Assembly (NCBI RefSeq): GCF_039655875.1
Contig: NZ_JBBYXK010000002.1
Location: forward strand, 1-64,000
Origin: Emcibacter sp. SYSU 3D8
Lineage (GTDB): Bacteria > Pseudomonadota > Alphaproteobacteria > SMXS01
Reading direction: 5' to 3'
Length of the DNA stretch: 64,000 nucleotides
The notes under the pieces are model-generated. The model had not been told where the DNA came from and did no database searches. It was given only the letters and a program-made list of their open reading frames with translations. This document shows, piece after piece, positions 1-64,000 of the stretch. The first letter of the stretch is position 1; each line of letters begins with the position of its first letter. The position numbers were made by a program, and so were the translations under genes.

Positions 1-1
1 C

Positions 2-160
2 TTCTTCAAGCATGTCCTCTCGACCATCGCCATGGGCCGCTACGGCAAGCCCGAGGAAGTCGCCAACGTCATCGTCTTCCTGCTCTCCTCGGCGGCCAGC
101 TGGGTCACCGGCGTCAACGTCACCGTCGACGGCGGCCAGAACAAACGCGTCAAGTTCTAG
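2..160 (+). CDS. SDR-family oxidoreductase, C-terminal fragment
   Basis: The window opens inside this gene; only the last 52 codons are present, so its start and catalytic residues are outside. The visible part has the short-chain dehydrogenase/reductase C-terminus: [18 protein letters not shown], then [10 protein letters not shown], the usual ending after the last helix of the Rossmann fold. Such enzymes are NAD(P)-dependent oxidoreductases, but substrate cannot be inferred from this tail. It ends at a TAG 18 bp before a strong bidirectional terminator. Confidence 0.85.
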
Positions 161-178
161 AACCCGTCCGAGACTGCG

Positions 179-211
179 AAAACCGGGCTCGTATCACCGA
201 GCCCGGTTTTT
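179..211 (+). terminator. Rho-independent terminator, probably bidirectional
   Basis: AAAACCGGGCTC, an 8-nt loop, GAGCCCGGTTTT and one more T form a 12-bp perfect stem with a T-tract on the plus strand and, by symmetry, an A-tract that gives a T-tract on the minus strand. It lies between two convergent genes, the SDR ending at 160 and the small membrane-protein gene ending at 338, so it can end both transcripts. Confidence 0.9.
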
Positions 212-337
212 CATGGGCGGCACGAGGCCATGCTCGCTTGGCCTCTCCGGCGGGAGGGCGTCACGTCATCGCATTGGCGGCGGCGGCCGGCCCACCGGCC
301 AGCAAACACACCCCGACCCGCCACCGGCCAAACGACG

Positions 338-517
338 TCAGGCCGCCTCGCGGTGATGGTGGTTGTCCTGGTAAACGGGACTGTGGTCTTCCTCCCACGA
401 CGCCATGATCGCGTCGCGCTGTTTCAGATAGCTGCGGAACTGGGACACGATCCATCCCATCACCAGGAAGGTGAAGGCGAGGACGGGAACGACAAGCACC
501 ATTTCGGCATGCAACAT
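338..517 (-). CDS. Small single-pass membrane protein, unknown function
   Basis: A 59-residue protein. The reading frame is open further upstream, but the ATG at 517 is chosen because GGAG lies 6 bases before it; the in-frame ATG at 529 has no good ribosome-binding site. Residues about 5-25 (VLVVPVLAFTFLVMGWIV) form one transmembrane helix, followed by a basic QFRSYLKQRD stretch and a soluble tail rich in acidic residues and His (DNHHHREAA). I do not recognise a family. An FNR/CRP-like box lies about 60 bp upstream, suggesting control by oxygen or redox state and perhaps a role beside a respiratory complex; that is inference. Its 3' end faces the terminator at 179-211. Confidence 0.6.
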   Translation of the reverse strand: MLHAEMVLVVPVLAFTFLVMGWIVSQFRSYLKQRDAIMASWEEDHSPVYQDNHHHREAA

Positions 518-574
518 GGCTGACTCCATCCAGGTAAGATGGAGGGAGCATCGGCCAGCCCCGGCCGGGCGGCA

Positions 575-588
575 TTGATCGCAGTCAA
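575..588 (-). promoter_or_regulatory. FNR/CRP-family-like binding site
   Basis: TTGATCGCAGTCAA differs at one base from the FNR consensus TTGAT-N4-ATCAA and sits within the slightly longer palindrome ATTGAT-cgcag-TCAAT. Its centre is about 65 bp before the start of the small membrane-protein gene, a position compatible with activation. uvrB ends at 622 upstream, so the site lies in a true intergenic gap. Other CRP-fold regulators of this class (Dnr, FixK, NnrR) bind the same sequence. Confidence 0.5.
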
Positions 589-621
589 TCGGCCCGCATG
601 GCCCGCCGCGCCAGGATCGCC

Positions 622-2808
<2,187 letters not shown>

Positions 2809-2885
2809 GGACTGGTTATATGGCGATGCTAGGGTGTATTTCGAGTCCTCGATTGCCGCTTGAACGCAAGGATGCTCAAGCGTAG

Positions 2886-4136
<1,251 letters not shown>

Positions 4137-4150
4137 GCAGCCAGGAAATG

Positions 4151-4834
4151 ATGGAGCGGGAACCCTCGCCGTTCCCGCTCCTTTCACCGCCGAAGCTGGT
4201 CATCTTCGACTGCGACGGCGTGCTGGTTGATTCGGAGGCGATCGGCGACCGTGTGATCGCCGACCTGCTCTCGCTGCAGGGCGTCGCCGTCGCGGCGGGC
4301 GACATCTCGGCCCGCTACATGGGTCTCACCATGCAGGCCGTCGTCGAGGACGTGAACCGCCGCTACGACCTGTCGCTGGGAAGCGACTGGCTCGAAGAGG
4401 TGCGCGTCGCAACCGAAGCGGCGTTCCACGCCGGGCTTGAGCCGATCCCGCATGTGAAGGAACTGATTGTCGCGCTAGAAGCCGCCGGCATACCGATTTG
4501 CGTCGGCTCCAATGGCTCGGTTTCCAAGATGAACACCAGCCTGGGCATCACCGGCCTGCTATCGCATTTCGAGGGCAGGCTGTTCAGCGGCCAGGACATG
4601 AAGCGCGGCAAGCCCTTCCCCGACCTGTTCCTTCACGCGGCCAAGGTCATGGGCGCGGCGCCCGAAGACTGCATGGTGATCGAGGACAGCGCCGCCGGCC
4701 TGAAGGCGGCGATGGCGGCCGGCATGAAGGCACTGGCCTATGTCGCCAGCCCGGCGCACGCGCCTGCCGATCTATCCGGCGGCCATCCCATTGGTGATAT
4801 GCGGCAGGTCCCGGCGCTGCTCGGGTTCGCCTAG
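4151..4834 (+). CDS. HAD-superfamily phosphatase (subfamily IA)
   Basis: A hydrolase of small phosphorylated metabolites that uses an aspartyl-phosphate intermediate. Motif I is VIFDCDGVLVDSE (Asp20, Asp22), the motif II Ser/Asn sits in ICVGSNGS, the motif III Lys in KRGKPFPDLF, and motif IV in VIEDSAAGLKAA. This resembles the beta-phosphoglucomutase/phosphoglycolate phosphatase group, but the substrate is unknown. ATG 4151 is preferred over ATG 4148 because AGGA is then correctly spaced. The first 10 codons encode a strong terminator-like hairpin. The last 44 codons are repeated, diverged, at 5995-6141 beyond the kinase gene. Confidence 0.88.
   Translation: MEREPSPFPLLSPPKLVIFDCDGVLVDSEAIGDRVIADLLSLQGVAVAAGDISARYMGLTMQAVVEDVNRRYDLSLGSDWLEEVRVATEAAFHAGLEPIPHVKELIVALEAAGIPICVGSNGSVSKMNTSLGITGLLSHFEGRLFSGQDMKRGKPFPDLFLHAAKVMGAAPEDCMVIEDSAAGLKAAMAAGMKALAYVASPAHAPADLSGGHPIGDMRQVPALLGFA
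4153..4184 (+). terminator. Terminator-like hairpin overlapping the HAD gene start
   Basis: GGAGCGGGAAC, 7-nt loop, GTTCCCGCTCC, then TTT: an 11-bp perfect stem 16 bp after the aminotransferase stop. It may end that transcript, yet it also encodes residues 2-12 of the HAD protein, so it could occlude the start or attenuate read-through. The short T-run makes full termination uncertain. Confidence 0.55.
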
Positions 4835-4894
4835 ACGCATTGTCCTCCCGTGCGAATTGGTACAATGCAGGCGCCGATCTGCTATTGTGCCGCC

Positions 4895-6001
4895 ATGGCT
4901 GCAACGCTTGAAGCCGAAATGGAGCAGCGTTTGAACCCTCCCATCGACACCCCGCACCCTTTCACCAAGGTCGCCGATGCACACCTGCTGGCGCAGGCGA
5001 TCGTGGACACGGTGCGCGAGCCCTTGCTGGTGCTCGATCAGGAGCTGCGCGTCGTCGCCGCCAGCCGATCCTTCTATGTCATCTTTCAGATGCAGCAGCA
5101 GGAGGTGGAAGGCCGCGCCATCTACATGCTTGGAAACGCCAAGTGGGATATTCCCGAGCTTCGCGTGCTGCTCGAGCAGATTCTCCCCGAGCAATCGGTC
5201 ATGGAAGGCTATCAGGTCGAGCACGACTTCGCGGGCACAGGCCATCGCATCATGCTGCTGAACGCCCGCAGCGTGTACTTCGAGAGCAGTGCGGAACGCC
5301 TGATCCTGCTCGCCATGGAAGACGTGACGGAATGGCGCGCCGCAGAACGGCTGGCCCAGGACATGCTGCAACAGTCCAAGATGCTGCTCCAGGAAATGCA
5401 GCACCGTGTCGCGAACAGCCTGCAGATCATCGCCAGCATCCTGATGCTGAAGGCACGCAGGGTGCAGTCCGAGGAAACCCGCCTGCACCTGCGCGATGCC
5501 CACCAGCGGGTGATGTCGGTCGCCGCCGTCCAGGAACAGCTCCAGGCGTCCGCACATGGCGACTCCATCGAGCTGGCGCCTTACCTGAACCGGTTGTGCG
5601 AAACCCTTGCGGGATCGATGATCGGTGATGCCCGGCCCATAGCCCTGCTGGTCCGCGCACAGGCCGGCACCGCCCTGTCGCACGAGGCAGTCAGTATCGG
5701 CCTCATCGTCACCGAACTGGTCATCAACGCGCTCAAGCATGCCTTTCCCGATGATACGCCCGGTGCGGAGATTATCGTCTCCTATGACACCAACGATACC
5801 GGCTGGCGGCTCTCGGTCACCGACAACGGTTGCGGCAAGGCGCCTGCCGCCGACGGGGCGAAAGCGGGGCTTGGCACAAGCCTTGTCGATGCGCTCAGCA
5901 ATCAGCTTGATGCCAGTGTGGGCGTGTCGAGCAGCCCCAAGGGAACGCGGGTTACGATCACCCACAGCATCTTCACGCCCCAGCTGTCCGACGCGGCCTG
6001 A
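4895..6001 (+). CDS. PAS-HisKA_2 family sensor histidine kinase
   Basis: A cytoplasmic two-component sensor with no membrane segment. Residues about 25-150 form a PAS-like sensing region. The dimerisation/phosphoacceptor helix is HisKA_2-type, EMQHRVANSLQIIASIL, with His170. The ATPase domain has N-box ELVINALKHAF (274-284), G1 DNGCGK (310-315) and G2 GLGTSLVDAL (325-334). Kinases of this type often feed the PhyR general stress pathway in alphaproteobacteria; no response regulator is adjacent, so the partner is unknown. The start is uncertain: the frame opens at GTG 4850, and ATG 4919 is another choice; TACAAT at 4861-4866 could be a -10 element favouring 4895. Its TGA stop lies inside sequence derived from a HAD gene. 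Confidence 0.85.
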   Translation: MAATLEAEMEQRLNPPIDTPHPFTKVADAHLLAQAIVDTVREPLLVLDQELRVVAASRSFYVIFQMQQQEVEGRAIYMLGNAKWDIPELRVLLEQILPEQSVMEGYQVEHDFAGTGHRIMLLNARSVYFESSAERLILLAMEDVTEWRAAERLAQDMLQQSKMLLQEMQHRVANSLQIIASILMLKARRVQSEETRLHLRDAHQRVMSVAAVQEQLQASAHGDSIELAPYLNRLCETLAGSMIGDARPIALLVRAQAGTALSHEAVSIGLIVTELVINALKHAFPDDTPGAEIIVSYDTNDTGWRLSVTDNGCGKAPAADGAKAGLGTSLVDALSNQLDASVGVSSSPKGTRVTITHSIFTPQLSDAA

Positions 6002-6141
6002 AGGCGGCGCAGGCGGCCGGCATGAAGGCGCTGGCCTATGTCGTCAGCCCGGCGCACCAGCCCGCCGAGCTTTCCGCCGGCCATCCGTTCTGCGACATGC
6101 GCTTGGTACCGGAGTTGCTGGGGATAAACCCAGCCGACTGA
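5995..6141 (+). pseudogene. Truncated second copy of the HAD phosphatase 3' end
   Basis: Read in its own frame this gives GLKAAQAAGMKALAY, then SPAHQPAELSAGHPF and a TGA after 48 codons. It aligns with the C-terminus of the HAD protein ending at 4834, with about 34 of 44 residues identical by eye. It has no start codon or upstream HAD sequence; the kinase gene runs straight into it, and the two share CGGCCTGAAGG at the junction. It is therefore a remnant of a diverged tandem paralogue most of which was lost when the kinase sequence arrived, or the scar of a recombination between two HAD genes. Confidence 0.8.
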
Positions 6142-6223
6142 CTGTCAGGTGTCGACAAAATAGTTGATCGCCCGAAATGTTCTGTTTATGTTCTTGACCG
6201 CGCCAGGACATTTGGGGGCGATC

Positions 6224-7012
6224 ATGTTGTCGAAGCTCATTTCCGTTATCAGGGGCGAGCGCCAGCCGCAGCCCTTTGACCGAGACCGGTGGGAAGCCGC
6301 CATGTCAAAGGCGGTGTATTCGATGGAGGCCCACCAACTCAGACAGGCGCGGGCAGGATTAAGCCGACTGCTGACTGACGATATGCCGGATGACTGCCGC
6401 CTGCAGACCAACTACTACCTCGGCATGACCATGTTGTGGCAGGGCGAAACGGAGCAGGCCGAATCGATGCTCGAACGTACCGCAGATCTCGCCGAGGCCC
6501 TCGGCGACCTCTCGCGCGCGGTCAGCCCCCTCAACATGTGGGCAAAAAGCCTGGAGATACGCGGCGAGTCCGATGCGGCAGCCCCGGTCCGCGAACGCCA
6601 TCTGAAGATCACTTCGGCAGTGGACCATTTGGCTTGGACCGTGGATGCGGGCACAGGCGACGTCATCCACACCCACGGCAATATCCGTTTCCCTACGTCG
6701 TTCGGAGCGCTGCTGCGCGCGGAGCGCAGCTTCGAGGCGTCCGACGGCATGGACGGCACCATTTTCTACAGGACCGAATTGCCGCGCCGCCTCGAGGTGA
6801 GGGTGACGATCTGGATCGGCTCGCTCGATTGGGATCAGAGCCTTCATCGCTTGTCGGATGAGGCGGTATTGTGGCTAGGCATCGAGGGGGCCGACTTCCT
6901 GTACGGAAATTTCGAGGTGGGACAGCCGCTCCATACCGGCGTCCGCCGGCTTTGGCAGGATGTGGAAAGAGAGGGGGCCACCTGGAGGGTTGAGACCTTC
7001 TTCATCCCTTAG
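6224..7012 (+). CDS. Unrecognised protein with TPR-like N-terminal half
   Basis: 262 residues from ATG 6224, chosen because GGGGG lies 6 bases upstream; the frame opens earlier at 6164 without such a site. There is no signal peptide; after a short hydrophobic start (MLSKLISVI) the protein looks soluble. Residues about 20-125 are helical and amphipathic with TPR-like spacing (YYLGMTMLWQGETEQAESML, then AEALGDLSRAVSPLNMWAKS). The C-terminal half is mixed beta-rich (TGDVIHTHGNIRFP, RRLEVRVTIWIGS). I recognise no family and no catalytic motif. It sits in the scrambled patch between the HAD remnant and another coding-like tail. Confidence 0.6.
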   Translation: MLSKLISVIRGERQPQPFDRDRWEAAMSKAVYSMEAHQLRQARAGLSRLLTDDMPDDCRLQTNYYLGMTMLWQGETEQAESMLERTADLAEALGDLSRAVSPLNMWAKSLEIRGESDAAAPVRERHLKITSAVDHLAWTVDAGTGDVIHTHGNIRFPTSFGALLRAERSFEASDGMDGTIFYRTELPRRLEVRVTIWIGSLDWDQSLHRLSDEAVLWLGIEGADFLYGNFEVGQPLHTGVRRLWQDVEREGATWRVETFFIP

Positions 7013-7119
7013 GCGACACGCATATCGGCTTCCGCGTCGCGAGCGTCAAGGAGGACTACGATGAAGCGGATATCCTTGCCATGTTCGCCGAATTCGACTG
7101 GCCGAAGACATTTCCTTGA
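7012..7119 (+). pseudogene. Possible gene remnant, formylglycine-enzyme-like tail
   Basis: Just after the previous stop, a frame reads GDTHIGFRVAS followed by KEDYDEADILAMFAEFDWP and a TGA. HIGFRVA resembles the C-terminal end of SUMF1/formylglycine-generating-enzyme domains, and the codon pattern looks coding, but there is no start or upstream domain. Treat it as a possible 3' scar of a lost gene; chance resemblance is quite possible. Confidence 0.22.
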
Positions 7120-7152
7120 GCTGGCTCCCCCGGTCGGAAGGTCTCCAGACCG

Positions 7153-7692
7153 TCAGCTGACCGGCCGCTCCACCACATACACCACATGCCGGCTGAGCGG
7201 GTGGCCCACATGGAAGCGCGGGTGCTCGAAATCGAGGTCCAAGCGGTGGGTCATGCCGAGGCGGATCATCAGCCCCCACGACGGCGTGTTCGCGGGAACA
7301 GTCCACGCGGCGATCCGGTCACGCGGCGTGTTCTCCCAGCCCCATTCGATACTGGCGGCCGCCGCTTCCCTTGCGTAGCCCTTGCCCCATTCGGCTTCGG
7401 CCAGACGCCAGCCGATCTCCAGTTCGTCGATAAGGCCGGTGCCGGGAAGGCTCGAATAGCGCAGGCCGCAGAAACCGATGAGGCGTTCGTCGGCGCGCGT
7501 CTCCACCGCCCAGAAACACATACCCTGTTCGGCCTGCCGCGCGATCTGGCCGTCGACCACCGCGTCCATCGCCTCGCGCGTCATGACGCCGCCAAGGTGC
7601 CGCATCACGGCTTCCGTATTGGTCGCCGCCGCGAAGGCGGGCTTGTCCGCCTCGCGCCAAGGTCTGAGCCTGAGACGGTCGGTGACGATCAT
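7153..7692 (-). CDS. GNAT-family N-acetyltransferase (RimJ/RimL type)
   Basis: 179 residues from ATG 7692, overlapping the stop of the upstream gene as ATGA. It opens [13 protein letters not shown], the typical first strand of the RimJ/RimL-like Acetyltransf_3 group. The acetyl-CoA loop region [15 protein letters not shown] (about 101-115) carries a degenerate Q/R-x-x-G-x-A signature, and the protein ends with a beta-hairpin ([10 protein letters not shown]). Members acetylate alpha-amines of proteins or small amines; the acceptor here is unknown. The frame extends far upstream through the neighbouring gene, but that part is not GNAT-like. Confidence 0.88.
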
Positions 7693-8633
7693 GCGGCCTC
7701 GCGGGCATTTTCGAAGCGCATCCAGCCGCTGCCCTTGTGGCCGAAGTCGAAGCGGCCCGGATGCAGGATCTCGGCGAGAATCTCGAGCGATTCGGCAAGG
7801 CGCGGGCCAGGCCGGTTGAAGTACTGGTTGCCATCCGTGACATAGACCCGGCCGGCACGCACGGCCTTGAGGCTGGTCCAGCCCGGCTTGCCGGTCAGCA
7901 ACGGCATCTCCTCCAGCACCCGGGGCATGTCGAAGCCGCAGGGCAGGATGGCGATGACATCCGGATCGGCGGCGCGGATCTGCTCCCAGGTCATCCACGG
8001 CGAGTGCTTGCCCGCCTCGCCGAAAAGGTTCACGCCGCCCGCCATCTCGACCAGTTCGGGCATCCAGTTGCCCGCCGCCATCAGCGGATCGATCCATTCG
8101 ATACAGGCGACGGTGGGCTTCGGCAGCCCGGCGCAGCGCTGCGTCACACCCCGCATCCGGGCTTTCAGTACGGCAATCAAAGCCGCGCCGTCTTCCGCGC
8201 AATCCAGCGCCGCCGCGACCCGTTCGATATCGGTCCAGGCGTCGGCCAGCGAGTCGGGCCGCAGCGACACGATATCCACGTCGCGGCCGGTCCAGTCGCA
8301 CAGTGCCGCCTCCACATCGGCCAGGCTGGCGGCGCAGACCTCGCACTGGTCCTGAGTGACGATCACGTCCGGGTCGATCCCGCGCAGCAGGTCCACGTCG
8401 ACCCGGTAAACGGACAGCCCTTCCTTGAGCAGAGTCTTGACCTGGGTGTCGATCTCCAGCGACGTGCCGTGCACGTCGAGCTTGGGTTCGGTCAGCCGGG
8501 GCAGCGATTCGACCGACCGCGGATAGTCGCATTCGTGGGACCGTCCCAGCAGCCAGTCACGCTTTCCCAGCGCGCAAACGATCTCGGTAGCGCTGGCGAT
8601 GAGCGAGACGACTCGCTTGGATGGGACCGGCAT
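7689..8633 (-). CDS. Cobalamin-binding-type protein, BtuF-like without signal peptide
   Basis: 314 residues, with the type III periplasmic-binding fold as in Btu[20 protein letters not shown] at the start, [14 protein letters not shown] in the middle and [18 protein letters not shown] in the second lobe. It has no secretion signal, which is usual for the cytoplasmic cobalamin-binding protein group found in many proteobacteria, whose exact role is unsettled. No btuC/btuD permease genes are nearby. It is translationally coupled to the downstream acetyltransferase. Confidence 0.82.
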
Positions 8634-8676
8634 CGTCTAATTCCTTGCTGTGGCGTGATGGGCGCACCAGATATTG

Positions 8677-8976
8677 ATGATGGCCTCACCGCAAGACAAT
8701 CCCGCCCAGGGCTTCACCGTCAAGAAAGTCGTGCTGCTTGGCACCGGCTGGATGCTGGTGATCGCGGGGCCGATTATCGGCATCCTGCCCGGTCCCGGCG
8801 GCATTCCGGTGGCTGCGGCCGGCCTGGTGATCATCCTCAGCCAGTCCTACACGGCCAAGCGCATGTTTATCCGGATGGAGCATCGATACCCCAGATTTCT
8901 CCGTCCCCTGCGGCGGTTCATCCGGCGCGGCAAGCCGGCGAAACAAGCCCGGGCGGACAAGCCCGCCAGCACATAG
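8677..8976 (+). CDS. Small PGPGW-family membrane protein
   Basis: About 99 residues. Two hydrophobic segments ([20 protein letters not shown] and [14 protein letters not shown]) flank [14 protein letters not shown], the conserved PGPGW-type turn of this putative transmembrane family. The C-terminus is strongly basic ([16 protein letters not shown]). The start is either ATG 8677 or 8680; no clear ribosome-binding site decides between them. Function is unknown. It is divergent from the cobalamin-binding gene. Confidence 0.75.
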
Positions 8977-9022
8977 CGCCCTGCCGATTCGCGCGCTTGC
9001 ATCCGGCGTTTCCGGGCCTATG

Positions 9023-9037
9023 TTGGAATCAGTCTAA
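9023..9037 (+). promoter_or_regulatory. Candidate iron-type operator upstream of dps
   Basis: TTGGA-ATCAG-TCTAA is an inverted repeat with one mismatch, reminiscent of the Irr iron-control element of alphaproteobacteria (TTAGAA/TTCTAA arms). It ends 19 bp before the dps start, within the probable leader. One imperfect palindrome is weak evidence. Confidence 0.25.
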
Positions 9038-9056
9038 TCTTTGGATGGAGCAGGAC

Positions 9057-9530
9057 ATGGGCATGGAAATCAACACCGGCATCCCCGAGAAGCAGCGCAA
9101 GGCCATCGCCGAAGGCCTGTCGCACGTGATGGCGGATACCTACACCCTCTATCTCAAGACACACAATTATCACTGGAACGTGACCGGCCCCATGTTCCAG
9201 ACCCTCCACCTGATGTTCGAGACCCAGTACACCGAACTGGCGCTGGCGGTCGATCTGGTCGCCGAGCGGATTCGGGCGCTGGGCGTCTACGCGCCAGGCA
9301 CCTACAAGTCGCTGGCCAAGCTCAGCGCCATCAAGGAAGAGGACGACGTTCCAAAGGCCGAGGACATGATCCGCAACCTGGTGAATGCGCATGAGACCCT
9401 GGTCCGTACCGCACGCTCGGTGTTCCCGCTGGCCGACAAGGCCCATGACGAGCCGACCGCCGACCTGCTGACCCAGCGCATGCAGGTTTCGGAAAAGAAC
9501 GCCTGGATGCTGCGCAGCCTGCTGGCCTGA
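9057..9530 (+). CDS. dps: Dps-family DNA-binding ferritin-like protein
   Basis: A 157-residue mini-ferritin that oxidises and stores iron and shields DNA in starvation or peroxide stress. ATG 9057 follows GGAG at good spacing and is preferred over ATG 9045 and 9063. The intersubunit ferroxidase residues are visible: His39 in THNYHWNV, His51, and Asp66/Glu70 in [14 protein letters not shown]. The four-helix bundle has the normal length, and there is no long Lys-rich N-terminal tail, so DNA binding may be weak. It is monocistronic. Confidence 0.95.
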
Positions 9531-9693
9531 CCGGCGAGCGGGCCGGACCAGATCAACTGCCTGTCGCGGATATGCGCCGGAAGCCGGGTTGAGCCCTGCA
9601 CGCGCCCCTGCCCCGCCTCAAGCGGTTTCCAGAATCAGTCGAACGTCTATATAGAAGGCAGCCCAACAGGAAACCCTGAAGCCGAATCGGCCC

Positions 9694-10458
9694 ATGAACA
9701 CCAAAACGGTCAGGACAGCGCTGGTTACCGGCGCCGGCGCCCGCATCGGGCGCGCCATCGCTCTCGGCCTCGCCGAGCGCGGCTGGGCCGTGGCGGTGCA
9801 TTTCCACCAATCAGACCTGGCCGCCGAGGAAACCGTGCGCGACATCCAGCGCCACGGCGGCCACGCCGCAGCGGTGCCTGCGGACCTCGCCGACGAGGTG
9901 CAGGTGGAATCGCTGGTGACACGCGCGGCCGCCGCGCTGGGGCCGGTGACCTGTCTGGTCAACAACGCCTCGATTTTCGAGCGTGACGACGCGCTGACCG
10001 TCACCCGCGAGAGCTGGGACCGGCACATGGATATCAATCTGCGCGCCCCGCTGGTGCTCGCCCAGCAGCTTGCCGCCAACCTGCCAGATGACGAACCCGG
10101 CAACATCATCAACCTGATCGATCAGCGGGTATTGCGGCTGACGCCCCTGTTTACCTCCTACACGATCAGCAAGGCTGCGCTTTGGACCCTGACCCAGACA
10201 CTGGCGCAGGCGCTTGCGCCCCGAATTCGGGTCAACGCCATCGCGCCCGGACCCACATTGCCCAATGTCCGCCAGTCTCACGCGGATTTCGCGGCACAGG
10301 TGGCGGCGCTGCCGCTGGAGCGCGGACCCGCGCTCGATGAATTCGTCGCCGCCGTCTCCCTGATCCTGGACGCGCCTTCGATGACCGGCCAGATGATCGC
10401 ACTGGACGGCGGACAGCATCTGGCCTGGCAGACGCCTGACGTGATGGGAGCGGAATGA
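9694..10458 (+). CDS. Pteridine-reductase-like SDR (FolM/PTR1 type)
   Basis: 254 residues. The cofactor motif is TGAGARIG, i.e. TG-x3-R-x-G, the variant typical of pteridine reductases rather than the ordinary SDR TG-x3-G-x-G. The catalytic Tyr-Lys are in YTISKAAL, and the usual Ser is replaced by Asp in INLIDQRV, as in PTR1/FolM. It overlaps folB by ATGA, so the two are co-translated. A dihydromonapterin or dihydrofolate reductase role in NADPH-dependent pterin reduction fits both motif and context; substrate is inference. Confidence 0.8.
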   Translation: MNTKTVRTALVTGAGARIGRAIALGLAERGWAVAVHFHQSDLAAEETVRDIQRHGGHAAAVPADLADEVQVESLVTRAAAALGPVTCLVNNASIFERDDALTVTRESWDRHMDINLRAPLVLAQQLAANLPDDEPGNIINLIDQRVLRLTPLFTSYTISKAALWTLTQTLAQALAPRIRVNAIAPGPTLPNVRQSHADFAAQVAALPLERGPALDEFVAAVSLILDAPSMTGQMIALDGGQHLAWQTPDVMGAE

Positions 10459-10865
10459 GCAATCCCGATAACACCGTCGTTCCCTTCCGGGTCGCCGATG
10501 CCGACAGGCGCATCCGCCACGTCTTCGTACGGGACCTGATGCTCGACGGTCATATCGGCATCCATGCCCATGAGCAGGGAGTCGTCCAACGCCTGCGGAT
10601 CAACCTGGACCTGTCCGTGGTGGACCGGCACCCGCTGCCGGCCGATCACATCGCACATGTTGTCTGCTACCAGGAGGTCGTCGAGGCCACCACGGCGATC
10701 GTCGCGCGCGGCCATGTGAACCTGGTGGAGACACTGGCCGAGGAGATCGCCCAGGAAATCCTGGCCACTCCGGACGTGGTTACCGTGAGAGTCCGCGTGG
10801 AAAAGCTGGACGCGTTTGCGAACGTCGCTAGCGTGGGCGTTGAGATCGAGCGGACAAGTGCCTGA
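10455..10865 (+). CDS. folB: Dihydroneopterin aldolase
   Basis: 136 residues; converts 7,8-dihydroneopterin to 6-hydroxymethyl-dihydropterin and glycolaldehyde in folate synthesis, as an octamer of tunnelling-fold subunits. The family core is visible: VRDLMLDGHIGIHAHEQGVVQ with the substrate-region residues, VCYQEVVEATTAIV, and HVNLVETLAEEIAQEIL containing the conserved Glu that anchors the pterin. An N-terminal extension of about 20 residues precedes the domain. It is coupled to the pteridine-reductase-like SDR. Confidence 0.93.
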   Translation: MSNPDNTVVPFRVADADRRIRHVFVRDLMLDGHIGIHAHEQGVVQRLRINLDLSVVDRHPLPADHIAHVVCYQEVVEATTAIVARGHVNLVETLAEEIAQEILATPDVVTVRVRVEKLDAFANVASVGVEIERTSA

Positions 10866-11108
10866 AAAATGTCACAATTCATCCCATATCGCGGCGCAGC
10901 GGTCACATCATCTAAAGTTGTGCACACAGAGGGCTTAGCGCGCTTGACTCTCGATGGATTACAACACCGTTAAACTTCCATGACGCTTTCGGCTACAAAA
11001 GTCTTTTGTTTTCAATAGTTTGTATAATTTGCCTATAATTTGGGCAACCCGATGAGACTCCAAGGGTTCTGCGGCCCACACGCCCGCGCAGGGACCTTGT
11101 ACACAGAC

Positions 11109-11131
11109 TTATCCACAGAATCCGTGGATAG
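11109..11131. promoter_or_regulatory. Head-to-head DnaA-like boxes
   Basis: TTATCCACA at 11109-11117 is a perfect DnaA box, and 11123-11131 is a second, imperfect one in opposite orientation. Together they form the palindrome TATCCAC-N7-GTGGATA. Binding by DnaA or by a dimeric regulator are both possible. It lies about 95 bp before uvrC. Confidence 0.45.
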
Positions 11132-11178
11132 TACGCCGCGCCACAAATGGGGTATTGGGACACCCGATCAGACCTGTT

Positions 11179-11196
11179 GGATTGGTTCGCCAATCC
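11179..11196 (+). promoter_or_regulatory. UUCG-loop hairpin in the uvrC leader
   Basis: GGATTGG-TTCG-CCAATCC is a 7-bp perfect stem with a four-base loop, 27 bp before the chosen uvrC start. No T-run follows, so it is not a normal terminator; it could stabilise or attenuate the leader transcript. Confidence 0.4.
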
Positions 11197-11223
11197 ATCC
11201 TAGAGTCCAGTCGCTTAACCACG

Positions 11224-13164
11224 ATGCCTGCACACATGACGTTAATACCGGACGACGAAATCAACAGCGATATTGGGAACGAGGCCTCCGAATCGGCGGC
11301 CTCGCCAACTGACGCACCGGCCCTCTCCGGTCGCGCGCTGATTCGTACGAAAGCGCGCAAACTTCCTGCGGGTTCAGGCGTGTACCGGATGCTGGATCAG
11401 CATGGCGACGTCATGTATGTGGGCAAGGCGCGCAATCTGAAGGCCCGCGTCGGGCAATATGCAAGCGGCAAGGCCCATACCAACCGGGTCACCCGGATGA
11501 TCGGCCGGGTGCACGACCTGATCGTCGTCACCACCGAGACCGAGAGCCAGGCCCTGCTGCTCGAAGCGCAACTGATCAAGCGCTACATGCCGCCCTACAA
11601 CGTGCTGCTGCGCGACGACAAAAGCTTTCCCTATATCCTGATCCGCACCGACCACCAGTGGCCGCAAATCAAGAAGCATCGCGGCGCACAGAACCTCAAG
11701 GGCCATTATTTCGGCCCCTTCGCCTCGGCGGGTGCGGTCAACTCCACGCTCAATACGCTGCAGCGGGCATTCCTGCTGCGCTCGTGTTCGGACGGCGTGT
11801 TCACCGCGCGCACCCGTCCCTGCCTGCTGTTCCAGATCAAGCGCTGCTCGGCGCCATGCGTCGGCCGCGTCACCAGCGAGGAATATGACGCGCTGCTCGA
11901 CGATGCCCGGACGTTTCTCGGCGGCAAGAGCCAGCGGGTGCAGCGCGACCTGTCCGAGCAGATGATGCAGGCCAGCGAGGCCATGGAGTTCGAGCGCGCT
12001 GCCGCGATCCGCGACCGCATCAAGGCACTGGCCAGCATCCAGGGTCACCAGGGAGTCACCGCCGGCGACCTTGAGGATGCCGACGTCATCGCCGTGCACC
12101 AGCAGGGCGCGCAAAGCTGCGTGCAGGTGTTCTTCCTGCGTGCGGGCCAGAACTGGGGCAACCGCGCCTATTTTCCCAAGCACGACACGACGCAGGGGCT
12201 CGAAGAGGTACTGGAGGCATTCATCGGCCAGTTCTACGACAGCCGTCCGGCGCCGCAGACCATCCTGATCAGCCACGACTTCGCCGAACGGCCGCTGATG
12301 GAGGAGGCGCTGTCGCTGAAGTCGCCGCGCAAGGTATCGCTGGTGGTCCCCAAGCGGGGCGACAAGGCCAAGATGATCGACCTGGCCCTGCGCAACGCCC
12401 GGGACGCGCTGGCCCTGCGCATGGCGGAAAGTGCCTCGCAGCAACTTGTGCTGTCGGAACTGGCCACCGTCTTCGACCTGGAAGGGCCGCCCGGGCGCAT
12501 CGAGGCTTACGACAACAGTCACATCTCGGGCACCAACGCCATCGGCGCCATGATCGTCGCGGGGCCGGACGGCTTCATGAGGAACAACTACCGCAAGTTC
12601 AACATCAAGGACAGCCGGCTGGCGCCCGGCGACGACTACGGCATGATGCGCGAGGTGCTGACCCGGCGCTTCGGCCGGCTGGTCAAGGAGGATCCCGAAC
12701 GCAGCCGGGGTCAATGGCCCGATCTGGTGCTGATCGACGGCGGCGCCGGTCAACTCGCCGCGGCCGAGCAGGTGCTGGCGGAACTGGGCATCGAGGATCT
12801 GCCCCTTGTCGCCATCGCCAAGGGAGCCGACAGGAATGCGGGCCGCGAGCGATTCTTCCTGCCGGGGCGCGAACCGTTCACCCTCGATCCGCGCAGCGCC
12901 GTGATGTACTACCTGCAGCGGATACGCGACGAGGTTCACCGCTTCGCCATCGGCACCCACCGGCAAAAGCGCGCCGGCGCCATGAAGAAGTCGCAGCTCG
13001 ACGAGGTGCCCGGCGTCGGACCGGGCCGCAAGAAGGCGCTGCTCGCCCACTTCGGTTCGGCACGGGCGGTGGCGGGTGCGGCGCTCGAGGACCTTGAGTC
13101 GGCGGACGGCATCAGCAAGGCTGTCGCGCGCAAGGTTTACGATTATTTCCACGCAGAAGGATGA
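11224..13164 (+). CDS. uvrC: Excinuclease ABC subunit UvrC
   Basis: The dual nuclease of nucleotide excision repair. From ATG 11224 it has 646 residues. The N-terminal GIY-YIG nuclease reads GSGVYRMLDQHGDVMYVGKARNL. The UVR motif (MEFERAAAIRDRIKALASI) is the UvrB contact. The RNase H-like C-terminal nuclease begins RIEAYDNSHISGTNAIGAM and continues LVLIDGGAGQLAAA, and two helix-hairpin-helix motifs (LDEVPGVGPGRKKALL) end the protein. ATG 11236 is an alternative start; neither has a strong ribosome-binding site. It heads the conserved order uvrC-pgsA-moaD-moaE. Confidence 0.97.
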   Translation: MPAHMTLIPDDEINSDIGNEASESAASPTDAPALSGRALIRTKARKLPAGSGVYRMLDQHGDVMYVGKARNLKARVGQYASGKAHTNRVTRMIGRVHDLIVVTTETESQALLLEAQLIKRYMPPYNVLLRDDKSFPYILIRTDHQWPQIKKHRGAQNLKGHYFGPFASAGAVNSTLNTLQRAFLLRSCSDGVFTARTRPCLLFQIKRCSAPCVGRVTSEEYDALLDDARTFLGGKSQRVQRDLSEQMMQASEAMEFERAAAIRDRIKALASIQGHQGVTAGDLEDADVIAVHQQGAQSCVQVFFLRAGQNWGNRAYFPKHDTTQGLEEVLEAFIGQFYDSRPAPQTILISHDFAERPLMEEALSLKSPRKVSLVVPKRGDKAKMIDLALRNARDALALRMAESASQQLVLSELATVFDLEGPPGRIEAYDNSHISGTNAIGAMIVAGPDGFMRNNYRKFNIKDSRLAPGDDYGMMREVLTRRFGRLVKEDPERSRGQWPDLVLIDGGAGQLAAAEQVLAELGIEDLPLVAIAKGADRNAGRERFFLPGREPFTLDPRSAVMYYLQRIRDEVHRFAIGTHRQKRAGAMKKSQLDEVPGVGPGRKKALLAHFGSARAVAGAALEDLESADGISKAVARKVYDYFHAEG

Positions 13165-13203
13165 CGCGGCGTTATAGTCGCGCCAATCCGCGAACGGAAC
13201 GGC

Positions 13204-13767
13204 ATGATCTCGTCCATACCAAACCTCCTGACCCTCTCGCGCATCCTGGTCATTCCGGCGCTCATCGGCACATTCTGGCTCGATGCGCCGCTCAAGCAAT
13301 GGCTGGCGCTCGGCCTGTTCGTGGCCGCCGGGATCACTGACTTCTTCGACGGCTATGTGGCGCGCGCCCTGGGCGTGCAATCCAAGCTGGGCCAGTTCCT
13401 CGATCCCGTCGCCGACAAACTGCTGGTCGCGTCCGCCCTGTTCATGCTGGCGGCCAAGGGCCCGCTCACCGGCGTGCACCTGATTCCGGGCGTGGTCATC
13501 CTGTGCCGCGAGATGCTGGTGTCGGGGCTGCGCGAGGTGCTGGCCGAAATCAAGGTGGGCCTGCCGGTCAGCAGGCTCGCCAAGTGGAAGACCACCGTAC
13601 AGATCGTCGCCATCGCGTTCCTGCTGGCGGGCGACGCGGCCCGCCATCTCTATGCGGTCGAGATCGGGACCTTCGGGCTATGGATCGCGGCCGTGCTGAC
13701 GCTCTACACCGGCTACGACTATCTGCGGGCCGGCCTGCGCCACCTGACAGGACCGCGCGCGCCATGA
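13204..13767 (+). CDS. pgsA: CDP-diacylglycerol-glycerol-3-phosphate 3-phosphatidyltransferase
   Basis: A 187-residue inner-membrane enzyme making phosphatidylglycerol phosphate. The CDP-alcohol phosphotransferase signature is intact: DFFDGYVAR, then G and DPVADK, giving the D-x2-D-G-x2-A-R-x8-G-x3-D-x3-D pattern. Multiple hydrophobic helices flank it. The stop overlaps the moaD start as ATGA. Confidence 0.96.
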   Translation: MISSIPNLLTLSRILVIPALIGTFWLDAPLKQWLALGLFVAAGITDFFDGYVARALGVQSKLGQFLDPVADKLLVASALFMLAAKGPLTGVHLIPGVVILCREMLVSGLREVLAEIKVGLPVSRLAKWKTTVQIVAIAFLLAGDAARHLYAVEIGTFGLWIAAVLTLYTGYDYLRAGLRHLTGPRAP

Positions 13768-14021
13768 AGGTGCTCTACTTCGCCTGGCTGCGCGAACGGG
13801 TCGGCACCGGCGAGGAAGACGTCGACCCGCCTGCCGGCGTCAACACCGTTGCGGATCTCATCGACTGGCTCTCGGCGCGCAGCCCGGGCCATGCCCATGC
13901 CTTCGCGCAGCGGGACGTGATCCGCGCCGCCGTCAACCAGGACTTCGCCGATCCCGGCGACACGGTGAGTCCCGGCGACGAGGTGGCGTTTTTTCCGCCG
14001 GTTACCGGAGGGTGCCCGTGA
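13764..14021 (+). CDS. moaD: Molybdopterin synthase small subunit MoaD
   Basis: An 85-residue ubiquitin-fold sulfur carrier; its C-terminal glycine is adenylated by MoeB and thiocarboxylated to give sulfur to the molybdenum cofactor precursor. The fold and ending (DEVAFFPPVTGG) are standard, but two codons follow the Gly-Gly: Cys-Pro, then TGA. The normal protein ends at Gly-Gly. The Gly-Gly codons GGAGGG also look like the ribosome-binding site of moaE, which starts at an overlapping GTGA. Either a protease trims the tail or this copy is impaired. Confidence 0.93.
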   Translation: MKVLYFAWLRERVGTGEEDVDPPAGVNTVADLIDWLSARSPGHAHAFAQRDVIRAAVNQDFADPGDTVSPGDEVAFFPPVTGGCP

Positions 14022-14467
14022 TCCGGGTGCAGACGGATGATTTCGACATCGGCGCCGAGATCGCCGCGCTGACCGGCGGCAAGACCCATATCGGCGGCGT
14101 GGTAACCTTCACCGGCCTGGTGCGTGACTTTGCCGGCGACGCCGCCATCAGCACCATGACCCTGGAGCATTATCCCGGCATGACGGAGCGCATGCTGGCG
14201 GATATCGAGGCCGAGGCCAACCACCGCTGGCCGCTCGATGCCAGCCTGATCGTCCACCGCCATGGGCCGCTAGGGCCGGGCGAGAACATCGTGCTGGTCA
14301 TCACCGCCAGCGCCCATCGCCAGGCCGCTTTCGAGGCCGCCGAATTCCTCGTCGACTGGCTGAAGACCAAGGCGCCGTTCTGGAAGCGCGAGGCGGGTCC
14401 GGACGGTGATCGCTGGGTCGAGGCCAAGGCCACCGACGACAGGGCCGCCGCGCGCTGGCGCAAATGA
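14018..14467 (+). CDS. moaE: Molybdopterin synthase catalytic subunit MoaE
   Basis: 149 residues from GTG 14018, which follows GGAGGG by 5 bases and overlaps the moaD stop; GTG 14012 is a worse-spaced alternative. The hammerhead-fold core is visible in GGVVTFTGLVRDF, the conserved HRHGPLGPGE segment and the active-site lysine region WLKTKAPFWKRE. It forms a heterotetramer with MoaD. The stop overlaps the next start by ATGA. Confidence 0.95.
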   Translation: MIRVQTDDFDIGAEIAALTGGKTHIGGVVTFTGLVRDFAGDAAISTMTLEHYPGMTERMLADIEAEANHRWPLDASLIVHRHGPLGPGENIVLVITASAHRQAAFEAAEFLVDWLKTKAPFWKREAGPDGDRWVEAKATDDRAAARWRK

Positions 14468-14898
14468 GTCCCCGGCACATCGCCTTCTACGGCCTACTCA
14501 ATCCGGGCCATGGGCCGTTCGAGAAATTCCGGCTGGCTGAAGCGCTGGACCTTGTGGGACCGTGCCGTATCCCCGGCAGGCTGCACGATCTGGGCGCCTA
14601 TCCGGGCCTGACCCGCCGGCCGGGCATGACCGAGGGCCGACTCTACCGTATCAGGGATCCCCGGGTGCTGCGCCTGCTCGACGCCTTCGAGGCCTATTGG
14701 CCGCGCCGGCCGAAGCAGTCGGAATATCTGCGGCGCCCCGTCCTGCTCGCCAATCCCGCCCTCTGGGCCTGGGTTTATGTGTACAACCGGAAGCCGCCCG
14801 CCGGCAGCCTGGCGCCGGAAGGTCCCTGGGCGCCGGCCGAGCCGCTCAGCGGTTGCCGCGCACGAGCTGTTCGTAATCGCTTCGCAGCGTCTTGGTGA
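14464..14898 (+). CDS. Gamma-glutamylcyclotransferase-like (GGCT/AIG2) protein
   Basis: 144 residues. It begins HIAFYGLLNPGHGPFEKF, the YG-x-L loop of the cyclotransferase fold, with CRIPGRLHDLGAYPGL and TEGRLYRI following as in AIG2-like proteins. The usual catalytic Glu could be in LLDAFEAYWPRRP. Such enzymes cleave gamma-glutamyl bonds, releasing 5-oxoproline. It is the last gene of the uvrC-pgsA-moaDE run, and its final 53 bp overlap the 3' end of ilvE on the other strand. Confidence 0.75.
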   Translation: MSPRHIAFYGLLNPGHGPFEKFRLAEALDLVGPCRIPGRLHDLGAYPGLTRRPGMTEGRLYRIRDPRVLRLLDAFEAYWPRRPKQSEYLRRPVLLANPALWAWVYVYNRKPPAGSLAPEGPWAPAEPLSGCRARAVRNRFAASW

Positions 14899-15724
14899 TG
14901 TCGCCGACAACGAAATTGTAGGGGCCGATTTCGCCGACCGCCGTCACTTCGGCCGCCGTGCCGGTCAGGAAGCACTGCTCGAAGCCTTCCATCTCCTCGG
15001 GCTGGATCGACCGCTCGACGATCTCGATTCCACGCTTGCGAGCCAGGCCCACGACCGTGCGCCGGGTGATGCCGTCGAGGAAGCAATCCGGCGTCGGCGT
15101 ATGGAGCTTGCCGTCCTGGACGAAGAAAACATTGGCGCCGGTCGCCTCGGCAACCTGGTTGCGATAGTCGAACATCAGCGCGTCGTTATAGCCCTTCCGC
15201 TCGGCGGCGTGCTTCGACAACGTGCAGATCATGTACAGACCCGCCGCCTTCGCCGCCGTCGGCGCGCAGTTCGGCGCCGGACGATGCCATTCCGCCACAT
15301 CCAGACGGATGCCCTTGTCGCGCAATTGAGGATCGAAATAGGACGGCCAGGCCCAGCCGGCGATGGCGACGTGGGTTTTGGTCGCCTGCGCCGCCACGCC
15401 CATCTGCTCCGGGCCGCGCCACGCCACCGGGCGGCAATAGCCGTCGGGCAGGTTGTTGGCCTTCATCACTTCGTCGCAGGCCGCGTTGATCTCGTCTTCC
15501 GTGTAGGGAATCTCGAAATCAAGGATCCGCGCCGAGTTGAACAGGCGGCTGGTGTGTTCTCTCAGCTTGAAGATTTCGCCGTTATAGGCACGCTGTCCTT
15601 CGAACACGACGCTGGCATAATGCAGGCCGTGGGACAGCACGTGAACCTGTGCCTCGCGCCAGGGCACGAGCTTGCCGTTGAACCAGATGTGGCCATCGCG
15701 ATCGTCAAACGGAATGAGAGACAT
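14846..15724 (-). CDS. ilvE: Branched-chain amino acid aminotransferase
   Basis: Fold type IV PLP enzyme catalysing the last step of valine, leucine and isoleucine synthesis. From ATG 15724 (MSLIPFDDRDG) it has 292 residues; the frame extends 20 codons further up but without family similarity. Seen: HGLHYASVVFEGQRAYNG near the start, the Schiff-base lysine in APTAAKAAGLYM, GYNDALMFD, VAEATGANVFFV and ITRRTVVGLA. It is divergent from a MarR-family gene. Confidence 0.95.
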   Translation of the reverse strand: MSLIPFDDRDGHIWFNGKLVPWREAQVHVLSHGLHYASVVFEGQRAYNGEIFKLREHTSRLFNSARILDFEIPYTEDEINAACDEVMKANNLPDGYCRPVAWRGPEQMGVAAQATKTHVAIAGWAWPSYFDPQLRDKGIRLDVAEWHRPAPNCAPTAAKAAGLYMICTLSKHAAERKGYNDALMFDYRNQVAEATGANVFFVQDGKLHTPTPDCFLDGITRRTVVGLARKRGIEIVERSIQPEEMEGFEQCFLTGTAAEVTAVGEIGPYNFVVGDITKTLRSDYEQLVRGNR

Positions 15725-15784
15725 GGGAGCATATCCTTGGCGGAAGCGTGTTGCGCGGAACAATCTGACTCTTGACGGTTGCAC

Positions 15785-15813
15785 TGAGTAACATTGTGTC
15801 TAAACTAAGTCAA
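15785..15813 (-). promoter_or_regulatory. Candidate sigma-70-type ilvE promoter
   Basis: On the minus strand TTGACT (15813-15808), a 17-base spacer and TACTCA (15790-15785) lie about 60 bp before the ilvE start. The -35 abuts the ATG of the divergent MarR gene, so a repressor bound here could affect both genes. The -10 is a poor match. Confidence 0.35.
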
Positions 15814-15814
15814 C

Positions 15815-16327
15815 ATGGCTGACATAACCATCAAAGAGCCCACCGACGAAGAAGTCCGGCAAGCCATCGAGCTGCTGTTTTTCGCCTATCGGGACTTTGT
15901 CGCCGACCCGGACAAGGTGCTCGCCGAATATGAAAGCCCGGCCGGATCGCTGGGCCGCGCCCATCATCGGGTGATCCATTTCGTCAGCCGCAATCCCGGC
16001 ATGACCGTGGCTGAATTGCTGTCGATCCTGCAGATCACCAAGCAGAGCCTGGCACGGGTACTCCGGCAGCTGATCGACGAAGGCTTCGTCGCGCAGGAAC
16101 GCGGACCCGAAGATGCGCGGCAGCGGCTGCTGTATCTGACCGACAAGGGCGAAGCCTTCGAAACCGCCCTGTCCAATCCGCAGCGCGCCCGGTTTCGCCG
16201 GCTGTTCGAAAAGGCCGGCCCCGAGGCCTCGCAATCGTTCCGCAGGCTGCTGCTCGAACTCATCAACGAGGACGAACGCGAGCAGGTGCTGGCGCTGATC
16301 GCAGGCAGGCAACCAACCACCCCCTAG
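15815..16327 (+). CDS. MarR-family transcriptional regulator
   Basis: 170 residues with a winged helix-turn-helix at about 48-115: FVSRNPGMTVAELLSILQITKQSLARVL is the recognition region, followed by the wing GPEDARQRLLYLTDKG. N- and C-terminal helices would form the dimer interface. It is adjacent and divergent to ilvE, as in many alphaproteobacteria where a PetP-like MarR gene occupies this place. The ligand is unknown. Its stop overlaps the convergent SDR gene by 4 bp. Confidence 0.9.
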   Translation: MADITIKEPTDEEVRQAIELLFFAYRDFVADPDKVLAEYESPAGSLGRAHHRVIHFVSRNPGMTVAELLSILQITKQSLARVLRQLIDEGFVAQERGPEDARQRLLYLTDKGEAFETALSNPQRARFRRLFEKAGPEASQSFRRLLLELINEDEREQVLALIAGRQPTTP

Positions 16328-17094
16328 AGCTGCGCCAGCAAGCCGCCGTCTACGGGCAGTGCGTGACCGGTGATCATGGCGGCGGCGTCCGACAACAGGA
16401 ACAGGGCGGCGTTCGCCACCTCCTCGGCCGTCGCCATGCGGCCGATCGGATTGGTCTCATTGACCTGCTTGACGAAATCCGGCCCCATCGCCTTGAGCGG
16501 CGCCAGCAACTCCGTGTCCGTCGCGCCGGGCGAAACCACGTTCACCCGAATGCCCTCGCGGACATAGGCGATCGCGGCCTGGCGGCTGAGGCCGATGACG
16601 CCGTGCTTGGTGGCCGTGTAGGCGGCGCCCGACAGGTGGCTGGCCCGGTGCCCCAGGGTCGAGGCGGTATTGACGATCGACGCGCCGCCGGGCTGCTTCG
16701 CGCCGGACTCGAGCATGGCGCCGATCTGGTACTTCATGCAGCGGTAAATGCCGGTGAGGTTGACCGCGACCACCTGGTTCCAGTTGTCGTCGCTGTATTC
16801 GTGAAGCTGTTCGCGCGCACCGCCGGTGCCTGCATTATTGAACGCGCCGTCGAGACTGCCATAGGTGCGAACCGCCGTATCGACCATGTGGCGAATGTCA
16901 TCATTCGAGGCCATGTCGGCCTGCACGAAAATGCCGTCGCCGCCCGCATCGCGCAGGCGCTGGATAACCGCCTCGCCACGATCGGCACGCCGGCCCGCCG
17001 CGATCACCTTCGCGCCGCGTCCTGCCAGCAGGTAGCAAGCGGCTTCGCCGATGCCGGACGTGGCGCCGGTAACGATGACGACCTTCCCGTCCAT
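16324..17094 (-). CDS. SDR-family oxidoreductase
   Basis: 256 residues of the classical SDR type: cofactor motif TGATSGIG at about 9-16, NNAGTG, the catalytic Ser in IVNTASTLG, and Tyr-Lys in YTATKHGVIG. ARG-type residues after strand 2 (AAGRRADRG) suggest NADP(H). It ends GHALPVDGGLLAQL. The substrate is unknown; it resembles the glucose-1-dehydrogenase/3-oxoacyl reductase-like group. Confidence 0.9.
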   Translation of the reverse strand: MDGKVVIVTGATSGIGEAACYLLAGRGAKVIAAGRRADRGEAVIQRLRDAGGDGIFVQADMASNDDIRHMVDTAVRTYGSLDGAFNNAGTGGAREQLHEYSDDNWNQVVAVNLTGIYRCMKYQIGAMLESGAKQPGGASIVNTASTLGHRASHLSGAAYTATKHGVIGLSRQAAIAYVREGIRVNVVSPGATDTELLAPLKAMGPDFVKQVNETNPIGRMATAEEVANAALFLLSDAAAMITGHALPVDGGLLAQL

Positions 17095-17155
17095 CAGATT
17101 CTCCCCTGTCCAGGATGCAGACGCACCTTAGCGGCGGGAGCATATGCGCGCAAAT

Positions 17156-17191
17156 GCCCTCGCCCCGTGGGAGAGGCCGGCGAAGGGCCGG
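17156..17191. repeat. Possible dispersed palindromic repeat remnant
   Basis: GCCCTCGCCCCGTGGGAGAG and the bases after it resemble the intergenic CCCTCTCCC...GGGAGAGG repeat common in proteobacteria, here degenerate. It lies between an SDR gene and proC. A single degenerate copy is weak evidence. Confidence 0.25.
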
Positions 17192-17240
17192 AAACGGACG
17201 GCAGGAACGCCGCTCATCCGCTTGCACAGGAAGCGGGGTT

Positions 17241-18074
17241 TTACGCCGACAGTTCCTTGGATCGCCGTGCCGCCGCCTCGATAGCGTGACGCAGCAGCGG
17301 GGCAAGGCCGTTTTCGCCCATCAGTACGTTGAGCGCGGCTTCCGTCGTGCCGTTGGGGCTGGTGACGTTGCGGCGAAGCGTGGCTGTCGATTCGTCGTCT
17401 GACGCCTCGACCAGCGCGCCCGCGCCCGCCACGGTCTGGCGCGCCAGCATGTCGGCCAGTTCCGCCGGCAAGCCCGCCGCCTGGCCCGCCGCCGCCATGC
17501 ATTCGATCAGGTAGAATACATAGGCCGGACCGCTGCCGGACAGGGCCGTGACCGCATCCATCAGCTTCTCGTTGTCGATCCAGGCGACCGTGCCCACGGC
17601 GCCCAGCAGTGCGGTGCACAGCCGGCGCTGGTCCTCCTTCACCTTGCCGCTGGCGACACAGACGCTGACGCCCTTACCGATCGCGGCCGGCGTGTTGGGC
17701 ATGGCCCGGACGATCGCCGCATTGGCGCCGAACGCCTGGGCAAAATAATCCAGCGTCTTGCCGGCCGCTATGGAGAGGAACAGGGCCTGGGGAAACGCTG
17801 CGGCGTCCGACAGGAGGTCGCCCATCACCTGGGGTTTGACCGCCAGGACCATGACTTCGGGATCCCGGCGCACCTTCTTCAGATCGGGCACGACGGTGAC
17901 GTCCGGATTTTCCGCCTTGAGCCGCCTGGACGTCTCGGCGTCCGGCTCGACCACGATGATGGCGGTGCCATGCAGCCCCTGAGCCAGCCATCCGGCCAGA
18001 AGCGCCGAGCCCATTCGTCCACCGCCAACCAGCACAAGCGGCCGGCTGGCGCCAATTGCGCCGAATTCCGTCAC
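17241..18074 (-). CDS. proC: Pyrroline-5-carboxylate reductase
   Basis: 277 residues; NAD(P)H-dependent last step of proline synthesis. The N-terminal Rossmann motif is VLVGGGRMGSALLAGW, VLAVKPQVMG follows, and the C-terminal dimerisation domain contains DAVTALSGSGPAYVFYLIE and the family signature ending VTSPNGTTEAAL. It sits 11 bp after the YbjN gene on the same strand and is probably co-transcribed with it. Confidence 0.96.
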   Translation of the reverse strand: MTEFGAIGASRPLVLVGGGRMGSALLAGWLAQGLHGTAIIVVEPDAETSRRLKAENPDVTVVPDLKKVRRDPEVMVLAVKPQVMGDLLSDAAAFPQALFLSIAAGKTLDYFAQAFGANAAIVRAMPNTPAAIGKGVSVCVASGKVKEDQRRLCTALLGAVGTVAWIDNEKLMDAVTALSGSGPAYVFYLIECMAAAGQAAGLPAELADMLARQTVAGAGALVEASDDESTATLRRNVTSPNGTTEAALNVLMGENGLAPLLRHAIEAAARRSKELSA

Positions 18075-18085
18075 GACACTCCTAG

Positions 18086-18604
18086 TCAGGCCGTGCCGAC
18101 AGTCTCGAACAACGCGGCTTCCATGGCCTCGGCGGGTGTCTTACCACCCCAGAGCACAAACTGGAAAGCAGGGAAAAATCGTTCGCACTCGGTGATCGCG
18201 ATCTCGATGAGATTCTCGCATTCCAGCGCCGTCGCGGTCTGCCCCTCGCACATCAGCACGCCGTGCCGATACATGAGCAGACCTTCGTCCTCGACCAGGT
18301 CGAAATGGCCCAGCCACATCTGGGCGTTGATCTTGGCCATCAATTCATGGAGGGGAGCCTTGCTTCCCTTCGGCACGCGGCCTTCGAACGCGCAGACCAC
18401 CTGCAGTCCGCCGAAGTCGCTCGCCGAATGGGGGCCGTTCCACGCGAAGTGCAGATTGTACTCAGCCCAGTTTCCCGCCACGAAAACAGTCAATTCCTGC
18501 TCGTTCTGGCGGTCATACGGCCATTCGTTTGCAGAGACGATCTGTTCGATCAAGTCGAGAGGGTCGACGGAGGTGACTTCGTGGTCGGAGCTCAATGACG
18601 TCAT
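18086..18604 (-). CDS. YbjN domain-containing protein
   Basis: 172 residues from ATG 18604, chosen because GGAGGA precedes it. It has the YbjN type III secretion chaperone-like fold: PLDLIEQIVSANEWPYDR at the start, GLQVVCAFEGRVP, and MAKINAQMWLGHFDLVEDEG. Residues 95-165 include the RHGVL and CERFFPAFQFVLWGGKTP segments. In E. coli YbjN is linked to stress and motility, but no direct biochemical activity is established. The cluster with proC and a UbiK-family gene is common in alphaproteobacteria. Confidence 0.85.
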   Translation of the reverse strand: MTSLSSDHEVTSVDPLDLIEQIVSANEWPYDRQNEQELTVFVAGNWAEYNLHFAWNGPHSASDFGGLQVVCAFEGRVPKGSKAPLHELMAKINAQMWLGHFDLVEDEGLLMYRHGVLMCEGQTATALECENLIEIAITECERFFPAFQFVLWGGKTPAEAMEAALFETVGTA

Positions 18605-18744
18605 AGCTCGGATCCTCCAATTATGGTGCGGCATTGCGATGCAGCACAAAATCTAGCCTGCCATTGATATCAGGCGGGTTCAAGTCCCTAGATGTTGTGG
18701 AAGCAGTGCTGACGCAACCAGGACAAGTCGGCGTCTGGCGGCCT

Positions 18745-19011
18745 TCACCCGCGGACGGATTCGAGCGCGGCGATGCGTTCGGCAAGACGGCCATTCTCGG
18801 CAGCGAGCGCCTCGTTCTCCTGTCTCGCCCTGGCAGCCATCTCCTTGACCGCCTCGAATTCGTCGCGGGTAACCACGTCGAGGTCGGCGATGGCGCGCTC
18901 CAGGCGCTGGCGCACCATGGTCTCCACTTCCTCGCGCAAGGACTGAAAAACACCGGCGGCGCCGGTGGCAAGCTTGCCCAAATCGTTGAGAATCCGGTTT
19001 TCCGTCTGCAT
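18745..19011 (-). CDS. UbiK/BMFP-family accessory protein
   Basis: 88 residues, almost wholly helical: [19 protein letters not shown], then [25 protein letters not shown] and a coiled-coil ending [20 protein letters not shown]. This is the BMFP/UbiK layout, a small trimeric coiled-coil protein that assists aerobic ubiquinone synthesis in E. coli and promotes membrane contact in Brucella. The domain order and length fit; the ubiquinone role here is inferred. Confidence 0.82.
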
Positions 19012-19107
19012 GGCGGTCTCCTTGGTGATGCCTGCGCAATATGGCGTTGCCCGGCGCTGTTTCCAAGACGCTTGACAGATTCTACCTCTGCAAGGCTTTC
19101 TGAGGCC

Positions 19108-19941
19108 ATGATGCCAGCCGCCATCAGCTTTCCCGCATTCGATCCGGTCGCGCTTGACCTCGGATTCTTCCAGATTCGATGGTACGCCCTCGCCTATATC
19201 AGCGGATTGCTGCTGGGCTGGTGGTATCTCGGCCGTCTGATCGCCGACAAGTGGTGGCCCAACGGGCCGCCGCTGAACCGGAAGCAGGTCGAGGATCTGG
19301 TGTTTTACATCATGCTAGGCGTGGTGCTGGGCGGCCGGCTTGGATACGTGCTGTTCTACAAGCCGGCGGACTACCTGGAACATCCGCTGCGGATTCTGGA
19401 GGTGTGGCAAGGCGGCATGTCGTTTCACGGCGGCCTGCTGGGCGTGACCGCCGTCATCATCCTGTATGCGTTTCGCACCCGTCGCTCCATGTACGCCATC
19501 GGCGATCTGATCGGCTGCGCCGTACCCATCGGTCTCGGTCTTGGCCGCATCGCCAATTTCGTCAACGGCGAATTGTATGGCCGCGCCACGGGTTCGGACT
19601 GGGGCATGATCTTCCCCGGCTCCGATGGCCTGCCACGTCATCCCAGCCAACTCTACGAGGCCGCGCTGGAGGGTCTGGTGCTGTTCGTCGTGCTGCGGCT
19701 GCTGTTCACCCGCACCGGCCTGCGGTTCCGGCCGGGCGCGCTGTGCGGCTGCTTCTGGATCGGCTACGGCCTGTCGCGCATCGTGGTGGAGTTCTTCCGC
19801 GAGCCCGACAATTACCTGGGATTCCTGTGGTTCGGCGCATCGATGGGCCAGCTGCTGTCGATCCCCATGGTCCTGTTCGGCGTCTGGCTGCTCGCCCGGG
19901 CGAAGGCGCAACCGGCCCAGCCCCATGCCAACCCCGCTTAA
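19108..19941 (+). CDS. lgt: Prolipoprotein diacylglyceryl transferase
   Basis: A 277-residue polytopic inner-membrane enzyme that attaches diacylglycerol to the lipobox cysteine of lipoproteins. The Lgt signature [14 protein letters not shown] is present, as is the conserved HGGLLG segment in [12 protein letters not shown]. About seven hydrophobic helices are visible. The next gene, midA, starts 17 bp before this one ends. Confidence 0.97.
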
Positions 19942-20995
19942 CGCCATGCTGATCGCGCGGATCCGCGAGGCAGGTCCGCTGAGTGTCGCCGAATACATGC
20001 AGGCCGCGCTCGCCGACCCGGCCCACGGCTATTACGCCACCCGCGATCCCTTGGGCGCTGCCGGCGACTTCATCACCGCGCCGGAAATCAGCCAGATATT
20101 CGGCGAGCTGATCGGGCTGTGGGTCGCCGATTGCTGGGATGCCATGGGCCGGCCGCGCCGCCTGAAGATCGTCGAACTGGGCCCCGGCCGCGGCACCCTG
20201 ATGGCCGATGTATTGCGTACCCTGAGGGTGGCGCCCGCCATGCTCCCCGAGCCGTGGCTGATCGAGACCAGTCCCGTGCTGCGCGAGGCGCAGCGCGGCC
20301 GGGTCGACGCGCACTGGGCCGATGGCCTGGACGAGGTGCCGGCCGGCCCCATGGTGCTGATCGCCAACGAGTTCCTCGACGCCCTGCCGATCCGCCAGTT
20401 CAGCCTGGACGCTGATGGCTGGCGCGAGCGGCTTGTCACCGCGGCCGCCGACGGCTCGCGCCTCGAATGGGCGCTGGGCGACGCCCGCTCGAGGCAGGAC
20501 GCGGGCTTGCCCGGTGCGCTCGACTCGGCGGATCAGGGCAGCATGGCCGAGACCTGTCCGGCCGCGCTGGCGCTGATTCGCGATGTCGCGGCCCGGCTTG
20601 TGGACCAGGGCGGCGCGGCCCTGTTTGTCGATTATGGCACCACCACCAGCCGCCCCGGCGACAGCCTTCAGGCGGTTCGCGGCCACCGCTACCACGATCC
20701 GCTCGAGGCGCCCGGCCAGGCCGACCTGACGGCCCATGTGGATTTCGCGGCGCTGGCCGCCGAGGCCCACGCCGCGGGCGCCGTGGTTCACGGCCCCTCA
20801 CCCCAGTCCCTGTTTCTCGAGGCGCTGGGCGTGTTCGTGCGCGCCCAGGTGCTGAAGCGCAGCGCGACGCCGGAGGAGGCCCGCGAGATCGACCTGGCCG
20901 TCCACCGGCTGACGGCGCCCGACCAGATGGGCAGCCTGTTCAAGGCCCTGGCGCTGACCGACCCCCATATGCCGCCGCCCGCGGGGTTTTCATGA
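19925..20995 (+). CDS. MidA/NDUFAF7-type SAM-dependent methyltransferase
   Basis: 356 residues. The SAM site is [17 protein letters not shown], preceded by [19 protein letters not shown] and followed by [13 protein letters not shown] and ALFVDYG, the family landmarks. The mitochondrial homologue NDUFAF7 dimethylates an arginine of complex I; a bacterial target is not proven. The start at 19925 lies inside lgt; ATG 19946, just after the lgt stop, is an alternative. The stop overlaps pgeF as ATGA. Confidence 0.9.
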
Positions 20996-21771
20996 TCATC
21001 CGCGCCCACGGGCTGACCGTACCCCATGTGGTGCATGGTTTCTTCACCCGCCAGGGCGGGGTCTCGAACGGCATCTATGCCTCGCTGAATTGCGGCCCCG
21101 GCTCGGATGACCTGCCGCAGCACGTCGCCGAGAACCGGCGGGTTGCCATGGATCTGCTCGGCATGCCGGAATCCATGCTGTGCACCGTGCATCAGGTCCA
21201 TGGCGACGACGTGGTGTTCGTCACCAAACCGTGGACCGCGGGAAGCCGGCCGAAAGCCGACGCCATGGTCACCCGCGCCCCGGGCGTGGCGCTGGGCGTG
21301 CTGGCCGCCGATTGCGCGCCGGTTCTGTTCGCCGACCCGGTCGCCCGCGTCGTCGGCGCGTGTCACGCCGGCTGGCAGGGCGCGTTCAAGGGCGTGGCGC
21401 AGGCGACGGTGCAGGCCATGGTCCGGCTGGGATCACGGCCTGCGGCGATTCGCGCCGCCATCGGCCCCTGCATCGCCCAGCAATCCTACGAGGTCGGCCC
21501 CGAGTTCCGCGCCCGCTTCGTGCTGAAGTACGACGCGTTCCAGCACTTCTTCTCGCCCTCGCCCAAACCCGGCCATTTCCTGTTCGACCTGCCCGGATTC
21601 ATCGAAGCCCGGCTGGCCGAGGCTGGTGTCGGCACCATCGAGCGACTCGGCATCGACACCTATTCCGACGCCGACAGATTCTTCAGTTACCGCCGAACGA
21701 CTCACCGGGGAGAGCCGGATTATGGCCGCCAGCTCTCGGCGATTGCCCTTGTGGGGCGTGGACCGGCCTGA
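20992..21771 (+). CDS. pgeF: Peptidoglycan editing factor PgeF (laccase-domain protein)
   Basis: 259 residues of the DUF152/YfiH family: HGFFTRQGGVSNGIYASLN, VHQVHGDDVV with the first metal His, LAADCAPVLFAD with the Cys, and ACHAGWQGAFKGV with the second His. YfiH homologues remove misincorporated serine from muropeptide precursors; purine nucleoside and laccase-like activities are also reported for the fold. It follows midA without a gap, as usual in alphaproteobacteria. Confidence 0.9.
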   Translation: MIIRAHGLTVPHVVHGFFTRQGGVSNGIYASLNCGPGSDDLPQHVAENRRVAMDLLGMPESMLCTVHQVHGDDVVFVTKPWTAGSRPKADAMVTRAPGVALGVLAADCAPVLFADPVARVVGACHAGWQGAFKGVAQATVQAMVRLGSRPAAIRAAIGPCIAQQSYEVGPEFRARFVLKYDAFQHFFSPSPKPGHFLFDLPGFIEARLAEAGVGTIERLGIDTYSDADRFFSYRRTTHRGEPDYGRQLSAIALVGRGPA

Positions 21772-21837
21772 TAGTGAATCCCCGAAGACGCCGCCAGTCG
21801 CGTCCAAAACAACATTCAATTCCTGGAGTGAGCGCCA

Positions 21838-22770
21838 ATGAAAATCGTGGCCGGGAACAGCAATAAAGAACTGTGCTCCCAGATCGCCGCCTATCTCGGC
21901 ATGGAACTGACCAAAGCCGATATCAAGCGCTTCGCCGACCAGGAGGTCTGGGTCGAGATTCATGAAAACGTCCGTGGGCAGGATGTCTTCGTGGTGCAGA
22001 GCACGTCTTACCCGGCCAACGACAATCTCATGGAACTGCTTGTCTGCATCGACGCGCTGCACCGGGCGTCGGCGCAGCGGATCACCGCCGTGCTGCCTTA
22101 TTTCGGCTATGCGCGCCAGGACCGGAAACCGGGGCCGCGCACACCGATCTCGGCGAAGCTGGTCGCCAACCTCATCACCGGCGCGGGCGCCAACCGGGTG
22201 CTGACCATGGATCTGCACGCCGGCCAGATTCAGGGCTTCTTCGACATCCCGACGGACAATCTCTATGCCGAGCCCGTGTTGCTGCGCGACATCCAGGAAC
22301 AATATGACGGCGAGAGCCTGATGTTCGTGTCGCCCGATGTCGGCGGCACGCTGCGCGCCCGGCGTCTGGCGTCGCGGCTCAATGCCGATCTGGCGATCGT
22401 CGACAAGCGCCGCGAAAAGGCCGGCGTGTCCGAGGTCATGAACATCATTGGCGAGGTCGAAGGCCGCCACTGCATCCTCGTCGACGACATCGTCGACTCG
22501 GCGGGCACCCTGTGCAATGCGGGCAAGGCGCTGATGGAACACGGCGCAGCATCGGTGTCGGCCTATGTGTCCCATGGCGTGCTGTCGGGCAAGGCGGTCG
22601 AGAGGGTCGCCGGCTCGGTCCTGAAGGAACTGGTAATCACCGATTCCATTGCGCCCAGCGAAACGGTGCTGGGCTGTCCCAACATCCGCATTGTCACCAT
22701 CGCCCCGCTGATCGCCGAGGCCATGCGCAGAATCAACGATGAAAGCTCGGTCTCCAGTTTGTTTGATTGA
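21838..22770 (+). CDS. prs: Ribose-phosphate pyrophosphokinase
   Basis: 310 residues; makes PRPP from ribose 5-phosphate and ATP, feeding purine, pyrimidine, histidine and NAD pathways (apt and nadE in this window use PRPP-linked routes). Seen: [17 protein letters not shown] with the phosphate-binding region, [18 protein letters not shown] (the flexible ATP loop), [15 protein letters not shown], and the PRPP loop [14 protein letters not shown]. It is preceded by a GGAGTG ribosome-binding site. Confidence 0.97.
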
Positions 22771-22861
22771 GTTTCCCGGCTTTTTCCGCTAGAACGCCGC
22801 GATCTTGCGGACCCGCACCCCTGGAGGCGGGACGCTCGTGGTGTAATTAACGGAGTTTCAA

Positions 22862-23488
22862 ATGTCGGAAATCGGCACTCTGGTGGCGCAACCTCGTGAT
22901 CGGGTGGGTAAGGGGTCCTCCCGTGCGGCGCGCCGCGCTGGCCTCGTCCCCGCCGTCATCTACGGTCTGGGCAAACCCCCTGTATCCATCACCCTGCCCT
23001 TCAACATCGTGAACAACGAGATGAAGAAGGGTCGCCTCGCCGGCCATCTCTTCAACCTTGACGTTGACGGCACTGTCGAGCGGGTCATCCCGCGCGACAT
23101 CCAGGTCGACGTGGTCATGGACTTCCCGATCCACATCGACTTCCTGCGCCTCGCCAAGGATGCAAAGGTCGAAGTCGAGGTGCCCGTGCACTTCAGGAAC
23201 GAGGAAGCATCGCCCGGCCTCAAGCGCGGTGGTGTGCTCAACATCGTCCGCCATGATGTCGCGCTGATCTGCCCGGCCGAGCACATCCCCGAGTCGATCG
23301 ACGTCGACCTCACCGGCCTCGATATCGGCGATGCAGTCCACATCACCAACATCAAGCTGCCGGAAGGCGTCACGCCGGCGATCACCGATCGCGATTTCAC
23401 CATCGCAACCATTGCCGCCCCGTCTGGCGGCGTCGGTGACGAGTCGGATGAAGAAGCCGCTGAGGAAACCGAGGGCGAGGGAGAATAA
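22862..23488 (+). CDS. rplY: 50S ribosomal protein L25/Ctc
   Basis: 208 residues: the N-terminal L25 domain that binds 5S rRNA (RDRVGKGSSRAARRAGLVPAV) plus the C-terminal TL5/Ctc beta domain (VEVEVPVHFRNEEASPGLKRGG). The protein ends in a very acidic tail (DESDEEAAEETEGEGE). Its order rplY-pth-ychF is widely conserved. Confidence 0.96.
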   Translation: MSEIGTLVAQPRDRVGKGSSRAARRAGLVPAVIYGLGKPPVSITLPFNIVNNEMKKGRLAGHLFNLDVDGTVERVIPRDIQVDVVMDFPIHIDFLRLAKDAKVEVEVPVHFRNEEASPGLKRGGVLNIVRHDVALICPAEHIPESIDVDLTGLDIGDAVHITNIKLPEGVTPAITDRDFTIATIAAPSGGVGDESDEEAAEETEGEGE

Positions 23489-23518
23489 GGGGGCTCAGGC
23501 CCCTTCCCTCGGGAAATC

Positions 23519-24106
23519 ATGCTGCTGCTCGTCGGCCTGGGTAATCCGGGCGACCAGTACTACGACAACCGGCACAATGTCGGCTTCATGGCGGTGGACG
23601 AGATTGTCCGCCGCCATCGCTTTCCTGCATGGCGCCGCAAGTTCAAGTCCGAGATCAGCGAAGGCCTGCTGGGCATCGCCAAGGTGCTGGCCATGAAGCC
23701 GCAGACATTCATGAACCGGTCGGGCGAGGCCGTCGCCGAGGCGGTGAACTTCTACAAGCTGAGCCCCAGCGACGTGGTCGTGCTCCATGACGAACTTGAT
23801 CTGCCGCCCGGCAAGGTGCGCATGAAGGTGGGCGGCGGTCATGCCGGCCACAACGGCCTGCGCGACATCGAACGACACATCGGCGCCGGCTTCCGGCGGG
23901 TGCGGATCGGAATCGGCCATCCCGGCGACAAGAGCCGGGTGACCGGCTATGTGCTGTCCGACTTCACCAAATCCGACGACGTCTGGTTCGATCCGCTGAT
24001 CGAGGCCATCGCCGACGCGGCACCCTATCTGGCCACCGGCCAGGACGAGAAATTCATGACCCGGGTCGCAATGCTGACCCAGCAAGATCAGAAGGACGGA
24101 ACCTGA
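23519..24106 (+). CDS. pth: Peptidyl-tRNA hydrolase
   Basis: 195 residues; releases tRNA from peptidyl-tRNAs that drop off ribosomes. The signature is LLVGLGNPGDQYYDNRHNVGF with the catalytic His, followed by KPQTFMNRSGEAV, VLHDELDLPPGKVR and GHNGLRDIERHIG. The stop and the ychF start share one base (TGATG), so the two are translationally coupled. Confidence 0.97.
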   Translation: MLLLVGLGNPGDQYYDNRHNVGFMAVDEIVRRHRFPAWRRKFKSEISEGLLGIAKVLAMKPQTFMNRSGEAVAEAVNFYKLSPSDVVVLHDELDLPPGKVRMKVGGGHAGHNGLRDIERHIGAGFRRVRIGIGHPGDKSRVTGYVLSDFTKSDDVWFDPLIEAIADAAPYLATGQDEKFMTRVAMLTQQDQKDGT

Positions 24107-25203
24107 TGGGCTTCAAGTGCGGCATTGTCGGCCTGCCGAACGTCGGTAAATCGACCCTGTTCAACGCCCTGACCCAGACCGCGGCGGCGGCGGCCGAGAA
24201 CTTTCCGTTCTGCACCATCGAGCCGAATGTGGGCGTGGTGCCGGTGCCGGACACACGGCTCGATTCCTGCGCCCGCATCGGCAAGTCGGGTCAGATCATT
24301 CCGACCCAGCTCACCTTCGTCGATATCGCCGGCCTCGTGCGCGGCGCCAGCCAGGGCGAAGGCCTGGGCAACCAGTTCCTCGCCCACATCCGCGAGGTCG
24401 ATGCGATCATCCATCTGCTGCGCTGCTTCGAGGATTCGGACATCACCCATGTGGATGGCCGTGTGGACCCGCTGGCCGATGCCGAGACCATCGAGACCGA
24501 ATTGATGCTCGCCGACCTGGACAGCGTCGAGCGCCGCATCCCCGCCCTTCAGAAGCGGGCCAAGAGCAACGACGAGGAAGCCAAGCGCGACATCGTCCTG
24601 CTCGAGCGCGCGGTCGTCGCCCTTCGCGAAGGCCAGCCGGCCCGCACCGTGGACCTGGCCGACGATGAGCAACTGGCCTTTCAGCGCCTCGGCCTGATCA
24701 CCGCCAAGCCGGTGCTGTATGTCTGCAACGTCGAGGAATCGGCGGCCGCGACGGGCAACGAATTCTCCGCGCGGGTCGCGGAAAAGGCGGCGCAGGAAGG
24801 CGTTCCCTGTGTCGTCATCTCCGCGGCCATCGAATCCGAGATCGCCCAGCTGGATTCGGGCGAGCGCGCCATGTTCCTGGAAGAGATCGGCCTGGTCGAG
24901 ACCGGCCTGTCGCGCATCATCCGCGCCGGCTATGAACTTCTCGGCCTGGTGACCTATTTCACCGTCGGTCCCAAGGAGGCCCGCGCCTGGACCATTCCGA
25001 AAGGAACCAAGGCCCCGCAGGCTGCCGGTGTGATCCATACCGACTTCGAAAAGGGCTTCATTCGCGCCGAGACCATCGCCTTCGACGCCTATGTGGCGCA
25101 TAACGGCGAGGCCGGCGCCAAGGAAGCCGGCAAGGCACGCCTTGAGGGCAAGGAATACGTGGTGCAGGATGGCGACATCCTGCATTTCCGCTTCAACACC
25201 TGA
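24106..25203 (+). CDS. ychF: Ribosome-binding ATPase YchF
   Basis: 365 residues, an OBG-like P-loop NTPase that prefers ATP. G1 is [15 protein letters not shown]3 [19 protein letters not shown], and the G4 region is changed to CNVEE, as in the family. A central coiled coil ([18 protein letters not shown]) and a C-terminal TGS domain ([16 protein letters not shown]) complete it. YchF is tied to translation and oxidative-stress sensitivity. Confidence 0.97.
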
Positions 25204-25209
25204 GGTTTC

Positions 25210-25686
25210 ATGACCGCTGCGCCCGAGATCTGGTTCGAGGATTTCTTCGAATGCCAGCAACTCCAGTTCGGCAGCGTCACCGTAGCCCGGGAAGAAGTGC
25301 TCGACTTCGCCCGGCGTTACGATCCCCAGCCATTCCACATCGACGAGGACGCCGCCGCCGCATCGATCTATGGCGGCATCATCGCCAGCGGCTGGCATAC
25401 CGGCGCCATGATGATGCGGCTGCTGTGCGACGGCCTGTTCCTGCGGGCGGCGGGCATGGGCTCGCCAGGCCTCGACCAGTTGCGCTGGGTCCGTCCGGTG
25501 CGGCCGGGCGATACGCTGACCCTGACCGGCAAGGTGCTGAGCGCCAAGCTGTCGCGCAGCAAGCCCGACCGCGGCTCGGTCGACATCAGCTACAGGGTTC
25601 ACAACCAGCATGGCGAACTGGCCATGACTTTCCAGGCCGTGACGCTGTTCGCACGGCGCGATCAAGGGGAGACCGCTGATGGGTAA
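25210..25686 (+). CDS. MaoC-family (R)-hydratase-like protein
   Basis: 158 residues, hot-dog fold. The hydratase 2 motif is YDPQPFHIDEDAAAAS with the catalytic Asp/His pair, followed by GGIIASGWHTGAMMMRL. Such proteins hydrate enoyl-CoA esters with R stereochemistry. The substrate is unknown. It lies 6 bp after ychF and overlaps the next gene by 8 bp. Confidence 0.88.
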   Translation: MTAAPEIWFEDFFECQQLQFGSVTVAREEVLDFARRYDPQPFHIDEDAAAASIYGGIIASGWHTGAMMMRLLCDGLFLRAAGMGSPGLDQLRWVRPVRPGDTLTLTGKVLSAKLSRSKPDRGSVDISYRVHNQHGELAMTFQAVTLFARRDQGETADG

Positions 25687-26350
25687 GGAAATCACGCTGA
25701 AGGCCATCGACGGCCATGAATTCACCGTCTATCAGGCCCCGGCGCAAGGCGAGCGCAAGGGCGGCCTGATCCTGATCCAGGAGATCTTCGGGGTGACGGC
25801 CCATATCAGGGAATTGTGCGATCATTTCGCCAGCCTGGGCTACGAGACCATGGCGCCCGCCATCTTCGACCGCTACCAGAAGAACTTCAGCACCGGCTAT
25901 ACGCCCGAGGACATGCAGGCCGCCGTGAAGATGGCCGGCACCTCCGGCATCGAGACGCCCATGCTCGATATCCAGGCGACGGCCGACGAGTTGAAAACCC
26001 GCGGTCCGGTCGCCATCACCGGCTTCTGCTATGGCGGCTCGCTAACCTGGGTCGCCGCCGCCAGGGTCGAGGGCCTGGCCTGCGCCGTCGGTTTCTATGG
26101 CCGGCTGATCCCCGAACATCTGGACTTGCAGCCGCTGTGTCCGGTCATGCTGCACTTCGGCTCACGCGACAAGAGCATCCCGATGGATGGCGTTCGCGCC
26201 ACCGCCGAAGCACATCCGGCGGTAAAGGTTCACATCTACCAGGCTGACCACGGCTTCTGGTCCGACCGCCCGGCCAATCACGACGACAACGCCATCGCGC
26301 TGTCGCACGAGCGCATGCTGGCGTTCCTCGACCAGCACATGAGGGACTGA
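25679..26350 (+). CDS. Dienelactone hydrolase family protein
   Basis: 223 residues, alpha/beta hydrolase fold. The nucleophile is Cys in ITGFCYGGSLTW, the acid Asp is in GSRDKSIP, and the His is in ADHGFWSDRP, giving the Cys-Asp-His triad of this family. LIQEIFGVTAHIRELCDHF near residue 35 supplies the conserved Glu that primes the cysteine. Most members are of unknown substrate; no aromatic degradation genes are near. Confidence 0.9.
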   Translation: MGKEITLKAIDGHEFTVYQAPAQGERKGGLILIQEIFGVTAHIRELCDHFASLGYETMAPAIFDRYQKNFSTGYTPEDMQAAVKMAGTSGIETPMLDIQATADELKTRGPVAITGFCYGGSLTWVAAARVEGLACAVGFYGRLIPEHLDLQPLCPVMLHFGSRDKSIPMDGVRATAEAHPAVKVHIYQADHGFWSDRPANHDDNAIALSHERMLAFLDQHMRD

Positions 26351-26399
26351 ACGGCCGCGCCGGCATCATGGTCGGCGCAGTTCCACCGCCGCCGGTGGG

Positions 26400-26933
26400 T
26401 CAGTGTCCCTCATACGCGCACAGCGCCTTTACCGGGCATCCCAGCGCTTCCAGTTTCCTGGTGCCGCCCATCTCGGGCAGGTCGATGACGAACGTGCAGC
26501 CGACGACGGTCGCGCCGATCCGCTGCAGCAGCATGACGGCCGCCTCGGCGGTGCCGCCGGTGGCGATCAGGTCGTCGACGATCAGCACGCGCTGGCCCTT
26601 CACCACCGCATCCTGGTGGATCTCCAGCTTGTCGTAGCCATATTCCAGCGCATAGTCCTGGCCGAAAGTCTGCCACGGCAGCTTGCCCTTCTTGCGGATC
26701 GGGACGAAACCAACCGACAGCTGGTGCGCGACGGCGCCGCCGAGGATGAAGCCGCGGGCGTCGATGCCGGCTACCTTGTCGATACCGCAACCCGCATAGG
26801 GCTGCACCATCTCGTCGACGGCCTTGCGAAAGCCCTGGGCATCGCCCAGCAGGGTGGTGATGTCGCGGAACAGGATACCCGGCTTCGGATAATCCGGGAT
26901 GGTGCGAATACGCGACTTGACCCAATCCATCAT
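26400..26933 (-). CDS. apt: Adenine phosphoribosyltransferase
   Basis: 177 residues; recycles adenine with PRPP to AMP. The PRPP loop is [16 protein letters not shown] at about 117-132, and [13 protein letters not shown] is the conserved family stretch. It overlaps mtnP by ATGA, which fits: MtnP releases adenine from methylthioadenosine and Apt takes it up. It is the last gene of the minus-strand petABC group. Confidence 0.97.
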
Positions 26934-27814
26934 GGCTTTCCCCCCAATGCGCGGCCGGCCACCGCGTCCAGTTTCTTGATGAGATCAGGATCGCGCGCCG
27001 ACGGCGCCGTGATCAAGGCGGTGTCGAGTACATGGTCGCAACCCTGTCCACAGGGATGCACCGACAGGCTCATATGGGCTGCGACCGACTTCACCAGGGC
27101 CCGCGCCCGGTCGGCGTTTGCGCCCAGCACCCGCAGAATATCACTCACCTGAACGTCGGCATGGGTTGGATGCCAGCAATCGTAGTCGGTGACCATGGCG
27201 ATGCTGACGTAACAGATTTCGGCTTCGCGTGCCAATTTGGCCTCGGGCATGTTGGTCATGCCGATCACGTCGCAACCCCATTGCCGGTACAATTCGGACT
27301 CGGCCAGGGATGAGAATTGCGGGCCTTCCATGACCAGATAGGTGCCGCCCTGATCGAGCGAAATGCCGGCGTCGATCGCCGCCTCGGTAACCAGGCCGCC
27401 GAACCTGCTGCAGACCGGCTCGGCCATGGAGACATGGGCAACGAGCCCGGTGCCGAAGAAGCTTTTCTGCCGCGCGAATGTGCGGTCGATGAACTGGGTG
27501 ACCCGCACGAAGCTGCCCGGCGGCAGGTCCTCGCGAAGCGAGCCGCAGGCGCTGAGCGAGAGAAGGTCGGTAACCCCGGCACGCTTCAGTGCGTCGATAT
27601 TGGCGCGGTAGTTGATTTCACTGGGCGGAATGCGGTGACCACGCCCATGACGCGGCAGGAATACCAGCTTGATGCCGCCCAGCGTGCCGGTGAACAACTG
27701 GTCGGACGGCTCGCCGAACGGAGAGGTGACGCTCTCCCAACGGGCGTTCTCGAGGCCGTCGATTTCGTACAGGCCGCTGCCGCCGATGATGCCAAGGACC
27801 GGTTGTTCCGCCAC
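26930..27814 (-). CDS. mtnP: S-methyl-5'-thioadenosine phosphorylase
   Basis: 294 residues; splits methylthioadenosine with phosphate into adenine and 5-methylthioribose 1-phosphate. Landmarks are [35 protein letters not shown] (phosphate and nucleoside contacts), [12 protein letters not shown] and [18 protein letters not shown]. The base-contact Asp residues in TDYDCW favour 6-aminopurines. It is coupled to apt. Confidence 0.96.
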
Positions 27815-27835
27815 GGCGCCCCCCTCAGGCTGGTG

Positions 27836-28486
27836 TTAGCGTGGAAGCTGTTTTTCCACCTGTACGTCGACCTTGCCGTCGGCGGTCGAGGTGAACAGCA
27901 GGACAAGATCGACATCCTTGCCGCAGCCGCTGACCGTCCACGTCTCATATTCGCCGTCGGCGACCTTGGGCTCATAGCCCTCTGGCGGCCCCTTGGCCGT
28001 ATCGAGCAGGCCGCGCGCCTCGCAATTCTGGATCTTCGCCTTCCTGATGATCAGCGGTCGAAGATCGATCACCAGTTGCAGGTCCTGAGCGGTCTCGCCG
28101 GGCGCGACCGGCTTGATTTCCAGGCCCTTGTCGGTGGCGGTGAAAATCGCGTTGAACAAGGATTGCCGGCCGCATCGGGTAACCTGGAAGCGTTCGAGCC
28201 AGCGCCCCTTCTTGGGAATGGTTGCGCCGGCCTCCATTTCGATGGGCTCCATGATCTTCATGGCATAATTGCCCATCGTGTAGGCATCCTTGCACGCACG
28301 GCCCACGGACTGATCCTCGCGGAGCGCGATATACGCCTTGGCCTCGTTGTGCTTCTTGCCCTTCAGAAACCCGGCGAAGGGAGTGTCGGGTTTCAGATCC
28401 TCAGCCTTGCTGATGGTTTGCGCAAACGCGCCATGGCCGGTCAGTACGAAGGCGCACACGGCCATGGCGCAAAGCTTGAAGGACAT
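27836..28486 (-). CDS. Secreted protein of unknown function
   Basis: 216 residues from ATG 28486; the frame also allows GTG 28489. The signal peptide MSFKLCAMAVCAFVLTGHG has a probable cleavage after AFA. The mature part has four regularly spaced Cys (ACKDA, TRCGRQ, QNCEARG, SGCGKD), which could form two disulfides. It contains ALREDQSVGRACKDAYTMG and ends in a beta-rich segment. No family is recognised. It lies 31 bp after petC and 22 bp before mtnP on the same strand, so it is probably co-transcribed with the bc1 genes; a role in periplasmic assembly is only a guess. Confidence 0.75.
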   Translation of the reverse strand: MSFKLCAMAVCAFVLTGHGAFAQTISKAEDLKPDTPFAGFLKGKKHNEAKAYIALREDQSVGRACKDAYTMGNYAMKIMEPIEMEAGATIPKKGRWLERFQVTRCGRQSLFNAIFTATDKGLEIKPVAPGETAQDLQLVIDLRPLIIRKAKIQNCEARGLLDTAKGPPEGYEPKVADGEYETWTVSGCGKDVDLVLLFTSTADGKVDVQVEKQLPR

Positions 28487-28516
28487 CACGTTCTGGCGTC
28501 TCCTGCGGTCCCGGGC

Positions 28517-29326
28517 CTAGTGGCCGAGCACTCGCTTAGAGATGCGTTTGTAGCTGAAGAAAAGCAACCCGCAGACGATCAGCAGAAAGCCGACGATCAG
28601 GAAGCCCATGCTCTTGCGCTGCTCGAGCTTCGGCTCGGCGGCCCAGGCAAGGAAGGTGGTGACGTCATAGGCCATCTGCTCGACCGTGGCCGTGGGCTGA
28701 CCTTCGGTGTAGGACACCTGCTCGTCGACCAGCGGCGGCGGCATGGCGATCAGGTGACCGGCCTTGTAGGGATTGTAATAGCTGCCGTCCGGAATCTTGC
28801 CGCCCGGGATATGCTTCAGATCTTCGGCGGTCGCGTCATGGTACCCGATCAGGATCGAATACAGATAGGACGCTCCCCCTTCGCGGGCCTTGACCATCAG
28901 GGACAGGTCGGGCGGCACCGCACCATTGTTCGAGGCCGCGGCCGCCTCCGGATTGGCATAAGGCGACGGAACATAGTCGAACGGCTTGCCGGGACGATCA
29001 TTGACGTCGCCCGTCTCCATGTCGGGCTCGCCCACCACGGTGAAGCTGGCGGCGATTGCCTTGATCTCGGGCTCGCTGAACCCGATGCCTTCGAGCTGGC
29101 GGAACGCCACCAGATTGAGCGAATGGCACGATTGGCAGACTTCCTTGTAAACCTGGAAGCCACGCTGCGCGGCGGCCCGGTCATAATGGGCGCCAATGAT
29201 CTTCTCGTGCGGCCAGCCCTGCGGCGGGTGCTTCGGCTCCTCGCGGTCGGACGCACCGAAGGCGAGCGAGGGAATGGCGAGGCCCAACACAAGGGCCATG
29301 CCGGCGAGGATGTTCTTGTTGTTCAT
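28517..29326 (-). CDS. petC: Cytochrome c1 of the bc1 complex
   Basis: 269 residues. A signal peptide (about 1-24, ending SLAFGA) is followed by the haem c site CQSCH in VYKEVCQSCHSLNLV. The haem-ligand Met region lies in AGHLIAMPPPLVDEQ. A C-terminal transmembrane helix (SMGFLIVGFLLIVCGLLFFS) anchors the periplasmic domain. It accepts electrons from the Rieske protein. It is third in petA-petB-petC. Confidence 0.96.
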   Translation of the reverse strand: MNNKNILAGMALVLGLAIPSLAFGASDREEPKHPPQGWPHEKIIGAHYDRAAAQRGFQVYKEVCQSCHSLNLVAFRQLEGIGFSEPEIKAIAASFTVVGEPDMETGDVNDRPGKPFDYVPSPYANPEAAAASNNGAVPPDLSLMVKAREGGASYLYSILIGYHDATAEDLKHIPGGKIPDGSYYNPYKAGHLIAMPPPLVDEQVSYTEGQPTATVEQMAYDVTTFLAWAAEPKLEQRKSMGFLIVGFLLIVCGLLFFSYKRISKRVLGH

Positions 29327-29342
29327 TGCAGCTTCCCCTCGC

Positions 29343-30569
29343 TCAGGCGTGTTTGGCCAGCACAGCCTGGGAGATGCTCTCAGGCAGTGGTCGCGTCTTC
29401 TCGATCCGGCTCAGTACCGGCAGCAGGATCAGGAAGTGGAAGAAGTAGTAGGCGGTCGCGACGCGGCCGATCAGCAGCCAGTAGCCTTCCGGCGGATTGG
29501 CGCCAACGAAGCCCAGCGCGATCACGTCGACCACCAGCACCCAGTAGAACTGCTTGAAGATCGGACGGAAGGTGCCGGAGCGAACCTTGGACGAGTCGAG
29601 CCACGGCAGCGCGAACAGGATCAGGATCGCCGAGAACATGGCGATGACGCCCATCAGCTTGTCCGGGATCGAACGCAGGATCGCGTAGAACGGCAGATAG
29701 TACCATTCCGGCACGATGTGCGCCGGCGTCACCAGCGGGTCGGCCTGGATGTAATTGTCCGGGTGACCCATATAGTTCGGCGCGAAGCAAACCACCGCGA
29801 AGAAGATCAGCAGCAGCAGGGACACCATGAAGGAGTCCTTGGCCGTGTGATACGGATGGAAATCGATCTGGTCCTGCGGCCCCTTCACGTCGATACCCAG
29901 CGGGTTGTTGGACCCCGGGATATGCAGCGCCCAGATGTGCAGGACGGCGACGCCGGCAATCACGAACGGCAGCAGGTAATGCAGGCTGAAGAAGCGGTTC
30001 AGCGTCGGGTTGTCGACCGAGAAGCCACCCCACAGCAGCGTCACGATGTCCTGGCCGACGAACGGAATTGCGCCGAACAGGTTGGTGATCACGGTAGCGC
30101 CCCAGAAGCTCATCTGGCCCCACGGCAGCACGTAGCCCATGAAGGCGGTCGCCATCATCAGCAGGTAGATCACCAGGCCCAGCATCCACAACAGTTCGCG
30201 CGGCGCCTTGTACGATCCGTAGTACAGGCCGCGGAAGATGTGGATATAGACGACAATGAAGAAGAACGACGCACCGTTGGCGTGCACGTAGCGCAGCAGC
30301 CAGCCATAGTTGACGTCGCGCATGATGTGCTCGACCGACGCAAAGGCCATCGCCGTGTGCGGCGTATAGTGCATGGCCAGGATGATGCCGGTGATGATCT
30401 GGACGCCCAGCATGAGACCGGCGAGCGAGCCGAAGCTCCACCAGTAATTCAGGTTCTTGGGTGTCGGATAGGCGACCAGCGCACCGTGCATGACGGTGAA
30501 CAGCGGAAGCTGCCGGTCAAACCATTTAACGAAGCCGTTCTTCGGCTCGAAGGAGCGTGATGGATGCAT
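29343..30569 (-). CDS. petB: Cytochrome b of the bc1 complex
   Basis: 408 residues, eight transmembrane helices with the haem b ligands in the [16 protein letters not shown] and [17 protein letters not shown] regions and in the fourth-helix [20 protein letters not shown] stretch. The quinol-oxidation PEWY motif is in [17 protein letters not shown]. It oxidises ubiquinol and passes electrons to the Rieske centre and, across the membrane, to the Qi site. Confidence 0.98.
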
Positions 30570-30581
30570 GGCTTTTCCTCT

Positions 30582-31124
30582 TTAGCCGATGCGAACGCGG
30601 GTATCGTTCAGGAACGCATACTCCGGCACTTCGAGGTTGAGCGGCGCGGGACCTTTGCGGATGCGGCCCGACGTATCGTATTCCGAACCGTGGCACGGAC
30701 AGAACCAGCCGCCGAATTCGCCCTGCTCGCCGAGCGGGATGCAGCCCAGATGGGTGCAGACGCCAATCATGATCAGCCAGGGCTCGTGGCCCGGCTTGGT
30801 CCGCTGGGCGTCGGTCTGCGGGTCCTTCAGTTCCTGGATGTTGACATCCTTCGCCTCGGCGACCTCTTCTTCCGTGCGGTGACGGATGAAGACCGGCTTG
30901 CCGCGCCACTTGACGCGGATGCTCTGACCGACCTGAACCTTGGAGATGTCAACCTCGATGGACGACAGTGCCAGCACGTCGGCCGAGGGATTGAGATTAT
31001 CGACCAGCGGCCAGACCGCCGCTGCAGCGCCTACGGCGCCGAAGCCCCCGGCGGCGATGAACAGGAAATCCCTGCGCTTGACGCCTTCGCCGTGGTGCTC
31101 GCTCGTTGAATCAGTTGTGGACAT
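30582..31124 (-). CDS. petA: Rieske iron-sulfur subunit of the bc1 complex
   Basis: 180 residues. An N-terminal twin-Arg-like segment ([19 protein letters not shown]) acts as Tat signal and membrane anchor. The 2Fe-2S ligands are in CTHLGC and CPCHGS, with the usual Gly-rich loop between. It heads the bc1 transcript and is divergent from trmL. Confidence 0.97.
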
Positions 31125-31302
31125 TCAGACCCACCCGTTCTGCTTCTTTTTCTGTATGTGGGGCATTCCTGCCCCTGATGTGGCTGCCGTGTTTTGGCAC
31201 CATCAAAAGCAATTGTCCAGTCGGGATGCTTGCAAATCTGTGCCCTCGCGGACGCCGATGCGACGCTTGACGCAGGTCTGCGATCCGCCCAACGTCGCCG
31301 CC

Positions 31303-31767
31303 ATGCGGATCGCCCTTTATCAGCCCGACATGGCACAGAATGTTGGTACGCTGCTGCGCCTTGCGGCCTGCCTTGCCGTGCCCGCGGACATTATCGAGCC
31401 ATGCGGGTTTCCCTTCGGCGATCGTGCGCTGCGCCGCTCGGGCATGGATTATCTCGACCACGCGGATTATACCGCTCACGCAAGCTGGGAGACGTTCCTG
31501 GCGGCCGGCCCCGGCCGACTTGTGCTGTTGACGACCCGCGCGAGCACATCCTACACGGCATTCCGCTTCGAGCCAGGCGATGTGCTGCTGTTGGGCCGGG
31601 AATCGGCAGGCGTGCCGGACGAGGTCCACGATCAGGCCGACGCGCGGATCGCCGTGCCGATGGTCGCCGGCTTGCGCTCGCTCAACGTGGCGGTGGCGGC
31701 CGCGATGGTATTGGGAGAGGCGTTACGGCAGACCGGCGGTTTTCCGCCATCAGGGGATTATCGATGA
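31303..31767 (+). CDS. trmL: tRNA (cytidine(34)-2'-O)-methyltransferase
   Basis: 154 residues, SPOUT fold with the trefoil knot. [22 protein letters not shown] opens the protein, FGRESAGVP-like [16 protein letters not shown] and [19 protein letters not shown] form the SAM site. It methylates the wobble base of leucine tRNAs. The start at 31303 follows family length; the frame is open far upstream. It overlaps hemF by ATGA. Confidence 0.93.
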
Positions 31768-32615
31768 CTCACGTTCCAGACGAGCACAAGGTCCGGGCCC
31801 GCATGTGGTTCCACAGCCTGCGCGACCGCATCTGTTCCAGCTTCGAGATGATCGAGGACGAGTTGCGCGGCCCGTTCCGCGACCGCCGCGCCGGCCGCTT
31901 CGAGCGCACCGAGTGGACCCGTTCCGGTGGCGGCGGCGGAGTCATGGCGGTGATGAAAGGGCGGGTGTTCGAGAAGGTCGGCGTCAATGTCTCCACCGTC
32001 GAGGGAACCTTCTCGCCGGAATTCGCCAAGAACATCCAGGGCGCCGAGGAGGATCCGCGCTTCTGGGCCAGCGGCATCTCGCTGGTCGCGCATATGCGCT
32101 CGCCGCTGGTGCCGGCGGTCCACATGAATACCCGCCACATTATCACCACCCGGGGCTGGTTCGGCGGCGGTGCCGACCTGACGCCGATGGTTCCCGACGA
32201 CCAGGACACGGAACAGTTCCACGGCGCGCTGCAAGCCGCCTGCGACAGGCACGACCCGGCCTACTATCCGAAGTTCAAGCAATGGTGCGACGAGTATTTC
32301 TTCCTTCCGCACCGCAACGAGCCGCGCGGCGTCGGCGGAATTTTCTACGATTCGCTCAATACGGGCGACTGGGAGGCGGACTTCGCCTTCACCCAGGATG
32401 TGGGCCGCGCCTTTCTCGACGTCTATCCCAGGATTGTCCGGAGGCACATGAACGACGAGTGGACCGACGAGCAGCGCGAGTACCAGCTGGTCCGCCGCGG
32501 CCGCTATGTGGAATTCAACCTGATCTACGACCGCGGCACCACCTTCGGCCTGAAGACCGGCGGCAATGTGGATGCCATCCTGATGTCCATGCCGCCCGAG
32601 GTGAAGTGGCCGTAG
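31764..32615 (+). CDS. hemF: Oxygen-dependent coproporphyrinogen III oxidase
   Basis: 283 residues; decarboxylates two propionates to give protoporphyrinogen IX using O2. Seen: [30 protein letters not shown], the signature [13 protein letters not shown] and [16 protein letters not shown] near the end. It signals aerobic haem synthesis. It is coupled to trmL and ends 9 bp from the convergent cca gene. Confidence 0.97.
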
Positions 32616-32624
32616 CGAAACCGG

Positions 32625-33827
32625 TCAATCCAGGCTGTCGATCCTGGCCAGCAATTCGGCCCGGCTCGGCTCGAAGCCCTCGTCCACCCATTGCCGCTCA
32701 AGCGCCCGCAACAGCTTGCCGACCCGCTCGCCGGCCGGGATACCGTGGCCGACAAGGTCCGCGCCCCTGACCGGAAAGGACGGTGCGGACCACGCCTCGG
32801 CCAGCGCCACAAGCCATTGCCGGTCCTGGCCGTCCGACGCCCACTCCAGCAAGGCCAGGTCGCGGAAGCGTTCGGCGCCCAGCCAATAGACCTGAGCCCG
32901 CGCCTCGGCGTCCGTCAGGCCCGTGGCAATCTCGGTCTCGCCTGCCGCCATGCGGCGAAGCCGGACCTTGTCCTTTCCCGACAGCTTCCACCGGTCAGCA
33001 AGGCCGGTCAGGACATCCGCGCGGCGGCAGGTCAGCGATGCAAGCCGCAGCAGCGCGTCCCCCTCGCCGATCTCGAGGAGGCGCTCCAGGCAGTGCGGCG
33101 CGCACGCCTCGGGCAAGACCAGTTGCAGGACGCCGGACTCCGCCATGACACGCAAGGTCGCCATCGGCGCCGGCGCTTCCAGCAGGCGCAGCATCTCGGC
33201 GCGGACGCGCTCTACCGACAACCGGTCCAGATCGTCCCGCCGGTCGCGGCAGGCGGCAAGCCCCTCATCGTTCATCGGCCCGGCGCCATACCAGGCGTGG
33301 AACCTGAAAAACCGCAGGATGCGCAACGCGTCTTCCTCGATGCGCCGGGAGGCGTCACCGATGAACCGCACATGGTGCGCCTGGAGATCGTCCACGCCGC
33401 CAACCGGATCGTAGACCGTGCCGTCCCGGTCACAATAGAGCGCGTTCATGGTGAAATCCCGGCGGCTTGCATCCTCGGCCCAGTCGTCGGTGAACGCCAC
33501 GACGGCACGGCGCCCGTCGGTTTCCACGTCGACCCGCAAGGTGGTGACCTCGAATGGCCGGCCGCGCGCCACCGCGGTGACCGTCCCATGCTCGATGCCG
33601 GTGGGAATCGCTTTCAGCTTCGCGTCCTGAAGCAACTGGATCACCGCTTCCGGCTTCTGGTCGGTGGCGATGTCGATGTCGCGGACCGTGCGGCCGGCAA
33701 GCGCGTCGCGAACGCAGCCGCCGACGAACCGGGCCGTCCCGCCCTGTGCCATCAGCGCGGCCACGACGTCGGCCGCCCCGCCCTCGGACAGCCAGGACTG
33801 GGAGATTACCGTGCCCGTCTTGCGCAT
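32625..33827 (-). CDS. CCA tRNA nucleotidyltransferase / poly(A) polymerase family
   Basis: 400 residues from ATG 33827, whose A is shared with the previous stop. The head domain has ARFVGGCVRDALAG followed by the metal-binding DIDIATD; the neck has ASRRDFTMNALYCD and RIEEDALRILRFFRFHAWYG. The class II nucleotidyltransferase fold is certain; CCA addition versus poly(A) polymerase cannot be fully separated by reading, but tRNA CCA repair is the usual role in alphaproteobacteria. Confidence 0.9.
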   Translation of the reverse strand: MRKTGTVISQSWLSEGGAADVVAALMAQGGTARFVGGCVRDALAGRTVRDIDIATDQKPEAVIQLLQDAKLKAIPTGIEHGTVTAVARGRPFEVTTLRVDVETDGRRAVVAFTDDWAEDASRRDFTMNALYCDRDGTVYDPVGGVDDLQAHHVRFIGDASRRIEEDALRILRFFRFHAWYGAGPMNDEGLAACRDRRDDLDRLSVERVRAEMLRLLEAPAPMATLRVMAESGVLQLVLPEACAPHCLERLLEIGEGDALLRLASLTCRRADVLTGLADRWKLSGKDKVRLRRMAAGETEIATGLTDAEARAQVYWLGAERFRDLALLEWASDGQDRQWLVALAEAWSAPSFPVRGADLVGHGIPAGERVGKLLRALERQWVDEGFEPSRAELLARIDSLD

Positions 33828-34441
33828 CAGCCCTTGAGCTTGTTGTACAGGTTCACCAGAATGCCCGCCGTCGCCCCCCAGATGTGATGACCATCGTACG
33901 GCATCACATAATAGTGGCGCATGGCGCCGCGCCATTCCCGGCTTTCCCGCTGATGGTTGGCCGGATCGAGAAAAAAGTCGAGCGGCACCTCGAACACCTG
34001 CGCCACCTCGTCGACCTGCAGGGTCAGGCTGAATCCGGGGCGCACCAGACCGACGACGGGTGTGATCGAAAACCCGGTGCCGGTCTCATAGGTGTCCAGC
34101 GCGCCGACGATGTCGATGAATGACCGGTCGAGACCGATCTCCTCCCAGGTCTCGCGCAGCGCCGTATCGACCGGATCCCTGTCGGTGTCATCGACGCGGC
34201 CGCCGGGAAACGCCACCTGACCGGGATGACTGCTGAGATGGTCGGTGCGCAGGGTAAGCAACACGGTCGCGCCGCCGTCCCGGTCGATCACCGGCACTAG
34301 CACCGCGGCGGGCCGCAGCTTGCGGTCGGGCGGCAGGCCCGCGCGAATATCGGGCGTCAGGTCGTAATCGCTGGCCGGCGCATGCAGACCCGGTACGCTC
34401 GGCACGTCCAGAAGCCGCCCGTGGAACAGCTCGTGCAGCAT
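33827..34441 (-). CDS. Nudix hydrolase, CoA pyrophosphatase-like (NudL)
   Basis: 204 residues. The Nudix box is GGRVDDTDRDPVDTALRETW followed by EEIGL, with REtwEE intact; the modified front of the box and LLTLRTDHLSSHPGQVAFPGG upstream are typical of the CoA-hydrolysing NudL/UPF0035 group. These cleave CoA to 3',5'-ADP and phosphopantetheine. The order DUF1285-Nudix-cca is recurrent in alphaproteobacteria. Confidence 0.9.
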   Translation of the reverse strand: MLHELFHGRLLDVPSVPGLHAPASDYDLTPDIRAGLPPDRKLRPAAVLVPVIDRDGGATVLLTLRTDHLSSHPGQVAFPGGRVDDTDRDPVDTALRETWEEIGLDRSFIDIVGALDTYETGTGFSITPVVGLVRPGFSLTLQVDEVAQVFEVPLDFFLDPANHQRESREWRGAMRHYYVMPYDGHHIWGATAGILVNLYNKLKG

Positions 34442-34443
34442 GC

Positions 34444-35028
34444 TCAGTCGGCCGCGTCCAGGCTGCCGATGGCGAAGAACCGGCCCCGGCTGACAATACC
34501 CAGCTGGGTTTTGCCATCGACGATCCGTTCCTCGCCCGCGTCGACCAGCTGATAGAAGACCGGCCGGGCGATCAGCGCCCAGAGGTTCTTGCGCACCAGC
34601 ACATAGGGCGACGGCTCGGCGGTCTCCGGGTCGATCTCGACGCGAATGGGATTGTCGGGCCCGGCGATCACCTCGTCGTCCACATTGGTGCGGAAGACGA
34701 TGCTCTGCTCGGGTCCAGGCTCGAAAATATCGGCTTCGACGGCCACGAACGGCGCATCGTCGACAATGATGCCCAGCTTCTCGACCGGCGTGACCAGGAA
34801 ATAGCTGTCCTCATCACGGCGGATGACGGTGGAGAACAGCTTCACCATGCGCTTCCGCCCGATCGGCGAGCCCATATAGTACCAGGTGCCGTCCCGGGCG
34901 ATTCGCATGTCGATGTCGCCGCAGAAATCCGGGTTCCACTTGTCGACCGGCGGCAGCTTCTTGTCCTGCAGGCGGGCCATGATCTCCGCCAGGTTGAGCG
35001 TGGCCGGGCCAGGCGTTGAATCGGTCAT
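34444..35028 (-). CDS. DUF1285 family protein
   Basis: 194 residues. Conserved landmarks are CGDIDMRIARDGTWYYMGSP and IGRKRMVKLFSTVIRRDEDS, followed by YFLVTPVEKLGI and a C-terminal half rich in strands. No signal peptide or catalytic motif is seen. Function is unknown; its fixed place beside the CoA-type Nudix and cca suggests housekeeping. It overlaps the preceding GNAT gene by ATGA. Confidence 0.9.
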   Translation of the reverse strand: MTDSTPGPATLNLAEIMARLQDKKLPPVDKWNPDFCGDIDMRIARDGTWYYMGSPIGRKRMVKLFSTVIRRDEDSYFLVTPVEKLGIIVDDAPFVAVEADIFEPGPEQSIVFRTNVDDEVIAGPDNPIRVEIDPETAEPSPYVLVRKNLWALIARPVFYQLVDAGEERIVDGKTQLGIVSRGRFFAIGSLDAAD

Positions 35029-35585
35029 GGCGCAGCTTCCCGTTGCTCCAGCGTGTCGGTGGCATGATCACCGCTTGCGGCAGGCTTCTCGATCAGCCCT
35101 TCGAGGTTGCGGGCGGCGCCCTCGACCAGCGCCCGGATCAGCACGCGGTTCGGATCGACCGGGCCGGGCAACCGCAGCCCTTCGGCGCCGACGCGCTGAA
35201 AGTCGACACGGCTGTAATAGGGCAGGTCACCGACCAGGATCACCAGCTTGTGTCCCAACTGCGTGGCGCGCTGGAGCCCGACGCGCATCAGGCCCATGCC
35301 GATACCTCGGCCCGCATATGCCGGCTCGACAGCCAGCGGACCGAGGAGGATCGCAGGCACCGGCGCGCCGTCCGATTGCAGGGGCCGAATCTGGATCGGC
35401 CAGAATTGCAGGCTGCCGCGAAGCGCCTTGTTGTCGAAAGCGACAAAGCCCAACTCCGGCAGCGCCGCGACGCCTTCACGCAAGCGATAGACTGTCTTCT
35501 TCTGGCGATCGGGCCCGAATGACCGGTCCAGCAGCGCCTCGACGGCAGCCGGGTCGGCCTCGCGAAAGGGTCGAATGTTGATCAT
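35025..35585 (-). CDS. GNAT-family N-acetyltransferase
   Basis: 186 residues from ATG 35585 (MINIRPFREADPAAVEAL). Acetyl-CoA loop AVEPAYAGRGIGMGLMRVGL is a good R/Q-x-x-G-x-G match. VILVGDLPYYSRVDF resembles the YhbS-type group. The acceptor is unknown. It is first in a coupled run with DUF1285, Nudix and cca, downstream of the porin terminator. Confidence 0.88.
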   Translation of the reverse strand: MINIRPFREADPAAVEALLDRSFGPDRQKKTVYRLREGVAALPELGFVAFDNKALRGSLQFWPIQIRPLQSDGAPVPAILLGPLAVEPAYAGRGIGMGLMRVGLQRATQLGHKLVILVGDLPYYSRVDFQRVGAEGLRLPGPVDPNRVLIRALVEGAARNLEGLIEKPAASGDHATDTLEQREAAP

Positions 35586-35639
35586 GGCGCGCACTATACA
35601 GCAATTCCGCGCCGTCCCAAGCCGGACCAGAAACAGACA

Positions 35640-35670
35640 GCGGCCCGCCTCACGAAGAGGCGGGCCGCCA
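35640..35670 (-). terminator. Hairpin terminator after the first porin
   Basis: GCGGCCCGCCTC and GAGGCGGGCCGC form a 12-bp stem with a short loop, about 40 bp after the porin stop on the minus strand. On that strand the stem is followed by TGTCTGTTTCT, a weak T-tract. It separates the porin from the GNAT gene. Confidence 0.7.
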
Positions 35671-35709
35671 GAGAACGCGCTAACAACGTCCTCTTGGGAG
35701 AAGGTTCGC

Positions 35710-37137
35710 CTACCAGTCGACCTGGAAGCGGGCGGTGATGGCGTCGATGCTGTTCTTGCCGGTAATCGGATTGACCAGCGCATCGCCATAGCCGCAAGTC
35801 GCCCCAGTCGGGCAAAGGCCCTTGCTCACGTCGGTATGGGCATAGTTGACCATGATCCGGGTGTGGCGGTTCAGGTACCAGTCGACGCCGACAATGTAGC
35901 TGATCTGGCGACCGCCAACGATCCCGGCATCGAAGTCGTTCAGATCAAGGTAGTCGACGCGGGCGAGCAGGCGCCACGCACCCCAGCCACCTTCAAAGAC
36001 GGGGCTCTTGATCTTCGGACGATCCCACTCGCCTTCGTCGAGCGGACGGTGCTCGCCGGTGAGGAACCAGCCGAAATCGATATAGCCGCCCTGGAAGGTG
36101 GCGCTGCCTTCGCCATTATAGGCTGCTTCCATGCCGTTCTCGATCGAGGCCTTCAGCAGACCATATTCCGCCGAGGCATGAAACGGCCCGAAGGTGCCGG
36201 CGAGTTCCGCGCCGAAGAACGTGTCGTTCGCGATGTAGTCGAGCGTATCCGTGCTGACGAAACGGTTGCCCGCGACATGCGCGAACGGCCGCTGGCGGTA
36301 CCGGAACTCGTTGCCGTCGATATCATTTCCGAAATCGCGGTGACGGAACGAGGCACCGACATGGAGCACGCTCTTGTCGTTGCCGAGTTCGAAGTTGTAC
36401 AGCGCCCGCGCGGCGATCGAGTAGCCTTCCTTGTCCTCGTTGGCCGACAGGTCGGCGCCGCCATAGACGCCCGTGGACAGCACAAAGCCCCCGGCCTTGA
36501 AGTCGAGGCCGACGCCGATGCGGCGGGCAAAGTCGAAGGCATCGGTGAAGGCGGCGCGTTCCTGGGTGAGGATCTGGCGCGACGTCGTCTGCTCGTCCAG
36601 CGAGACCCGCTCCTTGAACTGACCCACGGTCAGCGCGACGTTCTTCCAGCCCTTGTACTGGAGATACGCGTCCGTGATGGAGACTTCATTGTCGGCGAAG
36701 TCGATCTCGAACTTGTACTTCACGTCCTTCCAGGCCTTGCCCTCGATGCCGAGACGGGCACGGCGGAATTCGGTGGCGTTGCGATCCTCGAAGCCCTCGC
36801 TGTCGCTGACGTGACCGAAATCGACCATCAGGCGGCCGCGGACATGCATCTCGAACTTGCCATCGGCGCTCTTGATGGTCGGGCTCGGGCCCCACTTCCA
36901 CTTGGCGTCGCCGCTCTGGGCCTTTTTCGACGCGTCGGCCGCGGCCAGCGCAGCCTGCTCGCTGGTGGACTTCGCAGCCTCGACCTGCCCTTCCAGATTC
37001 TCCACCGTCGCACTGAGCTGCTGGATCATCTGCAACAGCTGTTCGTTCGACTGGGCATGGGCATTTGCGGTGAATCCCATACTCACCGCCGCTGCCCCGG
37101 CGACGGCAATGACCGTCAGGCCCCTACCAAAACTCAT
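35710..37137 (-). CDS. Phosphate-selective porin, OprO/OprP family
   Basis: 475 residues from ATG 37137, preceded by GGGAG. A signal peptide ends in NAHAQ; then a short coiled-coil (EQLLQMIQQLSATVENLEGQ) that probably holds the trimer in the periplasm, then a 16-strand-type barrel. Landmarks are KFEMHVRGRLMVDFG, RRARLGIEGKAWKDVKYKFE, FGWFLTGEHRPL, and the C-terminal VGVDWYLNRHTRIMVNYAHT ending in FQVDW with the terminal aromatic expected for the BAM signal. Closely related to the tandem gene at 37410; a PhoB-like motif lies upstream. Phosphate or polyphosphate uptake is inferred. Confidence 0.9.
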   Translation of the reverse strand: MSFGRGLTVIAVAGAAAVSMGFTANAHAQSNEQLLQMIQQLSATVENLEGQVEAAKSTSEQAALAAADASKKAQSGDAKWKWGPSPTIKSADGKFEMHVRGRLMVDFGHVSDSEGFEDRNATEFRRARLGIEGKAWKDVKYKFEIDFADNEVSITDAYLQYKGWKNVALTVGQFKERVSLDEQTTSRQILTQERAAFTDAFDFARRIGVGLDFKAGGFVLSTGVYGGADLSANEDKEGYSIAARALYNFELGNDKSVLHVGASFRHRDFGNDIDGNEFRYRQRPFAHVAGNRFVSTDTLDYIANDTFFGAELAGTFGPFHASAEYGLLKASIENGMEAAYNGEGSATFQGGYIDFGWFLTGEHRPLDEGEWDRPKIKSPVFEGGWGAWRLLARVDYLDLNDFDAGIVGGRQISYIVGVDWYLNRHTRIMVNYAHTDVSKGLCPTGATCGYGDALVNPITGKNSIDAITARFQVDW

Positions 37138-37205
37138 GCGGCTAACTCCCTTTGATGGCTGGCCTCGTTCGGCCAATCTCGTGACGCGTTCTTCGTAGGG
37201 GCTGG

Positions 37206-37225
37206 CTGTGACGGTTTGGTTACAA
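37206..37225 (-). promoter_or_regulatory. PhoB-like direct repeat upstream of the first porin
   Basis: On the minus strand TTGTAACCAAACCGTCACAG, with two half-sites 11 bp apart (TTGTAAC-CAAA-CCGTCAC), loosely like the Pho box CTGTCAT-N4-CTGTCAT. Fourteen of 20 positions match the corresponding site upstream of the second porin, although the surrounding sequence differs. It lies about 70 bp before the start codon. Confidence 0.45.
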
Positions 37226-37350
37226 TTGGTTTATGGTTAAATGAAAATGGCACCTCTAATTGTTACGGAGTGCCCAAATTTCTATTAGTTGTGGTCCAGT
37301 TCTTCGGCTCTTGAATCTTCCGTCACAGGGACACTCGCCGCCCGGCGAAC

Positions 37351-37383
37351 AAAAAAAGCGGCCCGTCCTTTCGGACGGACCGC
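37351..37383 (-). terminator. Rho-independent terminator after the second porin
   Basis: On the minus strand a GC-rich stem (GCGGTCCGTCC and GGACGGGCCGC around GAAA, one mismatch) is followed by seven T. It lies about 25 bp after the stop of the 37410 porin and 213 bp before the start of the next one, so the two porins are separate transcripts or linked only by read-through. Confidence 0.92.
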
Positions 37384-37409
37384 TCCAACCTTGGGGAGGT
37401 TTAAGGGGT

Positions 37410-38831
37410 TTACCAGTCGACCTGGAAGCGCGCGACAAAGCTGTCGACGCCGTTCTTGCCGGTGGCAAAGGTGTCGCCCAGATTGTCCCACGCGTCATCG
37501 ATGTCCGAGTGCGCATAGTTGAGCTTGATCACCGTGTGGCGGTTCAGGAACCAGTTGACGCCGACGACATAGGTCATCTGCTGGCCGCCGCAAATGCCGG
37601 AGGCGGCATTGACGCAGCCGGCATTGCCGATGGCATCGTTCAGGTCCACGAAATCGACGCGTGCGACAAGTGCCCAGGCACCCCAGCCGCCTTCGAAGAC
37701 CGGATTGTTGACCTTCTTGGGACGGTCGAAACTGCCTTCGTCGTAGCCGCGGCTTTCACCCGTGATGTACCAGCCAACACCCAGATAGCCGCCCTGGAAG
37801 TTTGCGCTGGTCTGGGCACCCTGGCCGGTGATGTCCTTCACCTTCAGCCAGCCCCATTCGGCATCGGCCCAGAACGGACCAAACACGCCGGCAAGTTCGA
37901 CGCCGAAGAACAGGTCGCTGCCCGCGTCGAGCGTGTTGGTGTCGATATAGCGGATACCCGACAGGTGCGAGTGCGGGCGCTGCCGGTAACGGACCTCGCG
38001 CTGATAGAGGTCGTCGTTGTAATTGCGGTACAGGACCGAGGCGCCCACATGCAGGATGCCGCCATTGCCGATTTCCGGATAGGCCACGGCGCGCGCGCTG
38101 AGGGCATAACCCTCGTCGTTGACGTTCGTGTTCGGCACGTCGAATTCGGAACCGAAGGCGCCGGCATCGAAGCGGAACCAGTCACCGACATAACCGACCT
38201 GGATACCCAGGCGACGGTTGAAATTGAAGGCATCGGTGAAACCGCCACGCTCGACCAGGTCGATATGGCGCGAGCTGGTCAACTCTTCCATCGAGTTGGT
38301 GGTCTTGGCATGGCCGACCAGGATGTAGAACGGCTTCCAGCCGGCATATTCCAGATAGGCGTCGGTGATATCGACTTCATTGTTGGCGAAGTCCACCTCG
38401 AACTTGTACTTGATGTCCTTCCAGGCCTTGCCCTCGATGCCCAGTCGGGCGGCGCGGAACTCGGTGGCCGTCCGGTCCTGTTTCTTGGCGCCGTCACTGA
38501 CAATGCCGAAGTCGGTCAGCAATCGGCCGCGGACATGCATCTCGAACTTGCCGTCGCCGCTCTGGATCGTCGGGCTCGGGCCCCACTTCCACTTCACGTC
38601 GCCGCTTTCCAGCTTCTTCGCCGTGTCGGCGGCGGCCAGGGTGGCTTGCTCGCCTTTCATGTTGGCCTCTTCAACCTGGCCCTTGAGGTCTTCGACCGTC
38701 GCGCTGAGTTGCTGGATCATGCGCAGCAACTGCTCGTTCGACTGTGCCTGAGCATTACCGGCAAACATGGTAGCGCCTGCCGCCACCAGTCCCGCCGTCA
38801 GTAGCCCCATCGCGCTTTTCGGGGGTTGCAT
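37410..38831 (-). CDS. Phosphate-selective porin, OprO/OprP family, second copy
   Basis: 473 residues from ATG 38831, preceded by AGGGAG. A signal peptide ends GNAQAQ; then SNEQLLRMIQQLSATVEDL coiled-coil and the barrel. It parallels the 35710 copy through KFEMHVRGRLLTDFG, LGIEGKAWKDIKYKFE, GGWGAWALVARVDF, VGVNWFLNRHTVIKLNYAHS and the same FQVDW end, but the middle has clearly diverged. An extra Cys-containing loop (NAGCVNAASGICGGQQ) is present only here. It is a tandem duplicate with possible change in selectivity. Confidence 0.9.
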   Translation of the reverse strand: MQPPKSAMGLLTAGLVAAGATMFAGNAQAQSNEQLLRMIQQLSATVEDLKGQVEEANMKGEQATLAAADTAKKLESGDVKWKWGPSPTIQSGDGKFEMHVRGRLLTDFGIVSDGAKKQDRTATEFRAARLGIEGKAWKDIKYKFEVDFANNEVDITDAYLEYAGWKPFYILVGHAKTTNSMEELTSSRHIDLVERGGFTDAFNFNRRLGIQVGYVGDWFRFDAGAFGSEFDVPNTNVNDEGYALSARAVAYPEIGNGGILHVGASVLYRNYNDDLYQREVRYRQRPHSHLSGIRYIDTNTLDAGSDLFFGVELAGVFGPFWADAEWGWLKVKDITGQGAQTSANFQGGYLGVGWYITGESRGYDEGSFDRPKKVNNPVFEGGWGAWALVARVDFVDLNDAIGNAGCVNAASGICGGQQMTYVVGVNWFLNRHTVIKLNYAHSDIDDAWDNLGDTFATGKNGVDSFVARFQVDW

Positions 38832-38957
38832 CGTTGGTGTTCTCCCTTGAGGAATGTTGCGTGCGGAAGATAAAGTCGAGGACTCCCCCAAACGTTGGCG
38901 TCCGCAATCGTTAGCAACGCCTCTGTACGGTCCCGCTATTACCGCTCCGTGAAATTG

Positions 38958-38977
38958 TCGTGATGATTTGATTACAG
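38958..38977 (-). promoter_or_regulatory. PhoB-like direct repeat upstream of the second porin
   Basis: On the minus strand CTGTAATCAAATCATCACGA, matching the site at 37206-37225 in 14 of 20 positions, including the CAAA between half-sites and the TCAC after it. The first half (CTGTAAT) is one base from the Pho-box half CTGTCAT. It lies about 127 bp before the start codon. Confidence 0.45.
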
Positions 38978-38985
38978 GCCGCACC

Positions 38986-39007
38986 CCTGTTGCTGCGATG
39001 CAACAGG
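38986..39007. repeat. 8-bp inverted repeat between cimA and the porin
   Basis: CCTGTTGC-TGCGAT-GCAACAGG forms a perfect 8-bp stem 67 bp past the cimA stop (minus strand), just upstream of the porin promoter region. There is no T-tract on the minus strand, so it may be a weak terminator of cimA or an operator for the porin. Confidence 0.4.
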
Positions 39008-39073
39008 CCGGTTTTCACGGGCTACGGATTCCGCAGATGTCCGCGGATCGGAGGCCTATGCTCGAGGGTCGGT

Positions 39074-40684
39074 TCAGCCCTGTACGGGGGGCGCGCCGTC
39101 ACGCAGCAGCTTGTAAACCAGGCTGTCATTGAGCGCCTGGTACGACGCGTCGACGATATTGGGCGACACGCCGACGGTGAACCAGCGGTTGCCCTTCGAG
39201 TCGCCGCTCTCGATCAGCACGCGCGTGGTCGCCTCGGTGCCGCTGGTGTTCAGGATTCGCACCTTGTAATCGATCAACCGCAGGTCTTCGATAAAGGACG
39301 AGTAGCGTCCCAGATCCTTGCGCAGCGCCTGGTCCAGCGCATTGACCGGGCCATTGCCTTCGCCCGCCGAGATCAGGTTCTCGCCGTCGACCGCAATCTT
39401 GACCGTGGCTTCGGCGACCGTGACCATTTCGCCCAGCGCGTTGTGGCGGCGCTCGACCAGCACCCGGTAGCTCCGTGTCTCGAAGAACCGGGGCATCTGG
39501 CCCAGCGCGCGGCGGGCCAGCAACTCGAAACTGGCCTCGGCGCCGTCATAGGACAGCCCCTGCGCCTCGGCTTCCTTGACCTCGTCGAGCAGGCGGCCGA
39601 TGCCGGGATGATTGTTCGGGACGCTCAGGCCCAACTCGTCCAGCCGCTGGATGATGTTGGACCGGCCCGCCTGGTTCGACACCAGGATCTTGCGGGCATT
39701 GCCGATGGATTCGGGCGCCACGTGTTCGTAGGTGTGCGGGTCCTTGGCCACCGCCGAGGCATGCAGCCCGCCCTTGTGGGCGAATGCGTTGTCGCCGACA
39801 TAGGCCTGGTGCCGGTTGGGCGCGCGATTGAGGATCTCGTCCAGCACGTGCGAGACATGCTTCAGCTTGCGCAGGTTCCCCTGCGGAATGCCGGTCTCGA
39901 ACCGCTCGGCAAAGTCGGGCTTGAGCATCAGGGTCGGGATCAGCGAGATCAGGTTGGCGTTGCCGCAGCGCTCGCCCAGACCATTGATGGTGCCCTGGAG
40001 CTGGCGCACGCCGGCCAGGATCGCCGCCAGCGAATTGGCGACCGCATTCTCGGTATCGTTGTGGGTATGGATGCCCAGCCGGTCGCCGGGTATCTCCTTC
40101 ACCACCTCTGCGACGATACGCGACACCTCGTGGGGCAGCGTGCCGCCATTGGTGTCACACAGCACGACCCAGCGCGCGCCCGCTTCCGAGGCGGCGCGCA
40201 GGCACTGCATGGCGTAGTCCGGATTGGCCTTGAAGCCGTCGAAGAAATGCTCGGCATCGAGCATGGGCTCGCGGCCGCGCTTTTTGATCTCGGCGATGGA
40301 CGAGCCGATGATCGCCACGTTCTCTTCGCGCGGGATGCCCAGCGCCACATCGACCTGATAATCCCAGCTCTTGCCGACGATGCAGACCGCCGGCGCGTCC
40401 GTGTTCAGCAGTGCCGACAGCCCCGGATCGTTGGCGGCGCTCTGGCCGGGCCGCTGGGTCATGCCAAACGCGGTGAACGTCGCGCTTTTCAGCTTGGGCG
40501 GCGATGCGAAAAAGTCGGTGTCGGTGGGGTTCGCGCCCGGCCAGCCGCCCTCGATATAATCCACGCCCAACGCGTCCAGTTCGCGGGCGATGCGCTGTTT
40601 GTCGTGCACGGAAAAGTCGACGCCCTGGGTCTGGGCGCCGTCACGCAGCGTGGTGTCGAATAGATAAAGCCTCTCGCGGGCCAT
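39074..40684 (-). CDS. cimA: (R)-citramalate synthase
   Basis: 536 residues from ATG 40684. The LeuA-type catalytic barrel opens LYLFDTTLRDGAQTQGVDFS and has LGIHTHNDTENAVANSLAAI and INGLGERCGNANL; the C-terminal LeuA dimer domain carries feedback regulation. The length and the DTTLRDGAQTQG form point to citramalate synthase (pyruvate + acetyl-CoA, a threonine-independent route to isoleucine) rather than isopropylmalate or homocitrate synthase. Feeds the same pathway as ilvE. Confidence 0.92.
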   Translation of the reverse strand: MARERLYLFDTTLRDGAQTQGVDFSVHDKQRIARELDALGVDYIEGGWPGANPTDTDFFASPPKLKSATFTAFGMTQRPGQSAANDPGLSALLNTDAPAVCIVGKSWDYQVDVALGIPREENVAIIGSSIAEIKKRGREPMLDAEHFFDGFKANPDYAMQCLRAASEAGARWVVLCDTNGGTLPHEVSRIVAEVVKEIPGDRLGIHTHNDTENAVANSLAAILAGVRQLQGTINGLGERCGNANLISLIPTLMLKPDFAERFETGIPQGNLRKLKHVSHVLDEILNRAPNRHQAYVGDNAFAHKGGLHASAVAKDPHTYEHVAPESIGNARKILVSNQAGRSNIIQRLDELGLSVPNNHPGIGRLLDEVKEAEAQGLSYDGAEASFELLARRALGQMPRFFETRSYRVLVERRHNALGEMVTVAEATVKIAVDGENLISAGEGNGPVNALDQALRKDLGRYSSFIEDLRLIDYKVRILNTSGTEATTRVLIESGDSKGNRWFTVGVSPNIVDASYQALNDSLVYKLLRDGAPPVQG

Positions 40685-40801
40685 GATGTGCTTCTTTCTC
40701 GTCCCGTGTGCCGGCGGCCCTGTGGCCTGCCTGGGCACGGGCGGCAGCTTACACTACCGCCGCAACTCCGATCACCCCGAAGGGTACTGGACCAGAATTT
40801 G

Positions 40802-42232
40802 CTACCCTCGCCGCCAGGTGGTCCCCTGCGGGCCATCCTCAAGGATAATGCCCTGCGCGGCAAGGGTGCCCCTAATTCGGTCGGCTTCGCCGAAGTCCTT
40901 GTTCTGGCGCGCGGCGATACGGTCGGCGATGAGTTGTTCGATTTCGCCTTCGGTTAGAATGCTCACGGAGCCGACACTTGCAGCCATACCCAAGCCCTGC
41001 AACTGGACCACTACGTCGCGGCGGCGCTTCAGCCAGTCGTCCGGATCGCTCCCGAACAGGCCGAGCGCCTTGCCGCCGGCCAGCAGCAGCGCCTTGTACT
41101 TGCCGCGGGTCGGGTCGTTCTTGGCCTTGTTGGCCTTGGTCGCGAGCTCGTGCAGCGCGGCGAGCGCCAGCGGCGTGTTGAGATCGTCGAGCAACGGCTC
41201 GAGCACGCTCTCGGGAACATCGGCCTCGTCGGTCTCGATGTCCTCGAACGCCTTCAGGGTGCGGTACAGCCGGTCCAGGCTCTCACGCGCCTGCTGCATG
41301 CCCGTCTTCGTCCAGTCGATGGGCTGGCGGTAATGGCTCGCCAGCATGGTGTAGCGCAGCACCTCGCCGGGCCAGTCGGCCAGCAGGTCGCGCACGGTGA
41401 AGAAGTTGCCCAGCGACTTGGACATCTTCTCGCCTTCCACCATCAGGAAGCCGTTGTGCATCCAGTAATGCGCCTGTGGCTCGCCGGAATGGGCGCAGGC
41501 GCTCTGTGCCACCTCGTTCTCGTGGTGCGGAAAGATCAGGTCGATGCCGCCGCCGTGGATGTCGAACACATCGCCCAGATGGGTCTCGGCCATGGCCGAG
41601 CACTCGATATGCCAGCCCGGACGGCCGCGGCCCCAGGGGCTTTCCCAGCCCGGCAGGTCCGGCGTCGACGGCTTCCACAGCACGAAGTCGGCCGGATCCT
41701 TCTTGTAGGGCGCGATGTCTACACGGGCGCCGGCGATCATCTCGTCCATGGAGCGGCCGGAAAGCCGGCCATAGGCGGGATCGCTGGCCACCGCAAACAG
41801 CACGTGGCCTTCTGCCTCGTATGCATGGCCGCGCTCGATAAGCTTTTCGATCATGGCGACCATCTGGCCGATATGCTCGGTCGCGCGCGGCTCGACGGTC
41901 GGCCGGAGCGCGCCCAGCGCGTCCATGTCCTCGTGATAGGCGGCAACCGTGCGTTCGGTGATCGTCCGGATGTCCTCGCCGGACTCCGCGGCGCGGGCGT
42001 TGATCTTGTCGTCCACGTCGGTGATGTTGCGCACATAGGTGACCGCATCCTCGCCATAAAGGTCGCGGAGCACGCGGAACAGCACGTCGAACACCAGGAC
42101 CGGCCGCGCATTGCCGATATGGGCGAAGTCATAGACCGTCGGGCCGCAGACATAGAGCCGCACATTGCTCTCGTCGATCGGCTCGAAGCGCTGCTTTTCC
42201 CGGGTGAGGGAATTGTAGATCGTCAGGTCCAT
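40802..42232 (-). CDS. cysS: Cysteinyl-tRNA synthetase
   Basis: 476 residues, class I. The zinc ligand Cys in [19 protein letters not shown] precedes the HIGH-type [13 protein letters not shown] carries the second zinc Cys, HHENEVAQS follows, and KMSKS is in [14 protein letters not shown]. The C-terminal helix bundle and anticodon domain are normal in length. Confidence 0.98.
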
Positions 42233-42348
42233 GATTTTCGCCGCTGGTCAGGATCGCGGGCTATAGCGCACGGGACGGCCGGCGGCAAGGGATTGGCGTA
42301 TCCCGCAAAGCTGCCGGTCAGGCCGGATGGATCGCGCCGGTCCGCAGG

Positions 42349-43668
42349 TCAGGTGGAAATCAACCGCTCCCGCGTCCTTTTCGGACCGATCAGCGGCAGC
42401 AGCAGCTTCATTTCCGGTCCCTGCTCGCGGCCGGTCAGCGCCAGGCGCAGCGGATGGAACAGGGCGCGGCCCTTGCGCCCGGTGGCCTGCTTGACCGCGC
42501 CGGTCCATTCGCCCCAGGCTTCCTCGCCCCAGGGCAGCGGCGGCAGCAGTTCGGCGGCCTGCCTGAGAAATTCCGCGTCTTCGATGACCGGCTGCATCGG
42601 GCCTTCGGCGACCTTCAGCCAGTCCAGCGCATCCGAAACCCTGGTCAGATTGGGACGAACCGCCTCCCACAATTCCTCGCTGACGCCGGGAATGCGCGCG
42701 GCCACGTTGGCGTAGTGAAGCTGGTGGACAATGCGGGCGTTCAGCACCTCCAGTTCGTGCGGATCGAACCGGGCGGCCGAGCGGCCAAACTTGGTCACGT
42801 CGAAACCGTAGACCAGCGGCGCCAGGTCGGTGAAGGGCTCGATGGGATCAGAAGTCCCGATGCGCGCCAGCAGGCTGTTGATGGCCATGGGCTCGAGCCC
42901 CTGCCCGCGCAGGTCGCGGATGGCGAGCGAGCCGGCCCGTTTCGACAGGCCTTCGCCGCCCGCGCCGGTCAGCAGCGCGAAATGGGCGAATTGCGGCGGC
43001 GCGCCGCCCAGCGCCTCGAACAGCTCGACCTGCACCGCGGTGTTGGTGACGTGGTCCTCGCCCCGGAATACATGGGTAACGTGATGGTCCAGGTCGTCGA
43101 CGCAGGATGGCAGGGTATAGAGCAGGCTGCCGTCCTCGCGCACCAGCACCGGGTCCGAGAGGGTGGCGGTGTCGAACGTGACCTCGCCGCGCACGCCATC
43201 CTGCCAGGTGACCGGCCGCTGGTTCAGCCGGAACCGCCAGTGCGGCGCGCGGCCTTGCGCGGCATAGCCGTCCTTCTGCGCCTGGGTCAGCGCCAGCGCG
43301 CCGCGCTCATAGACCGGCGGCTTGCCGCGCGACAGCAGCACCTTGCGGCGCAACTCCAACTCCTGCGGCGTATCCCAGCACGGATAAAGCCGGCCCGATT
43401 CCTTGAGCCGGGCGATGGCGTCATCATAAGCGTCCTGCCGATGCGACTGGTGCGACGAGGTATTCCACTTCAGGCCAAGCCAGCGGAGGTCCTCCTCGAT
43501 GGCGTCGGCGAAGGCGTCGGTCGAGCGCTCGGGATCGGTGTCGTCGAAGCGCAGCATGAAGATGCCGCCCTGCTGGCGCGCAAAAAGGAAATTGACCAGC
43601 GCGGTCCGCACGTTGCCCACATGCAGAAAGCCTGTCGGACTGGGCGCGAAGCGCAGCCGCACGCTCAT
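42349..43668 (-). CDS. gltX: Glutamyl-tRNA synthetase, short GltX2-like form
   Basis: 439 residues from ATG 43668, overlapping the nadE stop as ATGA. HIGH-type motif is APSPTGFLHVGNVR, and the KMSKS-type loop is GLSKRAGSLAIRDL. Alphaproteobacteria often have two GluRS; the AG-SLAIRDLRGQGLEPMAINSLLARIGTSD pattern and shorter length resemble the second type. Whether it charges tRNA-Glu or also tRNA-Gln cannot be told; no gat genes are present here. Confidence 0.9.
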   Translation of the reverse strand: MSVRLRFAPSPTGFLHVGNVRTALVNFLFARQQGGIFMLRFDDTDPERSTDAFADAIEEDLRWLGLKWNTSSHQSHRQDAYDDAIARLKESGRLYPCWDTPQELELRRKVLLSRGKPPVYERGALALTQAQKDGYAAQGRAPHWRFRLNQRPVTWQDGVRGEVTFDTATLSDPVLVREDGSLLYTLPSCVDDLDHHVTHVFRGEDHVTNTAVQVELFEALGGAPPQFAHFALLTGAGGEGLSKRAGSLAIRDLRGQGLEPMAINSLLARIGTSDPIEPFTDLAPLVYGFDVTKFGRSAARFDPHELEVLNARIVHQLHYANVAARIPGVSEELWEAVRPNLTRVSDALDWLKVAEGPMQPVIEDAEFLRQAAELLPPLPWGEEAWGEWTGAVKQATGRKGRALFHPLRLALTGREQGPEMKLLLPLIGPKRTRERLIST

Positions 43669-45359
43669 TCGTTGAACTCCCGCTTGCGGGTCGCCGAGCG
43701 TGCATTGCGAAACCCGTTGGTGATCGGATAGCGCCGGTCGCGGCCGAAATTGCGGCGGGTGATCTTGACGCCCGGCGGCGCCTGGCGACGCTTGTACTCG
43801 GCGATATACAGCAGGTGCTCGATGCGCTGGACCACGGCCGGATCGTGGCCGCGGGCGACGATCTCCTGGAACGTCATCTCGTTCTCGATCAGGCACTCCA
43901 GAATGTCGTCCAGCACGTCATAGGGCGGCAGGTTGTCCTGGTCGGTCTGGTTCTCGCGCAACTCGGCCGACGGCGGACGCGTGATGATGTTCTCGGGGAT
44001 GACAACCTGTCCCGGCCCCAGCGCACCGTCCGGCACATGCGCATTGCGCCAGCGGGACAACTCGAACACGGTGGTCTTGTAGACGTCCTTGAGCACCGAA
44101 TAGCCGCCGCACATGTCGCCATAGAGCGTGGCGTACCCCACCGACATCTCCGACTTGTTGCCGGTGGTCAGCACCATGTGGCCGAACTTGTTGGACAGCG
44201 CCATCAGGGTGATGCCGCGGGCGCGGGCCTGCAGGTTCTCTTCGGTGGTGTCGGGATCGCGGCCCGCGAATGCCGGCGCCAGCATGTCGAGAAAGCCGCT
44301 CACTGCCGGCTCGATGGGAATGACCTCGTGCGCTGCGCCCAATGCACGCGAGCAGGCTTCCGCGTCGCGCACGCTTTCCGAACTGGTGTAGCGATAGGGC
44401 ATCATCACGCAGCGCACCCGGTCGGCGCCCAGCGCGTCGACGGCGACGGCCGCCGACAGGGCGCTGTCGATGCCGCCCGACATGCCCAGCACCACGCCCG
44501 GGAACCGGTTCTTGTCCACATAGTCGCGCAGGCCCAGCATCATGGCGCTGTAGATTTCCTCGAGGCCTTCGGGATAGCGCGCCTTTTCGCCGTCATCGCA
44601 GTGCCAGGCGGCTCCGTCGCGCCGCCATCTGGTGATGGTCACGGATTCGCGCCAGCCGGTCATCCGCACCGGCACCTTGTGGTCGGTGTTCATGACGAAC
44701 GAGATGCCGTCGAAGACGATCTCGTCCTGGCCACCGACCTGGTTGACATAGATCAGCGGCAGGCCGCTTTCGCTGACCCGCTGGACCGCAAGCTGGGTGC
44801 GGAGGTCGACCTTGCCAATCTCGTAGGGCGAGCCGTTCGGCACCACCAGAATTTCGGCGCCGGTCTCCTGCAGGCATTCGGTCACGTCCGGGAACCACAT
44901 ATCCTCGCAGACCATGACGCCGAGGCGCACGCCGCGGAAATTCATCGGTCCCGGCAAGGGTCCGGGCGCGAAGATGCGGACCTCGTCGAACACACCGTAA
45001 TTCGGCAAATGGTGTTTGTAGCGCCGCGCCACGATCTCGCCGCCATCAAGCAGGATCGCGGCGTTGAACGGCTTGGCGCCGCCTTCGCGCCAACTGGCGC
45101 CGATCAGCATGGCCGGGCCACCGTCCGCCGTGTCCTGGGCCAATTCGCGCACCGCGTCGTCGACCACGTCCTGGAATGCCGGCTTCAGCATCAGGTCCTC
45201 GGGCGGGTAGCCGTTCACCACCAGCTCGGCATAGATCACCAGATCCGCCCCCGACGCCGCCGCCTGCGCCCGGGCCGCGCGAATTTTCGCCACGTTGCCG
45301 CTCACGTCTCCCAGGGTGGGATTGAGCTGCGCCAGCGCGATGGTGAGCGTGTCGGTCAT
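43665..45359 (-). CDS. nadE: Glutamine-dependent NAD+ synthase
   Basis: 564 residues from ATG 45359. The N-terminal nitrilase-type glutaminase has its triad as Glu45 (YAELVVNGYPPEDLM), Lys in RYKHHLPNYGVFDE and Cys in GVMVCEDMWFPD. The C-terminal ATP pyrophosphatase has GMSGGIDSALSAAVAVDALG, and TGNKSEMSVGYATLYGD. It aminates deamido-NAD+ with an ammonia tunnel between domains. It is coupled to gltX. Confidence 0.97.
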   Translation of the reverse strand: MTDTLTIALAQLNPTLGDVSGNVAKIRAARAQAAASGADLVIYAELVVNGYPPEDLMLKPAFQDVVDDAVRELAQDTADGGPAMLIGASWREGGAKPFNAAILLDGGEIVARRYKHHLPNYGVFDEVRIFAPGPLPGPMNFRGVRLGVMVCEDMWFPDVTECLQETGAEILVVPNGSPYEIGKVDLRTQLAVQRVSESGLPLIYVNQVGGQDEIVFDGISFVMNTDHKVPVRMTGWRESVTITRWRRDGAAWHCDDGEKARYPEGLEEIYSAMMLGLRDYVDKNRFPGVVLGMSGGIDSALSAAVAVDALGADRVRCVMMPYRYTSSESVRDAEACSRALGAAHEVIPIEPAVSGFLDMLAPAFAGRDPDTTEENLQARARGITLMALSNKFGHMVLTTGNKSEMSVGYATLYGDMCGGYSVLKDVYKTTVFELSRWRNAHVPDGALGPGQVVIPENIITRPPSAELRENQTDQDNLPPYDVLDDILECLIENEMTFQEIVARGHDPAVVQRIEHLLYIAEYKRRQAPPGVKITRRNFGRDRRYPITNGFRNARSATRKREFNE

Positions 45360-45419
45360 GGGACGTGAACCCGTCGGGAGATTAGCCGGTTCCGCAAGAC
45401 TTATCGGACCCAAACACCC

Positions 45420-45491
45420 TTGTCATCCCGGCGAGAGCCGGGACCCAGCACTCGTGTCCGCTCGGGCCCCGGCGTTCGCCAGGATCACCGA
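45420..45491. repeat. Dispersed palindromic repeat element
   Basis: The left part is GTCATCCCGGCGAGAGCCGG followed by GACCCAG, the short palindromic sequence that recurs between genes in many alphaproteobacteria. The right part, GCCCCGGCGTTCGCCAGGAT, is a degraded inverted copy of the same. Together they fill most of the nadE-aroG gap. A transcript would fold into one or two hairpins. Confidence 0.7.
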
Positions 45492-45496
45492 GACGT

Positions 45497-46876
45497 TCAG
45501 GAAGCGGCCGCCACGCGGGCGATGCCGCCGCGCTCCTTGCGGATGCCTTCGGCGATGATGAAGGCCAGCTCCAGCGCCTGGCTGCCGTTGAGCCGCGGAT
45601 CGCAATGGGTATGGTAACGGTCCTTCAGGCCCTCGGCCGTGATCTCCTGGGCGCCGCCCATGCATTCGGTCACGTCCTGGCCGGTCATCTCGAAGTGGAC
45701 GCCGCCCGCATAGGTGCCCTCCGCCTGGTGGACGGCGAAGAAGCCGCGCACCTCGGCCAGCACCCGGTCCACCGGGCGTGTCTTGTAGCCGCTGGTCGAC
45801 TTGATGGTGTTGCCGTGCATGGGATCGCAGGACCACACGACCGCGCGGCCTTCCTGCTTCACCTTTCGCACCAGCGCCGGCAGCACGTCCTCGACCTTCT
45901 CGGCGCCCATGCGGGCGATAAGGGTCAGACGACCGGCCTCGTTGTCCGGGTTGAGCGCATCGATCAGGCGGATCAGCTCGTCCGGGTTCATCGTCGGGCC
46001 GACCTTGCAGCCGATCGGGTTCTTGATGCCGCGCATGAACTCGACATGGGCATGATCGAGCTGGCGGGTGCGCTCGCCGATCCAGAGCATGTGGGCCGAC
46101 GTGTCGTACCAGTCGCCGGTCGTCGAATCGACGCGGGTCATCGCCTGCTCGTAGCCCAGCAGCAGCGCCTCGTGCGAGGTGTAGAAGCTGGTGCCGCGCA
46201 GCACCGGCGCGGTCTCGGACGTCACGCCGCAGGCTTCCATGAAGGCGAGCGCCTCAGAAATGCGCGAGGCCATCTCCTGATAGCGGCTGCCGGCCGGGCT
46301 GTCGGCGATGAAGCCCTGCATCCAGCCATGGACCCGATGCAGGTCGGCATAGCCGCCCTGGGCGAAGGCGCGGATCAGGTTGAGGGTGGCAGCCGACTGC
46401 GAGTAGGCGCGCACCAGGCGCTGCGGATCGGGCCGGCGCGCCTCGGGCGTGAAATCCATGCCGTTGATGTTGTCGCCCTTGTAGCTTTCAAGGGTGACGC
46501 CATCGATTTCCTCGATGTCGCTGGAGCGCGGTTTGGCGAACTGGCCCGCGATGCGGCCCACCTTTACGACCGGGCACGACGCGGCCCAGGTCAGCGCCAC
46601 GGCCATCTGCAACAGCACGCGGAAGGTGTCGCGGATATTGTCCGGATGGAACTCGGCAAAGCTCTCGGCGCAATCACCGCCCTGCAGCAGGAATGCCCTG
46701 CCCTCGGCCACATCGGCCAGGTCGGCCTTCAGGCTGCGCGCCTCGCCCGCAAACACCAGCGGCGGATAGGACTTGAGGGTCTGTTCCACGTCGGCCAGGG
46801 CCGCCGGGTCCGGGTAGGCAGGGATATGCTTGGCCGGCAGCGCTCTCCAGCTGTCCGGCGACCACTTCTTGGTCAT
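45497..46876 (-). CDS. aroG: Class II 3-deoxy-7-phosphoheptulonate synthase
   Basis: 459 residues; first shikimate-pathway step from PEP and erythrose 4-phosphate. The class II (plant-type) sequence is clear: [49 protein letters not shown], and metal/substrate motifs around [15 protein letters not shown] and [15 protein letters not shown]. The symbol is by convention only. Confidence 0.95.
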
Positions 46877-46963
46877 GGCTTCGCCTTGTAGTTTAGAGTC
46901 GTTTCAAGGGCGCCTGATATACGCCGGGGCGCCGGATTTGGCCAGTTTTTAGAATCACCCCGC

Positions 46964-48361
46964 TTATTCGGCCGCCTGCTTCAGCCGGGGCACCGGCGTT
47001 CGCATGGTGACGAACTCCTCGGCGGCGGTCGGATGGATGGCGACCGTGGCGTCGAACTGGGCCTTGGTAGCGCCGCACTTGATGGCGATACCGATGCCCT
47101 GGATGATCTCGCCGGCGTCGTGCCCGACCATGTGCGCGCCCAGCACCCGGTCGGTCCTCGTATCGACAATCAGCTTCATCAGGGTTCGCTCGTTCGAGCC
47201 GCCAAGCGTATGGATCATGGGCCGGAAGTCGGCCTTGTAGATGTCGATCTCGTCACCGTGCCGCTCGCGCGCCTCCTCCTCGGTCATGCCGCAGGTGCCG
47301 ATCGGCGGCTGGGTGAAAACCGCTGTCGGAATGTCGCGATAGTCCATGCTCGTCGGCTGGCCGCCGAACTGGGTGGCGGTGAACGCCATGGCCTCGGCGA
47401 TGGCGACGGGCGTGAGCTGGATACGGTGCGTGACATCGCCCAGGGCGAAGATGTTGGGCACCGAGGTGCGGAAATCGTCATCGATGATGATGGCGCCGAT
47501 ATCGTCCATGGCGACGCCCGCCTCGGCAAGACCCATGCCGCTGGATTTCGGATCGCGGCCGATGGCGAACATCACCGCGTCGGTCTCGATCGTCGTGCCA
47601 TCCTCCTGGGTCACCAGCAGGCTGCCGTCGGCCTGCCTGTCGATGCGCGCAATGATCGAGCAGTTCACCCGGATGTCGATGCCCTTCTTGCGCATCTCGG
47701 TGGCAACCGTATCCCGGATGTCGCGGTCGAAACCGCGCAGGATCTGTTCACCCCGGTACAACTGGATCACCTGCGCGCCCATACCGTTGAAGATGCAGGC
47801 GAACTCGACGGCGATGTAGCCGGCCCCCGCGATCAGTATGCGCTGCGGGAACTCGGGCAGGTCGAATGCCTCGTTCGATGTGATGGCATGTTCGATGCCG
47901 GGGATCTCCGGCATGGCCGGCCAGCCGCCGGTCGCGACCAGTATCTTGTCCGCGGTGACACGGCCCACTTCGGCGCCATCCTTGGTCAGCGCGATGGTAT
48001 GCGCATCGACCAGCGACGCCCGCGCCTCGTGCAGCACCACGTTGTTGTTCTTCAAGGTCTGGAGATAGAGGCCATTGAGCCGGTCGATCTCCTTGTCTTT
48101 GTTGGCAATCAGCGTCGGCCAGTCGAAGGTCGCGCCCTCGAGCGTCCAGCCGTAGCCGCGCGCCCACTCGAATTCCTCGGCAAAGCCCGACGCATAGACC
48201 AGCAGCTTCTTCGGCACGCAGCCCCGGATGACGCAGGTACCGCCCACCCGGCTGTCTTCGGCGATGCCGACCCGCGCGCCGTGGGACGTGGCCATGCGCG
48301 CCGCCCGGACCCCGCCCGAGCCCGCGCCGATGATGAACAGGTCGTAGTCGTAGTCAGCCAT
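46964..48361 (-). CDS. gor: Glutathione-disulfide reductase
   Basis: 465 residues; FAD enzyme reducing GSSG with NADPH. The FAD motif is FIIGAGSGGVRAARMA and the redox disulfide GGTCVIRGCVPKKLLVYAS. The NADPH-binding segment is ILIAGAGYIAVEFACIF, and the C-terminal His-Glu is in VAIHPTAAEEFVTMR. An upstream gap of 162 bp to glmS holds a hairpin. Confidence 0.96.
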   Translation of the reverse strand: MADYDYDLFIIGAGSGGVRAARMATSHGARVGIAEDSRVGGTCVIRGCVPKKLLVYASGFAEEFEWARGYGWTLEGATFDWPTLIANKDKEIDRLNGLYLQTLKNNNVVLHEARASLVDAHTIALTKDGAEVGRVTADKILVATGGWPAMPEIPGIEHAITSNEAFDLPEFPQRILIAGAGYIAVEFACIFNGMGAQVIQLYRGEQILRGFDRDIRDTVATEMRKKGIDIRVNCSIIARIDRQADGSLLVTQEDGTTIETDAVMFAIGRDPKSSGMGLAEAGVAMDDIGAIIIDDDFRTSVPNIFALGDVTHRIQLTPVAIAEAMAFTATQFGGQPTSMDYRDIPTAVFTQPPIGTCGMTEEEARERHGDEIDIYKADFRPMIHTLGGSNERTLMKLIVDTRTDRVLGAHMVGHDAGEIIQGIGIAIKCGATKAQFDATVAIHPTAAEEFVTMRTPVPRLKQAAE

Positions 48362-48497
48362 GAACGTCTCTCCGCAAAGGTCGCGGTAATATGGAGGCGT
48401 GTGGCGGATTACTCAACCGGCGCCAGGCGCACACGGCCCGTGCCTCACCCTCGATTGCCACCCCGGAACAAGACCGGTGTGACAATCTGGAAGTAGC

Positions 48498-48519
48498 GCC
48501 GCTCGGAAAAGAGAGCGGC
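48498..48519 (-). terminator. Hairpin after glmS
   Basis: GCCGCTC-8 nt-GAGCGGC forms a 7-bp stem 5 bp past the glmS stop on the minus strand. The loop is T-rich on that strand, but no T-tract follows the stem, so termination may be partial. Confidence 0.45.
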
Positions 48520-48523
48520 AACC

Positions 48524-50350
48524 CTACTCAACAGTCACGGATTTCGCCAGATTGCGCGGCTGGTCGACGTCGGTGCCCTTGCTGACAGCGGCGTGGTAGG
48601 CGAGCAGCTGCACCGGGATCGCCTGCAGGATCGGCGCGACGAATTCATGCATGTCGGGCAGCACCAGCATCCAGGCAGCGCCGTCGCCAGTCGCTTTCGC
48701 GCCGGCCACGTCGGTGACGAGCAGGATCCGGCCGCCACGGGCGATCACCTCGTGCATGTTGGACACGGTCTTGGCGAACAACCGGTCGCTGGGCGCCAGC
48801 ACCACGACCGGCACGGCAGGGTCGATCAGCGCGATGGGACCGTGCTTCATCTCGCCGGCGGCATAGCCTTCGGCGTGGATGTAGGAGATTTCCTTGAGCT
48901 TCAGTGCGCCTTCCAGCGCGATGGGATAGAGCGCGCCGCGGCCCAGATAGAGCACGTCGCGGGCCTTGGCGATATCCGCGGCGATGGCCTCGATCCGGTC
49001 GTCGTGCTTGAGCACGTCGGTCGCCGCCATCGGCAATTCGACCAGCGCATGGGTCAGCTCGGCCTCCATCGCCGCGTCGATCGTGCCGCGCGCCCGCGCC
49101 GCCGCGATGACGAGGCAGGCCAGCACCACCAGCTGGCAGGTGAACGCCTTGGTGCTGGCAACGCCGATCTCGGGCCCCGCATGGGTCGGCAGCACCACGT
49201 CAGATTCCCGCGCGATGGAGCTTTCCGGCACGTTGACCACGCTGAGGATGTGCTGGCCCTGCGCGCGGCAATAGCGCAGCGCGGCGAGCGTGTCGGCGGT
49301 CTCGCCCGACTGGGAGACGAAGATCGCCAGCCCGCCGTCCGGCAGCGCCGCCTCGCGGTAGCGGAACTCGGACGCCACGTCGATCTCGACGCTGACCCGG
49401 GCGACCCGCTCGAACCAGTACTTGGCGACCATGCAGGCATAGAACGCCGTACCGCAGGCCACGATGGTGATCTTGGGCACCCCGGCGAGGTCGAACGGCA
49501 TGGCCGGCATCACCACTTCGCGGCTGAGCTGGTTGTAATAGGTGCCCAGCGTGTCGCCGATCACGGCGGGCTGTTCGTAGATCTCCTTCTGCATGAAGTG
49601 GCGGTAATTGCCCTTCTCGATCAGGCCGCCGACCAGCTTGGCCAGCTTGATCTCGCGCTGCACCAGCGCCCCGGTCTCGTCGTGGATTTCCGCGCTGTGC
49701 GGCGTCAGCACCACCCAGTCGCCCTCGGCCAGATAGCAGATCCGGTTCGACAGCGGCCCGATGGCCAGCGCGTCCGAGCCCAGATACATTTCTCCGTCGC
49801 CATAGCCTACCACCAAAGGGCTGCCCCGGCGTGCGCCGATCAAGAGGTCGCCGTGGCCGGCGAACAGGATGCCGATGGCGAACGCGCCGTCGAGCCGCTT
49901 CAGCGCCGCCGCCGCCGACTGCTGCGGCGTCATGCCCCGGTCGAGCTCGGCGGTGACCAGATGGGCGATGACCTCGCTGTCGGTCTCGGTCAGCATCACA
50001 TGGCCCTGCGCCGTCAGTTCCTCGCGCAGCTCGCGAAAGTTCTCGATGATGCCGTTGTGCACCACCGCCACCTTCTCGGTGGCGTGTGGATGGGCGTTGT
50101 TTTCGTTCGGTGCGCCGTGGGTCGCCCATCTTGTGTGGGCGATGCCGACAGTGCCCGCCAGCGGACTGGCGTCCAGCACCTGCCGCAGATTCGCCAGCTT
50201 GCCCTCGGCGCGCCGGCGGTCGATGGCGCCGCCGTCCGGCAGGGTGGCGACACCCGCCGAATCGTAGCCGCGATATTCCAGCCGCTGCAGTCCCTCGACC
50301 AGCCTGGGCGTCACCGCCTCACGGCCGACAATGCCGACAATGCCGCACAT
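48524..50350 (-). CDS. glmS: Glucosamine-6-phosphate synthase, isomerizing
   Basis: 608 residues; glutamine + fructose 6-phosphate to glucosamine 6-phosphate for cell-wall precursors. Cys1 is in MCGIVGIVGREAVTPRLVEG, and RLEYRGYDSAGV follows; THTRWATHG-like AHTRWATHGAPNENNAHPH is the glutamine-binding segment. Two SIS domains lie in the C-terminal half, with FVSQSGETADTLAAL. It starts directly after the glmU stop (TGAATG), so the pair is coupled. Confidence 0.98.
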   Translation of the reverse strand: MCGIVGIVGREAVTPRLVEGLQRLEYRGYDSAGVATLPDGGAIDRRRAEGKLANLRQVLDASPLAGTVGIAHTRWATHGAPNENNAHPHATEKVAVVHNGIIENFRELREELTAQGHVMLTETDSEVIAHLVTAELDRGMTPQQSAAAALKRLDGAFAIGILFAGHGDLLIGARRGSPLVVGYGDGEMYLGSDALAIGPLSNRICYLAEGDWVVLTPHSAEIHDETGALVQREIKLAKLVGGLIEKGNYRHFMQKEIYEQPAVIGDTLGTYYNQLSREVVMPAMPFDLAGVPKITIVACGTAFYACMVAKYWFERVARVSVEIDVASEFRYREAALPDGGLAIFVSQSGETADTLAALRYCRAQGQHILSVVNVPESSIARESDVVLPTHAGPEIGVASTKAFTCQLVVLACLVIAAARARGTIDAAMEAELTHALVELPMAATDVLKHDDRIEAIAADIAKARDVLYLGRGALYPIALEGALKLKEISYIHAEGYAAGEMKHGPIALIDPAVPVVVLAPSDRLFAKTVSNMHEVIARGGRILLVTDVAGAKATGDGAAWMLVLPDMHEFVAPILQAIPVQLLAYHAAVSKGTDVDQPRNLAKSVTVE

Positions 50351-51697
50351 TCAGCCCTTGACCTTCTGTTTCACGCTTTTCGCCCGGAATCTGGCCGCGC
50401 CTTTGGGAATCGATTTCTGCGGCGCGCGGGTCACGGCGACGGCGTCCTCGGCCACGTCGCTGGTGATGACGCTGCCCGCACCGATCAGCGCGCCGTCGCC
50501 GATCTTCACCGGCGCCACCAGCGCGGTGTTGGAGCCGATGAAGGCGCCGGCGCCGATATCGGTGAAGTGCTTGGCGAAGCCGTCGTAATTGCAGGTGATG
50601 GTGCCCGCGCCGATATTGGCCTGCGCCCCCACCCGCGCATCGCCGATATAGGACAGGTGATTGGCCTTGGCGCCCTTTTCGATCACCGCCTTCTTGATCT
50701 CGACGAAGTTGCCGATATGGGCGTCCTCGCCGATGTCGGCGCCGGGACGCAGCCGGGCGAACGGGCCGATCCGCGCGCCGCTCGCCACATGCGCGCCCTC
50801 GATATGACAGAACGCCTCGATGCGCACGCCGTCCTCGATGCTGACGCCGGGGCCGAACACCACGTTCGGGCCGATCGTGACGTCGCGGCCCAGGATCGTG
50901 TCGGCGCTGAGCCAGACCGTATCGGGATCGACGAAGGTGACGCCCTCGTCCATGAACTGGGCGCGGCGCCTTTGCTGCCAGATCGCCTCGGCCCTGGCCA
51001 GTTCGGCGCGGGAGTTGACCCCCATCACCTCATCGGCCGATGCCTCGACCACGGCCGCCTCCAGCCCCTTGCCGCGGGCGATGGCGACCACGTCTGGCAG
51101 GTAATATTCCTTGTTGGCGTTGTCGTTGCCGATGGCCCGCAGCAGGGCGAGCGCATGCTTGCCGTCGAGCACCATCAGGCCGGCGTTGCACAGGCCGATG
51201 GCGCGCTCGTCCGTATCCGCGTCCTTGAACTCGACGATGCGCTCAAGCTTGTCCTTCCGGACGACAAGACGGCCATAGGCGGCCGGGTCGGCGGGCCGGA
51301 ATCCCAGCACGACGACCGCCGGATCGTCGTCGGCCCGGCGGCGCTCCAGCATCAGGCGGTAGGTTGCCTGCGTCACCAGCGGCGTGTCGGCAAAGGCGAC
51401 GATCACGTCGCCGTCGAAGCCGTCCAGCGCCTCGGCGGCGGCCAGCACCGCGTGGCCGGTGCCCAGCGGCGGATCCTGCACGGCGACGATGGCCGGCGCG
51501 ACGGCCTGCGCCACCGGGTCCATGTCCCTGCCGAGCACGACGACGGTGCGCGCCGGCGCCAGCGCGGCGGCGGCATCCAGCACGTGATGCACCATGGCGC
51601 GGCCGGCGATGGGGTGCAGCACCTTGGGCAGGCTGGATTTCATCCGCGTACCCCTGCCTGCGGCAAGGACGACGACGGCGGTTTTCCGGGCTGTCAT
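50351..51697 (-). CDS. glmU: Bifunctional GlmU (GlcNAc-1-P uridyltransferase / GlcN-1-P acetyltransferase)
   Basis: 448 residues from ATG 51697. The N-terminal pyrophosphorylase has VVVLAAGRGTRMKSSLPKVL, and PLGTGHAVLAAAEALDG. The C-terminal left-handed beta-helix shows hexapeptide repeats (IGPNVVFGPGVSIEDG, IGPFARLRPGADIGED), with the acetyl-transfer His in KANHLSYIGDA and NIGAGTITCNYDG. It makes UDP-GlcNAc; glmS downstream supplies the substrate route. Confidence 0.97.
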   Translation of the reverse strand: MTARKTAVVVLAAGRGTRMKSSLPKVLHPIAGRAMVHHVLDAAAALAPARTVVVLGRDMDPVAQAVAPAIVAVQDPPLGTGHAVLAAAEALDGFDGDVIVAFADTPLVTQATYRLMLERRRADDDPAVVVLGFRPADPAAYGRLVVRKDKLERIVEFKDADTDERAIGLCNAGLMVLDGKHALALLRAIGNDNANKEYYLPDVVAIARGKGLEAAVVEASADEVMGVNSRAELARAEAIWQQRRRAQFMDEGVTFVDPDTVWLSADTILGRDVTIGPNVVFGPGVSIEDGVRIEAFCHIEGAHVASGARIGPFARLRPGADIGEDAHIGNFVEIKKAVIEKGAKANHLSYIGDARVGAQANIGAGTITCNYDGFAKHFTDIGAGAFIGSNTALVAPVKIGDGALIGAGSVITSDVAEDAVAVTRAPQKSIPKGAARFRAKSVKQKVKG

Positions 51698-51794
51698 GAA
51701 GGGTTTCTCGCTTCCGCGCAGGTCTTTGCTTTCAAGGCCGAAACCTGCCACAAAGACCGTCGGTTTACCACCGCAGGATGCAGACACACCGCCC

Positions 51795-52472
51795 ATGCGC
51801 CTTCCCGATACCGTGATATTCGACCTGGACGGCACGCTGGTCGACAGCGCCCCCGATTTGACCGGCGCGCTCAACCACACCATGCGCACCATCGGCCTGC
51901 CGGAGATCGGCGCCGGCGATGTCCGGCACATGGTGGGACACGGCGCCCGCGCGCTGATCCAGAAGGCGGTGACGGCAGCCGGCACCACCATCGACGACGC
52001 CGCGTTCGACGCCGCGTTCGACACCTTCCTCGACTATTACGCCGACCATGTCGCCGACCTGACGACGCCGTTTCCCAATGTGCTCGGCACGCTCAGCTTC
52101 CTGCGCGATCAGGGCGTGAAACTGGGCGTGTGCACCAACAAGCCCCAGCGTCTGGCCGACCTGCTGCTGGAAGCGCTGGGCATGGAGCACTGGTTCGGCG
52201 CTATCGTCGGCGCCGACGCGGTGGAGCACCGCAAGCCTCATGCCGGCCATCTCACCGCCACCGTCGACCGTCTCGGCGGCGACCTGCGGCGCGCGGTGAT
52301 GGTGGGCGACAGTCAGACCGATGTGGATACCGCCCGGAACGCGGGTACGCCGGTGGTTGCCGTCAGTTTCGGCTATTCCACCGTGCCCGCCGCCGACCTG
52401 ATGGCCGACCGGTTGATCGACGATTTCATCCAGCTGCCCGAGGCGCTGGCCGCGCTGATCGCGCACAAATAG
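51795..52472 (+). CDS. gph: Phosphoglycolate phosphatase-like HAD enzyme
   Basis: 225 residues. Motif I is VIFDLDGTLVDSAPDL, with Asp nucleophile and Asp+2; motif II Thr is in LGVCTNKPQRLADLL; motif III Lys is in VEHRKPHAGHL; motif IV is VMVGDSQTDVDTARNAG. The cap and loop fit Gph, which clears 2-phosphoglycolate from DNA-repair ends. It is divergent from glmU and followed by tRNA-Val. Confidence 0.9.
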   Translation: MRLPDTVIFDLDGTLVDSAPDLTGALNHTMRTIGLPEIGAGDVRHMVGHGARALIQKAVTAAGTTIDDAAFDAAFDTFLDYYADHVADLTTPFPNVLGTLSFLRDQGVKLGVCTNKPQRLADLLLEALGMEHWFGAIVGADAVEHRKPHAGHLTATVDRLGGDLRRAVMVGDSQTDVDTARNAGTPVVAVSFGYSTVPAADLMADRLIDDFIQLPEALAALIAHK

Positions 52473-52563
52473 CAGGCCGCCCGCAATAACGGCGAAAGCG
52501 GCGTCCACCGCTGCTTGACACCCGCGACCCGGAACCGTATTACGGCGCGTCCTCGGCGACGAG

Positions 52564-52639
52564 GGGCGAATAGCTCAGTTGGTAGAGCGCCACGTTCACA
52601 TCGTGGATGTCGGGGGTTCGAGTCCCTCTTCGCCCACCA
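52564..52639 (+). tRNA. tRNA-Val (anticodon CAC)
   Basis: A complete 76-nt cloverleaf. The acceptor stem GGGCGAA pairs with TTCGCCC at 52629-52635, followed by A and an encoded CCA (52637-52639). The anticodon stem CCACG/CGTGG frames the loop TTCACAT, with anticodon CAC at 52597-52599, reading GUG. The T-loop region GGGTTCGAGTCCC is canonical. Confidence 0.98.
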
Positions 52640-52807
52640 CGCCCCGCCTCGTGGCCCCGAAGCAGCCGCAAGGACGGGCCGCCGCCAGACAATCTCCCGT
52701 CACCAAATTCACCACCCCATCCTCCGCCCCGCGTTACCGCCTCGACAGCGTGGCGGCGAGGGGCAGCAGCGCCGTCCTGCCGGCGCCCCCGTTTCTGCGA
52801 AAGCGTC

Positions 52808-52837
52808 GCAATATTATTGCAACTCATTGTCAGTTGC
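52808..52837. promoter_or_regulatory. Overlapping palindromes upstream of the TonB receptor
   Basis: GCAAT-ATT-ATTGC (52808-52820) overlaps GCAACT-cattgtc-AGTTGC (52819-52837). This A+T-rich stretch lies 57 bp before the receptor start, in an otherwise GC-rich gap. The position and symmetry fit an operator for a metal-responsive dimeric repressor (Fur/Mur/Zur or Irr type); the exact family cannot be assigned. Confidence 0.4.
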
Positions 52838-52893
52838 CCTAAGGCTGCCCTCAACAAACAAGAATTCCACACACATCCGGGAGTAACCTTACC

Positions 52894-55137
52894 GTGAACC
52901 ATTCGAGGCAGACTGGCGCCGTCATCGTGGCCATGGGCATTCTTCTGGGCGCCGGGACGACGCGCGCGGCGGAGGCCGAGCCGCAGCCGGCTGGCGCCGT
53001 TGTGGTGGCGGACATGTCCCGCGCCATCGACCGCATCACCGTCGTCGGTTCGCGTCAGGAGCACAAGGTGCCCGGCTCGGCCCACCTGATCGACGCGGAC
53101 CAACTCGAGACATTCGAGTACACCGACATCCACCGCATGTTGCGGATGGTGCCCGGCGTGAACATCCAGGAAGAGGACGGCTACGGCCTGCGCCCCAATA
53201 TCGGCCTGCGCGGCAGCGGCACCGAGCGGTCCGAGCGCATCACCCTCATGGAAGATGGCGTGCTGATCGCGCCGGCGCCCTATGCCGCCCCGGCCGCCTA
53301 TTATTTCCCCATCGCCGCGCGCATGTCGGCGATCGAGGTGACCAAGGGGCCGTCGGCGATCAAATACGGGCCGCGCACGGTGGGTGGCGCCATCAACCTG
53401 CTGAGCACCCCGATTCCCGATGCCAGCGGCGGACGGATCGAGGCCCGCTATGGCAGCGACAATTTCTATGCGGTGCACGGCGTCGCGGCCGCCGTCGGCG
53501 AGACGCTGGCGGTGATGGGCGAAGGCTACATCTCCGGCGCCGACGGCTTCAAGAAGCTGGACGGCGGCGGCAATACCGGCTTCGAAGTACAGGATTTCGT
53601 CGGCAAGCTGCGCTGGAGAAGCAGCGACAGCGCCAGCCGCGTCCAGTCGCTCGAGATCAAGCTGGGCTATACCAACAACGATTCCGACGAATCCTATCTC
53701 GGCCTTACCGATGCCGACTTCGCCGCCACGCCCTTCCGGCGCTATGCGGCCTCGCGGCTCGACAACATCAATACCGAGCACAAGCAGGTCCAGGCGACCC
53801 ATTTCATCGAACTGTCCTCCAGCGTCGACCTGACCACGGTGGCCTATTACAACCATTTCAAGCGCGACTGGTTCAAGCTGGACCGGATCAATTATGGCGG
53901 CACGTCGTTCAGCCCGGCCGCGGTCTTCGAGGCGCCGGGCGCCTATCCGGCCGTGCTCGCCATCCTGCGCGGCGACATGGACAGCCCCGATGGGGCGCTG
54001 AGCCTGCGCCACAACAACCGGAAATACGACAGCTGGGGCATCCAGTCGGTGCTGGGCGTGGCGCTGGAAACCGGCGCCGCCTCGCATGCGCTCGAGATCG
54101 GGCTGCGCTGGCACGAGGATGAAGAGGACAGGCTGCAGAACGACGAACGGTTCAGCATGCTGGACGGCGATCTGGTCCGCACCGCCGTCGATCCCATCGG
54201 CTCGAACGCCAACCGTGAGGCCAAGGGCAAGGCTTTCGCCGCCTTCATCCAGGACGACATCTCGCTGGGCCGCTGGACGTTCCGGCCGGGCGTGCGGTTC
54301 GAGCACATCGACCTGAGCCGGCTGGATTATGCGGGGTCAGATCCGGACCGGGTCAACGGCCCGACCCGCATCCGCAAGAACAGCCTCGATGTGGTCATTC
54401 CAGGCTTCGGCGTCACCTTCGACGCCGCCGAGGGCCTGGTGCTGCTGGCCGGCGTCAACCGGGGCTTTGCACCGCCCGGCGCCGGCACCACCGATGCCAG
54501 CGAAGAGCGCAGCTGGAACTTCGAGGCCGGGCTCCGCTACAACGGCCAGAATGCCTTCCTGGAAGTCATCGGCTTCTACAACAACTATTCCAACATCCTC
54601 GGCACCTGCTCCAACGCCACCGGCTGCACCGGCGGCGACATCGGCGACCAGTTCAACGGCGGCGCCGCAGAGATCAAGGGCATCGAGGTGCTGGGCGGCT
54701 ATGTCTTCGATCTGGGCGGCGGTCTCACCGTGCCGCTGAACTTCAACTACACCTATACCGACGCCACCTTCTCGACCTCGTTCAGCGACAGCTTCTGGGG
54801 CAGCGTCGCCGAGGGCGACGAGTTGCCCTACACGCCGCATCATCAGGTCTATCTGTCGGCAGGCCTCGAGGCGGCCGATTGGGGCGTGGTGGTGAGCATG
54901 AACCACCTCGGCGCCATCCGCACCGAGGCCGGCAGCGGCCCGATCCCGGCCAGCCAGAGGGTCAAGGGCCACACGGTCTTCGACCTGGCCGCCCATTACC
55001 AGCTGACCGAGACCATCCGGCTGTTCGCGTCGGCCGAGAACCTGTTCGACAAGACCTATCCTGTCGCGCGTCAGCCCTACGGCCTGCGCCCGGGCAAGCC
55101 GCTGACGGTGACCGGCGGCGTCTCGCTCAGCTTCTGA
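52894..55137 (+). CDS. TonB-dependent outer-membrane receptor, FecA-like
   Basis: 747 residues from a GTG preceded by GGGAG. A signal peptide is followed by a plug domain: ITVVGSRQE, GLRPNIGLRGSGTERSERIT, LMEDGVLIAPAPYAAPAAYY and EVTKGPSAIKYGPRTVGGAI. The 22-strand barrel ends VTGGVSLSF with a terminal Phe. The plug resembles the Fe(3+)-dicitrate FecA type, but the short N-terminus lacks the extra signalling domain, and no FecIR-like genes are adjacent. Iron-chelate import is inferred; other substrates remain possible. Confidence 0.92.
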   Translation: MNHSRQTGAVIVAMGILLGAGTTRAAEAEPQPAGAVVVADMSRAIDRITVVGSRQEHKVPGSAHLIDADQLETFEYTDIHRMLRMVPGVNIQEEDGYGLRPNIGLRGSGTERSERITLMEDGVLIAPAPYAAPAAYYFPIAARMSAIEVTKGPSAIKYGPRTVGGAINLLSTPIPDASGGRIEARYGSDNFYAVHGVAAAVGETLAVMGEGYISGADGFKKLDGGGNTGFEVQDFVGKLRWRSSDSASRVQSLEIKLGYTNNDSDESYLGLTDADFAATPFRRYAASRLDNINTEHKQVQATHFIELSSSVDLTTVAYYNHFKRDWFKLDRINYGGTSFSPAAVFEAPGAYPAVLAILRGDMDSPDGALSLRHNNRKYDSWGIQSVLGVALETGAASHALEIGLRWHEDEEDRLQNDERFSMLDGDLVRTAVDPIGSNANREAKGKAFAAFIQDDISLGRWTFRPGVRFEHIDLSRLDYAGSDPDRVNGPTRIRKNSLDVVIPGFGVTFDAAEGLVLLAGVNRGFAPPGAGTTDASEERSWNFEAGLRYNGQNAFLEVIGFYNNYSNILGTCSNATGCTGGDIGDQFNGGAAEIKGIEVLGGYVFDLGGGLTVPLNFNYTYTDATFSTSFSDSFWGSVAEGDELPYTPHHQVYLSAGLEAADWGVVVSMNHLGAIRTEAGSGPIPASQRVKGHTVFDLAAHYQLTETIRLFASAENLFDKTYPVARQPYGLRPGKPLTVTGGVSLSF

Positions 55138-55221
55138 GAGGTCTGAATTACGCTAGCGGCATGATGCGTCGGCGGGATCCGGCCTTGCGGCGCGGACCCC
55201 GCCAGCGTCTTCGCGGCCGGT

Positions 55222-55614
55222 CTATTGCTTGGCCAGCCAGGGCAACATGTCGGTGTGGTGGCCGATCATCTTCCACTGGCCGTCTTCCTTGCGGAAGATG
55301 TTGGTGGCCCGCAGCCTTACCTGCTGGAGTTTCCCGTCGACGATGTTCCCGCCGACTTCGTAATTGCTGACCATGGCCATCTCGCCGCCCGAGACGATCT
55401 GGACGTCCTGGGCGTCCACCTTGCCGCCGAGCTTCAGGCCGGCCTGTTCCTGCCATATGGGCAGGATGTTCGCCCAACCCGTATGAATGCCCCCGGTCGG
55501 CCCCGTATAGACCGCATCTTCGGCGTGCGACCATACCTTCTCCATCGGGGCAATATCCCCCGCGAACATCTGGTTCAGCGCCGCATAAAAGTCTTCCGTT
55601 GCCTTGTGGACCAT
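55222..55614 (-). CDS. SnoaL-like/NTF2-fold protein
   Basis: 130 residues from ATG 55614. It reads HKATEDFYAALNQMFAGDIA, then VWSHAEDAVYTGPTGGIHTG with the tryptophan and loop typical of the SnoaL/DUF4440 group, and ends LRATNIFRKEDGQWKMIGHH. This small cone-shaped fold serves as a hydrolase, isomerase or binding protein; no catalytic assignment is possible. The frame opens 10 codons earlier, but AGGGAG supports 55614. Confidence 0.8.
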   Translation of the reverse strand: MVHKATEDFYAALNQMFAGDIAPMEKVWSHAEDAVYTGPTGGIHTGWANILPIWQEQAGLKLGGKVDAQDVQIVSGGEMAMVSNYEVGGNIVDGKLQQVRLRATNIFRKEDGQWKMIGHHTDMLPWLAKQ

Positions 55615-55771
55615 GGCCGTCGTCTCCCTGAAGATTGATTGCAAGTAAGTTATGGTCCCGGGCCGAGCACGCCCGGGTTATTTCTGGCCCAATAAAACCT
55701 GGCTCGTCGTGAGCCGGCTTTCCGTCCAGCGACCCTTGACCCCCGCAGCCGTTGCCAGCGTGCGAAAGGGC

Positions 55772-56008
55772 TCAGGCCTGCACCAGCCGCGCATGCCGCG
55801 CGGCGATCTCGTTGTTGCAGGCTTCGCAGGTGACCGTCCAGTCGGCCACCTCGCTGGCCTGCGGCGGCGTCTGCTGGCCGCAGAGCGTCACGGCGACCGG
55901 CACCTTGCGGTCTCCGACCTTGAGCCACTCGCATTTATGGACCGTGCCCTCGGCATCGGCCCACACCTTGTGCGGGCGGTGTTCGTCTTCGCTGGCTGTG
56001 CCTGTCAT
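55772..56008 (-). CDS. Small protein with zinc-ribbon-like cysteines
   Basis: 78 residues from ATG 56008, preceded by GGGGAG. Cysteines occur as HKCEWLKVG, VTLCGQQT and TVTCEACNNEIA, so a Cys and a Cys-x2-Cys pair could bind zinc with the others. The N-terminus is polar and acidic. No family is recognised. It is separated from the SnoaL gene by a GC-rich gap containing the inverted repeat CCCGGG-9 nt-CCCGGG. Confidence 0.6.
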   Translation of the reverse strand: MTGTASEDEHRPHKVWADAEGTVHKCEWLKVGDRKVPVAVTLCGQQTPPQASEVADWTVTCEACNNEIAARHARLVQA

Positions 56009-56248
56009 GGCTCTCCCCTTGACCGTGGCCGACACGCCAACGTTAGACCGGTTTGCCGCCGCAAGCCAGCCATACGCTTCCCGGCAGCGCACGGCGCGCG
56101 CGAAGGGTTATTTAACGGCGGAGCACCGCCGGATAATCGCTGGATTTGCGCCAGCCCCGAACCGGAGAGAACGCTGCTGCGCCTCGGCGCGGTGGTCCGC
56201 TGCCAGACCAGCGCCGGGCTAGCGAAGGACCGGCAGTGCAGCCCGCAT

Positions 56249-57433
56249 CTACCCCCGCGGCTTCGGCCCCAGGTCCCACAGCGCGCGGCCGTAATTCTCG
56301 GCGGCCTCTTCCCATACCAGCGACACGTGGGTGACACCCACATTGATGTCGCGCTGGAAACGCTGGATCGGGTTGGCGAGATAGACCGAGGTCGCGCCGG
56401 CCATCTGCGTCAGCTTCAACGCGGTCTGGCCGATCAGGCGCGACACATAGGCCGCGTCGCGGTGCGAGACATAGGCGTCGAGCGCCGGGTTCGGCGCGGC
56501 GCCGGCCTCGGCCCAGCTGTTCAACTCGGCCATGCGGTGGCGCATGATCAGGGTGGCGGCGTGGATGTCGGTCAGGCACTCGGTCAGCTTCATCTGGTTG
56601 GCGACCCGCTCGACCTGCACCTCGCCGGTGAACAGCGCCTTCTTGCCGACCAGGGTCTTCTGTACGGCGGCGGCCATGCCCTCGGCCATGCCGATCAGCG
56701 CCGCGGGAATGCCCCAGATCGCCGGCCAGCCGAACGGCAGGCGCGCCATGGGAATGCCCAGCGCCTCGCCGCCGGGCGTGGTGCCCATGGCGATATCCAT
56801 GATCGACACGCGGCGATGCGCCGGTACGAACACATCCTCGAGCACCAGGTCCTTCGAGCCGGTGCCGGACAGGCCGGAGACGAACCAGTCGTCGACCAGG
56901 GTCACGTCCTTGCGCGGCACCAGCATCCAGTCCAGGCAGGTGGGGCTGGGCTTCATGATGATGAACCAGTCGGCGAAGTCGCAGCCGGAGGAGAACTTCC
57001 AGCGGCCGGTCAGGCGGGCGCCGCCTTCGACCTCTTCCATCTTGCTGTTCATGGCGAATGACGCGGTGGAGCACAGCTTGTCGTCGCTGCCGTCCCAGTA
57101 TTCCTCCTGCGCCTCGATGGGGAACAGGCTGACCTGCCAGGTGTGGATGACGAACAGGTTGGTCACCCAGCCGCTCGAGCCGCAGGCGGTGGCGATGGTG
57201 CGGATCACCTCGGTGGCGGTGTCCGGACCCAGTTCGTAGCCGCCGAAGCGCTTGGCCTGCAGAATCTTGGGGAAGCCGGCTTCGCGGAACTCCTGCACCG
57301 TCACGTCCGGCAGCCGGCGGTTCTTTTCGGCCTCGGCCGAACGCTCGCGCAGCGCCGGCAGCAATGCCTCGGCGCGGGCGATCATGTCTTCCTTGGTCGG
57401 CGTCCGCGCCTGTGCCGTCGTTTCGATGTTCAT
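56249..57433 (-). CDS. Flavin-dependent monooxygenase, HpaB/HsaA-like acyl-CoA dehydrogenase fold
   Basis: 394 residues. The sequence has the acyl-CoA dehydrogenase fold but the two-component monooxygenase pattern: EAGFPKILQAKRFGGYELGP, TACGSSGWVTNLFVIHTW, ARLTGRWKFSSGCDFADWF, SGLSGTGSKDLVLEDVFVP and RFQRDINVGVTHVSLVWEEA. Enzymes of this group (HsaA, HpaB-related) hydroxylate aromatic rings or amines using reduced flavin from a separate reductase. It lacks the normal acyl-CoA base region. The reductase is not in the window. It is divergent from the ATP-grasp/Anbu genes, and the 258-bp gap could hold shared control. Confidence 0.8.
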   Translation of the reverse strand: MNIETTAQARTPTKEDMIARAEALLPALRERSAEAEKNRRLPDVTVQEFREAGFPKILQAKRFGGYELGPDTATEVIRTIATACGSSGWVTNLFVIHTWQVSLFPIEAQEEYWDGSDDKLCSTASFAMNSKMEEVEGGARLTGRWKFSSGCDFADWFIIMKPSPTCLDWMLVPRKDVTLVDDWFVSGLSGTGSKDLVLEDVFVPAHRRVSIMDIAMGTTPGGEALGIPMARLPFGWPAIWGIPAALIGMAEGMAAAVQKTLVGKKALFTGEVQVERVANQMKLTECLTDIHAATLIMRHRMAELNSWAEAGAAPNPALDAYVSHRDAAYVSRLIGQTALKLTQMAGATSVYLANPIQRFQRDINVGVTHVSLVWEEAAENYGRALWDLGPKPRG

Positions 57434-57629
57434 GGCCGCATCCTCTCCTGCGTCAGGACGGCCCGGTCGCGCCGCCTGCGGTGAAACTTCCCTGTAGTCC
57501 CTCTAGCCCGAGCGTCGCCATAAATCAATCATCGCCGCCGAAATTAATCATTCGCGACTTCGAATTCCCTTTGCAACGGCGCGGCCGAGCAGGAATGATC
57601 GCGGCGGAACCAATCCGGGGGAGGAATAT

Positions 57630-57695
57630 ATGTCACGTCTCGTACGGCGCGGTGCGCTTTCAGAATCGGCCTGCCGCGCGGGATTCGCCCCATGA
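57630..57695 (+). CDS. 21-residue ORF coupled to the ATP-grasp gene
   Basis: ATG at 57630 lies 6 bases after GGGGGAGG, the best ribosome-binding site in this region. The frame encodes 21 residues beginning MSRLVRRG and ending CRAGFAP, and its TGA overlaps the ATP-grasp ATG as ATGA. The peptide has four Arg and one Cys. The ATP-grasp gene itself has only a weak site of its own, so translation probably starts here and couples on. It may be a regulatory leader or a true small peptide; only the DNA context supports it. Confidence 0.5.
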   Translation: MSRLVRRGALSESACRAGFAP

Positions 57696-58984
57696 AGGTC
57701 GGCTCGTTCTTCCCCGACCGGCCATTGCCGACGCTCTATGCCATGGCGGCCGACGATCTGCCGCTGCATTTCGACATGGACAAGCTGACCGACAAGCAGA
57801 AGGCCGACCATTACGAGCAGAACCAGCTTCTGGCCATGCTGCAGTCGGCGCTGCTGTCGATCAGCAAGCCAGCCGATTATGTGGCGCTGTTCGACGCGTT
57901 CTCGCGGCCGCCGTGGAACGGCTATCTGCGCAACCAGCACGACATGGCGGCGAAGGCCGGCGCCGAGATGGTGCCGCTCGACCACCTGCTCTATGCACCG
58001 GTCGAGACCTATTACGAGACCATCGCCGGCATGCTGCCCGATGTCGAATTGCTGACCCTGCTGATGATCAGCCGGTCGAACCAGGTGCTGCACAAAGACC
58101 AGGGCGCTATCGAGCGCATGCTCAAGCTGAACTCGAAGTTCCACTTCGCCGAGAACGCGCCGCTGTTCGGCATCCCCACGCCCGAGACCATCATCGCCCG
58201 GCAGCCGCTGAGCGGAAACCGGCAGGTCGAGGACTTTTTCGCCAAGCACGGCAACCGCATCATCCTGAAGATGACCGGCCAGCCCGGCGCGCGCAGCGTC
58301 AAGGCCGTCGCCAGCACGGCTGAGGGCGACGAATATCTGAAGGGCTACCGGCCGGACGACCAGGTGCTGGTGCAGCAGCGGCTCGAGCTGGAGAAGTTCG
58401 ACGAGTGGACCGCCGACCTGCTGATCACCGAGGATACGGTGACCCTGGACAATGTCCGCAGGATTCTGGTGACCGACGGGCTGTGGATCGGCAACCTCAT
58501 CCACGCCGACCCGCCGATTACCCCGTCGCAGACCGCCGAGTTGCTGAAAGTGGGCGCCTATGCCCGCAAGTTCGGATTCGGCACCGAAACCGGCGATTGC
58601 CTGGGCATCGACTATTTCATCGGGCAGGACGGCGAGGTGGTGGTGACCGAGATCAACCCGCGCTGGACCGCCGGATTGTTTCCCACCCAGGTGCTGCGCC
58701 GGGTGAACAAGGCCCGGCGCGACGCGGTGCCCTATTTCGAACTGGTGCGTCTCGAGGATTACGACAAGTTCCAGGCGTTCTGCGCCCGCCATCTGCCCAA
58801 TCACGCCGCCGGTGACTTTGCCGTCATGCCGCTGGGCTTCTCGCCCTATGAGCGGGAGATCGACGGCGTCAAGCGGGTGTTCACCTGGATGGTGGTGATC
58901 GGCGACTTCCCGGCTTTCCGCAAGGCGGCCAAGGACGTGCTGGGCGAAAGCGGCCTGCCCAACGGAGACCTGGTGCCGCTGTGA
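57692..58984 (+). CDS. ATP-grasp ligase-like protein of unknown substrate
   Basis: 430 residues. Residues 1-160 resemble a pre-ATP-grasp region (PLDHLLYAPVETYYETIAG, MISRSNQVLHKDQGAIERML). From about 161, GIPTPETIIARQPL begins the ATP-grasp core: Lys193 in RIILKMTGQPGARSVKAV (ATP lysine and flexible loop), the acidic VLVQQRLE segment, Asp307 in CLGIDYFI, and Glu320/Asn322 in VVTEINPRWTAG for Mg-ATP. The motif order is the normal one, not circularly permuted. Such enzymes join a carboxylate to an amine or thiol. It is 25 bp before Anbu, which suggests the two act on the same amide. Confidence 0.78.
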   Translation: MKVGSFFPDRPLPTLYAMAADDLPLHFDMDKLTDKQKADHYEQNQLLAMLQSALLSISKPADYVALFDAFSRPPWNGYLRNQHDMAAKAGAEMVPLDHLLYAPVETYYETIAGMLPDVELLTLLMISRSNQVLHKDQGAIERMLKLNSKFHFAENAPLFGIPTPETIIARQPLSGNRQVEDFFAKHGNRIILKMTGQPGARSVKAVASTAEGDEYLKGYRPDDQVLVQQRLELEKFDEWTADLLITEDTVTLDNVRRILVTDGLWIGNLIHADPPITPSQTAELLKVGAYARKFGFGTETGDCLGIDYFIGQDGEVVVTEINPRWTAGLFPTQVLRRVNKARRDAVPYFELVRLEDYDKFQAFCARHLPNHAAGDFAVMPLGFSPYEREIDGVKRVFTWMVVIGDFPAFRKAAKDVLGESGLPNGDLVPL

Positions 58985-59009
58985 TGGCGACAACGACCGC
59001 ACGGGCGCG

Positions 59010-59741
59010 ATGACCTATTGCCTTGGCATATTGCTGCAGGACGGCCTCGTCATGGCGTCCGATTCCCGGTCGAATGCGGGCGTCGACGACATCACCAGCG
59101 TCTGCAAGATGGAGGTGATCGACGTGCCGGGCGAGCGGGTCATCGTGATCCTGTCGGCCGGCAATCTGGCGACCACCCAGTCGGTCATCACCGAGTTGCG
59201 CGAGGCGCTGGGCAAGGCCGGCGCCGACGATCTGCACGCGGCCGCGACCCTGTATGACGCGGCCCGGGCCGTCGGCGGGATGCTGCGCGTGGTGGTCGCC
59301 CGCGACGGCGCCCATGTCAGTCCCTACGGCGACGCCACGGGGAGCTTCATCGTGGGCGGACAGATCGGCGGCGAAGCCCCGCGGCTGTTCCGGGTCTATC
59401 CGGCGGGCAACTTCGTCGAGGCGTCGGCGCGCGCCAGCTTCCTGCAGATCGGCGAGGCCAAATATGGCAAGCCGATCCTCGACCGGGCGCTGTCCTACGG
59501 AAGCCCGCTGGACGAAGCGGCCAAGCTGGCGCTGCTGTCGTTCGACGCCACCATGCGCAGCGACCTGTCCGTCGACATGCCGATCGATATCCTGCGCTAT
59601 GAGACCGGCAGCTTATCGGCCGCCAACCGGACCGTGCTGGAGAAAAGCGATCCCTACTGGCGCGCCCTCAGCAACGCCTATGGCGAGGGACTGGCGACGC
59701 TGGTCGAGCGCCTGCCGCGGCCACCGGACTGGCGCAGCTAG
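59010..59741 (+). CDS. Anbu, proteasome-type Ntn hydrolase
   Basis: 243 residues. After removal of Met1, Thr1 would be the nucleophile (TYCLGILLQDGLVMASD), with Asp17 in the ASD motif and Lys32 in VCKMEVID, the T1/D17/K33-like triad of proteasome beta subunits and HslV. VIVILSAGNLATTQSVI and SFIVGGQIGGEAPRLFRVYP match the Anbu family (COG3484). Anbu forms large open or helical rings, but its substrate is not established. Known neighbours elsewhere are a circularly permuted ATP-grasp, alpha-E and transglutaminase-like proteins; here a normal ATP-grasp gene precedes it. Confidence 0.92.
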   Translation: MTYCLGILLQDGLVMASDSRSNAGVDDITSVCKMEVIDVPGERVIVILSAGNLATTQSVITELREALGKAGADDLHAAATLYDAARAVGGMLRVVVARDGAHVSPYGDATGSFIVGGQIGGEAPRLFRVYPAGNFVEASARASFLQIGEAKYGKPILDRALSYGSPLDEAAKLALLSFDATMRSDLSVDMPIDILRYETGSLSAANRTVLEKSDPYWRALSNAYGEGLATLVERLPRPPDWRS

Positions 59742-59820
59742 GCACTTGGCGGCGAGCCGGGGACGTTGGTAATCTTGCCGGGGCGCAGCAACGCGCCGAT
59801 GACCAGCAAGGGGCAATCCA

Positions 59821-60261
59821 ATGACCGCAAGGCCGCTCGTTGTTTCTCCCGCCGATTATGCCGCGCCCCTCGATGTGGTGGGCGAGCACATCACGGTACT
59901 CGCCTCCAGCGACGCCACCGGCAGCTATGAAATCTTTCTTCAGCAGGGCCCCGAGGGCAGCGGGCCGCCGCCGCACAGCCACGCCTGGGACGAATCGTTC
60001 TTCGTCATGCAGGGCAATGTCGAGTTCGGCCACGGCGACGAGCACCTCACAGCCGGCCCGGGCACGCTGGTGCACCTGCCCGCCGGCACCACCCACTGGT
60101 TCCGGTTCGCGGCAGGCGGCGGCAAGATGCTGAGCATCAGCGGCAACGGCAATGCGGCGCGCATGTTCGCCGCGATGGATGCGGAAATTCCCGCCGGTGC
60201 GCCCGACATTCCCAAGGTGATCGCCATCGCCCGGCGCCACGGCCTGACGATGGGCGACTGA
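59821..60261 (+). CDS. Cupin-domain protein
   Basis: 146 residues, one cupin barrel. Motif 1 is PPPHSHAWDESFFVMQGNVEFG, with His-His-Glu metal ligands, and motif 2 PGTLVHLPAGTTHWFRF supplies the last His. LVVSPADYAAPLDVVG precedes the barrel. Reaction unknown. It lies 79 bp after Anbu on the same strand and may belong to that transcript. Confidence 0.88.
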   Translation: MTARPLVVSPADYAAPLDVVGEHITVLASSDATGSYEIFLQQGPEGSGPPPHSHAWDESFFVMQGNVEFGHGDEHLTAGPGTLVHLPAGTTHWFRFAAGGGKMLSISGNGNAARMFAAMDAEIPAGAPDIPKVIAIARRHGLTMGD

Positions 60262-60307
60262 CCGGCGCCGAGGCTCTCGCCCGCGCCCGATCAGAACCCG
60301 CGCCAGA

Positions 60308-60376
60308 TCAGAAGACGAAGGACAGAACCGCCCCGACAACGACGACCAGACCGACAATGTAAATGATGTTGTTCAA
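60308..60376 (-). CDS. 22-residue single-helix membrane peptide
   Basis: TTG at 60376 is preceded by AGGGAG at 9 bases and opens a frame of 22 codons ending in TGA. It begins MNNIIYIVGL, continues with a run of Val, and ends LSFVF: one hydrophobic helix. From memory, very small MNxIIYIVGL-type proteins occur in several alphaproteobacteria. It lies alone between the convergent cupin gene and the divergent cardiolipin synthase gene. Function unknown. Confidence 0.6.
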   Translation of the reverse strand: MNNIIYIVGLVVVVGAVLSFVF

Positions 60377-60552
60377 CGTATTTCTCCCTGTTGGTAGCGG
60401 GTGAACGCCGCCCCGAAGCCTATCGTTCCATCGTCACCCGGTGGTTTCGCTGCCGGGTCTGTGGAATTATTTTTCGCGGCACGCGCATCCTTCACCGAGC
60501 CTACCGCGTTATCCCGCTACCGCCGATCGCGGCACAGTGGGAGGAAGCCGTC

Positions 60553-61839
60553 TTGGACTGGATCAAGGAACACCTGATCATCTCCGGATCGATCGGTGCT
60601 GTGGCCATCATCCTCGTCACCATCCTGGTGCTGAACCTTACGGGACCGGAAAAGCACATCCAGAAGCCGCTCGGGCACTTCTATGGCGTTTCCGATCCGC
60701 AATTCATGCGCGAGCTGGGCACGTTGCTGGGGCCGCCGGTGCTCGACGGCAACAGCATCGAGGACCTGCAGAACGGTGACGCCATCTTCCCGTCCATGCT
60801 GGCGGCGATCCGCGGGGCCCAGCACACCATTACCTTCGAGACCTACATCTACTGGTCCGGCCAGATCGGCCTGGAGTTCCGCGAGGCGCTGGTCGAGCGG
60901 GCAACAGCCGGCGTGAAGGTCCATGTGCTGCTGGACTGGGTCGGCAGCCAGAAAATGGATGGGAATACGATCCCCATCCTCCGCCAGGCCGGCGTCGAGG
61001 TCGAATTGTACCATCCGCTTCACTGGTATTCGCTGGCAAGGATGAACAACCGGACCCACCGGAAGCTGCTGGTGGTCGACGGCCGAGTCGGCTTTACCGG
61101 CGGTGTCGGCATTGCCGACCAGTGGCGGGGCAACGCCCAGAATCCCGACTACTGGCGCGATTCACATTACCGGGTGGAAGGACCGGCCGTGGCCCAGATC
61201 CAGGCGGCCTTCGCCGACAACTGGATGAAGACCTCGGGCCGCGTGCTGCAGGGCGACGGCTATTTCCCGCCGCTGCAGCCTGCCGGCGAGCAGCGGGCGC
61301 AGATGTTCATCTCCTCGCCCCGCGCCGGCGGCGACAGCATGCAGCTCATGTATCTGTTCGCGCTTGCGGCGGCCGAACGGACCATCGACCTGTCAGCGGC
61401 CTATTTCGTACCCGACGATTTCACCCGATCGGCGATGATTGCGGCGATCGCGCGCGGCGTGCGGGTTCGGATCATCGTGCCCGGCAAGCACATCGACACA
61501 TTCGTCGTCGGCAAGGCATCGCGCGAAACCTGGGGCGAGTTGCTGCAGGCCGGCGCCGAGATCCACGTGTTCCAGCCCACCATGTTCCACTGCAAGATGC
61601 TGGTGGTGGATGACCTGCTCGTCTCCGTCGGCTCGACCAATTTCGACAACCGCTCGTTCCGCCTCAACGACGAGGCCAACCTCAATATCTACGACCACGC
61701 CTTCGCCCTGAAGATGACCGGTATCTTCGAGGCCGACCTGAAACGGTCGACGGAAATGACCCTGGCGGAATGGCAGGATCGTCCGTTGCGCGAACGGTTG
61801 ATGGAAAAGCTGGCCGGGCTGTTCTCGTCCCAGCTTTAG
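60553..61839 (+). CDS. Cardiolipin synthase / phospholipase D family protein
   Basis: 428 residues. A TTG start at 60553 follows GGGAGGA and gives MDWIKEHLIISGSIG with one N-terminal transmembrane helix; the frame opens 54 codons earlier without support. Two HKD motifs are seen: NRTHRKLLVVDGRVGFTGG and TMFHCKMLVVDDLLVSVGST. The residues between them (YFVPDDFTRSAMIAAIARGV) fit bacterial cardiolipin synthases (ClsA/ClsB-like). Confidence 0.88.
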   Translation: MDWIKEHLIISGSIGAVAIILVTILVLNLTGPEKHIQKPLGHFYGVSDPQFMRELGTLLGPPVLDGNSIEDLQNGDAIFPSMLAAIRGAQHTITFETYIYWSGQIGLEFREALVERATAGVKVHVLLDWVGSQKMDGNTIPILRQAGVEVELYHPLHWYSLARMNNRTHRKLLVVDGRVGFTGGVGIADQWRGNAQNPDYWRDSHYRVEGPAVAQIQAAFADNWMKTSGRVLQGDGYFPPLQPAGEQRAQMFISSPRAGGDSMQLMYLFALAAAERTIDLSAAYFVPDDFTRSAMIAAIARGVRVRIIVPGKHIDTFVVGKASRETWGELLQAGAEIHVFQPTMFHCKMLVVDDLLVSVGSTNFDNRSFRLNDEANLNIYDHAFALKMTGIFEADLKRSTEMTLAEWQDRPLRERLMEKLAGLFSSQL

Positions 61840-62285
61840 CCCGACACGCAGACGTCGGCGACGTAGCTTCGGATGTTGGCCGGATCGGCGAATTTGGGAA
61901 TGTCGTCGGCGATCCACTGGGCGGCGGTCTCGCGTTCCTTCTGCATCTGCGCGTATTCGGCCTCGCTGGCGAAGATCATCTCGGTCACCACGTCGAAATC
62001 GATGGGCGCGCCGGGACGGCCTTGCTCGGGAATGAAATTGCGGCGGTACTCGGCGCGGGCCAGCGCCGGCATGCGCTCGCGAGCACCGGGCGCATGCACT
62101 GTCTCGTAATAGGTCTTGAACTGTTCGACCGTGGTGCCGGGCTTGCGGGCCAGCAGGATGATCAGCTTCTTGCTCATGGCGTTTTCGCCCTTGTTGCAGC
62201 CCGTATTGTCCGCCAGGGCGGGCGCACCTGCCAGAGCGGCGAACAGGCCGACTGTCACCAACACGATCATCCGGCGCATCGTCAT
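61836..62285 (-). CDS. EthD-domain protein with a signal peptide
   Basis: 149 residues from ATG 62285: MTMRRMIVLVTVGLFAALAG, cleavage probable after ALA, then the EthD ferredoxin-like domain (KKLIILLARKPGTTVEQFKT, YYETVHAPGARERM and DFDVVTEMIFASEAEY). EthD domains usually lack a signal peptide. An internal ATG at 62177 (MSKKLIILLARKPG) is preceded by AAGGGCG and would give a cytosolic form, the normal family start. The gene overlaps the convergent cardiolipin synthase by 4 bp. Confidence 0.78.
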   Translation of the reverse strand: MTMRRMIVLVTVGLFAALAGAPALADNTGCNKGENAMSKKLIILLARKPGTTVEQFKTYYETVHAPGARERMPALARAEYRRNFIPEQGRPGAPIDFDVVTEMIFASEAEYAQMQKERETAAQWIADDIPKFADPANIRSYVADVCVSG

Positions 62286-62507
62286 CTCCGTCCTTGGTTG
62301 AGGCCGTCGCGGAACAGGGTATTCAACCCGTCGTCGCCGGTTGCCCTGATGTGAGCGGTCCAGCGATGAACCAGCCGGCCGCCGCCCACGTTGCGGTCCA
62401 AGCATACGGCCGGCATCGGCCCGGCTTCAAGCGTGCTGCTGGCGGATCGAGGTGGGCAGGAAATTCGGCCTGCCTGCAGGCGGTGCCGCGGAACTGCGGC
62501 AGACCGA

Positions 62508-62711
62508 CTACTGATCGCGAAAATATTCCCGGTCGCCGGTAAGGGTTTCGGCCATGCCGTCGATCGCCTTCATGACGTAATCGGCCTGGGCGCCGAACAG
62601 GCTGTCGACGGGTGTCTGCCGCCTGATGCGGGCCAGTTCGTCCCGGCCGCGCCGCAGGCCGGCAAGCAATTGCTGGATGTCATCCTGCCCGATGGTCTGC
62701 CTGCCATACAT
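62508..62711 (-). CDS. Small hypothetical helical protein
   Basis: 67 residues from ATG 62711, with GAGG 8 bases upstream. It is almost wholly helical and charged: IGQDDIQQLLAGLRRGRDEL, ARIRRQTPVDSLFGAQADYV, and an end at EYFRDQ. No transmembrane part, metal site or family is recognised. It lies 64 bp downstream of tspO on the same strand. Confidence 0.5.
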   Translation of the reverse strand: MYGRQTIGQDDIQQLLAGLRRGRDELARIRRQTPVDSLFGAQADYVMKAIDGMAETLTGDREYFRDQ

Positions 62712-62775
62712 GATCGCGCCTCATTTGTTCCTGTTTTGTTCATATTCGCCGGAGCCATTGCCGGAGTCAACGGAC

Positions 62776-63252
62776 TCAATTGAGAATGAACAGGGCCGCG
62801 TTCAGCAGTGCGGCAAAGGCCACCCAGGCCGCATAGGGCAGGAACAGGCAGGATGCCGTGCGGTCGCTGTCCCACGAAGCGCGGATGAAGCCAAGGATCG
62901 CGCCCAGCAGCAGCAGGATCACAGCAAGGGCGGCTCCGATGGCGTGGGCCGTGAAGAATATGGGCGACCAGATGAAGTTGAGGGCCATCTGCAGCCACCA
63001 CAACCGCATGGGCAGGCCGCGTCGATCACTGCGCCAGCACCGCCATCCGGCGATGGCGATCAGAACGTACAGCGCGGTCCAGACCGGGCCGAACAGCCAA
63101 TTGGGCGGATTGAATGCGGGCTTTGCCAGTTCGGCATACCAGCCGCCTGGCGCGGTCAGCATTCCGATGGCAGCGCCGCCGCCTACCACGAAGACCAGGA
63201 AAATTCCCAGTGAAACGAATCGGTTCACGATCCCGCGCCTCGCCCAAATCAT
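62776..63252 (-). CDS. TspO/MBR family protein
   Basis: 158 residues, five transmembrane helices rich in Trp. WYAELAKPAFNPPNWLFGPV and WTALYVLIAIAGW are the family signature, with LWWLQMALNFIWSPIFF in helix 3. TspO binds porphyrins and is linked to oxygen and stress control of tetrapyrrole metabolism in alphaproteobacteria. Confidence 0.95.
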   Translation of the reverse strand: MIWARRGIVNRFVSLGIFLVFVVGGGAAIGMLTAPGGWYAELAKPAFNPPNWLFGPVWTALYVLIAIAGWRCWRSDRRGLPMRLWWLQMALNFIWSPIFFTAHAIGAALAVILLLLGAILGFIRASWDSDRTASCLFLPYAAWVAFAALLNAALFILN

Positions 63253-63387
63253 TCCCGTTACCTTGCGGAAATAGCACGAAGTTGCCGGTTTTCCTTCAAA
63301 ATCGCGTTACGGGTCCATGAATCCGGGCGTATATGTGCAAACTGTTAGCGTCGGCCCAAGATTCGAATTAGCATAAAATTTGAAACC

Positions 63388-63400
63388 ACCCATTTTGGGT
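63388..63400. promoter_or_regulatory. Short palindrome upstream of the Mrr-like gene
   Basis: ACCCA-TTT-TGGGT is a perfect 5-bp inverted repeat in an A+T-rich stretch 54 bp before the start at 63454. A second palindrome, CCAAGGGCCTTGG, lies nearer the start. Either could be an operator; both are short. Confidence 0.25.
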
Positions 63401-63453
63401 AGATCGCCGGACCGAAAGGGTTCGGAACCAAGGGCCTTGGGGGCACTTGACAC

Positions 63454-64000
63454 ATGAGCGCCTGGACTCGTCCAGAAGCAGCGGCTTATGGGGCTGATCA
63501 GATTTTCGAGAATCTGGTCGGCAAGAAGCTTTGCGCGCTCGGCTGGACCTGCGAGGCACTTCATGCATCCGACCGGCACGGCTCTGACCTCCTCTGCACC
63601 CAGCGCGACGAGAAGGCCATCGTCCAGTGCGTGCAGGGCGCGGGAATCGACCTGTCCGACCTGCAGCATGCCGCGGCCCTGAAAGCCTATCATTCGGCCG
63701 GCCAGGCCTTGATCGTTCACGACGGCACCCCGTCGGAGCGCGCGCGCTCCCTTGCCGGCGAAATGGGGGTTGTCCTTGTTCACACCGACGAACTGGTGGT
63801 CTCCAGCCCCTATGACCGGTCCGAGTACGGCGTCAGGCTGCGTCTCGAGCGTGAACTCCAGCAGCAGCAGGAGACGCGGTCGCGGCAGGAGACCGAAAAC
63901 CGGCTCGCCTTGATGTCCTATTACGAGGCGGTGGGCCAATACGACGTCAACGTCAAGTCGTGGCAGGCGGCACGTCGCCGGTATCCCTGGGTAAGAGGCC
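63454..64000 (+). CDS. Mrr-like restriction endonuclease-fold protein, 3' truncated by window end
   Basis: 182 residues are visible from ATG 63454; the gene continues beyond the window. The first part resembles the Mrr catalytic domain: GADQIFENLVGKKLCALGW, then DRHGSDLLCTQRDEKAIVQC and GQALIVHDGTPSERARSLAG. In Mrr the D-xn-QxK motif needs a Lys after the Gln; here it reads QCVQ, so the Lys is replaced by Val. A coiled, Gln-rich segment (RLRLERELQQQQETRSRQET) follows. It may be a catalytically dead DNA-binding or sensor domain fused to something downstream. Confidence 0.6.
   Translation, partial: MSAWTRPEAAAYGADQIFENLVGKKLCALGWTCEALHASDRHGSDLLCTQRDEKAIVQCVQGAGIDLSDLQHAAALKAYHSAGQALIVHDGTPSERARSLAGEMGVVLVHTDELVVSSPYDRSEYGVRLRLERELQQQQETRSRQETENRLALMSYYEAVGQYDVNVKSWQAARRRYPWVRG

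Follow-up and report, generated by a model that had tools for sequence, protein, structure and literature searches.

A 21-codon open reading frame (ORF) that lies directly upstream of an ATP-grasp ligase gene in Emcibacter sp. SYSU 3D8 is likely a translational leader of the reinitiation type, and comparison with related genomes indicates that it is kept as an architecture and not as a peptide. Both frames belong to the window, the 64,000-nucleotide stretch of DNA that was analyzed, and the features around them are collected in Table 1. The ATG of the short ORF is located at 57630, and its TGA (57693-57695) overlaps the ATG of the ATP-grasp gene at 57692 by 4 nt, in such a way that the two frames are joined by an ATGA as the earlier note on this DNA had described. 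That note had also called the ribosome-binding site very strong, which is borne out by a duplex of -11.0 kcal/mol between GGGGGAGG and the anti-Shine-Dalgarno sequence, versus -4.1 kcal/mol for the Shine-Dalgarno (SD) of the ATP-grasp gene itself. The ORF, the SD, the 21 codons and the ATGA were all found as claimed, but the spacing between SD and ATG is of 5 nt by direct reading, instead of 6.

Table 1. Features of the leader and ATP-grasp region (positions of the window).
Feature	Positions	Strand	Basis or remarks
Flavin-monooxygenase-like gene, divergent	56249-57433	-	
Putative promoter TTGCAA-17-AATGAT	57571-57599	+	Conserved block in 6/6 genus species; sigma-70 consensus match weak, 8/12
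Strong Shine-Dalgarno GGGGGAGG	57617-57624	+	Anti-SD duplex -11.0 kcal/mol
Leader ORF, 21 codons + TGA, product MSRLVRRGALSESACRAGFAP	57630-57695	+	Read from sequence
ATGA stop/start overlap, putative termination-reinitiation junction	57692-57695	+	Read from sequence; same in L029, L030, L032 and L006
ATP-grasp-fold ligase gene, 430 aa	57692-58984	+	AlphaFold2 model and PDB fold matches
Anbu-type proteasome homologue, downstream of the ATP-grasp gene	59010-59741		PDB matches 5loy, 5lox, 5nyf and others

The start of the ATP-grasp gene was also checked, having in mind the suggestion that it could lie further upstream. This was ruled out, since no in-frame ATG, GTG or TTG was found 5' of 57692 in the ATP-grasp frame, and orthologues from other genera likewise have their first residue at the MK-x-G-x-FFP position. 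The AlphaFold2 model of the 430-aa product (pLDDT 89.6) gave its best PDB fold matches with ATP-grasp peptide ligases such as 8ynd, and lower with 3wvr (E 5e-17 to 1e-13), with purine-synthesis ATP-grasps close behind and identities of around 11-16%. This confident model supports an ATP-grasp fold closest to that of the peptide ligases. The enzyme had no Pfam match at E 0.001, and weak non-CP ATP-grasp matches appeared at E 0.17-0.29. Genomes of this order contain several members of the enzyme family each, and a paralogue in the window genome (L002, G000:C1:222412-223686), 42% identical, carries an SD shortly 5' of its probable TTG start.

The conservation of the arrangement was studied in a sample of 10 genomes of the order, nine of which contain the enzyme family. 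Close orthologues of the enzyme (77-100% identity) were detected in six of the seven members of the genus, the seventh being a genome 78% complete, and a class-wide search contributed only more distant relatives, around 39-49% identical. The GGGGAGG SD is kept in all six genus species, with duplexes from -10.7 to -11.4 kcal/mol, and at five of the six loci the SD, the ATG, the open frame and the ATGA are all kept. In these five leader-bearing species the leaders are 21, 22, 22, 22 and 25 codons long, and the spacers measure 59, 62, 62, 62 and 71 nt, all in phase 2. The own SD of the ATP-grasp gene is weak also in L030 and L032 (-3.0 kcal/mol), and a fair SD-like stretch precedes the gene in L006 (-8.6 kcal/mol) and L029 (-9.4 kcal/mol), so de novo initiation at the ATP-grasp ATG is possible in these two species.

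The encoded peptides are far less constant: MSRLVRRGALSESACRAGFAP in the window, MSRLARRGAPSDSARRRAGGAP in L029, MSRLARRGAPSDSACRRARCAP in L030, MSRLARRAAPSDSACRRARCAP in L032 and MPRSNARAPRPENAESAARHGGRAR in L006. A MSRL-RR-A-S-SA pattern is kept in the four close species, whereas the 25-residue peptide of L006 could not be aligned with the other four, and the cysteine is absent in L029 and L006. No residue pattern common to the window-type peptides and L006 or L031 was found, and when the leader peptides were searched by tblastn against the loci of the relatives, the matches at the orthologous place, among those listed, were limited to the four close species. At the nucleotide level, the window and L006 share 67% identity in the spacer, 80% in the promoter/UTR and 90% in the coding sequence, and among the five leader-bearing species the spacer drifts faster than either neighbor; in the comparison with L031, spacer and promoter/UTR vary to about the same extent (69% vs 71%).

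The sixth genus locus, L031 (the same place as L007), is the most diverged by enzyme sequence (77% identity). It has the same promoter block, an SD of -11.4 kcal/mol and an ATG, but here the spacer is 63 nt long and in phase 0, in such a way that the ATG is in frame with the enzyme and starts a 453-aa ATP-grasp protein (MNGTTATVSGASDKAGGAARRGVQIGSFFP...) that is extended by 22 residues at its N-terminus; a separate peptide is not encoded. The usual Met of the enzyme is replaced by a GTG with a weak SD. Frame-breaking changes in relatives had been named beforehand as evidence against the short ORF, and one was thus found, in a single species, where the frame relation is changed to a fusion. A sequencing error behind this frame is conceivable, since several of the genomes are metagenome assemblies; the frame is nonetheless open for all 453 codons. 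Read from these alignments, L031 represents a natural control, in which the enzyme is started directly from the SD and ATG that open the leader elsewhere in the genus. The enzyme of L031 should be annotated with the 22-residue extension, and that of the window without it. Outside the genus, three of the four outgroup loci (L033, L034 and L036) have GGGGGAG directly before the ATP-grasp ATG, and L035 shows no clear SD there. Neither an in-frame extension nor an out-of-frame leader is present in these outgroups, and no SD-led ORF overlapping the enzyme start by ATGA was found in any of the four. Within this sample, the separation of around 60-70 nt between SD and gene appears specific to the genus.

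How much of this could arise by chance was evaluated in 464 kb of the window genome, in which a home-made gene caller called around 397 genes. The leader was the only ATG-started ORF of 15-40 codons with an SD of around -11 kcal/mol and an ATGA junction, and four looser cases of the same arrangement were found. This rarity, together with the recurrence in five of the six genus species, points to more than chance. Openness of the frame says little by itself, since the spacer is GC-rich (69-82% GC), all three frames are open in the window, and shuffling leaves the frame open in 73% of cases for the window leader and in 73-92% overall. Likewise, the TGA of the junction comes free with a phase-2 spacer, since the ATP-grasp gene begins with ATG AAG. 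The Arg-rich, one-Cys composition, which had been held to be unusual, proved ordinary for such GC-rich DNA, with the Arg content reached or exceeded in 27% of the shuffles and at least one Cys present in 54%, and it was discarded as a signal. The check proposed in the earlier note, conservation with synonymous-biased substitution, gave a divided answer: start, stop overlap and open frame are kept in five of six species, but the bias is unconvincing. Among the four close species the third-position excess is slight (substitutions 3, 4 and 8 by codon position; 8 of the 15 variable columns, P = 0.09), and pairwise dN/dS, over only 21-22 codons, is around 0.3-0.4 against the window but ranges from 0.4 to 1.9 when the other three species are compared with each other. 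These values are not convincing evidence of selection on the peptide, although a slight constraint on it may exist. The conserved SD and ATG in six of six species, with a drifting stretch behind them, appear more telling than these substitution statistics.

These data support the reading of the short ORF as a translational leader, one of the two proposed in the earlier note: it has its own strong SD and start, its stop lies at the downstream start, and the architecture is kept while the peptide drifts, with L031 starting the enzyme from the same SD and ATG. Transcription would start at the conserved block (57571-57599), the strong SD would recruit ribosomes, and these would read through 21 codons of arbitrary sequence as far as the TGA. 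The overlap of this stop with the ATP-grasp ATG could then allow reinitiation on the ATP-grasp gene, which in the window has a weak SD of its own, and the peptide would most likely be a throw-away product. A genus-specific stretch of around 60-70 nt would have come to lie between the SD and the gene.

The other proposed reading makes the peptide of 21 residues a substrate of the ligase; it was considered here as a RiPP/graspetide-like precursor, a PGM1-like substrate or a partner of the enzyme. The ORF lies directly upstream of the enzyme gene, ATP-grasp peptide ligases (8ynd; also 3wvr) come nearest to the enzyme in predicted fold, the MSRL-RR-A-S-SA pattern is kept in four close species, and there is a precedent in the ATP-grasp ligase PGM1, which links a core peptide of ribosomal origin with another moiety (PMC8939145). 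However, the fold likeness, at such low identity, extends to purine-synthesis enzymes, the composition is that of random DNA, and neither the sequence, the Cys nor the length of the peptide is kept. Across the orthologous loci no conserved core residues or leader motif were found as expected of a graspetide/RiPP precursor, and the ORF does not accompany the ligase across the family, with an unrelated peptide in L006 and no separate ORF in L031 or in L033-L036. This reading is therefore not supported, and we consider it very unlikely. A peptide that is made and joined or modified by the adjacent ligase as in PGM1, in a fast-evolving, species-specific system, has only a slim chance of being correct; if it were, the fusion in L031 would have arisen secondarily, by joining the substrate to the enzyme. 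A regulatory role of the peptide, sensing amino acids or a metabolite through attenuation or stalling, is improbable too. A short upstream ORF with a strong SD and several Arg codons would agree with it, but Arg is not above chance and makes up 2 of the 23 codons in L031, and neither a regulatory codon run nor alternative terminator/anti-terminator structures were found at the leader, where no terminator-like hairpin was detected. An RNA element at the leader was rejected as well, with a fold z-score of 0.11 and a positive covariation term in the alignment fold, which gives no support.

The short ORF could also be open merely by chance, with translation of the ATP-grasp gene beginning independently at 57692; in favor of this are the ease with which open frames and the TGA arise in this DNA and the SD-like stretch that precedes the enzyme start in L006 and L029. 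Against it, the strongest SD of the region is kept before the leader ATG in six of six species and does not stand at the enzyme start in the window, L030 or L032; moreover, the enzyme of L031 starts at the leader ATG, and the arrangement has few parallels in the genome. We hold this explanation to be unlikely. A programmed or accidental -1 frameshift fusing leader and enzyme is extremely improbable. The window junction C CCA TGA permits a -1 slip of Pro-tRNA onto CCC, and L031 shows a true fusion, but the frameshift was rejected because the slip site is not conserved, being replaced by GCG CCA TGA in L029, L030 and L032 and by CGA TGA in L006, and the orthologues from other genera begin at the same Met.

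A reinitiation-type leader is an ordinary kind of bacterial feature; what is neat is the evolutionary series, in which the same SD starts the enzyme in one species and an out-of-frame ORF ending on the enzyme start in its relatives, and which is completed by the relatives of other genera, with the SD next to the gene. It illustrates how translational coupling could serve a gene whose start became separated from its ribosome-binding site, and it warns against taking such leader ORFs for peptide substrates. Bicistronic design (BCD) cassettes are synthetic, whereas the window leader is natural, and they normally carry a second SD inside the leader. The order of elements is the same in both, a strong SD, a short leader cistron and then the target gene (PMC5995908). 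The leader also resembles the reinitiation-type leader genes of Korolev et al. 2016 (PMC4833913), short unannotated ORFs just 5' of a structural gene for which a general role in boosting expression, with reinitiation raising translation, was proposed; those counted did not overlap the gene, with a peak at 10-11 bp, whereas the window leader overlaps it by 4 nt. ATGA gene pairs, which couple by termination-reinitiation (Huber et al. 2019, PMC6728339), share with it the 4-nt stop/start overlap and the co-directed frames. Both members of such a pair are real genes, and the tests on them used an intragenic SD preceding the second start; in the window, a non-conserved leader of 21 codons takes the place of the first gene, and the SD of the second is weak.

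Around 20 nt 5' of the leader SD lies the TTGCAA-17-AATGAT block, and the spacing of 17 nt between ATTCCCTTTGCA and AATGATCGCGGCG is constant in the six genus species, although the sequence within this spacing diverges in L031. The block fell under the threshold in a scan for the sigma-70 consensus; by its conservation, it is plausibly the promoter of the ATP-grasp transcript. Further upstream, AAATCAATCATCGCCGCCGAAATTAA at 57522-57547 is mostly kept in the five species with the divergent flavin-monooxygenase-like gene and is missing in L031, where that gene does not adjoin. Judged from this distribution, it is possibly a promoter or operator of the flavin-monooxygenase-like gene.

Downstream, the Anbu gene was considered as part of the leader/ATP-grasp unit, and this was rejected on the grounds of its patchy adjacency. 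It adjoins the ATP-grasp gene in the window and in L030 and is 2.8 kb off in L032, and the flanks retrieved for L029, L031 and L033 to L035 showed no Anbu gene. Most genus genomes have an Anbu copy elsewhere, and the copies in G002, G003 and G004 sit on other contigs than the enzyme gene. Anbu operons consist of CP_ATPgrasp, Alpha-E, transglutaminase and Anbu genes (PMC6376114, PMC5666114). In the window, too, an Anbu gene comes after an ATP-grasp gene, but the enzyme lacks a CP_ATPgrasp_1/2 match and neither Alpha-E nor transglutaminase adjoins, so by profile matching it is not the canonical ATP-grasp of the Anbu operon. A second Anbu of the window genome, 44% identical, lies in a CP_ATPgrasp/Alpha-E/Anbu cluster (G000:C1 around 1.10 Mb, L073). 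The ATP-grasp of that locus matches CP_ATPgrasp at E 1e-167, and the cluster has the arrangement described for Anbu operons (PMC6376114).
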